In this document: positions 1 through 62,010 of the stretch, piece by piece
How the letters are laid out: every line of letters starts with the position of its first letter
Numbering within the stretch: position 1 is the first letter of the stretch
DNA from: Allomyces arbusculus
Taxonomy: Eukaryota > Blastocladiomycota > Blastocladiomycetes > Blastocladiales > Blastocladiaceae
Length of the DNA stretch: 62,010 nt
Direction of reading: 5' to 3'
Assembly (NCBI GenBank): GCA_027604705.1
Contig: JADHYV010000049.1
Span: 1-62,010 of the forward strand
Program-made: the position numbers and the translations under genes
The notes under the pieces: model-generated
What the model was told of the DNA's origin: nothing
Database searches by the model: none
Seen by the model: only the letters and a program-made list of their open reading frames with translations

Positions 1-1647
1 CCCGTCCGCGTCGGTCGGCGACTGGTCGGGCACGTACTCTTCGCCCGTGTACTCGGGCATCTCAAACAGCTTGACGTCGTCGGGCGTGACCGCGTGGTCG
101 CGGAACAATGCGCGCATCTTGGACGACTCGAGGTAGTCGTTGTCGGTCCCGACGAGAATCGCGTCGTACGTGTCGACGGCAACGGCATGGGCGTCGGGTA
201 CGACGGCTGACGCACTGGGTTCCTCGTGGATCGCCTGCTCCTGCTGCTGTTTCTGCACGCGCACGACGGCCGTTCGCAACTGTTTGACCCAGACGTCGCC
301 GTCGACGTGGCCCGAGTTGGACAGCGACAGACCGCGCCGACGCCGCGGTGGAGTCGGAGGACGCTCCATTTCGACCTCGGGCACGGGCACTGCGAAGCGC
401 GTAATCGTACCGCGCGGCACCGTCACCTTGACTGTGTGCGACCGGTGGTTGTTGATGTTGAGCGGCTTGTCGGGAGGCTTGGAGACAATCTCGACATTGG
501 CCGCACCTGCGGTGCCAGTACCGCTACCCGTGCCTGGGGTCAGCGACATGGCACGCCCGCGCGTGGCCGCCGCAATCTTGGGTGGAGAAACATCACGCGC
601 GCTCGACGACCGGTGCCGCGTGCGCGACGGCGCCGTGTACGCCTCGTGCGCGTCGCTATTGTCGAGCGCGCCGGTAATCGGCATCGCCGACTCGGACCGG
701 TCGCCAATCGCCGCGAGCACGTTCATCGGGTTGGGTCCACTGACAATCACCGAAAGGCGGCGACCGGCATTCGACAAGCGGCGCGCGGCGGCAGCGACCA
801 CTGTCGACGGCACCGCGAGCCCGCGCGACTTGCGGCGGATCTTGGTCGGTTTTTCACCGTCCGCGGCACCACGGTCGTCGTCGTCGCGCAGTTCCGTGAC
901 AAGCTGCGTGTTGATCGTCCAGTCGGCGGGCTCGGACGCAGATGCAGGGGTCGGAAGCGGCGTCTGCGTACCGGACGCGCGCCGCCGCCCAAACACGGTC
1001 GCGGCCGTGGTGCGCGACGACGGTGTTGGCGCTGAAATGATGCCCGAGGGCACGGCGGCCGCGCGCTCGACGTCCACGGCCAGAAGTGCCGGCGGCTGCT
1101 TGGGCGGGTCGTTCCCGAAGTGGTCGCCGGGCGACACGGGCGTGATTGCGGCCGACTTGACAACGTTGCTCGGTCCCGCCGGCGCCGGCGCGTCCTTGGG
1201 CTGCACCATAAAGTACTGCACGTTGCCGATGATATCGGTATTGGTGAGCGGGTTGAGCACGTGCAAGCGATGAATGAGCTTCTTTTTCAGGTAGATCTGT
1301 GTCTGAAAGAGGATCTTGTTGAGGTGGTAGGCGTTGTAGTAGGAAAAGTAGGCGCGGCCTGGCTGCTTGGCGTCCCACGTCTGCACGCGCGCAAGGATGA
1401 AGCACCGCGGGCGCGGCGGCGGCGACACACTCTCGCCCGACTTGATCGTGCCGGCTGGGTCGACGGTCTTAGGCTTGGGCTGGTCGACGGTAAGCGCGGC
1501 GTGCATCTTGATCAGGTCGGCAAACGTTTCCAGGCAAAACGAGTCCTCGTAGTCGCCCGAGACCGAGTCGAGCAGGTCTGTGCCGTTGGTGTCGAGCAGG
1601 CGAATGATCTGCGCGGCGCCCGGCGCGCTGTTGCTCGTGTCGGCCAT
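1..1647 (-). CDS. Conserved fungal protein of unknown function (C-terminus cut by window edge)
   Basis: One open frame of 549 codons runs from the ATG at 1647 to base 1 without a stop, so the gene continues beyond the window. An N-terminal globular part (about residues 60-165) contains 'SYYNAYHLNKILFQTQIYL' and, shortly after, 'NPLTNTDIIGNVQYFMV'. A long Ser/Pro/Arg-rich, probably disordered middle follows. A second conserved block near the edge includes 'YDAILVGTDNDYLESSKMRA'. I have a sense of having seen these two blocks together in uncharacterised fungal proteins, but I cannot name the family or give a function. No membrane segment or signal peptide is visible. The next gene, the permease at 2242, is transcribed divergently. 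The start is the first ATG of the conserved frame. Confidence 0.75.
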   Translation of the reverse strand, partial: MADTSNSAPGAAQIIRLLDTNGTDLLDSVSGDYEDSFCLETFADLIKMHAALTVDQPKPKTVDPAGTIKSGESVSPPPRPRCFILARVQTWDAKQPGRAYFSYYNAYHLNKILFQTQIYLKKKLIHRLHVLNPLTNTDIIGNVQYFMVQPKDAPAPAGPSNVVKSAAITPVSPGDHFGNDPPKQPPALLAVDVERAAAVPSGIISAPTPSSRTTAATVFGRRRASGTQTPLPTPASASEPADWTINTQLVTELRDDDDRGAADGEKPTKIRRKSRGLAVPSTVVAAAARRLSNAGRRLSVIVSGPNPMNVLAAIGDRSESAMPITGALDNSDAHEAYTAPSRTRHRSSSARDVSPPKIAAATRGRAMSLTPGTGSGTGTAGAANVEIVSKPPDKPLNINNHRSHTVKVTVPRGTITRFAVPVPEVEMERPPTPPRRRRGLSLSNSGHVDGDVWVKQLRTAVVRVQKQQQEQAIHEEPSASAVVPDAHAVAVDTYDAILVGTDNDYLESSKMRALFRDHAVTPDDVKLFEMPEYTGEEYVPDQSPTDADG

Positions 1648-2241
1648 GACGAGGGGGTTGAGGGCTGGTCGCGCGGTTCCGAGGGTGTCGCTGCAGGTGC
1701 GGCCAGATCAGGCGACACGGTTGATTCGAGCTGGGCTGCGCTTGGGGCGCACGACACGAGCGTCTTGCGGCGATCAGATTTGCGCTCGTCGTCGTCGGCG
1801 CGCGCCGTGGCCTTTGCCGTCGTGGTCGCGGCGAGGCGGGCAGCACTGCGGAGGAAGAGAGCGCAAGGCGAGCAGGAGAGGGCAACCATGACGCGCGTGA
1901 GTGTTCCTGTCTTTGAAGGTCGAGGCGTCCAGTGCCTGTTGCCGTGGGGCGAGTCTTATCCTGGATAACACTGCGCTGCCTGTTGGCCCGCCGCTCGCCA
2001 CATCGTGATTCGCGAACTTCGGTCGTGCCTTTCGAACCCACTTGCCTCGACGTTCACCGCTTCGTGAGGCCCGACCAGGCCCAACCAAGCACGAGGGCAC
2101 GGCCAGTCCACCACAGCAGGCTGCAAGGCGCGCCGCGCTCCGCGCGCTCCACGCTGCCCGCGACCCTCTTCACGCGAGCTGCAAGTCTCGGCTCTTTCCG
2201 CCAGAACTGGAGCTCTTCGACTTTGCACCAACGTCAACACC
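1648..2241. other. Divergent intergenic region
   Basis: This 594-nt stretch lies between two divergently transcribed genes and should hold both promoters. No TATA-like box, repeat or RNA gene could be recognised. The short overlapping frames in it show no family motif. Confidence 0.5.
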
Positions 2242-4359
2242 ATGGGGGGCCCTGCCGCGGGTTTCCGCCCGCTCCACCAACATGACGACGTCGACGCGAA
2301 ACCCAGTTCGCGTGGTTTGCTGCTTGGACCGGCATGCGCAGCCGACAACACCGCGAACTCGCCGCGCGACTCGTTCGACTCGACCATCGATATCTTTGCC
2401 GACAGCCACGGCATTCCGCTCCGCCCGACCGTAGGGGGTGGGGGAGATGGCGACGATGATGGCGATATCGAAGTCGTAAATGGTCGGGGGACCATGGGGT
2501 TATGGACCAGTATGTTCTCCCGTCCTGTCGGCAAACAAATGGTCCCTGTTCTTCATGGTTAACGCGCGCTCATCAGCGGAACCACGTTTTCTTTTGACAT
2601 AGGCATCTCCGTCATTGTCGGCGCCATCATTGGTACTTTCGCGCTTCCGCCGGCAGCCTGCCGTGTGCACGTCCTAAAGTGGTCGCCCTGGCCCGTGGTC
2701 GCGATTGAACAGGTTCCGGTATCTTTGTGTCTCCGGGCCCGATTTACTCGTACACGAACAGCGTAACACTCTCCATCCTGGTGCGTGTTGTCTACCGGAT
2801 CCGATTGCTCAAACGCATGCCGATTGCTCAAACGCACGCAGCTGAAGCTAACCCGGCAATATTACCAGATCTGGGTCCTTGCCGGCATCATTTCCATGTC
2901 GGGCGCGCTCTGCTACGCCGAACTCGGCACCTTGATCACGGGCAACGGCGGCGAGTACACATATCTGCTCGAAGCGTTTGGCCGGTTCCCGGCGCTCGCG
3001 TTCCTGTGGACCTCGGTCACGCTGCTCAAGTCGGGCAGTGCCGCGATTCTCGCGTCCGTGTGTGCAAAGTACCTGCACCGATTGCTCACCATAACCAGTG
3101 CACCACCGACTGTCGAGCGTGGAGCTGATGGCGATAGTGCCAGCTCGTCATCAGGGATTCTCGAGACCATGGTCGCGGTGCTTGTCTTGACGGCCACGAT
3201 CGCGATCAATGCCACGTCGATGCGGTCTGTGAACCGCATGCACTCGGTGTTCATGGTCATCAAGCTCGCGGCCATTGCCGTCGTGTGCGCGGCCGGTATC
3301 ACCGTCTATGTGCGCGGCACGGGGCTTGGACCCTTGGTCGTGCACGACAAGGTGGCCGCAAGCGCGCCGGAAACGGGTATCTCGTCGCACAGTTGGGTCC
3401 TGGCTATGCAGGCCGCGCTCTGGGGGTTCGATGGCTGGTGCGTCCTGCTGTCGCGTCTATGTCCTCTGACCTGATTTGAAACTGAAGTGATTGCGACCAC
3501 CGTCCAGGAACAACCTCAACTACGTGACGGAAAAAGTCTCGCAGCCCGAAAAGAATGTGCCGCGCGCGCTGATCCTGGGCGTCGCCCTGGTGACCGTGTG
3601 CTACGTCTTGACCAACGTCGCGTACCTGATCGTGTTGCCCGCGTCGATGTTGCGGCAAGACCAGGGCATGGTCATGGAGTTTGGCTGGCTTGCGTTTGGC
3701 CGCGTCGGCCAAGTCCTCTTGCCCCTGTTCATCGTCATTAGGTACTCTGCTCTGCTCATTTGGGAGTGCTTCTCGAACACTTGGAAGCTGACCTTTTCTC
3801 TCCACCTCATAGCACGTTTGGCGCGTTGCACTCGAGCATCTTCAGCGGCGCTTACCTGATCCAATCCGCCGCGCAGCAATCGCACTTCCCCGCGGCGTTC
3901 GCAACCTCACCAAACCAACCGCCACTGCGCGCGCTGGCGCTGCAATGGGTGCTCGCTGCGGTCATGCTCGCGTCGGCGCAGCTCATGCAGCTGATTCACT
4001 GGTACGCGTTCGCCTCGTACTTGTTCTACGGCGCGACTGCCGTCGCGCTCTTGGTCCTGCGCTACGTCTCGACCACGTGGCGGTACGCCGAGCGGCCGTA
4101 CCAAGTGTGGCCCACGACGCCGGTCGTGTTTTTGATCGCGTGCACGCTCATGCTTGCCGTGTCGGTCGCCAACGAGTGGATGCACGCGCTCTACTTGATG
4201 CTCTGGACCGCGTTTGGGTTCCTGTTGTGGGCGGTCGGGCAGGCCGTCAACAGGGCACGTGCAGGGAATGTCGCGCCCGCGGGGTACGCGAGGCCGGGTG
4301 CGCCGGCGATGGGGGAGGCACGGGCGGAGGCGGATGAGGTTGGGTTGTTGCGGGAATAG
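2242..4359 (+). CDS. APC-superfamily amino-acid permease (LAT-like)
   Basis: Multi-pass plasma- or vacuolar-membrane amino-acid transporter. Proposed exons are 2242-2509, 2603-2632, 2713-2780, 2869-3437, 3508-3741 and 3813-4359, giving 571 residues with every splice phase consistent. After an acidic, probably cytosolic N-terminus of about 80 residues comes the APC helix-1 signature 'SVIVGAIIGSGIFVSPGPI', split by two introns, then 'CYAELGTLI' and about ten further hydrophobic segments. A loop motif 'WNNLNYVTEKV' is rebuilt exactly across the fourth intron, which supports the model. Introns are 70-93 nt with GT-AG ends. The gene ends 275 nt from the convergent receptor gene. The fold is secure; substrate preference cannot be judged by eye. 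Confidence 0.88.
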
Positions 4360-4634
4360 AAGTGCAACAAGGGTCGGTTTTGCTTTGCAAGTTGGATATC
4401 TTCAGTTGCGAAACATTTCGTTCAGTGTTCACTCCCGTGTTCTTATCTCAATTTCAAAATGGAGGATGCTTGCGGCGAGCGAAAACGGCTGGTTTGTTCA
4501 TCGCTCTCCACCCACCAGATCGAGGATGCTCGGCGTGCGCCTGAACCCACGTTGCCCACCAAATTTACAACAGTGGGGTCTACTCGAATGGTCTACTAAC
4601 ATTACAAATCACGTCCAGCTCCCAGCGACCTCTG

Positions 4635-6546
4635 TCAAAACGGCGGCGCATTCGTCGTCGTCGTCGATACCAAGACCGTCGACACCGTCGACCTTGTGCC
4701 CGTGGAACTCTGCGAGAATCGTCTTCGTCGAGGCGGTGGCCATGCCGCCGACGCGAGTATGGGCCTTGGTGGTGGTGGCGTGTCCACGTGCACGTTCACC
4801 GGCATAATTGGACTCGCGAGCCCGCGCGACGACGGCAACCCGACCGCGCTCGACTCCAACGGCGGCGGCGGCGGTGATGCCCTCGTCCACGTCGGCGGCC
4901 ACCACTCGGCGACCGCGACCGCCGCCGGCTCGCCACGTCCCGGCGGTGCCGTCCAAACGGCTCCCTTCCCCGCATGCCTCGCCGCGGCCGTCGGTGGCGG
5001 TATTGGCAATAACCTCGTCCCCGAATGCCACTGTGCGGACGACGACGCGGCCGAAGACGACGCCGACGACACGGACCATGGCGCGGGCACATGATCTGAG
5101 ACGACGCGCGTGACGGTATCGCCGACCGAATCCGCGTTCCGCCTCACCGTCGGCGGCGCCGACACCAGCACCGTCGCCACCTGCGTCGGCTCCATCTCCA
5201 ACCCAACTCCGTCAGCGTGTGCCATTTGTCGCGGCGACTCGGGCGGACGATTGCGGTCCGCCGCGGGCGCCGCGTCGAGGGCCGGCAAACACGCGCGGAT
5301 CAGGTACGTTGAGAAGTAAACTTGTGCGTTGAGGAACCCTTGCAGCGGGCTCGTGAGGGCGTGTAGGACGGCGAGACCAAAGACGAGGTCGTCTGGGTGC
5401 AGCTGGCTGTGGAGCCGGTTGATGGTCGGGCCCGTCCAGGTCAGGAAAAAGGCAAACGAGTAGAGCATCGCGCGGATGATGTAGTGCTTGCGCGCGCGCG
5501 ACGAGAGACGCAGGGCCGGCGGTGTTCGTGGGCCAGCGGTGGCGGGGGTAGGGGACGCGGGGTTGCCGGCGCCGTGACTGCTCGAGGACTTTTTGCGGCC
5601 CGAAAGGATAATTCTGGATAAATTGCTGGTGAGAAAGGTGCCGACAAAGCGAGAGAGAGGGAGGCAAAGCAGCGTACAGCCAGCGCGTATTGGGACGAAT
5701 GATGGCGATACCGGCGACGAGGTAGACGAAAATCGTGTAAACAAAAACGAGCCACAACGGGATGTAGAGAAAGTACTACAAGATGAACCGTGAGTTAGCG
5801 AGCATTCTCCACCCGATTTCGTGACATGGATCATGTCCCCGAACGCACCTGGCGAAACGAGCGGTACTCGTTCGAGATCCAGCACCACAAAACCGCGTCA
5901 CCATAAAACGGCGGTCGCTCCTCATTCACGGCAGCAATCGTCAGCTGGGCCCGAATCGACGCCGACTCAAACGTTCCCGGAATCGTCACGGTCGAGTTGG
6001 CCGTGTTGGCAACGGCCATGCGCGGGCCCAAGTCGTGCGGCATTGGTGTGAAATCGATCATAAATGGCAACGTGGCCACAATGGCTGGAACCGTCCACGA
6101 AACGAGGTGCTGGCTCCACTCGATGGCGTGCAGCCGATGCGTCGGGAATTGGCGAAATATGACGAGGGCCAAGTTCGTCGACTGGAATAGGCCCCAGAAA
6201 ATGGCGACGCCGAGACTACCCATCCGGAAATGGAGATCCAAGTCAGCGGAAAACACCACCAGCGAGACCGACCAGACGAAACTCGCCTGAACTGAATCAT
6301 CCATGCTTGGACCGTGCACAGCGTCGTCCACTGGTGCCGAATGGCGAGCTGTGCGAGCGAGATGGGCAGGACAAAGAGCAGGTCGGCAAATGACCAATAC
6401 AAAATCACGCGGTGCGGCGAGTACTTGGCGGCCGGCCAGTGGCGAACGACGTCGGCAAAAATGGCAATACACGCAACAATCGATAAGCTGGCCGAGATGC
6501 GAGCAATGACCTGCAGCGTGTCGAGCTGCGTTGAGGTGAAGGTCAT
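4635..6546 (-). CDS. cAMP-receptor-like G-protein-coupled receptor
   Basis: Seven-helix receptor, probably at the plasma membrane. Exons in reading order are 6546-6287, 6215-5849, 5775-5678 and 5625-4635, giving 571 residues. Helix 2 carries 'VILYWSFADLLFVLP'. Helix 3 begins 'CTVQAWMIQF' and continues across an intron with a GC donor (CAG|GCGAGT ... TAG). A 'WCWI' element precedes helix 5, and helices 6-7 include 'AFFLTWTGPTINRLHS' and 'ALTSPLQGFLNAQVYF', as in the Dictyostelium cAR/GPCR family. About 210 residues of Ser/Pro-rich, probably cytosolic tail follow. An alternative upstream ATG lies at 6585. Family assignment rests on pattern recognition only, and the ligand is unknown. Confidence 0.78.
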
Positions 6547-7539
6547 GGCTCGTGTGCTGGTAGCACAATCGTGGCCAAACGACACCGCACCTCACCCGGC
6601 CAATGGCACCGAGGCAGCCCGCCACGTCGTGCCAACGATGATCTCGAGCAAAGAGTAACGCGACCGAGAGCTAGTTGGGTGGACAGGAACTGGATCTTGT
6701 GCAGCTCTCCGAGCGGAGAGAGCGGCGGGAAATAACAATGACGCGTGTTGGAGTCGACACCAAAGACAAACGCCGCGGCGACCGGTTGACGAGGAGCAAT
6801 CCACAGTTGCGACCTGGTCTCCGGTAAATATGATGCGCGGTGGCGATTGTTTCCTTCGACGGGTCCAATTTGATTACAGATAGATCTGGCCGTGATCAAA
6901 ACGCTGGCATGCCCTGGCCGAGCAAGGCAACAGCAACCAATTAAGGTACGTCGGTGCAATGGTCTCCACCGATGATCCGCTGTCCACCGGATCACAGTAG
7001 TGAATCCAAAGTTGGGCCGGCACTTGATACGAGGACAGTCGCGGTGAGCTGGAGGAGCTGAGACGGGAGCAACCGAGGTCGGGGCTGGTGGCACGGAACG
7101 GACGTTGCCGGTGCAAATACAAAGCTGCTGCACGCGGCAACAAGTCGTAGGCGATAATGAGAATGCAATGGTCAAGATGCAACTGCGCTTCAGCTTGGTG
7201 TCGACAGCAGGTTGGCAAGTCTGACCGATTCTGGCGACACTTGCCATGTGCAAAATGGGAATACAGCCGGCGGAAATGGGCGTAAGGCTGGCGAACCTGG
7301 CGAACAGCCTTGGCGTTCACAGATGATGAGCTTTTCGTCTCTTTCGTCTGCTTCTTACGCTGGCGAGTGACGTGGTTCGCCGTGCAAGGGTGTGCGTCTT
7401 CGATTTGTGATCAAGCTTGTGAAGCTCGTGTTTGAGGTTCCCGCTTGTTGCGGACACGGCCCCAAACGTCTTGACACCCAACGACGTCCGGCCGAAAGCG
7501 CACCGACTGCATCAACGAGCAAACCACGACCTGTTCATC
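6547..7539. other. Divergent intergenic region, no gene recognised
   Basis: About 1 kb between the receptor (minus) and the short F-box-like gene (plus). A minus-strand frame over 6543-7253 is open but has no family motif and uneven composition, so it was not called. No repeat or TATA box was found. Confidence 0.4.
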
Positions 7540-8166
7540 ATGGGTGGCAGTGCTTCGAAAATACTGAGCCCCGCACCGACTGCAGGCATCATCGACGTCC
7601 ACGACGATGCTGCTCCTGCGCCTGGCCTCTCCCTGCACGAGTTCCCGACCGACGTTATCGACATGATATCCCGCAACGTCAATGTCATGGATTGCGTTGC
7701 GGTGGCGAACCTCGCTTTGGTCACACCAACGCTCTATGCACCTGCTATCGTTTCGATGCTCGCTCACCCTGGTGGCTGGGACCACACAATCGATGCAGAA
7801 AGCGAAATCAAAATGCTTGTTGAGATTTTTGCAAGGGCGAAACTGACCAAGCCGGGGCACTCGCGTGCCAACTGTATTCGCGATGATCAATCCTGCTGGT
7901 TTCTTCTTCCCCAGCTCAGGGCGCTCTTTGCTGCACGCTTCACGTCCGACCACAACTCAGCACCCGCATTGATTCCGGCACTACCCGTTTCTCCGCAGAT
8001 CCTAGACATGAGCGAGACTAACGAGGTGCGTGCATTGGCGCCCCTGCTGACAATTTTCGCACGCACCCGGAAGAGCACAACGCGGTTGTCGCTTGGCGTC
8101 ACGTTTGGACGTCTCAGTGAAAATCAGACATGGCATCTCAAGGCGGTGCTCCATTTGTTTGAATAA
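7540..8166 (+). CDS. Short F-box-like protein, paralog of the 9314 gene without the LRR core
   Basis: 208 residues from the ATG at 7540, the first in frame; the frame is open further upstream but only from non-ATG codons. The N-terminus 'MGGSASKIL' fits an N-myristoylation pattern (Gly2, Ser6). An F-box-like segment 'LHEFPTDVIDMISRNVNV' and 'DCVAVANLALVTPTLYAPAI' parallels 'SIPSDVLRVVCRHVNFMD' and 'ALAAPVFFAPAIHAML' in the larger downstream gene. The last about 35 residues ('TRLSLGV...LKAVLHLFE') match that gene's end ('QRVSLGV...LKTAFHVFE'). The leucine-rich middle of the neighbour is missing, so this is an internally deleted tandem copy. It may be a shortened adaptor or a decaying duplicate with an intact frame. 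Confidence 0.6.
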   Translation: MGGSASKILSPAPTAGIIDVHDDAAPAPGLSLHEFPTDVIDMISRNVNVMDCVAVANLALVTPTLYAPAIVSMLAHPGGWDHTIDAESEIKMLVEIFARAKLTKPGHSRANCIRDDQSCWFLLPQLRALFAARFTSDHNSAPALIPALPVSPQILDMSETNEVRALAPLLTIFARTRKSTTRLSLGVTFGRLSENQTWHLKAVLHLFE

Positions 8167-9313
8167 CGAGGCAAGTAGTATTGAACCAGAGTTTGAGTTT
8201 GGGTATCAGCTTTTTTTGGATTGCAACTGTGTGATGCTTATTGTATATATGTGCTGAATTGTTGATGCCAAGCTTCATAGTGGAGGGACTATCAAGGACC
8301 GATTGTATTTGTTGCTGTCGGTTTATACGCCATGGAGGCTGGGTTGTTGTGTTGCCAGCACCGACATAATTCAAGCAGCGCCACTTGTTAAAAGAGCGTG
8401 GTACTACTTTGAGCGACGGTTAGCAGACATACACCTTTAGCATTCTTGCCATGGACTTGTGCAATGTCTTCTGAGCGTTATGCTCCCTGCACAACAGACT
8501 AGATGGTTTTTTCTGCTCAACCACTCCCTGCTGAAAGTCACTGCGCGCTCGCTCAAGGACAATAAATTCCTAGTTCCCCTAAAATGAATTTTGTCGAGTT
8601 TGTCAATTACTGGCCGCGCCCGCTGGCGAGGCGCAGTTGTATCGCAAACTGACATCTCTGCCATGCTCCCATTCCTGTTCTACTGAGACTGCACGCTTTT
8701 GCACGGGTTTAAGACCAATCATGAACGAGCACTTGGTTGGCTCGTGACGCAGCCTGCATGCATCGCTCCACATCTTGGGTGCGAGGGGGACCAGGTCTGC
8801 GCTTGTTGAAGTCGCGCTCTTGCATCTTCTGGATGCACCAAGGGCCAAGCATGTATAATAAGTACCTGGGATCGCAAGAAAATTGCTTGACAATGATGCG
8901 GCAGTGCTCCAGGTAACGTTCCACTTGATCGAAAAACACAACATGACTATGGTCACGGTTGTATTGTGTGGTTTCCTCTCCAAGTATCGAATGTGCCGCC
9001 CTCCTTAGTAATACACGTTGGGGGTATCATAAAGACAGAGAGACATGCACGACAAATCACGCAAGTCACACAGTTCAAGCTCTCACGAGTCGCATCTCAG
9101 TTAACACCCCATTGCCTCTCACCACACTGTACAACGCTGATCACGATTCAAGTCTGCTTTCGCTGCCAGCACTGTCGATGTCCTTCTTCCAACAATAAGC
9201 ACCAGAGCGCCGTAAACGCGCGCCAACCAACGCCAGCAACCGCATCCCGCTCGCACATTCTTTTCGTCTTAGCCACGAGTGCTGCCCTGAGAATAAACGC
9301 CCATCGACTTGTA
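8167..9313. other. Intergenic region with one coding-like minus-strand fragment
   Basis: 1.1 kb, visibly more AT-rich than the genes around it. On the minus strand about 8960-8709 an open stretch has protein-like composition ('VVFFDQVERYLEHCRIIVK', then 'QERDFNKRRPGPPRTQDVE'). It has no ATG in frame and stops abruptly. It could be a relic exon. I do not recognise it. Confidence 0.25.
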
Positions 9314-11086
9314 ATGGTTGAAAACGCAGCCTCGCCGCCTGCCGCAATGCCCCTCGACAGTGCGCAAAATACACTGGATAGCATCCCGTCCGACGTGCTG
9401 CGCGTCGTTTGCCGCCATGTAAACTTCATGGATCGTGTTGCGCTCGCATATTTTGCACTGGCTGCCCCGGTCTTCTTTGCCCCTGCCATACATGCAATGC
9501 TTTCCCACCGTGGTACCTGGCGCGCCGATCCGCATTCCGACATTGCTGATATGGCCGCCGGCGTCATACTCGAGGAAAAAGGAGGGTTTGGCGTCATGAT
9601 TTCGACCGAGACGGCGCCGTACCCGGTCGGAGCGTTTGGTCTCCACTTGGACTCGGACGGCGAGGAGATTGTCAAAGATTCTGTTGGCCGGCCTCGTCGA
9701 TACTTGTTCCTCCCTCCGCGCGATCCTGAACGCGTCGTTCTGGCCGACATCAAGGACGTGTCGCGGAGGGATATGCTCGTTGCGGGTTGCTCTGCGAAGT
9801 GGTCGCTGTTGCCGATTCGCGATCACCAAATTCGGTTCTTTTCCGCTCGCTTCAAGTGGCTTTGGCTCGCTCCATCCACTTGCAACACTCTCCACCTCAT
9901 TGTCGCGTCGACCAAGGTGTCACGCGACCAGTTAGCCACGATCCCGCCCTCGGTTCAGCAGCTCGAGCTCCATTTCGCGATGGACCGCAAGTTTGATTTT
10001 GTTCAAGCAAGGCAAATTGTCGATGCACTTCCGCCGGCGCTTTTCTCATTGACCGTGCGCCTTGACCCTGCGCAAGGCGATCTGCTCTCGTACCTTCTTG
10101 ACCGGGTTCCATCCACTGTGCGCCGTCTCACCGTCAATCTGGACGGGGAGAGCGAAGTCGACGTGCTGTGCTTTTCCCGCCTGGTCGCGTGTCTCCAGCG
10201 GCTCACGTCGCTCGTCTTGCTTTCGCTCGACATGAACGCTGGTCCGAAAAGCCTGGAACTGATTGTGCTTGCCCTGCATCATTGTGAACGACTCCGTGAT
10301 TTGACGCTGAACGTGACCCTGCGCACAAACGACGAGACTGCCGATTGCGAACGGCTCGAGCAACTTCTTCCAGCTGATCTTGACCGTCTCGTTTTTGCCG
10401 TGAGCTCGGAGCACCATTTCGAGCCCATGTCGATGTCGTTTCCACCTGCGGCGCGCGAGCTGGGTGTGGTCCGGTCGAAATGGCCTCTCGAAGTTGGTCG
10501 GTCCCTGCCGCTGCCCTCGACTCTGACCCGGCTCGATTTGATCGAAAAATCAACGGAGCGGTGGCACCCGGCAGCGCTTATCCACATTATTCCACGGCTT
10601 CCTGCCGCTCTAACCACACTCGTCCTTGACGGGATGAACCTGCACGAATTCGGGACGTTCGCGCTCCTTGCATCACATTGGCCTCCGAAGCTGCAAACGC
10701 TGCAATTGACTCGGTGCGCGCTCAAGGACAGCAACTTTTCCGGCATGTCCAGCCAATGGCCGCAGACGCTGACGCGGCTCGACTTGTCGTTCAATCCTCT
10801 CACGACTGTTCCTGTGCCGTTGCCACCGCATTTGCGCGTCTTGGTTCTGCAAAATCTGATGCATCTGGACTGTGACGAGCAGCCGAGCACGTGGATTGCC
10901 GCTCTGCCGACAACGCTGCAGATCCTCGACCTGCGTGATTTTTGGGCCATGGACGCGATCGCCTTGCGGCTCGTCGCGTGGACGCAGCCGGACCGCGCGC
11001 AGCGTGTTTCGCTTGGAGTGGAGAGCGAGAGTGTGGACGGAGAGATTATGGAGCAGCTCAAGACGGCGTTTCACGTGTTTGAGTGA
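9314..11086 (+). CDS. F-box-like leucine-rich-repeat protein
   Basis: 590 residues from the ATG at 9314, without introns; the frame extends further upstream but that part has no conserved motif. An F-box-like helix set ('SIPSDVLRVVCRHVNFMDR') at residues about 20-45 would bind Skp1. From about residue 190 onward come irregular leucine-rich repeats such as 'TLVLDGMNLHEFG', 'LQTLQLTRCALKDSNF' and 'LTRLDLSFNPLTTVP', the likely substrate-binding surface of an SCF-type ubiquitin ligase. That role is inferred from the architecture. It lies 1.15 kb downstream of its shortened paralog in the same orientation, indicating tandem duplication. Confidence 0.7.
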   Translation: MVENAASPPAAMPLDSAQNTLDSIPSDVLRVVCRHVNFMDRVALAYFALAAPVFFAPAIHAMLSHRGTWRADPHSDIADMAAGVILEEKGGFGVMISTETAPYPVGAFGLHLDSDGEEIVKDSVGRPRRYLFLPPRDPERVVLADIKDVSRRDMLVAGCSAKWSLLPIRDHQIRFFSARFKWLWLAPSTCNTLHLIVASTKVSRDQLATIPPSVQQLELHFAMDRKFDFVQARQIVDALPPALFSLTVRLDPAQGDLLSYLLDRVPSTVRRLTVNLDGESEVDVLCFSRLVACLQRLTSLVLLSLDMNAGPKSLELIVLALHHCERLRDLTLNVTLRTNDETADCERLEQLLPADLDRLVFAVSSEHHFEPMSMSFPPAARELGVVRSKWPLEVGRSLPLPSTLTRLDLIEKSTERWHPAALIHIIPRLPAALTTLVLDGMNLHEFGTFALLASHWPPKLQTLQLTRCALKDSNFSGMSSQWPQTLTRLDLSFNPLTTVPVPLPPHLRVLVLQNLMHLDCDEQPSTWIAALPTTLQILDLRDFWAMDAIALRLVAWTQPDRAQRVSLGVESESVDGEIMEQLKTAFHVFE

Positions 11087-11699
11087 CTGGTAGCTTGATC
11101 TTGTCTTGTTTTTCTTCGTTGCCATGGCCCCTTCCCAAATCATATTGACCGTACGATCACGGCTCTGGGCACGCTCTCCACCTGAAGGTGCGACGTATTG
11201 TTCCAGCTAATGCATTTGAAGAAAAACCAACCAGTCATTTTGTGGCTGCCCTCGTGGACGTTCTTGTGGATCGTTCCAAGCGAACCATGAAGGCCACGGC
11301 GGACCATGAAGGCCACGGCGGACCAAGTGAGCGAAGTGTTGGCCGTTTGCGCTCACACTTGCCCGGAGCTCGATGTTGACATTGCGATGAAGGCGTTAGC
11401 GCTTTGCACACAACCACCGCGACGTCCGCTTGTCCATGCGGCACGCATTTCTTACAATCAATAACCTGAACGGCCGCGCGTTTTCCTCGTCTTCTCCGGC
11501 CAGTGCCATCAACACAAGGTGAAAATATAAGCGCCAGCACACCCAACGAGTCTATGATATGGCCATTTGGTTTTGCCTCGTTCACCCTCCCAAGTCGCAT
11601 CCCCAATCGCACGTTGCTCCAAAACGCGTGCAACGCTCGCACACACGTCCTCAAATCCTCATATCCCACGACGGACACCCCACGCACGTATTCACCGTG
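11087..11699. other. Convergent intergenic region
   Basis: 613 nt between the 3' ends of the F-box gene (plus) and FAM72 (minus). It holds the 19-bp tandem duplication at 11284-11321. Nothing else was recognised. Confidence 0.45.
11284..11321. repeat. 19-bp tandem duplication
   Basis: The unit ACCATGAAGGCCACGGCGG occurs twice in perfect tandem, followed by a partial third start (ACCA). It lies between convergent genes and is probably a local replication slip. Confidence 0.85.
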
Positions 11700-12620
11700 C
11701 TAGCGGCACATGGCCTCCTCGTTGACGAGCTGGTTGTCCGGGTCCTTGTCGGGCGTCGGAAGCAGCGACCACATGAGCAGCTTGTCGCCTACGGTGGACG
11801 GTGATAGGATCAGCACCTCGCACTTGATCGAACGCGGATGGCGAGAGCGTGAAAGCCGTACCCATGGCGTCCATGCGCTCCGAGTACTGCACGCCCTCCA
11901 TGTTGAACATCCAAAAGTGGCCGTTGTTGCACGCGCCGAGGCACGACTTGCACGGTTGCGTGACGTGGTACCCGAGCGAGTTGCCGCTACAGAGCGAGGG
12001 TGACCGCGAGCGACTTGAGCGGTGCGAAACGACATGACGCGGGTAACTCGATCGAGAGTGAGCGAGCGTACCACGTCAAGCACGCGACGTCGCGGATCCG
12101 GCAGTGGCACTTTTCCGTCGTGTAGTCCTCGCCAATCATCCCGACCCTAGCGCCGCCGTGTGGGTGCGTCAATCACAGTCCCAGCAACGACCGCGACACA
12201 CCGGCATAAAACCACCAAACAAACGTACGTGGGCGGCGGGAAATCCGTCGAGAACAGCTCGACGCCCGCGTCGGCGAGCAAGATGGCCTTCATCCCACGG
12301 TTGCACACGGGCGTGCGGCAGTACCGGCACTCGAGCTTGCACACGACTTTCGTGTGGTTGCGCGACGTGGCCGCAGGTTGTGCCGGTGCCGGTGCGGGCG
12401 CAAACGAGCTCGGTGCAAACGGTGCCGGCACGCCGCCGTTCTGGTACGCCGAGAAGATGGGTGGCGGCAGCGGCTGCGTGCTGCCCGACGCATACCCCAT
12501 CATCTGGTAGAGGTTGGCGGGGGTCATCGTGAACCCGGCGGCACGCATGCCTAACGTGAACGCCGTGGGTGGGGTCATCGGGTTGACGCCCGAGGCCAGG
12601 TTGGGGTTGCTGTTGGGCAT
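11700..12620 (-). CDS. FAM72-family protein
   Basis: Exons in reading order are 12620-12229, 12146-12072, 11986-11862 and 11788-11700, giving 226 residues with all phases consistent. The core matches animal FAM72: 'CKLECRYCRTPVCNRGMKA', 'ILLADAGVELFSTDFPP', then Cys pairs in 'CHCRIRDVACLTCGN', 'LGYHVTQPCKSCLGACNNG' and 'HFWMF', ending 'KLLMWSLLP'. The Cys pattern suggests zinc binding. Animal FAM72 proteins are nuclear and linked to the cell cycle and to UNG2, but the fungal role is unknown. An N-terminal Pro/Ala/Asn-rich extension of about 80 residues precedes the core. Introns are 82, 85 and 73 nt. Identification is confident because four separate exons rebuild consecutive family motifs. 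Confidence 0.88.
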
Positions 12621-13549
12621 CGTGGCGCGAGGAATCGGAGGGGAAGGTGCAAGATCGGAAGGGATCGCACGCGCGGCGTTGACGGGAACGGCGCAAGGCG
12701 ACCGACACAGAGCGCGGGATGGGACGAGGTGATGGCTGTGGCGACGGGAATACGCGGCAACGGCCGGGCGAAAGGGCGCAACGTGAAAAATAGAGAGGAG
12801 TCGGAAACGTCTATCGTATGAAGTCGGGGGGCCCAGGCGACGGCGAGTCGGCACTGGAGAGGGTGGCTCGGATGATGGAGGGGAGGGGGGGGTGGCGGCA
12901 AGTCTGGGCGGTCGGTTATGGAGGGGAACGGTGCAGGGGTCAAGGTAATAGCACGAGTCGGCGAGTGAAGGGGAAGAGAAGAGAGGAGAGAATGTTGGAA
13001 GACGTTGGGCCGTTCAAGTCGGGGTGCGGAGAGCTGGCCAGGACCCGGTTTCTGTTGGAGCAGGGGCGCTGGCCCGTCCTGATCGGGAAGCTGCGTAAAT
13101 ATCGTCGATATTTGAGGCACGACAATGCAATGCGCCAGGTTTTTTTGTTGAGCGTGCTGCGGTAGAGGGCCTCTTTGCTGGCCGGGAACGGCGCTGGTGC
13201 AGCTGGTCGCTGCTTTGCGCTCGCCCAAAGCCGCGAAATTTAAATGTATAATCAATGGTCGCACGTGACCGCGTTTAGTTCTGCTTGGGCGCACTGTCGT
13301 CGAGTTTGACAACCACCGCGACTCGTTCGACAGCTCCTGGCGCTCCACCTTGGCCATCGAGGCCTTCCTCACCCAACTTGATGCAACCCGATCTCCTGGT
13401 CAACCCCGAATAGAACGCCACGGAGAGAACGGTCAAGCCTTCGACGCCCGCGCAAGTCCCGCGACCCACGATCACTTCGCGTGCACGCTCTCAGCAATCA
13501 TAGACGTAGACGCGTGGCTGACGCCAATATTTCTCGCACCTTCTCGATC
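12621..13549. other. Divergent intergenic region
   Basis: 929 nt between FAM72 (minus) and the RhoGEF gene (plus), expected to contain both promoters. The FAM72-proximal part is rich in purine tracts on the plus strand. No TATA box or repeat was recognised. Confidence 0.45.
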
Positions 13550-15752
13550 ATGGAGCCCTCCACGCAATCCGACGTACCGTTAATGGTCCCGCTCGGCGCC
13601 TCGACGGCTCCGCGCGATTCAGCGTGCTCAGTCGCCTCGGCCAGTCACGCGGCAAACAGCAAAGCTGGCGGCGATTTACGCTCGAGATCGCCAACCCAGC
13701 CAGGGTCGCGCGGATCGCCCATTCTCCACATTATCAACAAGTACAAGGAGCTCGCCGTAGTCTCGGCCACCTTGACGCACGCAGCTACCGCTATCCTCCC
13801 ATTCGAGCGCCAAGACGCGGGCGAACAGGGTCTTGCGCACTCGTCGTCGGCACCCGTTGTCGAGCACCATGCATGGGACCCGACCCCCACTTCGTTCCAC
13901 CCGCAGTCGGCGCCGCCTGCGACCGACCATTCGATCGCGGACGCAACTAAGTACGCGCAGCGGCGGCAGAGCATCGCCTACGAACTCTACACGACCGAGT
14001 GTAGCTACCTCGACGGCCTCGAGGACCTCTTGGCGCGCATCGTCGATCCGCTCGCTGCGCATGCGCGCACGGCAACACAGCCGCTCCTGACGATGCAAGA
14101 CTGCACCCAAATCTTCCGCAACCTCGTCGAGATTGTTGCACTGAGCCGATCGTTCTTGCTCGCGCTCGAGGTGCAACTGTTTGGCGGCAAGAGCCAGATG
14201 AGCGCGCGTCCCATGCCCAAGTCGACGATGCGGTGGCACGGCGCGGCACCAATTGCGCTCCTGCTGCAGCGCATGGGCCCGTTCTTCAAGGTCTACGCAA
14301 CGTTTGCAAGCGGGTATCAGGCGTCGCTGCTCGCGTTGACCCAGTTTTTTACGCGCTTCCCACAAGCCAAGGATGTAGTACGGGTGCGTCCCGATTTGGC
14401 TTGACGTTTCCGTAATCATGTTTTGCGCTGACTAACAGCGCCGTTGAACGGTGGATAATAGGCTGGCGACCACCCCATCTTGCACATCCAGTCGCACTTG
14501 ATCCTGCCAGTTCAGCGCATCCCGCGATACCGGCTCCTCGTCCGCGACCTGCTCTCGACGACCGAGCACCTCAAGGCCTGCGCTACGGCTGGGGCCACCG
14601 TACCAGCCGATCTCGTCCAAGACGTACAGCATCTCGAAGCGGCCGCGCGCATCATTGACGACGTGGCCGATTTCGTCAACGAGGCGATTCGGCAAGAGGA
14701 GCACGCCAACTACGTGCTTCAAGTTCAGCAACGGCTGCTCGGGTGCTTGATTCCGCTGCTCTTGCCCTCGCGTCGTCTCGTCTTGGTCGGCGACTTGAAA
14801 AAAGTGTCGCGCAAGTCGCGCGACGACCGCCATGTCCTCCTCTTCAACGACGTTCTGATCCTAACGAGGTATGGGTCCACCTCTGGAGCTTCCCTGCCTT
14901 GATATCATTCCACGCTCACAAGTTCTTGTCCGCTGTGCTTCACGTAGCCGCGCCCCAAGCAACCGGCTCCTCTTCCATCGGAGCGTTGATGTGTCCGATA
15001 TCGCCCGGGTGCGGCCCGTCACGGCTATTGCGTTTGCTTTTGAGATTGTCGCTCGTGACAAGAGCTTTGTGCTCGTGGCGGGTACACGCATTGGGCTTCT
15101 TTCATTCCATTTCATCTGCGCTAACCTGGTTCATCCTCACATAGAATCGGAATCCACGGCACAAGAATGGATTCGCGCCATCACTCGCGCCAAGACCGAC
15201 CTTGCGCAATCCCCACCACCTGCCACGGCCCGAGCCCCGGTCCCGTCGGCAACCGCGACCGTTCGACCGGACCGCCCGCACTCGGTTCCCGTCATTCCCG
15301 ACTACGTCGCGCCCGTGTGGGTGCCCGACAACCAGGCAAGCGAGTGCGCCGTGTGTGCCAGCACCTTCACGCTCCTCTTGCGCAGGGTACGTCTGCTCAC
15401 CGGATTATTTTGCCGAGCATGTGCTCACGACTCCGCGCCTGTGTAGCACCACTGTCGAGTGTGCGGCCACGTTGTCTGTGGCGATTGTTCGGGCGGGCCG
15501 TACGTGATCGCAGCCGCGCCCGTGCGAGGGCCCTCTTCCGAGACCGCACCGCTTCGCCACTTGCGAGCATGCCGCGAGTGTTACGGCGCGCACATGCTCG
15601 ACACGCTGCTGGTCGAGGCGCACAGGGACGATGGCGATGCCCACAGACATGATGCGACGACGCACGCGCGGTGGACCCCTCCGTTTGCGAATGGGTTGGG
15701 TCTCGACTTCGCCGGTGATATGGAGCGGACACTGGGACTGTTACTGGACTGA
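13550..15752 (+). CDS. FGD-type RhoGEF: DH-PH-FYVE protein
   Basis: Guanine-nucleotide exchange factor for a Rho/Cdc42 GTPase, directed to phosphoinositide membranes. Exons are 13550-14383, 14462-14868, 14948-15081, 15145-15386 and 15447-15752, giving 640 residues. A disordered N-terminus precedes a DH domain (about residues 130-370) with 'RQSIAYELYTTECSYLDGL' and the hallmark 'PVQRIPRYRLLVRDLL'. A PH domain (about 375-475) ends in 'STAQEWIRAI'. A FYVE zinc finger (about 510-590) has 'WVPD', 'CAVC' and 'RRHHCRVCG', the last rebuilt exactly across an intron and expected to bind PI3P. Introns are 60-79 nt. Zoospore motility or polarity is a plausible but unproved role. Confidence 0.88.
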
Positions 15753-16436
15753 AATGGATCAACAATCAAATATTTCAGATAATTCTTCTTCATGGCTTCT
15801 TCGCGGCTTCTTCATTGCGCAATCGCGGTGTTCCGAGACTCGCCCTCCCTTCAAGGTACAGCTCTTCTCAATAGCTCACATGTATATTTTGCCATTCGGG
15901 GCTGTTCTCTTTACTCTCCACCCACTCAGAACGCGGCCAGGAGAGATGTGAATATTTCCATGGGGAGTCGTTTTGTCATCAAAGAGACATCGGCCAAGAG
16001 CCACTAAAGCGCCGCTCTTGCTTTCGCACCCGGATATCGTCGAACGAGAGTATGATACAACTTTCTGACCTCCTGCCGCGCACAATTTTGCAGCGTCTTC
16101 AGCAGAAGTGGTCAGTCTTGCGCGAAGCTCGATATGTAGGAGGATGAACAGTTGCGTCCACATGTGAGTCAGCTTCAGCCCGGGCGAGCGCAGGCCAGCA
16201 CATGGAAGCCCCTCCGCAGCATATTCGCAACGATTCGCGACCATGTCGATGGATGGTCTGCATGTACAACCTTCCAAGTCACTTTGCAACATTGAGCAGT
16301 CCTACATCTGTTGCCCCTGCTGCTCTGGCTTCCACTCTTCCTACAATCGACAATCATCACAATCGCAACGAAGACGGCAGCGTCCTTTGAGAGCCGCCAG
16401 TCAAGACCATCAAAGCTCACCAACGTCGATAGCAGT
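15753..16436. other. Intergenic region
   Basis: 684 nt between the RhoGEF stop and the relic of the GRDP gene. It is less GC-rich than the flanking genes. No motif-bearing frame, repeat or RNA gene was recognised. Confidence 0.4.
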
Positions 16437-18546
16437 ATGAAGAAGACAGCAACTGGCAAGCCAAGCGACACCCCGCCAAGCTACGAGCATACTCAGAACG
16501 AGGCCGTCGGCGTCCCACCTGTCGTTGCGGTGACTGCTGAGAGCAGCTCGGCGGCCTCGCCAGTTTCCCGCGACCATTCAGTCCGGTCGTCCTGTCCACA
16601 AAGGCAGAGGTAACGCCCATCGTTGTCGATTCGTGCGTGACGAGGGCGCGGTGCGAGGCCCACCTGCTCATTCTTAGCGAATTCCGCCGATTCCACCCGT
16701 CGATGTGGCCATGTTTTGGTTTTCACACATAGTTCGTGGTGTTATTTTCTTCTCGTGTTGGATCGTCGAATTGCCTGAAAGTATGGGTGACAACGTATTT
16801 CTGGATTAGCTCTCGCCGATTCGTTACCGCGACGACATGAACCGCCTTTTTGGTCGGGAAATTCTCGACGTTTCCTTTCCACTCGAACGTATGGTTCGTA
16901 CCCGTCAGCTTCTTTGACATAATGATGAGCACGTATTGATTTCGCTTGACCAACATGTGGATCAATAGGCGCAGCATCTCCACCACGGCACAACGTGCCA
17001 GACCTCCTACAATTTCTGGTACTTCAAGGTCTCGCGCACGATGCCGTACAAGGTGGGCCCTTGGACCATCGAGTCCCTTCTGCCGCTCTGCGTCCAATGC
17101 CCGAAATGCAGGCGCGTGCTCGAGCCGGACGCCGACGCGTACTTGCGATACCGGTTTAACGGGTAGCAATTGACGTGTGCCGACTGCACGACCGTCTTTT
17201 CCGTCAACGAAATCTCGGCGCGCCGGTTTCTCGACGAGGTGAAGGCCGTTATGGATACGGGCGGAATCTACTCGGCGCTCCCGGGCGTCCACATTGAACC
17301 GAAGAGCCGCACGTGACACCGCAGTAACGGGGTACCGGAACTCGATCTGCTCCTGGGTCACTCGAGCTGGGCCACGCTGTTCGCGTCAATGCAGGACAAG
17401 AGCAACCCGCCACCAACTTGGGAGACGGTTTTGAATATGGTCGTGCGCCCGTCGTTCTCCGCCGTGCGTGTCGCGAAGGGCAACAGAAACCTGTGCCGCC
17501 CGCTCGTCGCCGCGTTCCGCGACATTGCCACGGGCCCCTGGTCCATGGACCTCGTGCAAGCCGTCTTGCGGCAGCGCGATTTCACGCGCAAGATGGCAGC
17601 GACCGACTACTCAGACCGTACGCGGCGCATCGCGACGCAGGCGACAGTCCGCTGGCACAAACTGTTGATGCTGCTCGAAAAGCACTGCGACCTTTTCATA
17701 GTCCCAACGCTCGACATTTATCTCGCATGGCACACGCACCAGCTGCACCTGCGGCGGTATGCTGACTACACGCTCGACAAGCTTGGCGCCGTGCTCAACC
17801 ATGACGACACCATCGAGTCGCCGCGGCTCAAGGACGGGTTCACCAAGACGGCGCACGCGTGGGCAAACCTGTTCAATGAGCCCTACGCGTGCGACGCCGC
17901 ATTCTGGTCGTATTGGACGTCCGGGAAAGTCGCAGCGGCTACGATTGCCCCTCCTGTTGCGCTCCCGCTGCTGATGCGGCGCGCGTCCAAGCACAAGGCT
18001 GAACAAGCAGGGCGGGTGTTTGTGTTGCCGGCGACCGCGACGCCGCCGCAGCAACTTCGGAGGGCGCTTGTGATGTGCTCGCGCGACGCAGCCAGTGCAC
18101 CGAGTACACTTACCAAGTCGACCAAGCCGCCAAATATAAATTCGGCGACCGAGCATGACAATTCGCGCGCCTACCCGCCCGTCATGCCCGCGTACATTAA
18201 CAGCGCGTGCTCCGTCTCGACTAACTACTTTGCCTCTGCTGCGTGCGCCGGGGTGGGCGCGCCGGACTCGGGCTCGTCGGTCGCTGATGTCGTGTCGTGT
18301 GGGTCGTTTGGAACCGCAGGGTGTGCCGGTGCCGCGGCGTGTAGTGGCGATCTTGGAACGCCGTTGGGTGGAGGGTGCGGTGGGGGAGGTGATGCTAGCG
18401 GCGATGCGGTGGTTGTGGAGGAGGGGGATGTGGTGGAGGGTGTGGTGGCGGGTGTGGAAGTTAGGACAGTTGTGCCTACAAAAAGCCTCTGTTCTTGTTA
18501 TGATTGCCGCTCGTGCTGCACGCGGTCTGTTCTCTATTTTAAATAA
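16437..18546 (+). pseudogene. Decayed GRDP-like (DUF1399) gene
   Basis: Glycine-rich-domain-protein family; intact members are large cytosolic proteins of poorly known role. Family blocks are still readable: 'CEAHLLILSEFRRFHP', then in another frame 'PPIPPVDVAMFWFSHIV', a Cys pair 'CPKCRRVLEP' with 'CADC', and finally an undamaged stretch 'PTLDIYLAWHTHQLHLRRY'. Within one continuous frame there are stops at 16807 (TAG), 16915 (TGA), 16966 (TAG), 17164 (TAG) and 17314 (TGA), each next to family-like sequence. At least two frame changes lie upstream. From 17317 to 18546 the frame stays open. The stops could derive from CAG or CGA by C-to-T change. A very unusual intron pattern is the alternative and seems unlikely. 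Confidence 0.7.
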
Positions 18547-19057
18547 AACAATTACTGTTTTCATGACGTAGTCAGTCGATGTTGTCAAGTCCGACTGTCA
18601 TCCTAGCTTTGAAGACGATGTTTGAAGAGTAGTCGATTGCACGCGACTGTAAAGATCACATCGATGGCCATTGTCTTGTCAAAGACATGAGCGGATGGAA
18701 GACAAACGGCCACCCACGTCTTTTCCTAGACCGTGGGTTAAATTCCCACACCAGTTGAATGCCCTAATTTCTTGCGAGTATGCGAGCGGGTTCTTGCGGA
18801 TTACCACATATCTTACGTTTTTGAGAAGCTCAGTGGCCTGGCCACACGTTCTCCTCGAGCTTCCGCCGCCTTGTCCACCCTGCAGCGCACTGTCTCAGTG
18901 AGTAAACTGACCCCAGTCTATCCAAATGCCATACCCTCCCCCCCCGTTCCCGTCCCTGTGCCCTCTCTTCCATCTCCCCTCCCTTCATTCCCCATCCACC
19001 AAGTCCCCCCATCTCCCTCACCAGTCCCCTACCCCTTCTAGACCCCCTTTGGCGAGC
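18547..19057. other. Convergent intergenic region with pyrimidine tract
   Basis: 511 nt between the GRDP relic (plus) and the seven-helix protein (minus). Bases about 18928-19040 are strongly C/T-rich on the plus strand. Nothing else was recognised. Confidence 0.45.
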
Positions 19058-21034
19058 TCATCCTCGGTTCCCCGCCGCCCGCCCGGCCAACTGCGCCGCA
19101 ATCCGTTTTCTCTCCACCTCGCGATCCTCGACCGCCTCCTCAAACACGTCGCGCGACCGCGGCGCAAACTCTGGATCACTCCGCGCCGCCAACTGGTCGG
19201 CCAGTGACATGTGTGTCCCGACGCCCGACGGCGGTGCGGCAATCGTTGCCGTGCGCTTGAGTGCCGGCGGGGACGAGACGGGACCCGATGCAGTGCGCGC
19301 GAGGGTGTCGGGCAGCGGGACGCCGGCCGGGTCGTCGGTGACGATGGCCGGCGCTGGTGGTGGTGGTGCGCCGGTGCGAACCGACACGTCGAACGAGTGA
19401 CGGCGGGGATTACTCGGCGCCGCGGTCGCGGTCGTGCCCGTCGTGACTGTCGGTGTCAGCGGCGTCGGGTGCGTCCCCGCGCGGTCGAGTTCTGGATCGA
19501 TCGGGCCCCTCGCGCCACTTGCCACCTCGACCGCCGACGCCGACACCGTCCCCCGTGCGGCCGGTACCGGTACCGGTGCGGATGGTGCGACGAAGGCGAC
19601 CGCCGGCACGCTCTGCCCCACGGCGGGTGTACTATCGTCGTCCTCGGTCGTGATGATCGCCGGGATCACGCTCACCATGGACACGGCCACGTTCTTGGTG
19701 CCCGCCGTCGGGTCGTCCGGGCCGAGCAATATGGTAAGCCGCGACGCTGACCGGCGCACGCCGCTGCCGCCCAATCCACCGCCGCCGAGCGCTGCAAGCC
19801 GCGACCCGTCTCCACCGGTGGTGGGGTTCACGGCGGTCGTGGGCGACGCGTCCTCATCGTCGTGTTCCGTAAGCGCAGAGGAGACATCGTTCCCAGACGC
19901 CGACTTGGGGTTGATCGACGACCGGCGCGAAGTGTCGTTCGGGTCAATGGAGAGTTCCGACGCGAACGGGTTCTTGTTGAGCGGCGGTGGGACAAACAGC
20001 GACATGCCGCGGTTTGTCGAGGTCCCGTTCGGCGAGGTGCCCTGCGCCTGTGCCGAGAGCAGCGCGTTCAGGCGGCGGTATCCGGACCCCTGGGACTTGG
20101 TGCGTGGGCGCAAGAGCCCTTGCGTCGCGGCCTCTTCTGGTTCGGGCACGAGCCCGACAAAGTCAGGCAAGACCGGCCGTTCGAGCCGGTCCATGTCGAG
20201 GCTGAGCCCGACGGACGTGACGAACCGGATGTGAAACAGGAACAGGTTGATCGTGAGCGTCAAGTACGTCGACGTGCCGACCGCCAAGAGCCCGACGGCC
20301 AAGTCGATGATGGCCGACAGGTAGAGAAACAAGACTTTCCCCTGAATCACCTTGGCATTCACTTCATTGTAGGCCATGATCGGGTACTGCGAGGTGATCC
20401 AGAACAAGAAGAACCGGATCGCAATCACGTAGAGCACGTCGACAATGATCACGTAGAGGAACGTGATCCACTGCACGTTTAGGAAATCGCCCGTCGTGGC
20501 CGCATACGTGACGGCGACCGTCGGCGCGACGTGGATCAAGATTATGCACGCGAACCGCCGGTACGAGAACTTGAACCATCGGCACAGGAGCGAGGTCAGG
20601 ACCAGCATGCAAATGCCCGGGTCGAGACTGACGACGGTCATGGCGAGCCCGAGTGCCGCGCGCGGCATGATCGCGTCGGCTCGTGGCGCCCCCGAGTAGC
20701 CCGTCCAGATGAGAAAGAGCACGTCGACGATGAGAAAGAGGAGGGCTTGCACGATTTCGACGCTGCGCGCAATCAGGTCGAGCTGGCTTGCGTAGGAGCC
20801 GGAACTCGACCATTCCTCGGACTGCTTTTGCAGCGTGCGGACTAGTCGCCGCACACTGCTCAATACAGCGGCCGCGGCGATCAGGGACGAGAACATGAAA
20901 AGCAGCCGGAACTTGAAGTCAGCTGACAAGTCGGGCAAGTCCGTGACGGCCCTGCCGGGCCTCTCGGCGAGCGCGAGCGCGGCAAAGGCAGCCGCTGCCG
21001 CCGGAGATGTTGGTAATGCGACGTGAGCGGGCAT
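19058..21034 (-). CDS. Seven-helix membrane protein with long disordered tail
   Basis: 658 residues, single exon, ATG at 21034. Seven hydrophobic segments can be seen at about residues 44-64, 94-113, 128-152, 160-180, 189-214, 234-256 and 262-285. A Ser/Thr/Pro-rich tail of about 370 residues follows, with several Arg-rich Ser sites. The layout resembles an orphan G-protein-coupled receptor, but I recognise no family signature. A channel or transporter is not excluded. The following gene on the same strand lies about 0.8 kb upstream, so a shared transcript is unlikely. Confidence 0.65.
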   Translation of the reverse strand: MPAHVALPTSPAAAAAFAALALAERPGRAVTDLPDLSADFKFRLLFMFSSLIAAAAVLSSVRRLVRTLQKQSEEWSSSGSYASQLDLIARSVEIVQALLFLIVDVLFLIWTGYSGAPRADAIMPRAALGLAMTVVSLDPGICMLVLTSLLCRWFKFSYRRFACIILIHVAPTVAVTYAATTGDFLNVQWITFLYVIIVDVLYVIAIRFFLFWITSQYPIMAYNEVNAKVIQGKVLFLYLSAIIDLAVGLLAVGTSTYLTLTINLFLFHIRFVTSVGLSLDMDRLERPVLPDFVGLVPEPEEAATQGLLRPRTKSQGSGYRRLNALLSAQAQGTSPNGTSTNRGMSLFVPPPLNKNPFASELSIDPNDTSRRSSINPKSASGNDVSSALTEHDDEDASPTTAVNPTTGGDGSRLAALGGGGLGGSGVRRSASRLTILLGPDDPTAGTKNVAVSMVSVIPAIITTEDDDSTPAVGQSVPAVAFVAPSAPVPVPAARGTVSASAVEVASGARGPIDPELDRAGTHPTPLTPTVTTGTTATAAPSNPRRHSFDVSVRTGAPPPPAPAIVTDDPAGVPLPDTLARTASGPVSSPPALKRTATIAAPPSGVGTHMSLADQLAARSDPEFAPRSRDVFEEAVEDREVERKRIAAQLAGRAAGNRG

Positions 21035-21852
21035 GTTGAAGAGTCGGGGAACGGTGCGGGCTATACGACGTAGGGGCGCGCGGAAGGCAGCGGAGCGGCG
21101 AGCAGTGTCGGCGGCGGCTCAGGACGAGAATTCAGGGACAGTAAAGCCTTGGACAAAAAACACGACTCGATCGCAATGGACGTTGACCACGTCGAGCTGG
21201 AAAGCGTTCGACTTGTTGTGCGTTAAACCGGCTCGGACAGCGCGGCACGCGTGAACGACGATCGAGCTGAATACCAGGTGGACAAAGGGGCCGCTAGTGA
21301 GAGGATGCGATTCGTTGTCGAAAAGAGCGGGCAGTGCTGCGAGATCTTGGTGAGATCGCTGGAATGCGCAGCGACTCTTGGTCCGTGCTGATGCATGCGA
21401 TAGCGCGCCGCGACTCGTCGCCGACGACACGGCGGTGGTAGCGGGGTGACAAGTCGATTGCGGCCAGTGAGTGCCGCCTGTCGGCTGGGGGACGGAGGTA
21501 ATCGAAGGGCCGGCAGAAACGGTGCCGCTTGCAGCAAACGGCGGCCGTGGAGAAAAATCGCCGTCACGCTCGTGAATCGTCGATATCACCACCTGCCTCG
21601 CACGCTGTCTCGCGCTTCCTCCTCTCGCTCGCGCCCGCTCTCGCTTCTCGCCTGCTCTTGCGATCGTCGCTGCTGTCGTGAGCTCACCCTCAATGTTTCT
21701 TAGCGGTGCACGCGTCGGCAGCCCGCAACGCTCACAACTAGCACCTGACACAAATTACGCCCGCACGCCACAATTTCCCTCGGCTCTAAAGCAACGCCAA
21801 CCAAGTAATTCCCTACCTTCCTGTCCCCTTCCTCCTCCACCCATCCACTCTA
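21035..21852. other. Intergenic region
   Basis: 818 nt holding the promoter of the seven-helix gene and the 3' end of the next minus-strand gene. No feature was recognised. Confidence 0.4.
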
Positions 21853-23319
21853 TCAAATGATCGCAGCCCGCGTCATGAAGGCCCCATTCGCCACCTCCGC
21901 TGCCGTCGCCAGATTCTCCCATCCATCACGATTCAAACCTCGTCCTCGGCTACTACTACCTCGACCTCGCTGTTCCGCCCCCGCGTCCCCACGGTCGCTA
22001 CTCTCCATGGCAACCAAACATTGTCCAATGAACCCGGCCACGTCCACGACATCATCAAACGACCTGATCGGTCCACCCAACAACCGCGCCTGCACGAGCT
22101 CCGCATGCAGCAGGACCAAGTGCCGCCACATGGCTTCTTTCGCGCGCTCGTCCTCTTGCGCCGCGCGCGCCCAGTGTAATCCACACGCGAGCATGTGCCG
22201 CCAGATCGCGTCGCGGTTACGCGCGCCGCGCACGGCAGCGAGGACGGACAATTGCGTTCGCGTGAACACGGGCGCGGCCGCCCAGTCGTCGCGCGAATAA
22301 CATGCCAACAGCGCGCGCAGTTGGGACGCGGGCGGGTTCGACACGGCACGCGAGGCCGACGCGTCAATGTGGGTCGGGAACGGCCATGACACATCCATTT
22401 CGTCGTCGTGCGCTGCGGCGGACGTGCTCGGGTCGGGCTTGCGCACGTCGACCAACGACTTGAGGACCGCGACCCCTTGCACGTGCGCGAGCTGCGCGTG
22501 GAAGAAATGCAGCGCCCACGAGGACGGCAACGACCATGCGCGCGTCCACAGGGGGTGGTGTGCCGGGTCCATTGCGACGGCGCGGTGCACGGCGAGTCGC
22601 GACCGGCGCAATGCGGCGCGGACCTCCAGTGCGGGGTAATGGGCGAGCCGAGCTGCAAGGGTGCGTAACGTGGGCACTTGTGCGACGAGCGCTGCCACCA
22701 CGTCAGCGTCCAAGTTGGTCGTAGACCTGCCATCGACGAGCGCGCGCTGCGCGGCCGCGAGCTCGATTGACGGCCGATGCGTCATTTCGAGGGCCGCCCA
22801 GTCGTCGGCGAGCCTCGTGAGGGTCGCATCGGTGGTTGCGAGGACGGCGCGGTCGGACGGCGAGAAGAGGCCAGGGAGGTCGACGAGGTCGACGTGCGGG
22901 TCGAGAAGGGCGGGCCAGGCAGCGTGGCCCGGGTAGGGCAGAATGTCGGCGGCGGCGTCGTGCGTCAGGAGCGACGTTGCTTCGATTGTTGCGTCAATGG
23001 AGGAAGATGGGCGGGCGCGCGGCTCGAGGAGGGTGACCGACGTGGAGATGCTGCGGACGAAGCTTGGATTTCGAGCGATTGGAGCTTGGAAGCGGCGCGG
23101 AGCGGCCAGATCGCGGCGGGCATCAGCGTGCGATACGGCGGCAGACGGGCACGTGGGCGTGCATGTTGAGAAAGAGGCTGTCGTCGTCGTTGTCGTTGGG
23201 GTGGATGACGAAGAGGCAAGAGTGCGCATCGGCGTTGTCGAAGCAGCGGCGGCACGGCGCACGGCGGCTGCGATGCATGAGGTTGTCGACTTGCGAGCGA
23301 GCATCGTGGGCGCGATCAT
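21853..23319 (-). CDS. Unknown protein, probably mitochondrial
   Basis: 488 residues in one exon, ATG at 23319. The first about 100 residues are rich in Arg, Ser, Ala and Thr and nearly free of acidic residues ('MLARKSTTSCIAAAVRRAA'), as in a mitochondrial presequence. The remainder is a mostly helical, Ala/Leu/Arg/His-rich domain with 'PYPGHAAWPALLDPHVDL' and 'WRHMLACGLHWARAAQEDE'. No catalytic motif or membrane segment is apparent. I do not recognise the family. Confidence 0.6.
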   Translation of the reverse strand: MIAPTMLARKSTTSCIAAAVRRAAAASTTPMRTLASSSSTPTTTTTTASFSTCTPTCPSAAVSHADARRDLAAPRRFQAPIARNPSFVRSISTSVTLLEPRARPSSSIDATIEATSLLTHDAAADILPYPGHAAWPALLDPHVDLVDLPGLFSPSDRAVLATTDATLTRLADDWAALEMTHRPSIELAAAQRALVDGRSTTNLDADVVAALVAQVPTLRTLAARLAHYPALEVRAALRRSRLAVHRAVAMDPAHHPLWTRAWSLPSSWALHFFHAQLAHVQGVAVLKSLVDVRKPDPSTSAAAHDDEMDVSWPFPTHIDASASRAVSNPPASQLRALLACYSRDDWAAAPVFTRTQLSVLAAVRGARNRDAIWRHMLACGLHWARAAQEDERAKEAMWRHLVLLHAELVQARLLGGPIRSFDDVVDVAGFIGQCLVAMESSDRGDAGAEQRGRGSSSRGRGLNRDGWENLATAAEVANGAFMTRAAII

Positions 23320-23937
23320 GGCGTTGACGGACGTTGTTGCTGTAGCAAGAGAGCGAGAGCGAGCGAGGGAGGGCGGACCGAGGCGGGGACGCCGTCAACA
23401 GTGATCGTGCACGGTGCTGTGAAGCCGGTGGTGGCTCCGCTCTGTGTTCTTCGATAACGGGCGATTGGCGGCCGCGTCCCACACACCAGCGTGACCAGCA
23501 AGCCGCAAAGAAAAGCGCGTCTCGCACCGCCTCGCGTCCGAAGGGATGCGCAGTCTTCGCTGCATGAGCCGACATGCGCGCGATGCTTGCAGTATTTATG
23601 CTCTCTTTTGCGCGTACAGGAGAACGCGCGGGTGGAGGGGGGAGTGCGCGGGCGGAGGAGAAAGCGCTCGGGCGTTGGAGAGGATGAGTGTTGGGCCGGG
23701 CGAGTGTTGGGCCGTCAAGGAACAGCGTGCAATGGCTTCGTAGTCACAATCACAATCAGGCTTTGTATCTCGCACCACCATTCTGTGTTCCTTTCGTCCT
23801 TGTTCTCTACCTCGGTGAGCTCGGCGTGCCGGAGCGGAGACAAACTGGCTTTCAATCACGCATCTGTGCAAAATCGCGTCCGATTGGCTGCACCCATGGA
23901 CGTCTCCCCTCTTCATCCCTCCCCACCATCGTACCAC
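23320..23937. other. Intergenic region
   Basis: 618 nt between two minus-strand genes. It must contain the promoter of the putative mitochondrial protein. No TATA box or repeat was recognised. Confidence 0.4.
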
Positions 23938-26900
23938 TCAACTCGACGCTGCACGCCGCGCCTCCACCCCATTCCCCACCGCCGAAGCCGCCACCGACGG
24001 CACCCCAACCGACGCCCCGCGACTCGGTGCCGTGACGCTTGCGACCGACGCGAGCCCCGTCCACGCGAGCATCACTTGAACGACCTCGTGCGGCGACTGC
24101 AAGTGCCACCCGGCTGTCGTGCGCTTACTCGCGGGCCCGATCGTGACCGTCCAGACGGCCGTCTGCTGCGACCCGCGTGCGGCGGCACTGGCTCCGGCGT
24201 CACCGCCCGCGAGCGAGCCGGTGCACGACGTGGTGCCGACGGTGTCGACGATCGGGTGGTGGTACGCGGCGACAGGGGAGGGCGGGACGGACCCGGCGCC
24301 GGAGACACCGGCCGAGGTGGTGGTGTTCGGGTTGTTGGCGTTGGTGGTCGAGGTGGACTTGGCCGGGTGCCGGAACTCACGGCGGAGACGCTTGAACTGG
24401 ATTATCGTATGAGCACAGGTCAGCAACCGCTCGTCGGAAAATAGTCGCCAGAGGGAGCACGCACCATCGTCTCGTCCGTGACATCGTCCCCCGCGCAAAA
24501 CACATATGTGAACCGTGCGCCCCTCGGCGCAGCCGTGGCTAGCAACCGGTGCACAATCTCGCCCTTGTTGATAGCCAGCGGCCGCACCTCGAGGTTCTTC
24601 TTGCCCTTCATCACCTCGAGCGGCAGCTTCGACAGCACCGCGTTCTCGAGGTGGTTCTGGCACTCCTTGGCCTGGAACGCGCCAAACTGCGGGTCGGCGA
24701 GTCGGTGGTGCCAGACAATGCTCGACTTCTTTTCCTCGATGAACGACCCGGGCTACGCAAACGCGGCCGTCAGTGTCAGCGCTCGCCTTCCCCCCACCAC
24801 TTCGTCGTCCCTGGCGAAATCCGTACCGTGCGCTCCTGGTAGTACTGGAAAATCTCCTTGATTTCAGCCTTCCACACAGCCGCATCGCCCAATTCCTCGG
24901 TCAAGTCGAGCCACCCGCGCGCGTCGTACGGCATGCGCAAGTAGCACCCATGCTCGGCGCACAACCCCAAACCCGGGATGTGTCCGAGCCACGCGTCGAG
25001 CGTCGCCTGGTCGCGGCCGGAAATGATGAACACGCGGTTCGACCGATCCGCACAGAGCGCCGTCAATGCTTGCAGGAGTTCGGGCGAGGGTTCAGCGGCC
25101 GACGGCACGCGCACAATCTACACCGACGAACGCGGGTCAGTGAAAATACCCGGGCGTGTCGGGATAGTGGCCAGTAATGGACGTACCGGCGTGAGCGTCC
25201 CATCATAATCAAACAATATCAACCGCATCGGCTTGACCGCGCCGACTGCCGCGGCCCCATTCGCACCCGACACCGTACTGTTCGGCGGCACCACCCCACC
25301 GCCATTCCCGGCGGCACTGCTGCTAATCGACGAGCTGCGTGACCGCGCCGCTGCTGCCGCGACCGCCGCAGCCTGCACTTTCTCCTTCTCCCCCTCGTTC
25401 CCCGACGTCGGCGCGACGACCACGGCGGCATGAAACGCGGCAACACACCGGGCGACATCCAGCCTCGGCGTTGTATGCGTCGCGCTCATCAAGTGGCGCG
25501 CATGCGACCCTTCGAGCGCGCGCACAAACGACCGCGCCCATTTCGGGCTCGTGTACTTGGTGACCATGGCCATCGATTGCCGGTGCCGCTGGATGCGTTC
25601 GGCGCGCGGCATCGCCAGGGCGTCGGCGAGCGTGGCCGCGACGCCGAGGTAGTCGTACGGGTTCACGATGAGCGCGGCCGAGAGCGAACCGGCGGTCCCG
25701 GTGAATTCGGACAGGATGAGCGGCGCAGGGGCCCAGGAAGGGTCGGTGTCGGCGTCGTCGAACGTGGACGAGGTGGATGAGGTCGGCGGCGGTTGTTGGC
25801 AGACGATCAGTTCGTGCGAGACTGTGTTGTACCCGTCGCGAATCGACGTGATGCAGCCCTACAATGCACAAAGTCGAGCCGTCGCCGGTCAGTCAACCGC
25901 GCACGCATCCGCATCACCAAGACAGCTGTGCTAAAACGTACCACATCCGCGACCGACAAAAGCGCATAAAAATCGTCCGGCTCGACGGTGCGATGCACAT
26001 GATGCACCGGCGAATACTCAATCGTGCCATAGGTCCCATTGATCTGCGCGACCAGTTCCGACACTTTGGCCTCCAATTTCGCATTCGCGTCCTTCTGGCC
26101 CGCGGCCGGCTGCGTGATCTGCACGAGAATCACCTTGTTCTGCCATTGCGGGTAGAGCTGCAGCAGTTTCGCAAACGCGAGTAGTTGGTGCACGACGCCC
26201 TGCAGCTGGTCCGACTTGTTGCGCGAGACAATCACGCGCTTGCCCGCGTAGAGTTCGCGCAATGCCGCAGTTTTCGCGCGGACCGCAGGGGAACGACGGC
26301 GCGCGTCTGAGTGAGCCGCGTCGATACCGATCGGGAAAATGCCGATTTCCACGTGCCGACCGTGGTATTCGATGCCCGTCGGTGTGGATTCGAGGCCAAG
26401 CACGCGCGTGCAGCACGAAACAAAATGACGCGCAAACGAGTAGTTGTTGAACCCGCTATTTTTGTGGAGATTGTCGTTGTGAGCATCTGGTCGAAAGGCG
26501 AGCACCACCATACGCGCACCGCATCACATGCAACAACAACACGTACATGAGCGACGCGCCGAGAATCGCCTCGAGCAGTGCCGCGCGCTTGGGCAAGCAC
26601 CGAAACAGTTCCGACGACGGGAACGGCGTATGCAAAAACAACCCAATCGACATATCCTGCGTCTCCCAGCTCGTCGCCATGGACGCCGAATCATCGTCGA
26701 CCGGCGGTTCTGTCGGCAGCCCTTCGCCATTCCATCCGCGCAAAATCATCGACATGAACGTTGACGACGCGTTCGAATCGACTGATGGCGTTGGCGGCGG
26801 GCGGCGGCCCAGCACCATCGCGCGCAGTTGCGCGGGAACGAGCAACAGGTGATAGTCGTGCACGAAAACGAGGTCCCCGGGCAAGTAAGTGCGCAGTGCG

Positions 26901-27811
26901 GTCTGCGCGTACTCGAGGTTCGCGCGGACATAGGCCTCCCAGTGCCGCTGTTCCTGGCGGCCGTCGGTCGCGACGCCCTCCCAGAGCGAGTAGTGCAGCA
27001 GCGGCCAAAGCACCGTCTTGCAGTACCCCTCGTAGTGGTCGGTCGCCGTGGCCTCGTCCAGGAACACGGGCACAGCCGAGTGGTCGCGCCAGAGCAAACT
27101 CGCGAGTTCAGCCTGGTCGGCGGGCGTGAACGCGTAGCCCTCGATAACGTGGCCCGTCGAATCAACCGCCGGACCCACGGCACCGACGTAGACGGACGGA
27201 TAAGCAATCGCGTCGTCCGACTCGGCGGCCGCCGCGGCCGCACTCACGGGCAAGTCGCGCGCCGACCGATTCGCGAGCGGGACCGTGGGCGGTGCCGCGT
27301 GCGCGAGCGAATGAATCCCCGAATACAGTGCCTGGTGGCCAGGGCGCGGCACGAGCTTCCACCGCGGACGCGTATCAGGGGCCGTATCGGCCCCATCTGC
27401 GGGCACCGGAGGAGCCAGCGGCGGCGGCGGCGCGTGCCGCGTCGTTCCTGTCCCCACCCCATTTGTCCCCACCCCACGCATGCCCGCGCGGGGAACCGAT
27501 GCATGGTCGACAACTGCGGGCGCATGGCTCCAGACGGGGGTCAGCGGGTCGTCGGGCACACACGCCGGCGTCGGGAGCGGGAGGGTGACGGTCGGGCGCG
27601 CTGAAAGCGCGCGCCGCAGAGAGGACGTGGCCCCGGATGCGTCTGAGGCGCGCGGCACGTCGCGCGCGTCGATGAGCATGGCCTGCACCGACAGAGTGTG
27701 CAAAATGTGCAGGATGCGCGGCGGTGGGGCTGCGGGCTCGGCGCCGTCGGCGAGTTCGTCGGGACTCTCGGCGCGCGGCGGCAAGGGTGGGGGCGCCGTG
27801 TCGGGCGTCAT
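23938..27811 (-). CDS. TPS2: Trehalose-6-phosphate phosphatase with fused synthase-like domain (Tps2 type)
   Basis: Removes phosphate from trehalose-6-phosphate, the last step of trehalose synthesis. Exons in reading order are 27811-26547, 26455-25942, 25858-25187, 25117-24827, 24752-24465 and 24396-23938, giving 1,162 residues with all phases consistent. The N-terminal GT20-like domain keeps 'VFVHDYHLLLVPAQLRAM' and 'SARDLPV', but the usual synthase 'RLDYxKG' site reads 'SRNKSDQLQG', as expected for a non-synthetic Tps2-type domain. The phosphatase domain has the HAD nucleophile motif 'DYDGT' (about residues 810-814), 'NKGEIVHRLL' and 'AGDDVTDE' (about 1001-1008). The C-terminus is long and disordered. 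Introns are 68-91 nt. It probably works in a complex with a separate Tps1. Confidence 0.9.
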
Positions 27812-28102
27812 GGTTGAGAAGTTGGTTGGTTACAGCGAAATACAGCGAGTTGCAAGCAGCGACGGGCTCTGTCGTCGTGAAGGGAAGGAATGGCGGAGGA
27901 GGGTGGTCGTCGGATGGTGGCTGTGGCCGCTTGGTGGTCGGTTGATGGTGGTCGGGCTGACGTTGTGATTTGGCGTGTGCCGACCGGAATCATCTCCACG
28001 CGTTTCTCACGTTACAAATACAGACCTGGATGGAGCACATCACACACATCCATTTGCAGCATCACACTTCATTCACCCTCCACTTCCTACTCGCAGAATC
28101 TC

Positions 28103-28133
<31 letters not shown>

Positions 28134-29488
28134 CCCGATGCGGCATCTCGTCCAAGCTGTCTTGCGCTGTGGCCCCGACTCCCGCGGCCCGCGGGTGCCG
28201 CTCGCCACCAGGCTCGTCCCCTCCCCTACCGCTCGGCTTGGTTCGGTCCTTTCTGCAAGAGACTCGCACGCTGTCATCCATGGATGGTACTGAACGACAA
28301 CGCTTCTTCAATGATACTATGTAGCAATTCACAGGACGGCTATGTTTGTCTCCTTGATGAGCATTGCTTTCACGATCCAACCGATAATATACGTCTGAAA
28401 CTGCTTGCACAACTTGGAATCGGCCGTGATGGAGTGATATGAAGCCAATATTGTTGTGAAACCCTCTTCCTTGTCTGACTTGCGCCAATTATGGAGGAGG
28501 TCAAGGACTTGTACTCAACGGCGCGCGTGACCCGTGGGCCAAAATGCTCCGCTTCATGAACCCGCCAGGACGCCAAGGACAACAGAGGTGCACTGGCAAA
28601 GGGGGACCAGGAACGTTGTAAAACCTGTGGCCGATAAGATTGGCACACCTGCGTGATTGAATGATTCGGTGAGCGAGTCGTATTCAACAGTAGTTGCGAG
28701 TCTCATGCACCTTTGTCCAATTAGATTGGGTTCGTGTTGGGCACAAGTCTGTCAACCGAGATGACAAACGGGAACCTCTCACGTTCGGGCAAAAGCAGGA
28801 AGTGATATTTAACTCGGACGCAACTGCCCTCCTGGTTCGTTCGCGCACACTCATTCAAATCATGTCACGCCGCAATCACGCCAGGGCAAGAGTCCAGGCC
28901 GGCCAGCACCTGCGGCCGCTCGCGCAATGCGAAGCGGGGGCATGAGGGGCCCATCACGGTGGAGCTCAGCGCGGGATGCACGGCGTGTGCGCGTGCACAT
29001 CACATCACGGCGGGGTGGAGGTCGCAGCGACGGACCGGGTGATTCCTGGTCGAGCGGTCTTGGTCTGAGTTCCTCGGCCGTCGGCCGCTGGCGCGGATCG
29101 ACACGTTAAAAATTGATGTTCGAGATGATTGCTGGAACCGTCCTGATTCATATGCTGCTTGCAGCTCGCGCTCACGCCAACCGGTTTGAGGAACAAACAT
29201 CACTTCATTATTTACACTCTCCTCTCATCGTCGTCCTCCTCGTAAACAAACAGCGACAATAATTAAGAGCCTGCGGACCGCCTGGCAAGCGCAAGCGCGC
29301 TCGCGACGGCCGTGTCGGCGGTGGTATGAACAAGCAGACCGTCTTGGTCTAAGCAGAAGAGCAAAAAGCAATACGCCAGGCGCGAACGACACGCGCGCGC
29401 GCGCAGTAAAACAAATCACGCCGTGACGGCGCGAACCGCGCGCATGGCCCCGTCACGACCCGACCGCAACGACAACGGTTCAGACCGT
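27812..29488. other. 1.7-kb intergenic region
   Basis: Lies upstream of TPS2 and downstream of the small secreted-protein gene. It contains the (GCAC)n microsatellite at 28102-28133. The part from about 28310 to 29420 is less GC-rich and holds only short, motif-free frames. No RNA gene or mobile element was recognised. Confidence 0.4.
28102..28133. repeat. (GCAC)n microsatellite
   Basis: About eight perfect or near-perfect GCAC/CGCA units in the upstream region of TPS2. Confidence 0.9.
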
Positions 29489-29923
29489 TTACGCCGGCAC
29501 GAACTTGATCGACTTGACGACGAGCGGGATCTTGGGGTTGGCCGGGTCCGGGTAGGCCGTGCCCTTGCCGTGGTAGGTCGAGATTTCGGCGACCGGCGCG
29601 CCGGCACAGCCCCACTCGCGATAGAGCCGCACTTTCCAGGCATCGCGCCCATCGTTCGCGTAGGGCGGCTGCGTCTGTAGGTAGACGAAACCGTCGGCAC
29701 GGCCTTCAAGACCGCGGCACTCCTTGATCACCGACTGGTAGTCGCCGTAGACTTGCACGGTCGTCGGGCCCGCGGGGGACTGCGCCCAGTAAAGGGTGAC
29801 GAGCGGGTCGTTGGGCGGGAACGGGCCCGGGTTCTGGCCGTTCGGCACGGGCGTCGCCGTGGCCGCGGCAATGGCGAGGACGGCGACGAGCGCGAGAATC
29901 AGCACGTGCTGGACCGTGAGCAT
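29489..29923 (-). CDS. Small secreted protein of unknown function
   Basis: 144 residues, ATG at 29923. The N-terminus 'MLTVQHVLILALVAVLAIAA' is a clear signal peptide with likely cleavage near residue 24. The mature chain is about 120 residues with two cysteines ('KECRGLEG' and 'REWGCAGAP'), which could form one disulphide, and no membrane anchor. A TATA box sits about 90 nt upstream. It is divergent from the multidomain redox gene, about 1.3 kb away. The family is not recognised; it is not obviously related to the arrayed secreted family further right. Confidence 0.75.
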   Translation of the reverse strand: MLTVQHVLILALVAVLAIAAATATPVPNGQNPGPFPPNDPLVTLYWAQSPAGPTTVQVYGDYQSVIKECRGLEGRADGFVYLQTQPPYANDGRDAWKVRLYREWGCAGAPVAEISTYHGKGTAYPDPANPKIPLVVKSIKFVPA

Positions 29924-30010
29924 CTTCGAGATGGTGGTGGTTGCTTTGGTAGTTTGGGTTGCTTGGTGAAGTGTCTTGATTGACGATGGGCCAAGAAGGG
30001 CGGCATAGCG

Positions 30011-30020
30011 CGCTTTTATA
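30011..30020 (-). promoter_or_regulatory. TATA box of the small secreted-protein gene
   Basis: TATAAAAGCG on the minus strand, about 90 nt upstream of the ATG at 29923; position and sequence fit a canonical TATA element. Confidence 0.7.
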
Positions 30021-31220
30021 CCCAAACAGCACGCAGCACTCATCCTGGCTCGCTGCGGTCGACGAGCGGGCATGCCCTCGAAGCGTGTGTCGAGTGCAAA
30101 CATTCCATTGGTGGCACTGGCACCCGACGGGCACTGAGTCGACCGAGCCAAGAACCGGCACGCCAGACAGGCCAGGCCAGGGCGGCAAAAACGATGCGCC
30201 GTGAAGCGGTCCGCAGCGTGCGCGTCTCGGCATGAACGCGAGAGGGAAGGTTCACCCGGACCGACCGGCCAGAACGCGAGTCGCGAACCAAGAAGCGCAC
30301 GGGTTGATCAGAGTTGATGGGCGTCGCGTCGCGTCGCGTCGCGTCTTTGCGAACGCAACATGCCGAGTGCTCCGCAGCACCCAGGTGGAGAGAACCAACG
30401 CAAACGTCCGCGTCACGTCGACGTGGTTGTGGTGCCATGAACGGCGGTGGCTGCAACAGAGCCGGGTTTCGGCGAGCATCAAGCTTGCTGCCTGTAAGGT
30501 TTGGGCGCTAGTGTGACAGTGCGGGTTGGTAGAAGCATGCCGGTCACTCCATGGTGAGCCAGGGTGATCTGCTCCCGGGCGAACACTGTGCAGGTCGCCG
30601 ATAGCACATCTGCTGTCGTCGGTTGGGTTGCCGTCCGTCGTGTCGTCATCAAGCGTCGTCGTGTTGACGTTGCGCTGGCCGTTGCTCAGCGGACGCGGCC
30701 GTGCACGGCGCGTTTCGGTGCGGCGTACCAACACGTGCAGGCCGCGTGCCGCAAATTGTCTCTGTCCTCTGGCATGGCATGTCTCCCACAGTCTCCACTT
30801 CCACTCCCAACGCAGGCGGTCGCCCATCGCGCGCCCCGATGCCCCGCGGCCGCGCCGGCCGCGTTCGATTGCGAGCGGCCGGGAACGCAACTTGCTCGCA
30901 CACTCTCCGCATTCTCACGTGTGCCCGCGGTCCCGCCCTGTCGTGCGGGTGCAGTGCCGCCGCGGCCGTCGTTGACGTACCCGCTTCAACCCTCCGACTT
31001 GCAACGATACCCCTCCTGTCCCCGATTCGCGATCCGAACAGCAGCGGACCACGCCCGACACCAACACGGCGACCGCGCTCCACTTGTCACGCCGTCTGCT
31101 GCTGTCGTCGTGTCGTCGGATCCGTCGTGCTGCGCGCTCGGCTGTCGCCCTCGCGCGCACCGCTCCGCCATTCCTGATTCTGCCCGCATTCCATTGCAAC
31201 GACTGCCCTCACTGCCGCAA
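30021..31220. other. Divergent intergenic region
   Basis: 1.2 kb between the small secreted protein (minus) and the redox fusion gene (plus). It contains a GCGTC pentanucleotide repeat. The plus-strand frame of the fusion gene's exon 1 extends upstream to about 30564 without a convincing signal sequence, so the later ATG at 31221 was preferred. Confidence 0.5.
30321..30345. repeat. (GCGTC)5 repeat
   Basis: Five perfect tandem copies of GCGTC in the divergent intergenic region. Confidence 0.9.
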
Positions 31221-34200
31221 ATGGCCCTCGTTATTGCCGGCTTGATCGAACCGACCGCCTGCCGGCCACCGCCCAGGCTACTGTCAATTGCACGATTGCG
31301 GCATCCTCGCGGCCCGGTGGTCGCCCTCGCACTCTTGCTCGTTTCGCTGCTCCTCTCGTGCACGCCCCTCCTTGCGCGCGCACAAGCCGTCCAGTCGGCC
31401 ACCGGCTGGGGCAACAATCCCGTCAAGTCCTGGTGGGGTGCCGCGGGCCGCCCACTGTCGCGTTCGGTCGTGCCCAGCGGATTCGCCGACAACATCTCGG
31501 CCGTGACCTGGACGGCGCCGTCGCCGCGGTTGATTGCCAAGTCACTGTTTGACAATGCCGCGATCCAGGCTGCCTTGACCAACAATGGCGCACCCACAAC
31601 GTGGTCGGCATTGCTTTCTTACTTCAACGAAGTGCGTGACAGGTCATTTCTTCGCGTGCGCCCAACTTGGTACTCATTGGGTCTCGGCTGACGCGCGGGC
31701 CCGCGATCTATTGCTGAACGACAGCTCTTGTACCTCGACCTGGTCCAGCTCCAACTCGACCCGACCGCGCCTTTCCCGATCCCTGTCCCGGCATGCGACG
31801 CGACGCTTGACCCGGCCTGCACGGGCACCGTGGTCATTCAGCAGGCGCGCGCTGCGGGCAACTTTTCAGGTCCCATCAACGAATTCCAGGCCTACAATCT
31901 CGCCACAGCTTTCATCGATGCTGGGTTTCTCTACGGTTCGTTCGCTGGGTCTTGCCGCTTGTTTCTCCACCAAGCCCCGACTGACATGTCCTATTTAGGC
32001 ACGAGCACCTCGACGCAGCAGTCGCTCCGCACCCTGACCGGTGGCCTGCTCAACTTGCCCAACAACCAGCTGCCGACCGTCACTTACTCGTCACCGCGCA
32101 CGCTCGGGTCGACCGTGGTCCCCGCGTTCCAGCCCGTGGCGCTCGCCGGTGACTTGCGCATTAACAAGCATCCTGCGCTCGTAGCGCTTGTCACGATTCT
32201 CGCGCGTGAACACAACCGGAAGGCCGTGGCGCTCGCCGCGACGAACCCGACGTGGACCGACGAACAGTGCGTTCTGCTGGTCTTAGCGGGCACGACGGTG
32301 TTTGGTCATTCTTATTCCTTCGTGCGTCTCTTCTAGGCTCTTTCAAGGCGCGCGCCGGTGGGTGATTTCCGTCTGGCAGCGCACTATCTTTGACGAGGTA
32401 CATCCAACCCCACCTCCCGCACTCTTGTGTGCCACACCGCTCACCGACCTTCCACCACGGTAGACCTACGGCGCGACGATCGGGACCGGGTACCCCAGTT
32501 TCCCCGGGTACTCGAACACGACCAACCCGGAAATCGACACTTTCGCGGCCGTCTGCGCACTCCGGCTCGGGACCATGGGCCGCCAACCCGTTCTCTACCG
32601 GTACAATGACGACGGATCGGAATTCGCGACGGGCCACATTTACACGACCGGCTCGTTCACGCCGTTACCCCTCGTCAACTTTTCGGCACCCGGCGCTCTC
32701 GAAGCCGTCCTGCGCGGTTTGGTCGGTTCGGCCGAGGCGCGGATGGGGCCCGGCGCGCATACGAGTGTCGCCGCGGACCTGGCACTGATGATTCACCGCG
32801 CGCGCGACTTGGGCGTGCCGTCGTACGTGGCCGTCCGCCGCGCGCTCGCGCTCAGTGTGCCAACAAGCATGGCAGATATTTCGTCGAATGCCGGCGTGCA
32901 AGCCGTGCTCACGTCGCTTTACGGGTCGGTGGCGAATGTCGAAGGGTGTGTGGGCGCCTGGGCTGAATCGTTTGCGTCGACGGCGCGGGTGGGCCCAACG
33001 ATCGCCGCGGCCATAGCCAAACTACTCACGACCGCCTACAAGTCGGACACGTTCTACTATGCGTCGCCGACGTCCGGGTATTCGGCGAACGCGATTGCTG
33101 TGAAACAAGCGACCATGGCGTCGATTTTCGTCGCGAATACGAACTTGACCGTGTTCCCAAATAATGTCATCAATCCGGCGAATCCGCTCGTCGCGTTCAA
33201 GAATGCCACGGCGGCAACAAGTGCGGCGACGGACTTGTACGCGGCACGGACGGTGCAGCTCGAGGCCGGGACGACGCTCAACTGGACGATTGCCGAGCCG
33301 TACATCACGTTCCAGCTGGCCACATCGAATACGGGCTGGATGGCGATTGGGGTCGGCGGGTACGGGATGCCCAACACCATGGACATTGCGCTCATCACGT
33401 GGCCGACGACCGCGAACCCGGTCATTGACGACTACTACAACTCGGGCTACTCGCCATTGCGCGACACGGCGAATGGCGGGACCGCTGACCTGACCGGGTT
33501 TGCCTACATGGTCGACGCGATGGGCCGGAACCGGTACACGTGGCGCCGCCTGCTAGCGTCGGGCGATGCGCGCGACTTGAACATCACGACCGGCTATATG
33601 CCCCTTGCGTTCGCGTACGGCCCGACACCCAATCTCGCGTACCACGGGTCGCGTCGTGGTAAGACCTACGTCAATTTCTACGCGACGGCGAGCACCCCGA
33701 CCGGCACGATCGGCGGGGGGAACGGGACAACGACGCCGCCGCCACCGACCAAGTACTCGAAACCAATTGGGCTCAAGGTGCTGCACAGCTTGTTGATGAT
33801 TCTGGCCTTCTTTTTTGTAATCCCGTTCTCGGTCTTTACCGCGCGGTACTGGGCGTCCAAGAACTGGCTTGACCTGCACTTCAAGACGAGCCAATTCGTG
33901 TTTTCGCAAACCGCCTTGTCGCTCCTCTCGGCGCTCGTCGCGCAGGACGGCCAACTGTCGTCGGCGCACGGAATCTGGGGGATGGTCACGTCCGTTGGCC
34001 TCGGCCTGACGATGCTCTTGGGGATCTCCGCGAGTATGATGGCGCGGTTCGGTCGCACCGCGCAGACGTGGTCCCGCCGTCTGCATTTGCCGCTGGCCAT
34101 TGGCACGTGGTGTGTGGGCGTTTACGACTCGCTGCTAGGATGCGATGCGATCGAGAAGCTGAATCCGGCGTACAAGTGGTTCCGCGGGTTGACGTGGGCG

Positions 34201-36299
34201 TGTGTGGTTGTGGTGCTCGTGTCGCTCGTGGTCGGCGAGGTGTGGCGCGTCAAGTACGGCCGCGTCGCGATCAAGACGCTGCACAAGGTCCAGCGGCTCG
34301 CGAATTTTTCGCTGGTCGCGTCGAAATCGGGATTGCTCAAGGACGAGGACGAGTACCGCCGGCTGCCCGAATTTACATGGGCCGAATTGAATGAGAAGGT
34401 GGCGAGCGGGCGGCTGTGGCTCGTGATCGATGCGGTGATTTACGTACGTTGCGTTGGACTGTTATCCCTTGCTTTCACTGCGAACTGACCGACGTGCACC
34501 AATGTGCATAGGACGTGACGGCCTACATTGACACGCACCCAGGCGGACGCGACATTCTCCTCCGCTACGTCGGCGCCGACGCGTCGATGGCATTCAATGG
34601 CATTATGCGGTCCGCGAGCGTCACGTCGACGACCACGGCCAACACGACCATGCGCCCGCGGCACGTCTCGGCCATGCTACAGCGTCTCGTCGGCGCCAGT
34701 CCCGCAACCTCCGCGTCGGGCATGGGGCGCAGCATGTCGGCGCGGCGACTCGTCGTACACGCGCACTCGCGGCTGGCGCGGCTCAAGCTCAACACGCTCG
34801 CGATCGGCGTCCTGGCCGAGGACTCGGACGAGAAGCGGCGCGCGACCGCGGCGAATGCGGCGGTGGCCACGAATGACGAGTGGGTCGAAGGCGATCTCGT
34901 CCCGTCCTGGATCCCACGCCCGCCAGTGCTCGGTATGGCCGAGGAACAGTTCCGCCCTCTGCGGCTCGTGAGTAAAAGACGCGTGTGGGGTCCCGGCGGC
35001 GGCGGTGCCGAGCCCGGCCCAAGCCTTCTCGGTGGCCTGACCGCAGCTATGTCCCTCACGCCCGTGACTCCAACGCAACCCGCGGCGAAAGCGCACCCGG
35101 TGTACCTGTTCCGGTTCGCGTTCCCGCGCGAGATCGACGAAGTCTGGCTGAAGCCGGGCGACGCGGTGCAGATACAGGTGGCCGTCCCGAACACGACGCG
35201 GTTTGTCGTGCGCCATTTTACCCCACTCGTGTGCCACTGTGTCGGGCATATGGATTTGCTCATTCGCGTTTACCCAGACGGCGCGCTCACGTCGGCGCTC
35301 GACCAAGTGGAGATTGACGACGATGTCCTGATGCGTGGGCCGATCCGGTGCCCGAAATCGTTGCTAAAACTCGCACCGGTGGCCGTGGGCCGCACGTTCC
35401 CGGGAACCGACGACCACGCAGGTGCCGCGGTCGGTGGGTGGCCGACGGTCGTCGATGGGATGGAAGTGGACCGCGACTCGCGCGGGTGCTTTGAGACGGT
35501 TGGTTTGGTCGCGGCAGGGACAGGGATCACGCCGATGCTCTTGCTCATCGACTACTATGCGCGGTTCTGTCCGCGGGACCCGGCGACCAACCAACCCGTC
35601 GCGAAAATCACACTGCTCTACCAGGCGAGCACCGCCGCAGATTTGATCTATGCGGCCGAGTTGCAGGAGCTGGCAACGTCTCTCGCGCCGATGCTGCGTG
35701 TCGAATTTTTCCTTTCGCACGCGACACCGGCCACCGCGTCGTCGACGCTCGCCGCGGCCATACCGACCGCGGTCCCCACATCCGGCCCGATTCCAGCACA
35801 TACGGCATCGCGGATCACCAGGGACGCGTTGCGCAAGCACCTCCCGCCACCGGCGACACGCACCGCCGGTGGCACCAGCACCAATGGCGCACCCACGTCG
35901 CGCCCGCCGTCCGTATTCGCGCGCACGCTTGGCGGGGGCGGATCCGTGTCGACGGTCGGCGGCGCATCCGTGTCGGTCAACGGCACCCTGCGCCGGCGGC
36001 CGTCAGTGTCGTTTGTGCTCGGCGGCGCGCCGCCAGTCGCGTCGGTGGGGCCGCCGCAGCCGGCAGCAGACTTGGCGGACGATGCAGTGACTCCCGCGGG
36101 GACGTTGGGGCGGCGTGGGATGCCCGTGGCAGCGGTGGTGCCGGTGGTCGATGCGGATGCGACCACGACGGATTTGGGGGTGGGCGCACAGCAGGACGCC
36201 CTGATTGTGGTCTGTGGGCCGCCGGGGTTCAATACGGCGACGGTCGAGATGTTGCAGCAGTTGGGGTATGGTGGGGCGGCGAATGTCGTGGTGCTGTGA
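31221..36299 (+). CDS. Peroxidase-DOMON-cytochrome b561-cytochrome b5-reductase fusion
   Basis: Predicted 1,572-residue membrane redox enzyme. Exons: 31221-31631, 31725-31935, 31999-32266, 32337-32397, 32464-34443, 34512-36299; all phases agree. Signal peptide about 31-56. Animal-type haem peroxidase domain to about 560, with 'AFIDAGFLYG', Arg261 in 'GDLRIN' and proximal His279 in 'REHNR'. DOMON domain about 583-735, candidate haem ligands Met619 and His711. Cytochrome b561 with its four His at 758, 789, 819 and 858. Cytochrome b5 module, His986 in 'HPGG' and probably His1028. FAD/NAD(P)H reductase, 'RHFTP' at 1211, 'GTGITP' at 1313, 'CGPPGF' at 1545. The layout would carry electrons from cytosolic NAD(P)H through the membrane to outside haem domains. 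The overall function is inferred. Confidence 0.88.
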
Positions 36300-36375
36300 T
36301 GTGCCGAGACTGCAGCGAGGGCGGGTGGGACTCGGAGGTTGTTGGGGGAAGACTCTGCGTTTCAGAAACATGGCA

Positions 36376-36422
36376 CGTTTGGCATCACGGTTGGTTGATT
36401 GTTTTTGCTGTTGAGCATCAGG
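36376..36422. repeat. Dispersed copy of the 38-kb tandem repeat unit
   Basis: A stretch beginning TTTGGCATCACGG and ending TTGCTGTTGAGCATCAGG resembles the start of both units at 38085-38385. It lies just downstream of the redox fusion gene. Confidence 0.55.
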
Positions 36423-36578
36423 GGTGCATCACGAATGGAGACGGGTCGGGCTGACGAGGGCATGGCCCAGATCGACGCGAGCAGGAAACAAGCAGAGAAG
36501 CACTCAAATTAATGTAACTTACTGAACGCAACAGTCGGTGGAGAAGATCCACACTCCATATCCACACGCACAACAACT

Positions 36579-37595
36579 TTACTTGCCGACGACCACCCGC
36601 CCGTTGTGCGTATCCTTGGGCGCCGCGCTCGTGCCCGCAAACGATGCGGCAGCCGACGCGTCAGCCGACGCGGCCGGGGCTTCCAGCGACACGTCAAAAG
36701 ACTGGCACAGCGGGAAAGCCGGCTCCGTCAAGGTCGTGACGGCGCCGTTCCGCGGCGAGACCGAGAGCTGCAGGGTGACGTCGTTGTACGGGTCGCCGTT
36801 CCAAGAATTGATAATGACGGCAGCCGTTGGGTTGTTTTGGAGATCGGGGATCGCACGGACCGCGGAGGGGACCGCATCCCAAGTGGCCCACGTCACGTCG
36901 GCGAGCGTCAACCCGACCTCCTCGCAAGCTTTGGCGGCGTCTGCGCGCGAGGTGAAGAGACCAAACGCCGTCACGACTTTGAATATCATAGGGCACTAAA
37001 GACGGGCCGTACGATTGGGGTCGGTGAGCATGTCCGCCCCGACAAGTCGAAAACGAAAGCCAGTGTCACGACGCGCCGTACCCCCGTCGAAGAAATTTTG
37101 AAATACCCGCCGCCTCCGCGTGGCGTTTTGGCGACCGTGATTTTAAACGAGGTCGTGCTGGCGATCGGGAAGTAGCCCTTGGAGAAGTCTGCATGGGACA
37201 GGGCCGACTCGAGATTATCGTCGACCTGCATTGTGCACCAGGTTGCTGAGGGCGTCGACGTGAAGCCTACGCCCATTTTCGGTTGATACAAATCAGCGGC
37301 AAGGTCAGGAGCCCATTCCCTCGATGATGGATCGTCGCGGGCACGGTGTCAATCCACACCACGTACCCCGGTCGTGGCCATTGATCTCGATTCGGAATTG
37401 GTCGCCCGAGCAGAACGCGTCGGTGACGATCAGGCACCCTTCCTTGAAGAGCGTGACCGTGTAAGTGTCGGTCGATGTGCCCACGTTGCCGAAATCAAAG
37501 CCAATCCATTCATCGATGCTTGTCACAGGCTTGTCGGCCAGTACCGGCGCGGCGAGGGCCGCGAGAGCGAGCAGGGCAAACAGCGGCAGGAGCAT
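36579..37595 (-). CDS. Secreted VTDAFC-family protein, minus array copy 1
   Basis: Exons in reading order 37595-37367, 37266-37082 and 36995-36579 give 276 residues. A signal peptide ('LLPLFALLALAALAAPVLA') is followed by the first module ('EWIGFDFGNVG', 'GCLIVTDAFCSGDQF', 'SKGYFPI', 'GGYFKISS') encoded by exons 1-2. Exon 3 encodes 'KVVTAFG', 'ACEEVGLTLADV', 'INSWNGD' and 'FPLCQ', a pattern reminiscent of C-type-lectin-like folds. In sister copies translation starts eight codons earlier at an ATG; here that codon is GTG (37619), so the ATG at 37595 is the likely start and still leaves a signal peptide. Extracellular role, perhaps ligand or wall binding, is inferred only. Confidence 0.75.
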
Positions 37596-37678
37596 GGCCG
37601 TGCGGGTCGACGGTGCCACGGTCGGAAGTGATCAAATGTGGAAGAGCTGGTGCCGTCGGTGGTGGGTGCCAGGGCGGA

Positions 37679-37684
37679 TTTATA
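37679..37684 (-). promoter_or_regulatory. TATA element of array copy 1
   Basis: The minus strand reads GACATATAAATCC, about 85 nt upstream of the ATG at 37595. The GACATATAAA core is shared with copy 4. Confidence 0.6.
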
Positions 37685-38084
37685 TGTCGCTCAGAGGACG
37701 CTCTCAACAGGGTCCGAATCAACTGGCCATTTCGCGTTTCCGAGCGGAAATGAAAGCGTTGCGATAGCGCGGAGAGCTCAGGCCCGGGGAACCAAAGCAT
37801 AGTTCCCCTGCAGGCTGACCCAACGATCGAAGCGCTGCTGAACGGGAAAAGACCCATGAACGCTTGACAACAACTTAGTGAAGTACAGTACGACGCATCA
37901 AGCATTTTCGATTTGGAATGTCGTGATGGGTCCTGGCCGTGGCCAAGCCCATCAGCGTCTACGAATCATCAGTGCCTCGGTCACTCGAACCCGGACCAGG
38001 AATCAAATCACAGCTACGGCTTTCTTCAATACTCGTCTGCTGCTGGGTACCATTCGGCGCGGACGTCAAACATCGGGGTGCTGT

Positions 38085-38385
38085 GATAGTTTTGGCATCG
38101 CGGTAGGTTGTTCTTGCTGTTGAGGATCAGAAACACCTCACAAAGTATGCATCGGTTAAATGAATAACACTGTCCACCTTGAAATGCAAGTGTAGACGGC
38201 CTGGGAAAGATACCCTCGCAGCCCGCCGCGAAACATTGCATGTTTGGCATTGTAATCGGTTGACCTTGCTGTTGAACATCAGGCACACTTCTAAAAAGTA
38301 CGCGCCGGATCCTAAATAAGACTGTCAACCCTGAATGACAGGCGTCGGAAGTCTGGGAAAACTATTCACGCTCGATGCGAGCACA
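38085..38385. repeat. Imperfect tandem repeat, two units of about 150 bp
   Basis: Both units start TTTGGCATxG, contain TTGCTGTTGA(G/A)(G/C)ATCAG, then ACTGTC(C/A)ACC(T/C)TGAA and CTGGGAAA at matching offsets. Unit 1 is about 38085-38235 and unit 2 about 38236-38385. A partial third copy sits at 36376-36422. Confidence 0.65.
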
Positions 38386-38484
38386 TGCTCGCAAAACCCG
38401 TCAATTCGATGAGCACCACAAATTATATGCATCTCATTACACCACCACTACTTGGTCGAAGAGATCCACACACTGAATATTCGC

Positions 38485-39494
38485 TTACTTGCCAGCGTCC
38501 GATGGGCCGTTCCGCGTATCCTTTGGCGCCGCGCCCTTAGCCGCAAATGACGACTTGGCCGCAAACGACGTAGCCGAGACTGCGAGAGTCGTGGTGCCCG
38601 TGCCCGTGCCCTGGCACAGCGGGTAGGCCGGCGCCGTCAAGAGCGTGACGGCCCCGCCCGTGGACGTGACGGCCAGCTGGATGTTGACGCCGCCGTACGT
38701 GTCGCCGTTCCACGAGTTGATGACAACCGCGTCCATTGGGTTGGTGTGGATATCGGGGCTCGCGCGAACCACATCGAGGACCGTGTTCCAGTTTGCGGAC
38801 GTCACATCGGCGAGCGCCATGCCAGCTGCCTCGCATGCGGCGGCGGCGGCCGCGCGCGAGTTGACTTTCCCAGCGGACGTGACGACTTTGTATTGGACAG
38901 GGCACTGGGCGCACGATCAACCGGATGGGTGAGGATGCACGTTTCACAAGACGAGAGTAAGTGCCGTGCGCTCGCACGCCGTACCGTCGTCGAAGTCACT
39001 TTAAAGAAGGCGCCGCCAGGCTGGCCGCGTGCGGCCGTAATTTTGAACGTTGACGCGCCATTGATCGGAAAGTAGCCCTTGGAATATGCCGGGTCGACCA
39101 GGGCCGCGTCGGGGTCGCTACCGACTTGCGACGCGCACCAGGTTGCTGAGGGTGTCGACGTGAGCCCTATGTTGCAAAATGAAAAACAAGGTGGGGTCAG
39201 GCCATGCCAATAATGGCTGGAGTCGGTGCCGAGGGGCAGGAACGTGCCCTTGTCCTGGCCGTTGACGGTCACGCGGAACTGGTCACCCGAGCAGTACGCG
39301 TCGGTGACGATCAGGCACCCTTCCTTGGGCAGCGTGATCGAGTAGGTGCCGGTCGAGGAACCAACATTGCCGAACTGAAAGTTGGTCCATTGGTCAACCG
39401 TCGTATTATCGGCCAGCGCGGGCGCGGCAACGGCTGCGAGAGCAAGCAGAGCAAACAGTTGAAGGTGCATCGTGTTGCGCATCGATGGGGCCAT
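38485..39494 (-). CDS. Secreted VTDAFC-family protein, minus array copy 2
   Basis: Exons in reading order 39494-39248, 39166-38985 and 38904-38485 give 282 residues: signal peptide ('LQLFALLALAAVAAPALA'), first module ('VTDAYCSGDQFRVTVNGQD', 'YSKGYFPI', 'GGAFFKVTSTT') and the lectin-like module ('AAGMALADVTSANW', 'INSWNGDTYGG', 'YPLCQ'). The first intron has a GC donor (G|GCACGT) instead of GT. Its 81-nt length is a multiple of three with no stop, so an unspliced form would add 27 residues in frame. The promoter region just upstream of the ATG is disturbed by an assembly gap. Confidence 0.75.
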
Positions 39495-39498
39495 GCAG

Positions 39499-39710
39499 GT
39501 TAAGGGGGGGGGGGGGGGGGGGGGGGAAACGCGGGGGGGAGCTATTGATCTTGTTGGGAAGAGTGCCGGGGGGGTTTTCTTTAAAAAAGACAGCGAGGGG
39601 TGGGTATAAAAAGGGGGTGTNNNNNNNNNNGGCCTGGGGGCTCGCGTGGTCGGGTCCGTGTGGGGGGGGGGGGCGGGGGGGGGCGCGGGGGCGCCCCCCC
39701 CCCCCGCCAA
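39499..39710. other. Assembly gap with noisy flanks
   Basis: Ten Ns at 39621-39630 are flanked by long G and C runs. Sequence left of the gap (about 39539-39590) resembles sequence right of it (about 39718-39765): both read GAGCT-TTG-TCTTG then AGTGCCG and TCTTT. This suggests one promoter segment represented twice, the left version poorly read. Confidence 0.7.
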
Positions 39711-40249
39711 CGGAGGAGGGAGCTCTTGCTCTTGATGGGAGAAGTGCCGCGGCGGTTGTCTTTTATACTGTCCGAGCTGGGATGCGTTCAAAAGGGGCTC
39801 TGGGAACTGGGATGGTGCTGTTGGCAGAACACGGGCCATTCACGGACTGCCGTGCAAGCAGGCCCACGCAGTGGCGCCAAAACTGGAGGAAAAAAGAATG
39901 GGATGGTGGGACGGTGGCGCGCAAATGTGGTTTTCGTGCATTACATGTTTTCCTAGGTTGGATACGTCGTGTCCCACAGCCCAGGCACTTTGGAGTTTGG
40001 GTGAGAAATGATTGCGAGGTTGGCTATTTGCGTGTTCCATCCCGTCGTGGCCCGCGGACGTAGGTATCTGTGCTTCAGCGATGCATGACCACGATGTCTT
40101 TTTTTCCCAGGTGCCAGCGCCCAGGCAAGGTTGTGATGCCTGATGAAACGTATTGACACTGACCACGAGCCAGGAAACTCAACGTGTCCCAACAACGATG
40201 AGCATAATGTGATGGATTCAATGGTGGAGACGAGACGATTATTCTTTTA
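39711..40249. other. Intergenic region in the minus array
   Basis: Holds the TATA-like element of copy 2 at 39761-39767. The rest, about 480 nt, shows no gene or family exon that I can recognise; exons 2 and 3 expected for relic copy 3 are absent here. Confidence 0.45.
39761..39767 (-). promoter_or_regulatory. TATA-like element of array copy 2
   Basis: The minus strand reads CAGTATAAAAG. It lies 267 nt from the ATG at 39494, but would lie near 60 nt if the noisy duplicate at the gap is an artefact, matching the other copies. Confidence 0.5.
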
Positions 40250-40470
40250 CTGGCCCTTTCCAATCGAGGGAACTGGTCTCCCGAGTAGTACGTGTCGGCG
40301 ACAATCAGGCACCCAGTCGTGAACCCCGGCGTGTAGTCAAACTCAAACAAGGTCCACTCGTCGACGCTCATGACTGGCGTTTCAGCCAGAACGGGTGCGG
40401 CAACGGCCGCAAGGGCGAGCAGGACGAACGCTGGCAGGAGCACCCTGGTGGTGCGCGTTGATGGGGCCAT
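40250..40470 (-). pseudogene. Relic of array copy 3 (exon 1 only)
   Basis: Starts with an intact ATG and signal peptide at 40470 ('RVLLPAFVLLALAAVAAPVL', then 'SVDEWTLFEFDY'). The module is shortened by an internal deletion: about 18 residues between 'FDY' and 'GCLIV' are missing compared with copies 1 and 4. The conserved Cys is lost ('VADTYYSGDQF'). No exon 2 or 3 follows. A degenerate TATA-like sequence lies near 40538-40545, where the sisters have GACATATAAA. Confidence 0.65.
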
Positions 40471-41071
40471 GCTGGTTGGGAGGACTGGAGTCAATGGAGA
40501 AAGGGGCCGGTGCTGTTGATCGGAGCTGCTGCAACAGTTTTACATGTCGCTCTAGGGTCAAAGGTGTGGAACCGCCTGGTCATTTCGGGTATCCCTATGC
40601 GGATAGGGCGCGGAAGCGATGGCGCCGAGTGGCGTTATTACCCGAGCACGATCAGCCGAACTGGCACGTACTCAGCCCACACGAGCTGGGATGGAACAAT
40701 GGAAGGCTAGTACATGCATGCCTCTCAGCACGATCGTGTAGCTCGATCGTGTAACTGCGAGCTGACCGCATCACACAGGCCTTAAATCCAGAAATCTTGG
40801 CCGGAGCAAGTCTGTCAGCCTATTGATGTGGTCCCGTCACGACCTGACCGGAGTGCGCATCGTAACGGCGCCTGCACTGCGGTTCTTACAACATATCGCG
40901 GCCATCTCAAGAGATCGTGGGCCAGCACTGGCGATTAACAATCTGACATGAACGCAACGAAAGCGGCAGTGACCCAAAAGTGGCCAACTCACGATTGGAC
41001 GCACGAGCATGTTACTTTAAATTCAACCTCTTCCTTGACACAAAACCGGGCGGAGAACATCCCAAACTTCC
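40471..41071. other. Intergenic region in the minus array
   Basis: About 600 nt upstream of relic copy 3 and downstream of copy 4. Apart from the degenerate TATA-like sequence near 40538-40545 no gene, family exon or repeat was recognised. Confidence 0.4.
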
Positions 41072-42148
41072 CTACCATCCGCGAATCAACGCTTCCTCAG
41101 TCGCAGGCTTCCCATTGCTCATATCTTTGGGCACCGCCTCGGCCGCAAACGACGCCGCCGTCGTACGCGTCTTTGGGTCAACAAGCGTCGGGACCGGCGT
41201 CTGGCACAGCGGGTAGGCCGGTCCCATCCCGGCCGGGTCTGGCAGGAGCGAGATGGCGCCGCTCGTCGCTGACACGGTCAGCTGCAAGTTGATGCCGCCG
41301 TACGCGTCGCCGTTCCACGCATTAATGAAAACGGCGTCCGTGGGGCTGAGCTTCATGTCGGCGCTTGAGCGGACGACAGCCAGCGCCGTGCTCCAGTTCT
41401 CGGACGTCACGTCAGCAAGGGCCAGGTTGGCGGTCTTGCACGCGGCGGTGGCCGCGGCGCGCGACGAGACTTTTCCAGCGGCGGTCACCACCTTGAACGG
41501 CGGCGGGCACTGGAGGGTGTGGAATGCGATGATGTTGAGTGAGCGTGCCGATGCTAATAACAGCGCGGACAGGAAGAAGAATGCGGAGATGAGTAATTGT
41601 GAATGAAGGGACGCGCACCATCTCAGATGAGACTTTCAGGTAGGCGTTACCGCCGCCCTCGGAGTAGGCCGTGGTGATTTTGAATGTTGACGCGCCGGTG
41701 TTGAGCGGGAAAAAGCCCTTGGAGTACTCGGGCTTGGCCATGGCCTTTTCCACCTCCATGCCGACCTGGGTCGCGCACCACGCGCCCAGCGGGGTCGAAG
41801 TGAGCCCTGTGCATACGAGCAATGAGATCGCGCGTCAGACGGGGTTAGATATGGAAATTGTGCCGCAAAGAATGTTAAATTGACAAACGCACCCTTGTCC
41901 TGGCCGTTGACGGTCACCCGGAACTGATCGCCCGAGCAAAACGCGTCCGAGACGATCAGGCACCCTTCCTTGGGCAGCGTGATCGTGTAGGTGTCCGTGG
42001 TGTACCCGGCGTTGCCGAACCCAAAGAAGATCCATTCATCAAGTTTCGTCACGGGCGTGTCGGCCAGCGCGGGCGCGGCGAGGGCCGCAAGGGCGAGCAG
42101 GACCAGCAAAGGCAGAATCGATGAGGCAGAGCGCGTAGAAGGGGTCAT
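41072..42148 (-). CDS. Secreted VTDAFC-family protein, minus array copy 4
   Basis: Exons in reading order 42148-41893, 41806-41619 and 41509-41072 give 293 residues. Signal peptide ('LLVLLALAALAAPALA'), first module ('EWIFFGFGNAG', 'TLPKEGCLIVSDAFCSGDQF', 'LTSTPLGAWC', 'SKGFFPL') and lectin-like module ('KTANLALADVTSENW', 'INAWNGDAYGGINLQL', 'YPLCQ'), then a hydrophilic tail. All features of an intact member are present, including GT-AG introns of 86 and 109 nt and a TATA box at 42213-42219. Confidence 0.8.
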
Positions 42149-42759
42149 ACTTGAAGCGTCGATGGTGGAAGGCGGGTATTGAGGATGGTCGCTGGTTGAA
42201 GTACCGCGGCTGTTTTATATGTCGCGCGAGGGACGCGTTTAAAGGGGGCGGGAGTGCCCGTCCGTTTCGTCTTTCCGGGCGAGGGAGCGCTCGGAAACGA
42301 TGGCGCTGGATGGCGCTGGTGGCAGTGAGTTGGGACAGCTCGCCCAACGCGAGCTCGCGCGCAGCAGCGGCGTCGAGCTGGAAAAGAGACTCGACAGCCT
42401 GGCGTTGTACCCGGATTCCGACGACGGAGATGGGGAAAGTGATTGCAACATTGAAGGTTTCTCGTTAGACACGACGCGTCCTGTGCATCAGCGACGCAAC
42501 ACATTGGACCAGGCTCAGCTGTCAGCTGCAGGCAGGATCGCGAGGTGCATGAACTAGCGCTGACACGAGAGAGGTAGTCCAATGTGCCGGCCCAACGATA
42601 ATGAATAGAATGTGATGATGGATTCAAATCGGCATGTCAATGAATGGTGGAAGCGATTGCCCTTCTTACAGCTGTCCTCAAAACAGTTCACTTGCCCGAC
42701 GCGTGCTCATTGTTGGTCTCGGGCGCGGCCGCTGCGCCCACGCCGCCTTATGCCGTCTC
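42149..42759. other. Intergenic region in the minus array
   Basis: Contains the promoter of copy 4. A plus-strand frame near 42300-42556 is open but motif-free and was not called. Confidence 0.45.
42213..42219 (-). promoter_or_regulatory. TATA box of array copy 4
   Basis: The minus strand reads GACATATAAAAC, about 65 nt upstream of the ATG at 42148; shared core with copy 1. Confidence 0.65.
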
Positions 42760-44763
42760 TTAGGCCGTCGAGCCCTGGCACAGCGGGAACGCCTGCCCCA
42801 TGCGCATCATGACGGCGCTAGTCGTGGCCGAGACGGTCGTTTGCAGGTCGACGTTGCCGAAAGTGTCCCCGTTCCACGAGTTCACCAGGACTGCGTCGAC
42901 CGGGTTCAGGTTGGTGTCGGGGCTCTTACGGACCATGTCGGCAACTTCGTTTAAGTTGGCAGGGGTCACGTCAGCGAGGGCCATCCCGGCATCCTCGCAC
43001 GCCGAAACGGCCGCGGCGCGCGACAACAGTTTGCCCGCGGACGTGACAATCTTGAACGGCGCCGGGCACTGGTTTGGGGGACAAGAGCAATGAGCACGGG
43101 CGAGCGAGCTCGGTGGAGAGAGAAGAGGGCAGATCGTACCGTCATGGACGAAATTTTGAAAAACGCGCCGCCGCTACCCTGCTTGTTGGCGGTCGTGATG
43201 TTAAAGATCGACGTGCCGGGAGGGAGCGGGAAGTAGCCCTTGGAGAACTCGGGCTTGGTCAGGGCCGACTCAACGTTGTCGCCGACGGTAACATTGCACC
43301 ACGCGCCCGCCGGCGTCGACGTGAGCACTAGTGGGAGAAAATTACGCGCTCGATGGATGAGAATTCGCGATCATTCTCCCGAGCAGACGGCCATAACGCA
43401 CCCTTATCGGTTCCGTTGATCGCGACGGCGAACTGATCGCCCGAGCAGTACGCGTCGGACACGATCAGGCAACCCTCATCTTGCATCGTGACCGAGTAGG
43501 TGTTGTTCGAGGGCCCGTTGCCGCCAAAGCTGAAGTAGGTCCACGCGTCGAAAGTTGTAACGTTCGTAATGGCTCCTGTCGTGTTGGCACCCGTTGCGGG
43601 CACGAAAGGGGGGCACTAGCATAGGGGAGGCAAGAGCTGTGAGTTCAGCATGTGATCTGAGTGGTGAGAATGGAGAACAGTGCGTACCGTCGTGGGCGAA
43701 ATTTTGAAATACGCGCCGCCGCCACCCTGCGTGGTGACGACGGTGATGTTGTAGGTCGACGTGCCGGGCGGAAGCGGGAAATAGCCCTTGGAGAACTCGG
43801 GCTTGGTCAAGGCCGACTCAACGTCGTCGCCAACGGCAACGCTGCACCACCCGCCCGCCGGCGTCGACGTGAGCCCTACCAGGGCGAAAATAACGCGTTC
43901 GATGGATGAGAATCCGCGATCGTTCTCTCGATCAGACGGCCAAAACGCACCCGGATCGGTTCCGTTGATCGCGACGGCGAACTGATCGCCCGAGCAGTAC
44001 GCGTCGGACACGATCAGGCAACCCTCATCCTGCATCGTGACCGAGTAGGTGTTGTTCGAGGGCCCGTTGCCGCCAAAGCCGAAATAGATCCACTCGTCGG
44101 TGGCCGTGACGTTTGTGGTGTTGGCACCCGTCGCGGGCACGACATTGAATGGCGCGGGGCACTAGGATGGAGGGGGGGGGGGGGGGAGAGCGGTGAGATG
44201 GGCATACGATCCTGGCGGTGAGAAAGGAGAACAGTGCATACTGTCGTGGAAGAGACTTTGAAATACGCGCCGCCGCTACCCTGCTGCGTGGTGACGACGG
44301 TGATGTTATAGGTCGACGTGCCGGGCGGAAGCGGGAAATAGCCCTTGGAGAACTCGGGCTTGGTCAAGGCCGACTCAACGTCGTCGCCGACGGTAACGCT
44401 GCACCACGCGCCCGCCGGCGTTGACGTGAGCCCTACAGGAAAAAATTGCGCGTTATTTGATAAGAATTCGCGATCATTCTCCCGAGCAGACGGCCAAAAC
44501 GCACCCTGGTCGGTTCCGTTGATCGCAATGGCGAACTGATCGCCCGAGCAATACGCGTCGGATACGATCAGGCAGCCCTCATCTTGCAGTGTGGCCGAGT
44601 AGGGGTCGGTCGAGGACCCGTTATCGCCAAAGCCGAAGTAGGTCCACGCGTCGAAGGTCGTGACGTTCGTGGTGGCGCCTGTCGCCTTGGCAGCCGTCAC
44701 AGGCACAGCGGCAGCGGTCGCAGTCGCCACGAGAGAAAGCAAGGCCAGGAGCGGAAAGAGCAT
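42760..44763 (-). CDS. Secreted VTDAFC-family protein with three tandem modules
   Basis: Exons in reading order: 44763-44505, 44432-44242, 44161-43951, 43875-43688, 43615-43402, 43327-43140 and 43068-42760, giving 519 residues. All phases agree. After a signal peptide ('MLFPLLALLSLVATATAAAV'), the two-exon module occurs three times ('GCLIVSDAYCSGDQF', 'SKGYFPLPPGTS'), each repeat joined by a short 'CP-PF' type linker, then one lectin-like exon ('EDAGMALADVTPANLNEVA', 'VNSWNGDTFG', 'FPLCQ'). The first intron of each module starts GTGCGTTxTGGCCGTCTG and the three modules are nearly identical, so the exon pairs were duplicated recently. A C run lies in intron 2. Misassembly is possible but the divergence between repeats argues against it. 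Confidence 0.78.
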
Positions 44764-45414
44764 TGTGGCGCTTTAGGTCGAGTACGGAGTCGAGATCACC
44801 GTAGCGGGTCCAGGGAGAAGAAGAGAGGTGAGGTGAGCAGCCGCATTTAAGCCAAGCGATGGGTGTGATGGGGGCGGTATGGGCGGTGCGGTCGGCGCGA
44901 CTTGTAACGCGACCGCGCTTGTACTTTGTCCGATGCGGCCAAGCAGCGACCACGCGGCAACAACGCCGAGAAGGAAGCCCGCGCGACGGCGCGATTGGCG
45001 CGTCGATCACTGAAAGGAAGGAAGCGACGTTCGCTGCGAGACGTTTCGCGCGTTCATCGCGGGCAGCACGTGTCTTTCGCGTGATTGCCCTGCACCGCCA
45101 CACGTCCACATCATGCGCACGCGACCGTGAGCCGCCCAGCCGTCCCTGCCGTGCCCTTGCTGGCTCGCAGACTGTTGCCGGGCCGTTCGCCATCGCGCTC
45201 CGTCGTTTCCCCGACAACAAACAGCTCCTCCACGCCGTGCTCCAAGGTCAACACTTGCTGCACTGCCACCTACTGTCTCTGCCTGCGTGCCCGCGCACCC
45301 GTCATGGTCCAGCTGCAAGAGTCCTGCACCCGCGTCGCACCTGGCCTGCTGCTCAACTAGGCTCCTCGACTCCACGTCCTCGCCAACCGTTCATTCACAT
45401 CATTGCCAACCACG
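44764..45414. other. Divergent intergenic region
   Basis: 651 nt between the three-module gene (minus) and the malonyl transferase gene (plus). An open plus-strand frame starting at 44859 has no motif and runs into the transferase exon in another frame; it was not called. Confidence 0.45.
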
Positions 45415-46845
45415 ATGCCACCAAGTCTCGGCACGACTGCGCGCACCATTTTGTCTGCACGTTCCGCTGGCCTCGCACGCGTTGTGCCTTGCACCGCCGT
45501 CGCGAGCCGGTCACTTACGGTACACCGACGCGACCACAATCCCGTGCACGACTATCTGCTCGCTGACCGTTTTCACCTGCGCCACTAGTCGTGTCCACTG
45601 CGCAAGCCCATGGCTGTCCTGTTCCCGGGCCAAGGGTCGCAATACGTTGGCATGGCCAAGGACATTTACGAGTTGTTCCCGGCCGCGCGTGCCGTGCTCG
45701 ACGAGGTCGACAACGCGCTGCAGTTCAAGCTCACCGATATCATGTTCCACGGCCCGCCCGTACGCACGCGCTTTACCTCGTCTCGTTTGTCGCATGTTCT
45801 GCGGCTCACCATCTGTGCGCGACCGTTAGGACACGCTCACGCTCACCTGCCACGCGCAACCTGCGATTCTCGCCACGTCGGCCGCATTGCTCGCCGTGAT
45901 GCGCGAAGAGACGGGTCTCGACCTGAAGCGCGACGCAGCCTACGTGCTGGGCCACTCGCTCGGCGAATACACGGCGCTCTACGCGGCCGGGTCGCTGACC
46001 TTGTCCGACGCGGTCAAACTGGTGGTACGTGTTCTCCACCGAACTGATCGCAGGGACCGACCGCGCCGCATTGCTCACGCACGCCACCGGGGGGGGGGGT
46101 CCATTTTTAGCACAAGCGCGGCCAGGCGATGCAACAGGGCCTCCCCGAGAACGTCAAGACGAGCATGGTCGCGCTCATCATGCGACCAAGGAAGTTTGAC
46201 GCGCTGTCCGAGAAACTGGCTGAGATCCAGGCGACACTGGGGCCCGACGAGGTGGTCGACTTGTCGAATGTCAACTCGTCGACGCAGGTATTTACGCACC
46301 TTGTTCCTCTTTCGCCTGGTCACGCACAACTGACCATTCCGTGTGCCTTCTAGGCGGTTCTCTCAGGCACCCACGACGCCGTCGAACGCGCGTGCCGCGC
46401 GTTCCAAACCGCGCGTATTGCCGCTCGCGCCGTCGAGTTACCCGTCTCGGCCCCGTTCCACTGCCGACTCATGTCCCCCGCCGCCCGTGCCATGGCCCCA
46501 CACCTGGCGTCCACCAATTTCACGACCCCGCAGCTACCCGTCATTTCCAACGTGACTGTGCAGCCAGTCACTGACGCGTCGCAGATCCCGGACCTGCTGG
46601 TGCGGCAAATCACGTCGACGGTCCGGTGGCACCCGTCGATCCAGTACTGCCGCGACGTGGGCGGGATCCACGACTTTCTCGTGTTTGGGCCGAACCGCGT
46701 CTTGGGCAGTCTGTTGAAAAAGGATTTCCCGAATGATCGTGTGCGGCTTGTGGAGATGTTTTCGGACATGATTCCCGTTACGGAACCGAAACTGAAGCGG
46801 TCACAGGTCGGCGCGACGACGCCGGGGCAGGAGAGCGAGGGGTGA
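45415..46845 (+). CDS. MCT1: Mitochondrial malonyl-CoA:ACP transacylase
   Basis: Transfers malonyl groups from CoA to acyl-carrier protein in type II mitochondrial fatty-acid synthesis, the pathway that supplies lipoate. Exons 45415-45519, 45589-45759, 45830-46024, 46111-46287 and 46354-46845 give 379 residues with every splice in phase 0. The first 35 residues are Arg/Ser/Ala-rich without acids, a likely mitochondrial presequence. The FabD core follows: 'LFPGQGSQYVGMAKD', nucleophile Ser135 in 'GHSLGE', catalytic His252 in 'PFHCRLM', and 'VRWHPSIQYC'. A G run lies in intron 3. Convergent with triosephosphate isomerase, 235 nt away. Confidence 0.9.
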
Positions 46846-47080
46846 CCGTGGTAATGGTAAAGAGGAATGTATCTGGTTTTTTTCAACGGCTCGCGCAGTC
46901 GCTGATTTTCAATCTGAACAGTGAGCGGGCGGGGAAGGCTCCTTTTCCGCTTCAACAACCGCAGCAAACGACAACCGCGATGGGCGAGAATCCAATAATG
47001 CTATTCGGGGGGGTTCAGAGTATAAACACGAATGGCGGCCCCCACCCCAAGCGCCACCGTCGTCCACGTTTCTCCACACT

Positions 47081-47921
47081 CTACGCGCGCGCCGAGATGA
47101 TGTTGATGAACTCGGGCTTGAGCGAGGCGCCACCAACAAGGAACCCGTCAATGTCGGGCTGCCCAGCGAGCTCGTTGCAGTTCTTGCCGTTGACCGACCC
47201 GCCGTAGATAATGCGCGTGGCCTCGGCAACCTCGGCCGAGACGTTCTCCGCGAGCCAGGCGCGGATGTAGGCGTGCACTTCCTGCGCCTGATCGGGCGTG
47301 GCCACCTTGCCCGTGCCGATCGCCCAGACGGGCTCGTAGGCAATGACGACATCGGCCCACTGGTCGGCCGAGAGGGCCTCGGCAAGCGGCGCAAGCTGTG
47401 CGGCGCAGACATCAAACGTGGTCCCGTCCTCGCGCTCAGCGAGCTTCTCGCCAATGCAGGCAATCACCTTGACACCGTGCTCAATCGCAAACTTGGTCTT
47501 CTTGGCGACAAACTCGGACGACTCGTGGAAGTACTCGCGGCGCTCCGAGTGGCCCTGCAGCGTCCAGGTGATGCCGAGGTCGGCGAGCATCGCCGGCGCG
47601 AGCTCGCCCGTGAACGCGCCCGACTGCGCGTGGTAGCAGTTTTGCGCCGAGACGGCAATGCGCGGCGAGAGGGCCTTGCGGACCGACTCGAGGTAGATGG
47701 CGGGCGGGGCAACGACAACGTCGACGTTGTCCGGGATCTCGGCGCCGTTGAGCGTCTCGATGAGGGCCTCGTTGGCGGCCGTCGAGCCGTTCATCTTCCA
47801 GTTGCCTACGCGGAACAGAGCACGGTGGGCGCGTCAGGCGTGGACTGGACGCGTCGGATCGTGCTGGTCATGAGCGTCGCAGAGGCGGGTACAAACCACC
47901 GACAAAGAACTGGCGCGACAT
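47081..47921 (-). CDS. TPI1: Triosephosphate isomerase
   Basis: Interconverts dihydroxyacetone phosphate and glyceraldehyde-3-phosphate in glycolysis. Two exons, 47921-47897 and 47805-47081, give 249 residues, the usual length. The 25-nt first exon encodes 'MSRQFFVG' and joins exactly into 'GNWKMNG'. Catalytic Lys12, His94 ('QGHSERR') and Glu166 ('YEPVWAIGTGK') are present, as is the phosphate-binding 'GGSVN' and 'GFLVGGASL'. The intron is 91 nt. The gene is divergent from the large membrane-protein gene. Confidence 0.95.
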
Positions 47922-48462
47922 GGTTGCTGGATGGATGGTGTTGGGGTTATTGAACGTGAAGCTGCAAAGGCGCGTTGGGAGCAGGAGCACGGCTCGCGGG
48001 CGCGTCGCGTATTTATGGGCCTCGAGCCGCGCTGCTGCTGCACGGGGGTGGGTCGTTCCCGCACGGAGTGGGTCCTTCTCCTGGCATCACTGGAGCGCAA
48101 TCATGCACGCCGCGTCTTGTCGCTCGTGTTGGGCGTTCGGGAGGTAGCCCTTCATTTCTGTTGGTGGGCGCCCCGCGCGGCGCGTCTCGGCGCGCAAGCG
48201 ACAAGGTGCAGCACCTGCCACGCCAATCGGCCGCAATCGCACGCCCAATCCCACCCGGTGCTCGTCCACGTCACTCGCGCGTGCGCCCTGCAGAGGCAAA
48301 GCAGCGCGGTCACGTTTTAGGGGCCCACCGCACGTCCCACCGTTGTCGACTTCTCTTTCCTGATCGCTGATCACCGCTCGCTGCGCTCCTCTGCTCGCTG
48401 GACCGCTTCTCTCCACCGCGCCCAAGTACCCGGCAGCGCCCGCACGCAAGCACGCACGTACC
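47922..48462. other. Divergent intergenic region
   Basis: 541 nt between triosephosphate isomerase (minus) and the 48463 gene (plus). No TATA box or repeat was recognised. Confidence 0.45.
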
Positions 48463-51461
48463 ATGGCCATGCGCCGCGCCGTCTCGCTGCAGCACGGCCT
48501 CGCGGCCGTCGCGCGCGGCGACGCCCCACCGCCACCCCCACCCAGTTCAGGCATCACGCGCTCGGCCAGTTTCCACCCGTCGGCGCGGTCCGCGAGCTTC
48601 CACCCGGCGTCTCGGTCCGGCGCACGCAGTCGCCGCGCGTCCGTCAACGTAGCGTTTGGCCAGCACGCTCGATCGAATTCGCCGCCTCCACCGTCCGCCA
48701 CGTCGCCGCCTCTCGTCGCCACTTCTTCAGCACGGTCGCGGCAACCCAGTGCCGCTGCGTCGCTTGCGGATACGCTCGTAGAAGCACTGACGAGCAACGA
48801 GCATGGCGGACCCGTTGCAGTGGGACCGCGGTGGCACGGCGTGTTTTCGGCCGATTTGGCCACGTTCGACGAGTGGGCAAGGATTGCGATCGGGGTCGCG
48901 GCGTTACTTGCCGTGCACCAAGTCGTACAAGTTGTGCCATTTCCGGGGATCGTGGCCACGGTCGCGCTCGTGTCGCGGCTCGTCGGATCGGTCGTGCGTT
49001 TAGCGACCTCGGACACGCGTGCTGATGTGGAAAAATATGGTGGGCACACGCGCGAGGCGTCGACCGTGAGCCTGCTGCCGTCGATGATGGACGCCAAGAT
49101 GAACGCGACGGCCGACGATACGGTGGAGAACGACAAGGAGCACGGCGGGAACGCGAGCGCGATGATGGTTGCACCCGAAGTGCGCAAGATATTGACGAAC
49201 CTGGGTAGGATGGTCGTGGCAGGCGCGCTCGAAGCGCTCGAAGCGCTGGCGTGGACGCGCGCCGTGACGTTTGGGAATTTGCTCGGCTTGGTCCTCGGCA
49301 AGGTTCGTTTCGACTCCAGTGCATTCTCCGTGCGCTTTTCCTGGTGCTCCATCTGACGTCGTGTTCGTAGATTGCTTTCACCGGCATCGAGCTCGCCAAC
49401 CACCTGCACGCGGCTCTCCTCCTCACAATCCTCGGCATTGCCTGGTCCACCGGCGTCCTCCCGACCGCGCACGACAGTGTCGTTGCCGCATCCATCGCGA
49501 GCCTCGTCGCCCTTCTGGCACGGCGACTCCTCTCCACCCCCTTCCTCACCACGCGGCCAGCAAGCCCACTTCCCCGCACGCTGATTGCCGCCGTGATCAC
49601 CGTCCTCTTCGCGACCTGGCACGACTGGCCGTCGTTCGACCTCGAATACCTTATCTCCTCCCCCGTCGCCCCGCTCCTCGCATTCACCACCCTCTCCCTG
49701 CACCCCACCCCCACATTCCACTTCCCGCCCACCACCACCACCACCAACGATGACGCCCCCTGGCTCGCGACCGCATCGGGTCCAACGCGGACGCGGTACA
49801 CGCGCGGGAGACTCGCGCGACATGCGCTCGTGCACTTGGCCCACGACTTCATCGCCATCTTCGCGTCGACGACCCTCATTGCCACTATCCCTCCGGCGTG
49901 GCTCGGGCTGTACGCGACACTCGCGTTCCAAGTGTTTGTGTTTTTACGGGTCGCATTGTGGCCGCCGATGCCCGCGGCGGCCGAATCCGCGGCGGTTGGG
50001 GCCGCAGCGTACTTTGACCGCGAAGCTGCGGGGCAGCAGTCGCCGGGGGTCGGGCGGATGGGGACTGGTGGGAGGGGTAAGGCGTGGCGCGCGGTCGTCA
50101 GGAAGTATGCGTGGGTTGGTGCGGGGTTGGTCGCGCTGGTCGTGGTTGGGAGTTACATCGAGGACGTGCGTCTGACACGCGGGGCGCTTGGTGGCGCGGC
50201 CGCAGTCGAAGAGTGGACGCGCGCGGCGAAAGCGTGGACGAGTCGTGAGAGCGACGAGGAGGTCATGCACGTCGTGCTCTTACCGGACGCGCGGGACACC
50301 GACGTGCACGCAGTGTCGCGCAAGGATTCGAGTACCGGTACCGACCGTGTGCTCATGCAAGTCCCCCCATTGACCGAAATTCACATTGACTCGCCGTCAC
50401 GGACCCACCGCCGGTCGCACCCGGCCTACGGCGTGCGCGCCGCGCACCTCGCCGCGGCCGTCCTCCCCACTTCGGGCACGTCCGGGATCCCGCTCGCGAC
50501 GCGCGCGTTCCTGCACGCGCAGTACCACGGCGTCCTGCGCGCGTGGGTGCCTGCGCGCAACACCTCGGCGCCACACGCCGTATCGCTCGCGCTGACACGC
50601 GCACCAAACGCCGCGTGGGTGCTCGTATCGAGCGCAGAAGTCGCATGGGTCCCCGCACAAGTCGCGGCCGCGGTCGACGGCCTGCATCCGAACAAGGCAT
50701 GGTATATGCGGTTCGCGAATGACGACGCCGTGGCCTTGTCGAGACCCGCGGCGGAACTCGTTGCGGCCGCCGCGAATTACGAGTGTGCCGGTGTCGACAG
50801 GATCGACATGTGCGCGGTCGAGATTTTACGAATTGCGCGCGCCGAGGTGCCGGAGGGGTCACGCGTCGTGGATCCGCCGGCGCTCGCGAGCGCGACTGAT
50901 CCCGATGCGACCGCGACCGCGACCACGAGCAGCGGCAAGGGGCCGACCGACCAGCAACGACCCGTCCCGCTCGGCAGCGGCGCGTCCGGTTCCGACGCGG
51001 ACGCGGACGCAGACGCAGACGCACCGCGCGCGTCGGTGCTCGGCCGCGTCGCGCGGTCCTGGGCCGTCGCGCAATCGCCTCGTGCCTCAGCGTCCCGACC
51101 GTCGTCGACGGTGCAGCGCGTCGTCGCTGTCCGGCTCGGCCGGGACCCGACTGTGCACGCGCGCGCCTACGCGCGGGCTGCCGCGCGGACGCCCGCGTCG
51201 CTCCTGCACCGCGCGCTCATCTTACCGGACGGGCCGGTCGAGTATGTGCACGGCGCGTCGATCCGGATCGGTGGGGTCGCGTACTGGATCGTGGATGCGG
51301 GGACGGACGCGGTCGCGGTATACGCCCGTGACGATGAGGACGTGGAAGAGGATGAAATTGTAGTCGGGAGAGAAGGGATGAACGGCCCGCGCGCGGTGGT
51401 TGTGACGTGCGGTGCCGGAGCGGCGCGGCGCGGTGCCAGCGTGTGGCGGATGTGCCAGTGA
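48463..51461 (+). CDS. Large multi-pass membrane protein of unknown function
   Basis: Two exons, 48463-49302 and 49371-51461, give 976 residues. A disordered Pro/Ser/Arg-rich N-terminus contains the near-repeat 'ASFHPSARSASFHPASRSG'. Several hydrophobic segments follow, among them 'IAIGVAALLAVHQVVQVV', 'HAALLLTILGIAWSTGVLP' and 'AIFASTTLIATIPPAWLGLY'. After a last helix ('WVGAGLVALVVVGSYI') a domain of about 420 residues includes 'AWVLVSSAEVAWVPAQVA' and 'CAGVDRIDMCAVEILRIA', with a DA-dipeptide repeat inside. That domain could be catalytic, possibly a glycosyltransferase-like fold, but no diagnostic motif is visible. I do not recognise the family. Confidence 0.65.
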
Positions 51462-52228
51462 GGATGAGGGGGACTGCAGAGCGGACTGGCGGCCGTGGTG
51501 GCCGCGAAGGAATGGAATTTTGGTGTTGATTGGCTCGGACGCGCAACGATGGTGAAGCTGATGCCATGCGCGTATTCTCCACCCTATTTTCCGCGGACGT
51601 GGACGTGGGACATGCGTGCGGATCGACCCCAGGATACACTTCTCCATGGAACTGAGGGCCATGCCAGGATCACAATCCTCGCCCGACGAGCGCAGATCCA
51701 AACGTGCGCGGTGAAGGCACACCGCGGGCCGAGGGCTGTCCCCCCGAAAAAAGTAGGCTCGTCGAGTTTGTGATCAAACTTCGCTGCGCGCCCCACGGCA
51801 CGACAATGCAGGGGACGGTCGAGTGCCAAGGATCGTGCTCGGACCTCATCAGCCCGAGCGGACAATTCGAACGTGCCGCGTGCGGCGCTCACGACGGCAG
51901 GGCGGTGTGCCGCGTGCGCAGCGAAGAAGTTCAGCCCGGCACCAAATGATCAGTTCGGCACCAAAGATACATTGGCTTGTGAAAAAAGATGAATCGTGCG
52001 GGGAGGGGTAGGGGAGAGAGGAGAGGCCAACAACGAGAAACGGGAGCACTTCCGTGCCCGCGCCTGTCCACCGTGTGGGTGAAGAAGATGCGCGCACACG
52101 GGGAACCACGCCGCACGCGCCGCGAGCCGAACCAGAAAAAAAAAAAAAAAACAAGAATTATGCACCAAACGCCAAAGAAGAAACGCAACGACACGCCATG
52201 CCAAGACCAAGGGCCGCGACCCGAGCCT
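51462..52228. other. Convergent intergenic region
   Basis: 767 nt between two convergent genes. An A run lies at about 52137-52149. No family motif appears in the short frames. Confidence 0.45.
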
Positions 52229-53382
52229 CTACTTGGGCAGGGCCTTGTCCTGGCCCATGATCCGCTGGTACTCGGTCTTCCAGTTGATCGAGAGCGTCTT
52301 GTAACGCACGAGGAACGTGAGCGCGATGCCGTACCCAACGACCTGCGTGAGCGTCGTGACCGAGCCAAACAGGACCATCGACAGCACAATCAGGATCAGG
52401 TCCTTGAGCACGCCCGAGAGCGTGAGCACGAGCGACGACGTGCAGCCGATCAGGAAGACGACGGCAAAGTTGAGCAGCAGCGCGACCGAGGCATTCGAGA
52501 GCAACGTGAACGCGCCAAGCCCCTCGATATCGGCCCAGGTCATGGTCGGGTACTCCTTGAACAAGAAGACAATGCCGTTGAAGACGGCACAGACGGGCGC
52601 AAAGAAGTAGAGCGACGAGAGCGGGTCCATCTGCTCAGTCATGAGCTTTTGGACGAGGACGAGACGCGCCGACTCGAAGAGAATGCCGGCCGCTTGGCAC
52701 GCAAACCCAATAAAGACGAATTGGATCTCGCCAATCGAGGCAATGATCACGCCCACGACCACGCCAAGCACGTTCAGGAACAGCTGCATGTTGGGCTCCT
52801 TGAGACCCGTCGCGAAGGACAGCGTCAAGACAACAATCGGCGTCGTGGCCTTGAGCATCTGGATGAACGAGACTGCGGGTGGGAGAGGAGGCACAAGGCA
52901 CGTGAAGAGAGGTCAGTACTCTATGGCCAGAGCGTGGGAAATGGGAGGCAATCTGGTTCGAAAGCAGCCACCAGGGCTCCAAACGTCTGCGACCACGACC
53001 ACACGAACTCCAAAGACAAAAGAATGGCGCGCCTGGCTCGCTTGACCAAAGAAAGAAAGAAAGAACGCATACCCGAGAGGTAGAGGTAGGCAATGTTGTT
53101 GAAAATCAGCGAGCCCGAAAAGAAAATGCCAATCGGCACGACCGAGCGCATGTACTTGGTCCAGGTCATGGTCGAGTTCTTAGCGGCGGGCAGCAGGTTG
53201 GTGCGCGACTTGAGGATGCGCGTAACGATGGTGGCAAAGACGAGATGCCATGTCGTCAAGAAGACTGGGAACGCAAAGTCGAGCGTCGAGAGGATGTACT
53301 TGTTGTAGAGAATGACCGACGACGAGAAGAAGATCCAGACGGCAATGTAGACCGACGGGTGGAAGCGCTTTTCGGCGGCCAT
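52229..53382 (-). CDS. Triose-phosphate-transporter-family (TPT) nucleotide-sugar/phosphate transporter
   Basis: Exons in reading order 53382-53073 and 52872-52229 give 317 residues. About ten hydrophobic helices fit the drug/metabolite transporter fold. Recognisable TPT elements are 'SSSVILYNKYILS' near the N-terminus, 'VSFIQMLKATTPIVVLTLS' rebuilt across the intron, and 'ESARLVLVQKLM'. The 200-nt intron is the longest seen in the window. Fungal relatives sit in Golgi or ER membranes and exchange nucleotide sugars or phosphorylated metabolites; the substrate here cannot be judged. Its C-terminus ends in 'KALPK' without an ER retrieval signal that I would trust. Confidence 0.85.
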
Positions 53383-54094
53383 GTTGGGCGAGGAGGATCA
53401 CGCGTGCGAGCGTGCGTGCGCGGGCGGGTGAGACAGGTGGTGGGGAGGCAAGGCTGGCTGGCTTGAGTCGCGAGCACGAGCAAGCGCGGGGATCAATCAA
53501 CCGAGACGAGGGCAGGTCGGGCGGCGGTGGTTCGGCACGAGGGCGAGGGCGAGGCAAGCGGGCGGGCGGCGCGGCAGGAATCCAGTTGCGGGTGGGACCA
53601 ACAGTGGCGGCGTCGGCTGGGCGTCGGCGTCGGCAGCGAGCGGGCAGAGGTCGGCAAGAGACGCGGCGGCGTGGGCAGCAGCGGCGGCGGCGGCGGCAGC
53701 AACCAGAGCAGGCGGGCGGGCAGACACGGGCAGCGCGAGAGAGAGCGAGCACGAGAGGGCGGCGGCGGGCGCGTCGTGGTTGGAGGCTGTGGTTGCTGGC
53801 GTGGGGTGTGTGGCGGGCGGTGGTGTTCTGTGGGCGACGCGCCGAAAAGGCCAAGGCCGACTCGGAAGGTGCGCGTGGGAAATGGGATTGGGCGAGCCGC
53901 GGCTCCAGTCGAACACCAATGCGAGGCAAATCCAGGATTGCGCCAATCCGCGGGTGGCGCTCCGCGACATCGGTCCCTGCCGATCGGGGCAACGCATCAC
54001 GCGGCACAATGTGACCGCGTCGCAGCACAACGTGACCGCGTCGCCGGGCGACCCCACCGGCTCGGAGCCACTTCGGCCGTCTTGTGCCTCCAAG
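53383..54094. other. GC-rich divergent intergenic region
   Basis: 712 nt between the transporter (minus) and a frameshifted family copy (plus). It has GGC-rich stretches near 53650-53700 and a direct repeat CACAA(T/C)GTGACCGCGTCG at about 54004-54042. A related sequence occurs near 55928, upstream of the next copy. Confidence 0.5.
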
Positions 54095-55431
54095 ATGTGC
54101 CACTCGAACCGCCACACATTTGCGCTTCTGTTTGCCATCACGCTGCCCGCCCTTGCGGCTGCTGGCACAGTGCGCGCCGCGACCGCCATCAATATGCTTC
54201 ACGAGTGGACGACTTTCAAGTTCAATGGCGTTGGTGCAGTGAATGGGCCCTTTACGGTCGGCCACCTTCCCTAAGGCCAGCTATGTGCTCATCTCGGACA
54301 TAGGCTTCCCCAGCGATCAATTTTCGGTCGAGGACAACGGCCAGGATCTTGGTACATGCAGTCGAGATTCAATAAAATGCTTGAGCAAGCGCAAGACGTG
54401 GAGATGGGCGTTATCCTGACGCGTGAGTGTTCCATGTCAATACATAGGTCTGGTGTCAACGCCTGGCCCCTTCACGTGCAGCATCTCCACTGCAGACCCT
54501 AACGTGTCCTTGACCAATCCCCTCTTCTCGCATGGCGCATTCCCAATGCCAGCTGGATGCTCGACTTTTCATATCAAGTCGTACCATATTGGCCTGCCAG
54601 GTGTCACATTCCTGAAAGTTGCACTTGGTGTGGTACATGGTGCACTCAGATGGGCTTGACATCTAGTTAATGTTGGCGAATGGCGCGATTAACTCGCCTG
54701 GCCCAACTCCCACCATATTATGTTGACCCGGCCCTCGCAGCACTGAAGGTGGTCACGACCAAGGGCAGGGTCGCAATGCATGCTGAAGCTGTGGCCACAT
54801 GTGCGTCCCAGGGCGGGATGACGCTTGCCAACACATTGACCACCAACTGGGACAAGATCGTGACTGCCCTGTGCACAAGCACAGCGCTGTTGCTGAACCC
54901 AACCAACGCCATGATTGTGGGCACCTGGAACAGCGAATCGTATGGCGACTTGAGCCTCTGCAGCTGACAGTGCACAAGGGCTCAGTGACAGGCGTCGTCA
55001 CTAATGGTGGGATCATGCTTGTCATGATGCTGCAGTACCCACTGTGCCAACCGGCCAAAGCTGCACCACTGCTAAACATGCTGAAGGTCATGAAGCAGAG
55101 CAGCAGCTTGGCTGTGGTTGGGCACACAGGCCCCATTGTGCTCTTGTCATGGATGTGTGTTGATGCACTTGGTGCAGGCGCTATGCCCATGATCCTGTCC
55201 AGGGTGCAGCCCTATGAGTTCAAGATGGTGTCGACGCTGGCGTTCAATGCGGCTGGGGGCAATTCGCAGGTGTGGGTCAGTGGGTGGGAGGAACTGGCAA
55301 ATGGCGCACTCGTGCTGGCAACTGGGTCAGCTGCAGGGGCCAGCGCGATTGTCACACCTGAGGACGTGGATGGGAATACGCTGTTCCTGTGCAAAGTGGC
55401 GTCGGGTAGTGTTGTGCGTCGGTCAGAGCTG
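54095..55431 (+). pseudogene. Frameshifted, CpG-poor copy of the secreted family (plus array)
   Basis: Starts with ATG 54095 and a signal peptide ('LLFAITLPALAAAGTVRA', then 'LHEWTTFKFNGVGAVNG'). One extra base shifts the frame near 54260; 'KASYVLISDIGFPSDQFSV' continues in the new frame with the conserved Cys lost. Exon 2-like sequence is near 54453-54633 and exon 3-like sequence from about 54718 ('YYVDPALAALKVVTTKGRV'). A 2-nt insertion near 54956 breaks exon 3, after which 'QLTVHKG' to 'LFLCKV' is readable. The usual stop is lost. Many CpG sites of the sister genes read TpG or CpA here. Confidence 0.72.
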
Positions 55432-55551
55432 AGGTGGGAGGGTTGGGTGGTTGGTGCAATGGAGGGCGGACGGCCAAGGGATGTGCGCCAGTGGTGTGTG
55501 GTGGGGTGGAGAGGAAAGCGACGCGATATTCCAAGGAGGTTTTTGGGCTAG

Positions 55552-56224
55552 ACGGCATGGACCAGGCGTTTGGTTGATTGAAATCGTTGATGCACCCTGG
55601 CCTTCCAACATGGGTTGAGCTTGAACCCATCGTGCCCAAGGACGCATCTGGCAAGAAGGTCTATAAAGTGCAGCAAGAAATCGCTGGCGAGCATCACTTT
55701 CCTCCCTGTTCCCGCCTGATTCCCCCTCCCCCCCTCTCTTCCTGGTTTCGAAACCGTACTTTCTGGGCTCTCCGATAGACGACTTGGGCGAGGGTGATCC
55801 AGATTGTTCTCATGTATTGAATTGCCTTTAGCTTGGCAGGATTTCGGTTCGCCTGCAGTCGCTTTGTATGTTCTTATTTGTTGAGATACCTGCTCGGTGT
55901 GATCTGGGGACTGTCCCTGCCGCTCTGGCAACGCGTCACGGCCAGCAACGTGACCGCGTTGCGATGCCTCTCTCAGCGCACGGGCACTGTCTCCCAGATC
56001 ACTCTGCAGCACGTCTCCAGCCGCGGAAAGCTCGTCTCCGCCGCTGAAGCACGAGCCGCGACGTCTCCCGCTCAACTTCCCAACATGATCGTCGACATCG
56101 CCCTCCGGACACGGCCGGACGCGCTTCAAAACGGCCCACGTCGGCCCCACCCTCTTCTCCCCACCTCTCGCCCTCTTCAAGCACGCGTCCGTTCTCGCCC
56201 GCCCCACCGTCACGTCCAGCCAAG
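55552..56224. other. Intergenic region in the plus array
   Basis: 673 nt upstream of the intact copy at 56225. Near 55928 it carries a segment similar to 53989-54030 (GGCAACGC(A/G)TCACG ... GTGACCGCGT). No TATA box was recognised. Confidence 0.45.
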
Positions 56225-57537
56225 ATGCCCCGCTCGACCCGCCGCGTGTTTGTCATCCTGTTCGCCGCCGCCCTGTTCGTTGCCGCGGCCGGTGCCGCGC
56301 GCGCCGAGACCGTCATTACTGAATTGAACGAATGGACCGAAACCGAGGTCTCGGGTGTCGGCGCCGTGACGCCGACCTACTCTGTGACGTTGCCAGAGCA
56401 GGGCTATTTGCTCGTGACCGACGCGTTCTGCGCGGGCACGCGCTTTTCGACCACGATTAATGGGCATGATGAAGGTTAAGATCCCTTTCCTTTCGGCGAA
56501 TCGAATCTTTGCGGAGCATCCGCCATTGACGCTGTGACCCCCCCCCCCCCACCTCCTCCTCCCCTCAACCCTGTATTCTAGGCCAAACTTCGCAGCCAAT
56601 CCCGTTCAACTGCGACGTCTGGACGAGCGACCCGGATGAGGCCTTGACGCGGTCCGAGTGGTCGCATGGGGCCTATCCGCTGCCGGCCGGCACGTCCAAG
56701 TTTGTCTTCAAGGGCACGGTCGCGCCGATGAGTGCAGGATTTTTCTTCAAGGTTGGCCCAGGCGTGGTACGTGTCTTGCTCCCATCTGCGAGGTCGCTGC
56801 GTGGTCCGGTGAAGTCTTGACCTCTCCTGCCCACATCCGTCTAGTATATTGACCGGGCGCTCGCCGTGCGCAGCGGGCTCAAGGTGATCACGAGCAAGGG
56901 CAAGGTCTCGACGCGCGCCGAGGCCATCGAGGCCTGCACGTCGGCGGGCATGGCGCTTGCCGACGCGACTGCGGCCAACTGGGCGGCGGTCGTCAATGCC
57001 GTACGCCTGAGCTCGGCGCTCTCGATCACGGCGTCGAGTTCGGACGCGGTCGTGATCGGGACCTGGAACGGCGACTCGTACGGCGGGTCGAACCTGCAGC
57101 TGGCCGTGCGCGCCGATGCGACGGGCACCATCACCAACGCCGGGATCACGCTACTCACGGCCCCGCGGTACCCACTGTGCCAGCCGCCAAAGGAGACGCC
57201 GCTGCCGGGCACGCCTGCAGCCACGCAGCATTCGGGCAACTTGGCCGTCGTCGGGCCCGCAGGCAAAGTGCAGTTTTTGACAAGCATGTGCCGCTCGCTC
57301 GGCGCCGACTACGCGCCAGTGGTTTTGTCGGGCGCGCGGCCCGACGAGTTCAAGACGGCGTCGACGCTCGCGTTCAACGCGGCGGGCGCCAACGCGCAGG
57401 TATGGATTGGCGGGTGGGAGGAGCTGTCGAACAAGCCGCTCGCGCTCGCGACCGGGTCGGCCGCGGGCGCCGGGTCGGTGGTCGAGCCCGAGGACCGCAA
57501 CAGCAGCAAGCTGTACCTGTGCAAGAAGAAGATCTAG
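56225..57537 (+). CDS. Secreted VTDAFC-family protein, plus array copy A
   Basis: Exons 56225-56474, 56582-56766 and 56845-57537 give 375 residues. Signal peptide ('VFVILFAAALFVAAAGAARA'), first module ('ELNEWTETEVSGVGAV', 'GYLLVTDAFCAGTRF', 'WSHGAYPLPAGTSKF', 'GFFFKVGPG'), then a lectin-like module ('TSAGMALADATAANWAAVV', 'VIGTWNGDSYGGSNLQL', 'YPLCQ'). Unlike the minus array, exon 3 continues with a second, related stretch ('SMCRSLGADYAPVVLSGAR', 'NAQVWIGGWEEL', 'KLYLCKKK'). The gene is intact. Introns are 107 and 78 nt; the first contains a C run. No TATA box was found. Confidence 0.8.
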
Positions 57538-58264
57538 AGTGGCGTCATGGTTACCGTTGGATCGCTGGCGAGGGAGATCCGTTTCCCCAGTCTTGCCGGC
57601 AGTCAAGTTGGGGGGTGGGGGGGGAAGTTTGTGTGCTTTTCATCATACTTCAGTGCTTGGACGGGCAAGGAGGATAGGCCACCATATTCCGTCAATAAAA
57701 TATGATTGTCTTGTTTTGTTGTTTGCTCTTCGCTGTGCGGAGCGGACGTTGATCTGGTTGGTGCACCCGGTGATGGGTACGGTTGGTGGAGGTTGTTACA
57801 GCACTTTGCGGTGTGCAAAGAAACGTCGTTTGTGACAGCACTTTGCGGTGTGCAAAGACATCGGCACCCTTGACTTCCCTCTCGACTGTTTCACCACATT
57901 GGCGGCGAGCAGACCAGCTGCAACCACACCGCGGCTTCAGTTCCTGACCATCTTGAGCAACCTGTGCACGCTCGTCGTCAACAATCAACGCCATAACCCG
58001 ACTCTCGATGCGCTGCACCCTTGCGCCCCGCTTCATCGCCGAAGCAGCGGCGTGAGCCGACACCGCCGACGAGACCTGCAGCCTCTGGACCCAATTTCGA
58101 GCTCAACGGCATTCTCGCGGCTGGCCGGTACGAAGACGCGCGACCTTGCCGAGGCGAGCAGCGTCTTAGCGTGGTGCCTGTGTGCTCGCAAACTCGGGTT
58201 GCATCAACGGCGACTGTTCGTGACCATGCGACTGATTTCGGCATTTGCGGACGCTGTGCTAGTA
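57538..58264. other. Intergenic region in the plus array
   Basis: About 730 nt. It contains a 24-bp direct repeat (57798-57858). The sequence around it resembles that downstream of the relic at 58985, suggesting duplicated 3' flanks. No gene was recognised. Confidence 0.45.
57798..57858. repeat. 24-bp direct repeat
   Basis: ACAGCACTTTGCGGTGTGCA followed by AAGA occurs at 57798-57821 and again at 57835-57858. A diverged version (GCAGCACTTCACAGTGAGCA) lies near 59120. Confidence 0.85.
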
Positions 58265-58430
58265 TGACGACCCGGCGTTGACTCAGTCCGCAGGCTCAAG
58301 GTGATCACGACCAAGGACAAGGTCTCGAGGTGCACGGAGCTGTGCGTCGGCGGGCACGGCCTTGGCCAATGCAACCGCATCCAACTGGGCGGTCGTGAAC
58401 GTTCTCCAGCACAGCCGCCTTTGCCCTGCA
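58265..58430 (+). pseudogene. Relic exon 3 fragment of the secreted family
   Basis: Begins with a preserved splice acceptor (GTGCTAG) and 'YDDPALTQS', then 'LKVITTKDKVS' and 'ASAGTALANATASNWAVV' spread over shifted frames, equivalent to the start of exon 3 in the intact copies. The remainder of that gene is gone. Confidence 0.6.
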
Positions 58431-58457
58431 CTCGACGCTCCACGCACCCGCTCTGCC

Positions 58458-58985
58458 ATTACCTCGTCGACCCGCCGCACCTTCGCGCTACTTCTCGCCG
58501 TGACCTTGATCGCGCTCGCCGCGGCCGGGTCGGCGCACGCCGAGACCCCGATCTCTCTGTCAACGAGTGGAAGGGCGTCCGCCTCCGCAACGTCGGCGAC
58601 TCGGTCGAGTTCTCGGTGCAGGCGTCGGAGCCGAGCCATCTTGTGGGTACCGACGCGTTCTGTCCAAGGGATCATCATTTAGTCTCGATCAACAGCCACG
58701 ACGCAGGCTCGTTACCGAGCACGCAGTGCTCTGTTCTGTTCGGTCTTGTTCGAGCATGCCTCTATTCTAACGCACGCGATCCACTAGGCCAAACGTCACC
58801 CAGTGTCTCGCAGCAGCCGCGCAACAACGGCGTCGGCAGCGACGCCGACAAGGCCCTGGCCATACCGACCTCTCGCACGGCGCGTTTTCGCTGCCCGCTG
58901 GCTCGTCAGCGATTCCGATCACGGCCACCACGATATTGCACAAAACGACAAGCTCTACCTGTACGGCAGGAAGACGACGGTCTAG
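58458..58985 (+). pseudogene. Decayed copy of the secreted family lacking the lectin-like module
   Basis: The expected start codon reads ATT (58458). A signal peptide is still legible ('RTFALLLAVTLIALAAAGSA'), then a frame change leads to 'NEWKGVRLRNVGDSVEFSV' and 'VGTDAFCPRDHHLVSINSHD'. An exon 2 acceptor and 'LGQTSPSV ... NNGVGSDADKALA' follow near 58787. Soon after, the sequence jumps to the family's C-terminal tail ('DKLYLYGRK' and stop), so most of exon 3 was deleted. Confidence 0.65.
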
Positions 58986-59599
58986 AGGATCAGCGCCGGC
59001 TCGGCGGTCGGCTAGTATCTAGGAGCTGGGCTGCGGGGAAAGAGTTATATGTATCCGTTATATCGGTCAACGACAATTGTTTCTCTTGGTTGTTGCGCTG
59101 CCGGCAGCGGTTGGTGGATTTGCAGCACTTCACAGTGAGCAACACGGCGGCATCGCCTTGCTTTGCTTGATTGCGAGCTGGTGACGGCCGACAATGCCGT
59201 TGGATGGCGAGTGTCCCTGCCTTCAGGTCATAAATAGGGTGACCATGGGGAAAAAGAGGCTTCAGAAATTCGGACCAAGCACGGCCACAACTTTGGGCGA
59301 ATATCAATAGCTGCGTCAGGCTGGTGAGCGACGCGTCTCGCATCAGCAACTGTGCTCTTGTCTCCCACTCTCATTCCCACCGCGGCACGTCACCCCACCT
59401 TGTGCTGTTCTTTCTCTCCGCGCGGCCGCTTCAATCCGCGGTTGGCCCTTGGCACAGGAACCAGCGCGTGTGCACACTCGCCCGTGGTTGGTCGCGCGCG
59501 CACTATAAATTCGGGCACCCCTTGCCGCCCCGGCCCGCGCTCTCCAGCGCACAGCAGCCCACCCTTGCCCTCGACACACATACCCCCAACTGCTCCGCC
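58986..59599. other. Intergenic region with promoter of plus array copy B
   Basis: 614 nt. The 5' part resembles the 3' flank of copy A; the 3' part holds the TATA box at 59504-59510. No other gene was recognised. Confidence 0.5.
59504..59510 (+). promoter_or_regulatory. TATA box of plus array copy B
   Basis: TATAAAT within CACTATAAATTCGGG, about 90 nt upstream of the ATG at 59600. Confidence 0.7.
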
Positions 59600-60934
59600 A
59601 TGTCCTTGTCGAACCGCTCCACCTTCGCGCTCCTCCTCGCCGTGGCCCTGATCGCGCTCGCCACGTCGGCACATGCCGCTTCCATTCCCGAGGTTTCCAG
59701 CTATGGCGTGTGGACGGGCTTCCGCGTCCGCAACGTCGGCGACTACACCGAGTTCTCGCTCAAGGTGACCGGGACGCCGGGCTACGTCGTGGTCACCGAC
59801 GCGTTCTGCCCAGGCGACCGCTTCCAGATCGCTATCAATGGCCGTGATCAAGGTACGCAATCACTTGCGCGAGGTTTACCCACACTCGGTCGCCTCTAAA
59901 CGTGGTTTTGACGCGTGTGGATCTGGTCGATTAGGTCAAACGTCGGCCGGGGTCGAGTCGCAGTCGTGCAGCAACGGCGTCGGCAGCGACCCCGACAAGG
60001 CTCTGGCCCGCACCGAGTTCTCACACGGCGTGTTTACGCTGCCGGCGGGGACCTCGACGATCCGGATCACGGCAACCAATGTCGTGCGCGGCACTGCAGG
60101 TGGCTTTTTGAAAATTGGTCCGGGCACGGTACGATTTCTTCTGACTCGGTATCAAAGAGTCGTGGCGGCGATGACTGACCTGCACCGTGCCGTGACCCCC
60201 CCCCCCCCCCCTCAATGGCTAAATAGTACGTTGACCCCGTGCTGACGCCGCCCACCGAGCTCACGGTCGTCACGTCGAAGGGCAAGGTCTCGACGCGCGC
60301 CGAGGCGATTGCCGCGTGCGCCTCCAAGGGCATGGAACTCGCGGCCGTGACGGCGGCCAACTGGGCGGCCGTGGTCAAGGCCGTGGGCACGGACACGGCC
60401 ATTTCGCTGAACCCGACCGACGCGGTCCTGATTTCATCGTGGAACGGCGACTCGTACGTGGACTCGAACCTGCAGCTGACGGTGCGCATGGACCCGTCGG
60501 GCACGATCTACAACGGCGGCATCACGCTCGTCACGGGCCCGCACTACCCGCTCTGCCAGCCGGCCGCGGGCGGCGCGATCCCCCCCGTCACGCTCCCACA
60601 GCGGTCGGGCGACTTGGCCGTCGTTGGTCCCGCAGGCCGGTCGACGATTGCGGCGCGCGTGTGCGTGGCCGCGCTGGGCGCGACCGCTGTGCCCGTGGTT
60701 CTGAGCGCTGCGCGGCTCGACGAGTTCCAGACGGCGTCGCGGCTCGCATTCAGTGCCGCGGGCGCCAATGCCGAGGTCTGGATCGATGGCTGGGAGGAGC
60801 ACTCGAACGAGCCGCTCGTGCTGGCCACTGGGGCGCAATCAGGGGCCGGTGCGGTCGTCGTGCCCGAGGAAATCAACTCGGACAAGCTCTACCTGTGCAA
60901 GCTGCCGAGCGTCACCCGTCGATCGGAGCTTTAA
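59600..60934 (+). CDS. Secreted VTDAFC-family protein, plus array copy B
   Basis: Exons 59600-59852, 59935-60128 and 60227-60934 give 384 residues. Signal peptide ('FALLLAVALIALATSAHA'), first module ('YGVWTGFRVRNVGDYTEFSL', 'GYVVVTDAFCPGDRFQI', 'FSHGVFTLPAGTSTIRI', 'GGFLKIGPGT'), lectin-like module ('ASKGMELAAVTAANWAAVV', 'LISSWNGDSYVDSNLQL', 'YPLCQ') and the second related stretch ('CVAALGATAVPVVLSAARLD', 'AEVWIDGWEEH', 'KLYLCKL'). It closely parallels copy A in exon structure and phase. A long C run precedes the second intron's acceptor. A clear TATA box lies upstream. Confidence 0.82.
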
Positions 60935-61490
60935 GGCGCGAGGGTGTACGTCGAATCACGCATGCGCGCAATTGGGCACACTGGCAAGGTCTATGGGTGC
61001 TGTTGCGAGATCACGGCGAGCGCGACGCGCTGTCGGGTGGAGAAGGGAGGGATGCTATCCAAAGTCAGTTTAGGCCGTTTGAGATAAATGCTGTTATGTT
61101 TCTTATTGTGCCTTGCACGAAAAACGGCACCAGCGTTGCGCGGTCGGGAGAGTTGGCGGGAGAGGTTGGGGGGAGAGTTAAGCCAGCAAAATCCGCGGAC
61201 CTGGGCCACGCCATACCGTTTGGGCAGGGATAGCACCACCACGCGTCGCGTCGGTCATCGTCAACCGACGCTGACCACCACCACCACCACCACTATCTAT
61301 AAGAAACATCAACCACAACGGGCGTCCTGTTTCCTCGATACTTCTCTCCAACCACAACCCGCACAACGTAGCACCATTTCCTGCAAACTTGCCCGAACCG
61401 CGCCAGCCGCTTACGCCCACGCCATGTCCACGTGGCATCACAGATGCCAACCAACCAGTAGCAGCAGCACTCGAGCCGCCGTGACGACTG
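60935..61490. other. Intergenic region
   Basis: 556 nt between array copy B and the transposase relic. It includes a short CAC triplet tract near 61274-61293. A plus-strand frame over 61088-61594 has no motif. Confidence 0.4.
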
Positions 61491-61895
61491 CGCCCGTAAG
61501 CCGCACCTCGACCCTCACACCAAGGGGCTTGCTGTCCGCGACTATTGCGACTGCGGCCACCCAGTTGGCGACGTTGCCCAGTTGTTTAAGATGAGCACGT
61601 GCGGACCGAAAAGACGAGGGTGGGTCGGTCTCTGGTGTGGGCCGAGACGGACGGCCCGTGCAAGGGCGGCTTTACCACCGAGCAAGTCGGGATCGTCGAC
61701 TTTCTTGGGCAGTACCCGCTCAGTTACCTGCACGAAGCCGTGACTGCGTTTCACAAGAAATGGGGCTAGGTGATTGACAATGCAATGATTTGGCGGACTC
61801 TGCAGGACCATGGATTGCAGCGCAAGGTTCTCCGCCACTTTTCGTTGCTCTCCACCATGATGCTGGCACTCACGAATGTGCTCACCCACCTCTGG
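61491..61895 (+). mobile_element. Fragment of a DNA-transposon transposase (Tc1/mariner- or IS630-like helix-turn-helix part)
   Basis: Readable pieces are 'GLAVRDYCDCGHPVGDVAQL' followed by 'FKMST', then in another frame 'GGFTTEQVGIVDFLGQYPL' with 'SYLHEAVTAFHKK', an in-frame TAG, and 'AMIWRTLQDHGLQRKVLRH'. The order resembles the DNA-binding region of this transposase group: a helix-turn-helix, then a region like 'YL.E...' and '...W..L...GL.RK'. The catalytic domain would lie beyond the window. The stop and frame change mark it as decayed. No terminal inverted repeat was found. Confidence 0.55.
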
Positions 61896-62010
61896 GGGGG
61901 GGGGGGGGGGCCCCCCCCCCCCCCCCGGGGGCGCGGCGAACACCCAAGAAAAAAAGAAAATAAAAAAAAAAAATATAAAAAAAAGATAATATATGAGGGA
62001 AAAGAGAAAG
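61888..62010. other. Low-quality scaffold end
   Basis: A G run, then a C run, then A-rich low-complexity sequence quite unlike the rest of the window. It is probably poor read ends rather than genomic sequence. Confidence 0.75.

Follow-up and report, generated by a model that had tools for sequence, protein, structure and literature searches.

Described Systems

Dual oxidases (DUOX) carry a peroxidase-like domain on the outside, haems in the membrane and an FAD/NAD reductase inside, and are, to our knowledge, the only described fusion of a peroxidase-like domain to a trans-membrane electron chain. Why animals have kept a peroxidase domain without the distal haem histidine is unsettled, and the fungal protein described here bears on that question. 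DUOX, with losses like those reported below, is described as without peroxidase activity (PMC4420034, part of the text) and as lacking residues required for it (PMC6411640, likewise in part). As far as the available part of PMC4029949 goes, fPoxDB limits Duox to Metazoa and a choanoflagellate, and its table, which covers 216 genomes of fungi and oomycetes, contains 0 Duox genes.

Among CYBDOM proteins, plant HYP1, which was tested in oocytes, reduces metals; its proposed ascorbate contacts, Arg307 and Asn311, precede the fourth histidine by seven and three residues. The DOMON-containing ferric reductases (FRE) of Naegleria and oomycetes resemble the fungal protein in joining an extracellular DOMON to a membrane reductase, but their membrane part is a ferric reductase domain, not b561, and no peroxidase domain is mentioned in the accessible portion of the source (PMC3591440). 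The top-ranked matches of a literature search covering few subscription journals included no description of a peroxidase-DOMON-b561-b5-FAD/NAD fusion, in keeping with an earlier note on this DNA that knew of no enzyme with the full domain set. One article mentioning both DOMON and heme peroxidase (PMC8027222) concerns, in the part available, separate diatom genes and was rejected.

Gene Structure and Domain Order

The window is a stretch of 62,010 nucleotides from the zoospore-forming fungus Allomyces arbusculus (contig JADHYV010000049.1), and all features given here lie on its forward strand. Spliced in silico, the gene at 31221-36299 has six exons and five introns (93, 63, 70, 66, and 68 nt; GT-AG in 5/5) and encodes 1572 residues with a single terminal stop. 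The translation is identical, letter for letter, to hypothetical protein GGF31_006480 of A. arbusculus, and the five introns and 1572 residues that the earlier note had proposed are confirmed. Exon 1 (31221..31631) holds the start codon, a hydrophobic N-terminus and the beginning of the peroxidase-like domain; exons 2 (31725..31935), 3 (31999..32266) and 4 (32337..32397) follow. Exon 5 (32464..34443) contains the remainder of that domain, DOMON, b561 and the beginning of b5, and exon 6 (34512..36299) the b5 core, the FAD and NAD domains and the stop. All five introns (31632..31724, 31936..31998, 32267..32336, 32398..32463, and 34444..34511) occupy the same positions in the model of a paralog (C7), a second gene on another contig of the A. 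arbusculus genome.

This C7 paralog and orthologs of A. javanicus and Blastocladiella emersonii align end to end with the window protein, so the architecture recurs in related fungal genomes, a matter the earlier note had raised; these four proteins are the members counted below as 4/4. Pfam and six-frame genome searches give the order animal peroxidase, DOMON, b561, b5, FAD, NAD, as had been proposed, and this order supports the suggestion of a topologically sensible NAD(P)H/FAD-b5-b561-DOMON chain. The hydrophobic segment at residues 31-55 (31311..31385; hydropathy maximum at residues 33-51) is probably a signal peptide and may be cleaved. The deposited B. emersonii model has no hydrophobic N-terminus, which counts against the reading favored below.

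DOMON and Cytochrome b561

The DOMON domain (residues 588-703, 33274..33621) was recognized over the Pfam cut-off (E 2.2e-8) and by a fold match on a weak model; its presumed haem ligands are Met619 (33367..33369) and His711 (33643..33645). The b561 core (residues 757-912, 33781..34248), with five predicted helices, was placed by the genome search and a low-confidence model. Against a cut-off of 23 bits, Cytochrom_B561 (residues 757-877) scored 18.7 in the whole protein, 24.1, above the cut-off, in the six-frame genome search, and 20.0 and 21.5, below it, in the two orthologs. In the C7 paralog neither DOMON nor b561 was found by Pfam, both being placed by alignment alone. Alignment suggests that His758 (helix 1, 33784..33786) and His819 (helix 3, 33967..33969) would bind the outer haem and His789 (helix 2, 33877..33879) and His858 (helix 4, 34084..34086) the inner one; these four residues and the DOMON Met/His are invariant in 4/4 members. 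The structure prediction for DOMON-b561 reached a pLDDT of 44, at which fold matches count as weak support, and the Foldseek E-value of 0.39 for b561 on this model speaks against the favored reading. Searched against PDB sequences, the b561 alignment profile returned no b561, giving two proteasome matches (E 1.1 and 1.2). Five membrane helices are expected in the window protein, of which hydropathy (cut 1.4) detects just three.

A DOMON adjoining a b561 core, two b561 histidine pairs and a DOMON Met/His are the features by which a CYBDOM is recognized, and by its sequence the fungal protein appears to have all of them. It shares with HYP1 the outside DOMON, the b561 core with four histidines in the same order and the Met/His pair, but is extended by a peroxidase-like domain on its N-terminal side and by b5 and FAD/NAD reductase parts on its C-terminal side. 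The HYP1 ascorbate contact residues are not kept, Arg307 and Asn311 corresponding to Gln851 and Arg855. An ALO gene in the A. arbusculus genome (at C5) weakens the explanation that the fungus lacks ascorbate and therefore uses the b5 reductase in its place.

Cytochrome b5 and the Reductase

The cytochrome b5 domain (residues 955-1078, 34375..34814, intron 5 included; Cyt-b5 match at residues 955-1012, E 2.3e-15) carries an inserted stretch. Its first haem ligand, His986 (34536..34538), lies in HPGG, which is HPGD in the C7 paralog. The second is proposed to be His1062 (34764..34766; HAHSR), from an invariant HxHSR motif located after the insertion; both histidines are invariant in 4/4 members.

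An FAD-binding domain of b5-reductase type follows (FAD_binding_6, residues 1172-1255, E 5.6e-11; 35094..35345), then an NAD-binding domain with a first part containing GTGITPM (NAD_binding_1, residues 1309-1370, E 2.6e-6; 35505..35690) and a C-terminal end containing CGPPGF (36207..36296). GTGITPM and CGPPGF, which we take to be motifs of NADH-cytochrome b5 reductase (FNR superfamily), read GSGLTPM and CGPAGF in the C7 paralog. Two Pfam families and two motifs thus identify the reductase part, at the level of sequence, as NADH-cytochrome b5 reductase-like. A low-complexity insertion in the NAD domain contains RRRPSVSF (35991..36014), a candidate kinase site. A structure prediction of the b5-FAD/NAD half (pLDDT 29.5) was discarded.

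The Peroxidase-Like Domain

The N-terminal domain matches An_peroxidase (residues 58-547, E 6.6e-74; 31392..33153, introns included). Its best PDB sequence matches are peroxinectin A (6erc, E 3.7e-37) and 8s6c (E 1.5e-51), chains that comprise the peroxidase domain alone (511 and 528 residues) and that, unlike the fungal domain, retain the distal histidine. At the distal position the window protein has Leu141 (31734..31736; LLYLDLV against FLDHDL); across the four members the site is Leu, Leu, Ile, and Phe, while all 11 other peroxidases compared have the histidine, although C7 is ambiguous since one of its histidines sits in the distal column in 1/2 alignments. The family Asn, the GH histidine and the RGRDHG histidine are also missing in 4/4, each of them being missing in 2/11 other peroxidase rows as well. 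The DUOX1 row (PDB 6wxr, 1/1) is substituted at all four sites, as are the Blastocladiomycota members.

The counterparts of the catalytic arginine (Arg261, 32157..32159) and of the proximal haem histidine (His279, 32211..32213; REHNR) are retained in 4/4, a possible working haem site that counts against the leading reading. The outermost domain nevertheless belongs by fold to the animal peroxidases but probably does not work as one. The earlier note had found cofactor residues recognizable in every domain, which does not hold for the peroxidase domain, without its distal histidine. Its description of a chain ending in a haem peroxidase is not supported, given the same loss in 4/4 members, as in the DUOX1 compared, which also makes peroxidase chemistry (wall cross-linking, lignocellulose attack) the less likely role.

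Proposed Function and Alternatives

With a probability of roughly 0.55, we favor a trans-membrane reductase of CYBDOM type that sits in the plasma membrane, is driven by NAD(P)H and is capped by a probably non-peroxidatic domain. Cytosolic NAD(P)H would reduce FAD in the b5-reductase module, and electrons would pass to the b5 haem (His986/His1062), to the inner (His789/His858) and then the outer (His758/His819) b561 haem, and on to the extracellular DOMON haem (Met619/His711). DOMON would in turn reduce a one-electron acceptor outside the cell; by analogy with a plant CYBDOM, ferric or cupric ions are the likeliest, and O2 is possible. The peroxidase-fold domain may have a structural, maturation or acceptor-gating role, as in DUOX.

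On this reading the protein resembles DUOX but has no gp91phox core. It shares with DUOX1/2 an outer peroxidase-homology domain without the distal histidine (4/4 members; DUOX1 row 1/1) and a single chain with haems in the membrane and the FAD/NAD reductase on the inner side, but has b561, DOMON and b5 in place of the gp91phox/ferric reductase domain. Pfam gave no Ferric_reduct or FAD_binding_8 match, NAD_binding_6 at E 0.038, below cut-off, and no match to an EF-hand family at E 0.1 or below; the absence of a gp91phox-type domain bears out the contrast with DUOX drawn earlier. Tentatively, Blastocladiomycota may have invented the dual-oxidase layout a second time and independently, with a peroxidase-fold cap that has lost its peroxidase residues set on a chain of b5 reductase, b5, b561 and DOMON; controlled by a kinase, the whole would release reactive oxygen, or reduce metals, on the surface of zoospores or hyphae. 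If so, an outer domain with the same four sites altered, on an unrelated membrane core, would provide a natural comparison with DUOX, the features common to both should show the outer domain's purpose, and the protein would be a CYBDOM carrying its own NAD(P)H supply.

Slightly more doubtful is a true functional counterpart of DUOX, converting O2 to superoxide or peroxide outside the cell, where the pseudo-peroxidase domain would shape the outlet. The common layout and the four substituted sites shared with 6wxr agree with it, and the zero fungal and oomycete Duox entries of the fPoxDB table (PMC4029949, seen in part) leave a niche open for such a function. However, the core is b561, and the CYBDOM HYP1 reduces metals; the six FAD_binding_8 matches in the genome, one of them NOX-like, also provide other candidates for O2 reduction.

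It is unlikely that the chain feeds, or is coupled to, a working haem peroxidase that cross-links the wall or attacks substrates: the strength of the family match and the retained arginine and proximal histidine speak for such an enzyme, but the distal histidine is replaced in all members, the other three family residues are gone (as, each, in 2/11 others), and DUOX offers the precedent of like losses without the activity (PMC4420034) or the residues for it (PMC6411640), in the parts available. Improbable too, and more so, is a trans-membrane NADH:peroxide reductase in which chain electrons would reduce H2O2 at an outer-domain haem, detoxifying external peroxide; an electron supply fused directly to a peroxidase-fold domain with its proximal histidine would suit this role, but the distal histidine is missing and both haem binding by the outer domain and a DOMON-to-haem path are hypothetical. 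That assembly or gene prediction joined two genes, for which the earlier note had singled out 32464-34443, is barely conceivable even though the spliced gene is a prediction from DNA: the gene is free of N (the sole N run of the window is at 39621-39630), exon 5 reads unbroken from the peroxidase through DOMON and b561, and the end-to-end alignment of orthologs from two other species and of a paralog on another contig rules out a fusion artefact.

Relatives and Other Genes of the Genome

A protein search with region 560-1350 found four proteins among 8000 scored, three with this architecture and the fourth a Tetradesmus nitrate reductase. The alignment-based search found 12 among 7998 scored, the same three and nine sharing the peroxidase family only. 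A 788-residue DOMON-to-NAD query found nothing among 8000 scored and is uninformative, because the full-length relatives fall outside its length window. The approximately 8000 length-limited candidates scored per search held no further carriers, and no deposited counterpart of C7 and no A. macrogynus or Catenaria copy, from which absence is not implied; virus contigs held no relative.

In a 16-row tree of the peroxidase domain, six rows of which were flagged for odd letter composition, the four Blastocladiomycota rows group together (100/100), three of them forming a subgroup that excludes the C7 paralog (99/96); DUOX sits on a long branch at an unresolved fork.

PF10204 (DuoxA) had no match in the A. 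arbusculus genome, nor in any of 14 controls, and is therefore uninformative. By eye, the NOX-like FAD_binding_8 frame has an EF-hand-like stretch. Another protein of the same genome (C46), in which only b5 passes its Pfam cut-off and the b561, FAD and NAD matches fall below theirs, differs from the 31221-36299 gene in having no DOMON or peroxidase match, but shares with it b561-b5-FAD/NAD in the same order, the four b561 histidines and an HS..A..KL motif.

Gene structure and conservation

The window spans positions 1-62010 of contig C49 in a 25.9 Mb assembly of Allomyces arbusculus, which we take to be a blastocladiomycete fungus. The gene occupies the plus strand between 31221 and 36299, where six exons separated by five short GT-AG introns encode a protein of 1572 residues identical to GGF31_006480 of this species. 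An earlier note had feared that the assembly might have joined two genes within 32464-34443. Exon 5 by itself extends from partway into the peroxidase-like domain across DOMON and b561 up to the start of b5, and any such join must therefore sit inside one open reading frame. That this exon is a single open frame, and that full-length orthologs occur in two further species, Allomyces javanicus (94% over the searched region) and Blastocladiella emersonii (44%), argue for a single gene and against the join. The Pfam families of both orthologs are the same as those of the window protein. The only run of N in the window is an assembly gap of 10 N at 39621-39630.

A paralog in the same genome (contig C7, 392462-397360; 1496 residues, six GT-AG introns) aligns with the window protein end to end at 41%. 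Its first five introns have positions and phases in common with the window gene, a correspondence that is partly built in because the splice sites of the paralog were picked by reference to the window gene; apart from this dependence, the frames break close to those positions, every site used is GT-AG, and the model reads through to a single terminal stop. Pfam recognized four families in the paralog (peroxidase, b5, FAD, and NAD) and neither DOMON nor b561, the assignment of which comes from alignment. Searching the genome with the animal peroxidase family produced six exon matches, each lying in the window gene or its C7 paralog, and no free-standing animal-type peroxidase was found among the best candidates scored. 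Judged from sequence, this is one conserved gene with a full set of predicted carrier ligands.

The outer peroxidase-like domain

The peroxidase-like domains of the four members (the window protein, its two orthologs, and the C7 paralog) were aligned with DUOX1 and 11 other peroxidases, giving 16 rows; the DUOX1 row was taken from the PDB and put together from two printed stretches. The roles of the aligned residues (distal and proximal histidines, catalytic arginine, and family Asn) are those we assume for these positions. The presumed distal histidine is kept in all 11 other peroxidases and missing from all four members, which have Leu, Leu, Ile, and Phe in its place. The family Asn (N in 9/11 other peroxidases) is replaced by T, T, S, and S in the members; none of the four has the GH histidine (9/11), and every one carries Leu for the RGRDHG histidine (again 9/11), while the proximal histidine and catalytic arginine are present in all 16 rows. 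The two Allomyces orthologs have no histidine anywhere between residue 55 (51 in A. javanicus) and the catalytic arginine; the corresponding stretch holds one in B. emersonii and two in the C7 paralog. In an earlier alignment made without the PDB rows, one of the C7 histidines fell in the distal column (by a count of printed columns) with a seven-column gap opened. The gap-free register is preferred for this paralog, which would then also lack a distal histidine, although this is not certain. The residues compared here indicate that the peroxidase site of the outer domain is degraded.

DUOX peroxidase domains have been described as being without residues needed for activity (PMC6411640; PMC4420034), and the same is stated for the fly protein (PMC4654585). 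In our alignment DUOX1 has Ser at the distal histidine site and is also without the family Asn, the GH histidine, and the RGRDHG histidine; it thus resembles all four members in having the same four sites changed with the proximal histidine and catalytic arginine kept. A shared loss by descent between the fungal domain and DUOX was neither supported nor refuted by the tree.

The fusion of DOMON to a ferric reductase domain is already known (PMC3591440), and no account of a peroxidase-like/DOMON/b561/b5/FAD/NAD fusion was found in the literature, as far as searched. The pieces are each known, and what appears to be new within that search is their combination, with a degraded outer domain placed on a b561 chain.

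Proposed electron path and acceptor, and possible regulation

Electrons from NAD(P)H would exit the cell via DOMON to an external acceptor. By analogy, ferric or cupric reduction is ranked first and O2 second, since the nearest carrier with a known activity found in the literature is a metal reductase of the CYBDOM type (DOMON plus cytochrome b561). In the plant CYBDOM protein HYP1, the proposed ascorbate contacts before the fourth histidine are Arg307 and Asn311, whereas the window protein has Gln851 and Arg855, a replacement in keeping with docking of the b5 domain there instead of ascorbate. An ALO gene was found in the same genome, on contig C5, and an ascorbate analogue may therefore still act as donor.

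All four proteins have an RRRxS stretch (RRRPS, RRRPS, RRRTS, and RRRSS) within the low-complexity segment inserted into the NAD domain, the aligner having placed that of the C7 paralog in a different column from the others; in the window it reads RRRPSVSF (35991-36014). Its presumed resemblance to the PKA/PKG-type consensus makes it a possible kinase site of that type, offered as a lead and not as a result.

Other loci and neighboring genes

Further open frames were noted on other contigs of the genome. A single-frame b561-b5-FAD/NAD protein without a DOMON or peroxidase match is encoded on the minus strand of C46 (1846-4713), adjoining an open frame that we take to resemble oxoglutarate dehydrogenase. 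On C13 (1570-4629, minus strand), a b561 open frame is preceded by repeats that we presume to be kelch-like (VMFGGE..NEVWLL), and this locus is read as another swap of the outer domain on a b561 core. A NOX-like open frame of 1331 residues with a FAD_binding_8 match is located on C70 (3063-7055, minus strand), and by eye it has an EF-hand-like stretch ahead of the membrane part. Within the window, the minus strand at 36579-39839 holds two adjacent and mutually similar genes for small secreted-protein-like products (DEWIGFDFGNVGTSTDTYTVTLFKEGCLIVTDA and DQWTNFQFGNVGSSTGTYSITLPKEGCLIVTDA), which perhaps constitute a lineage family.
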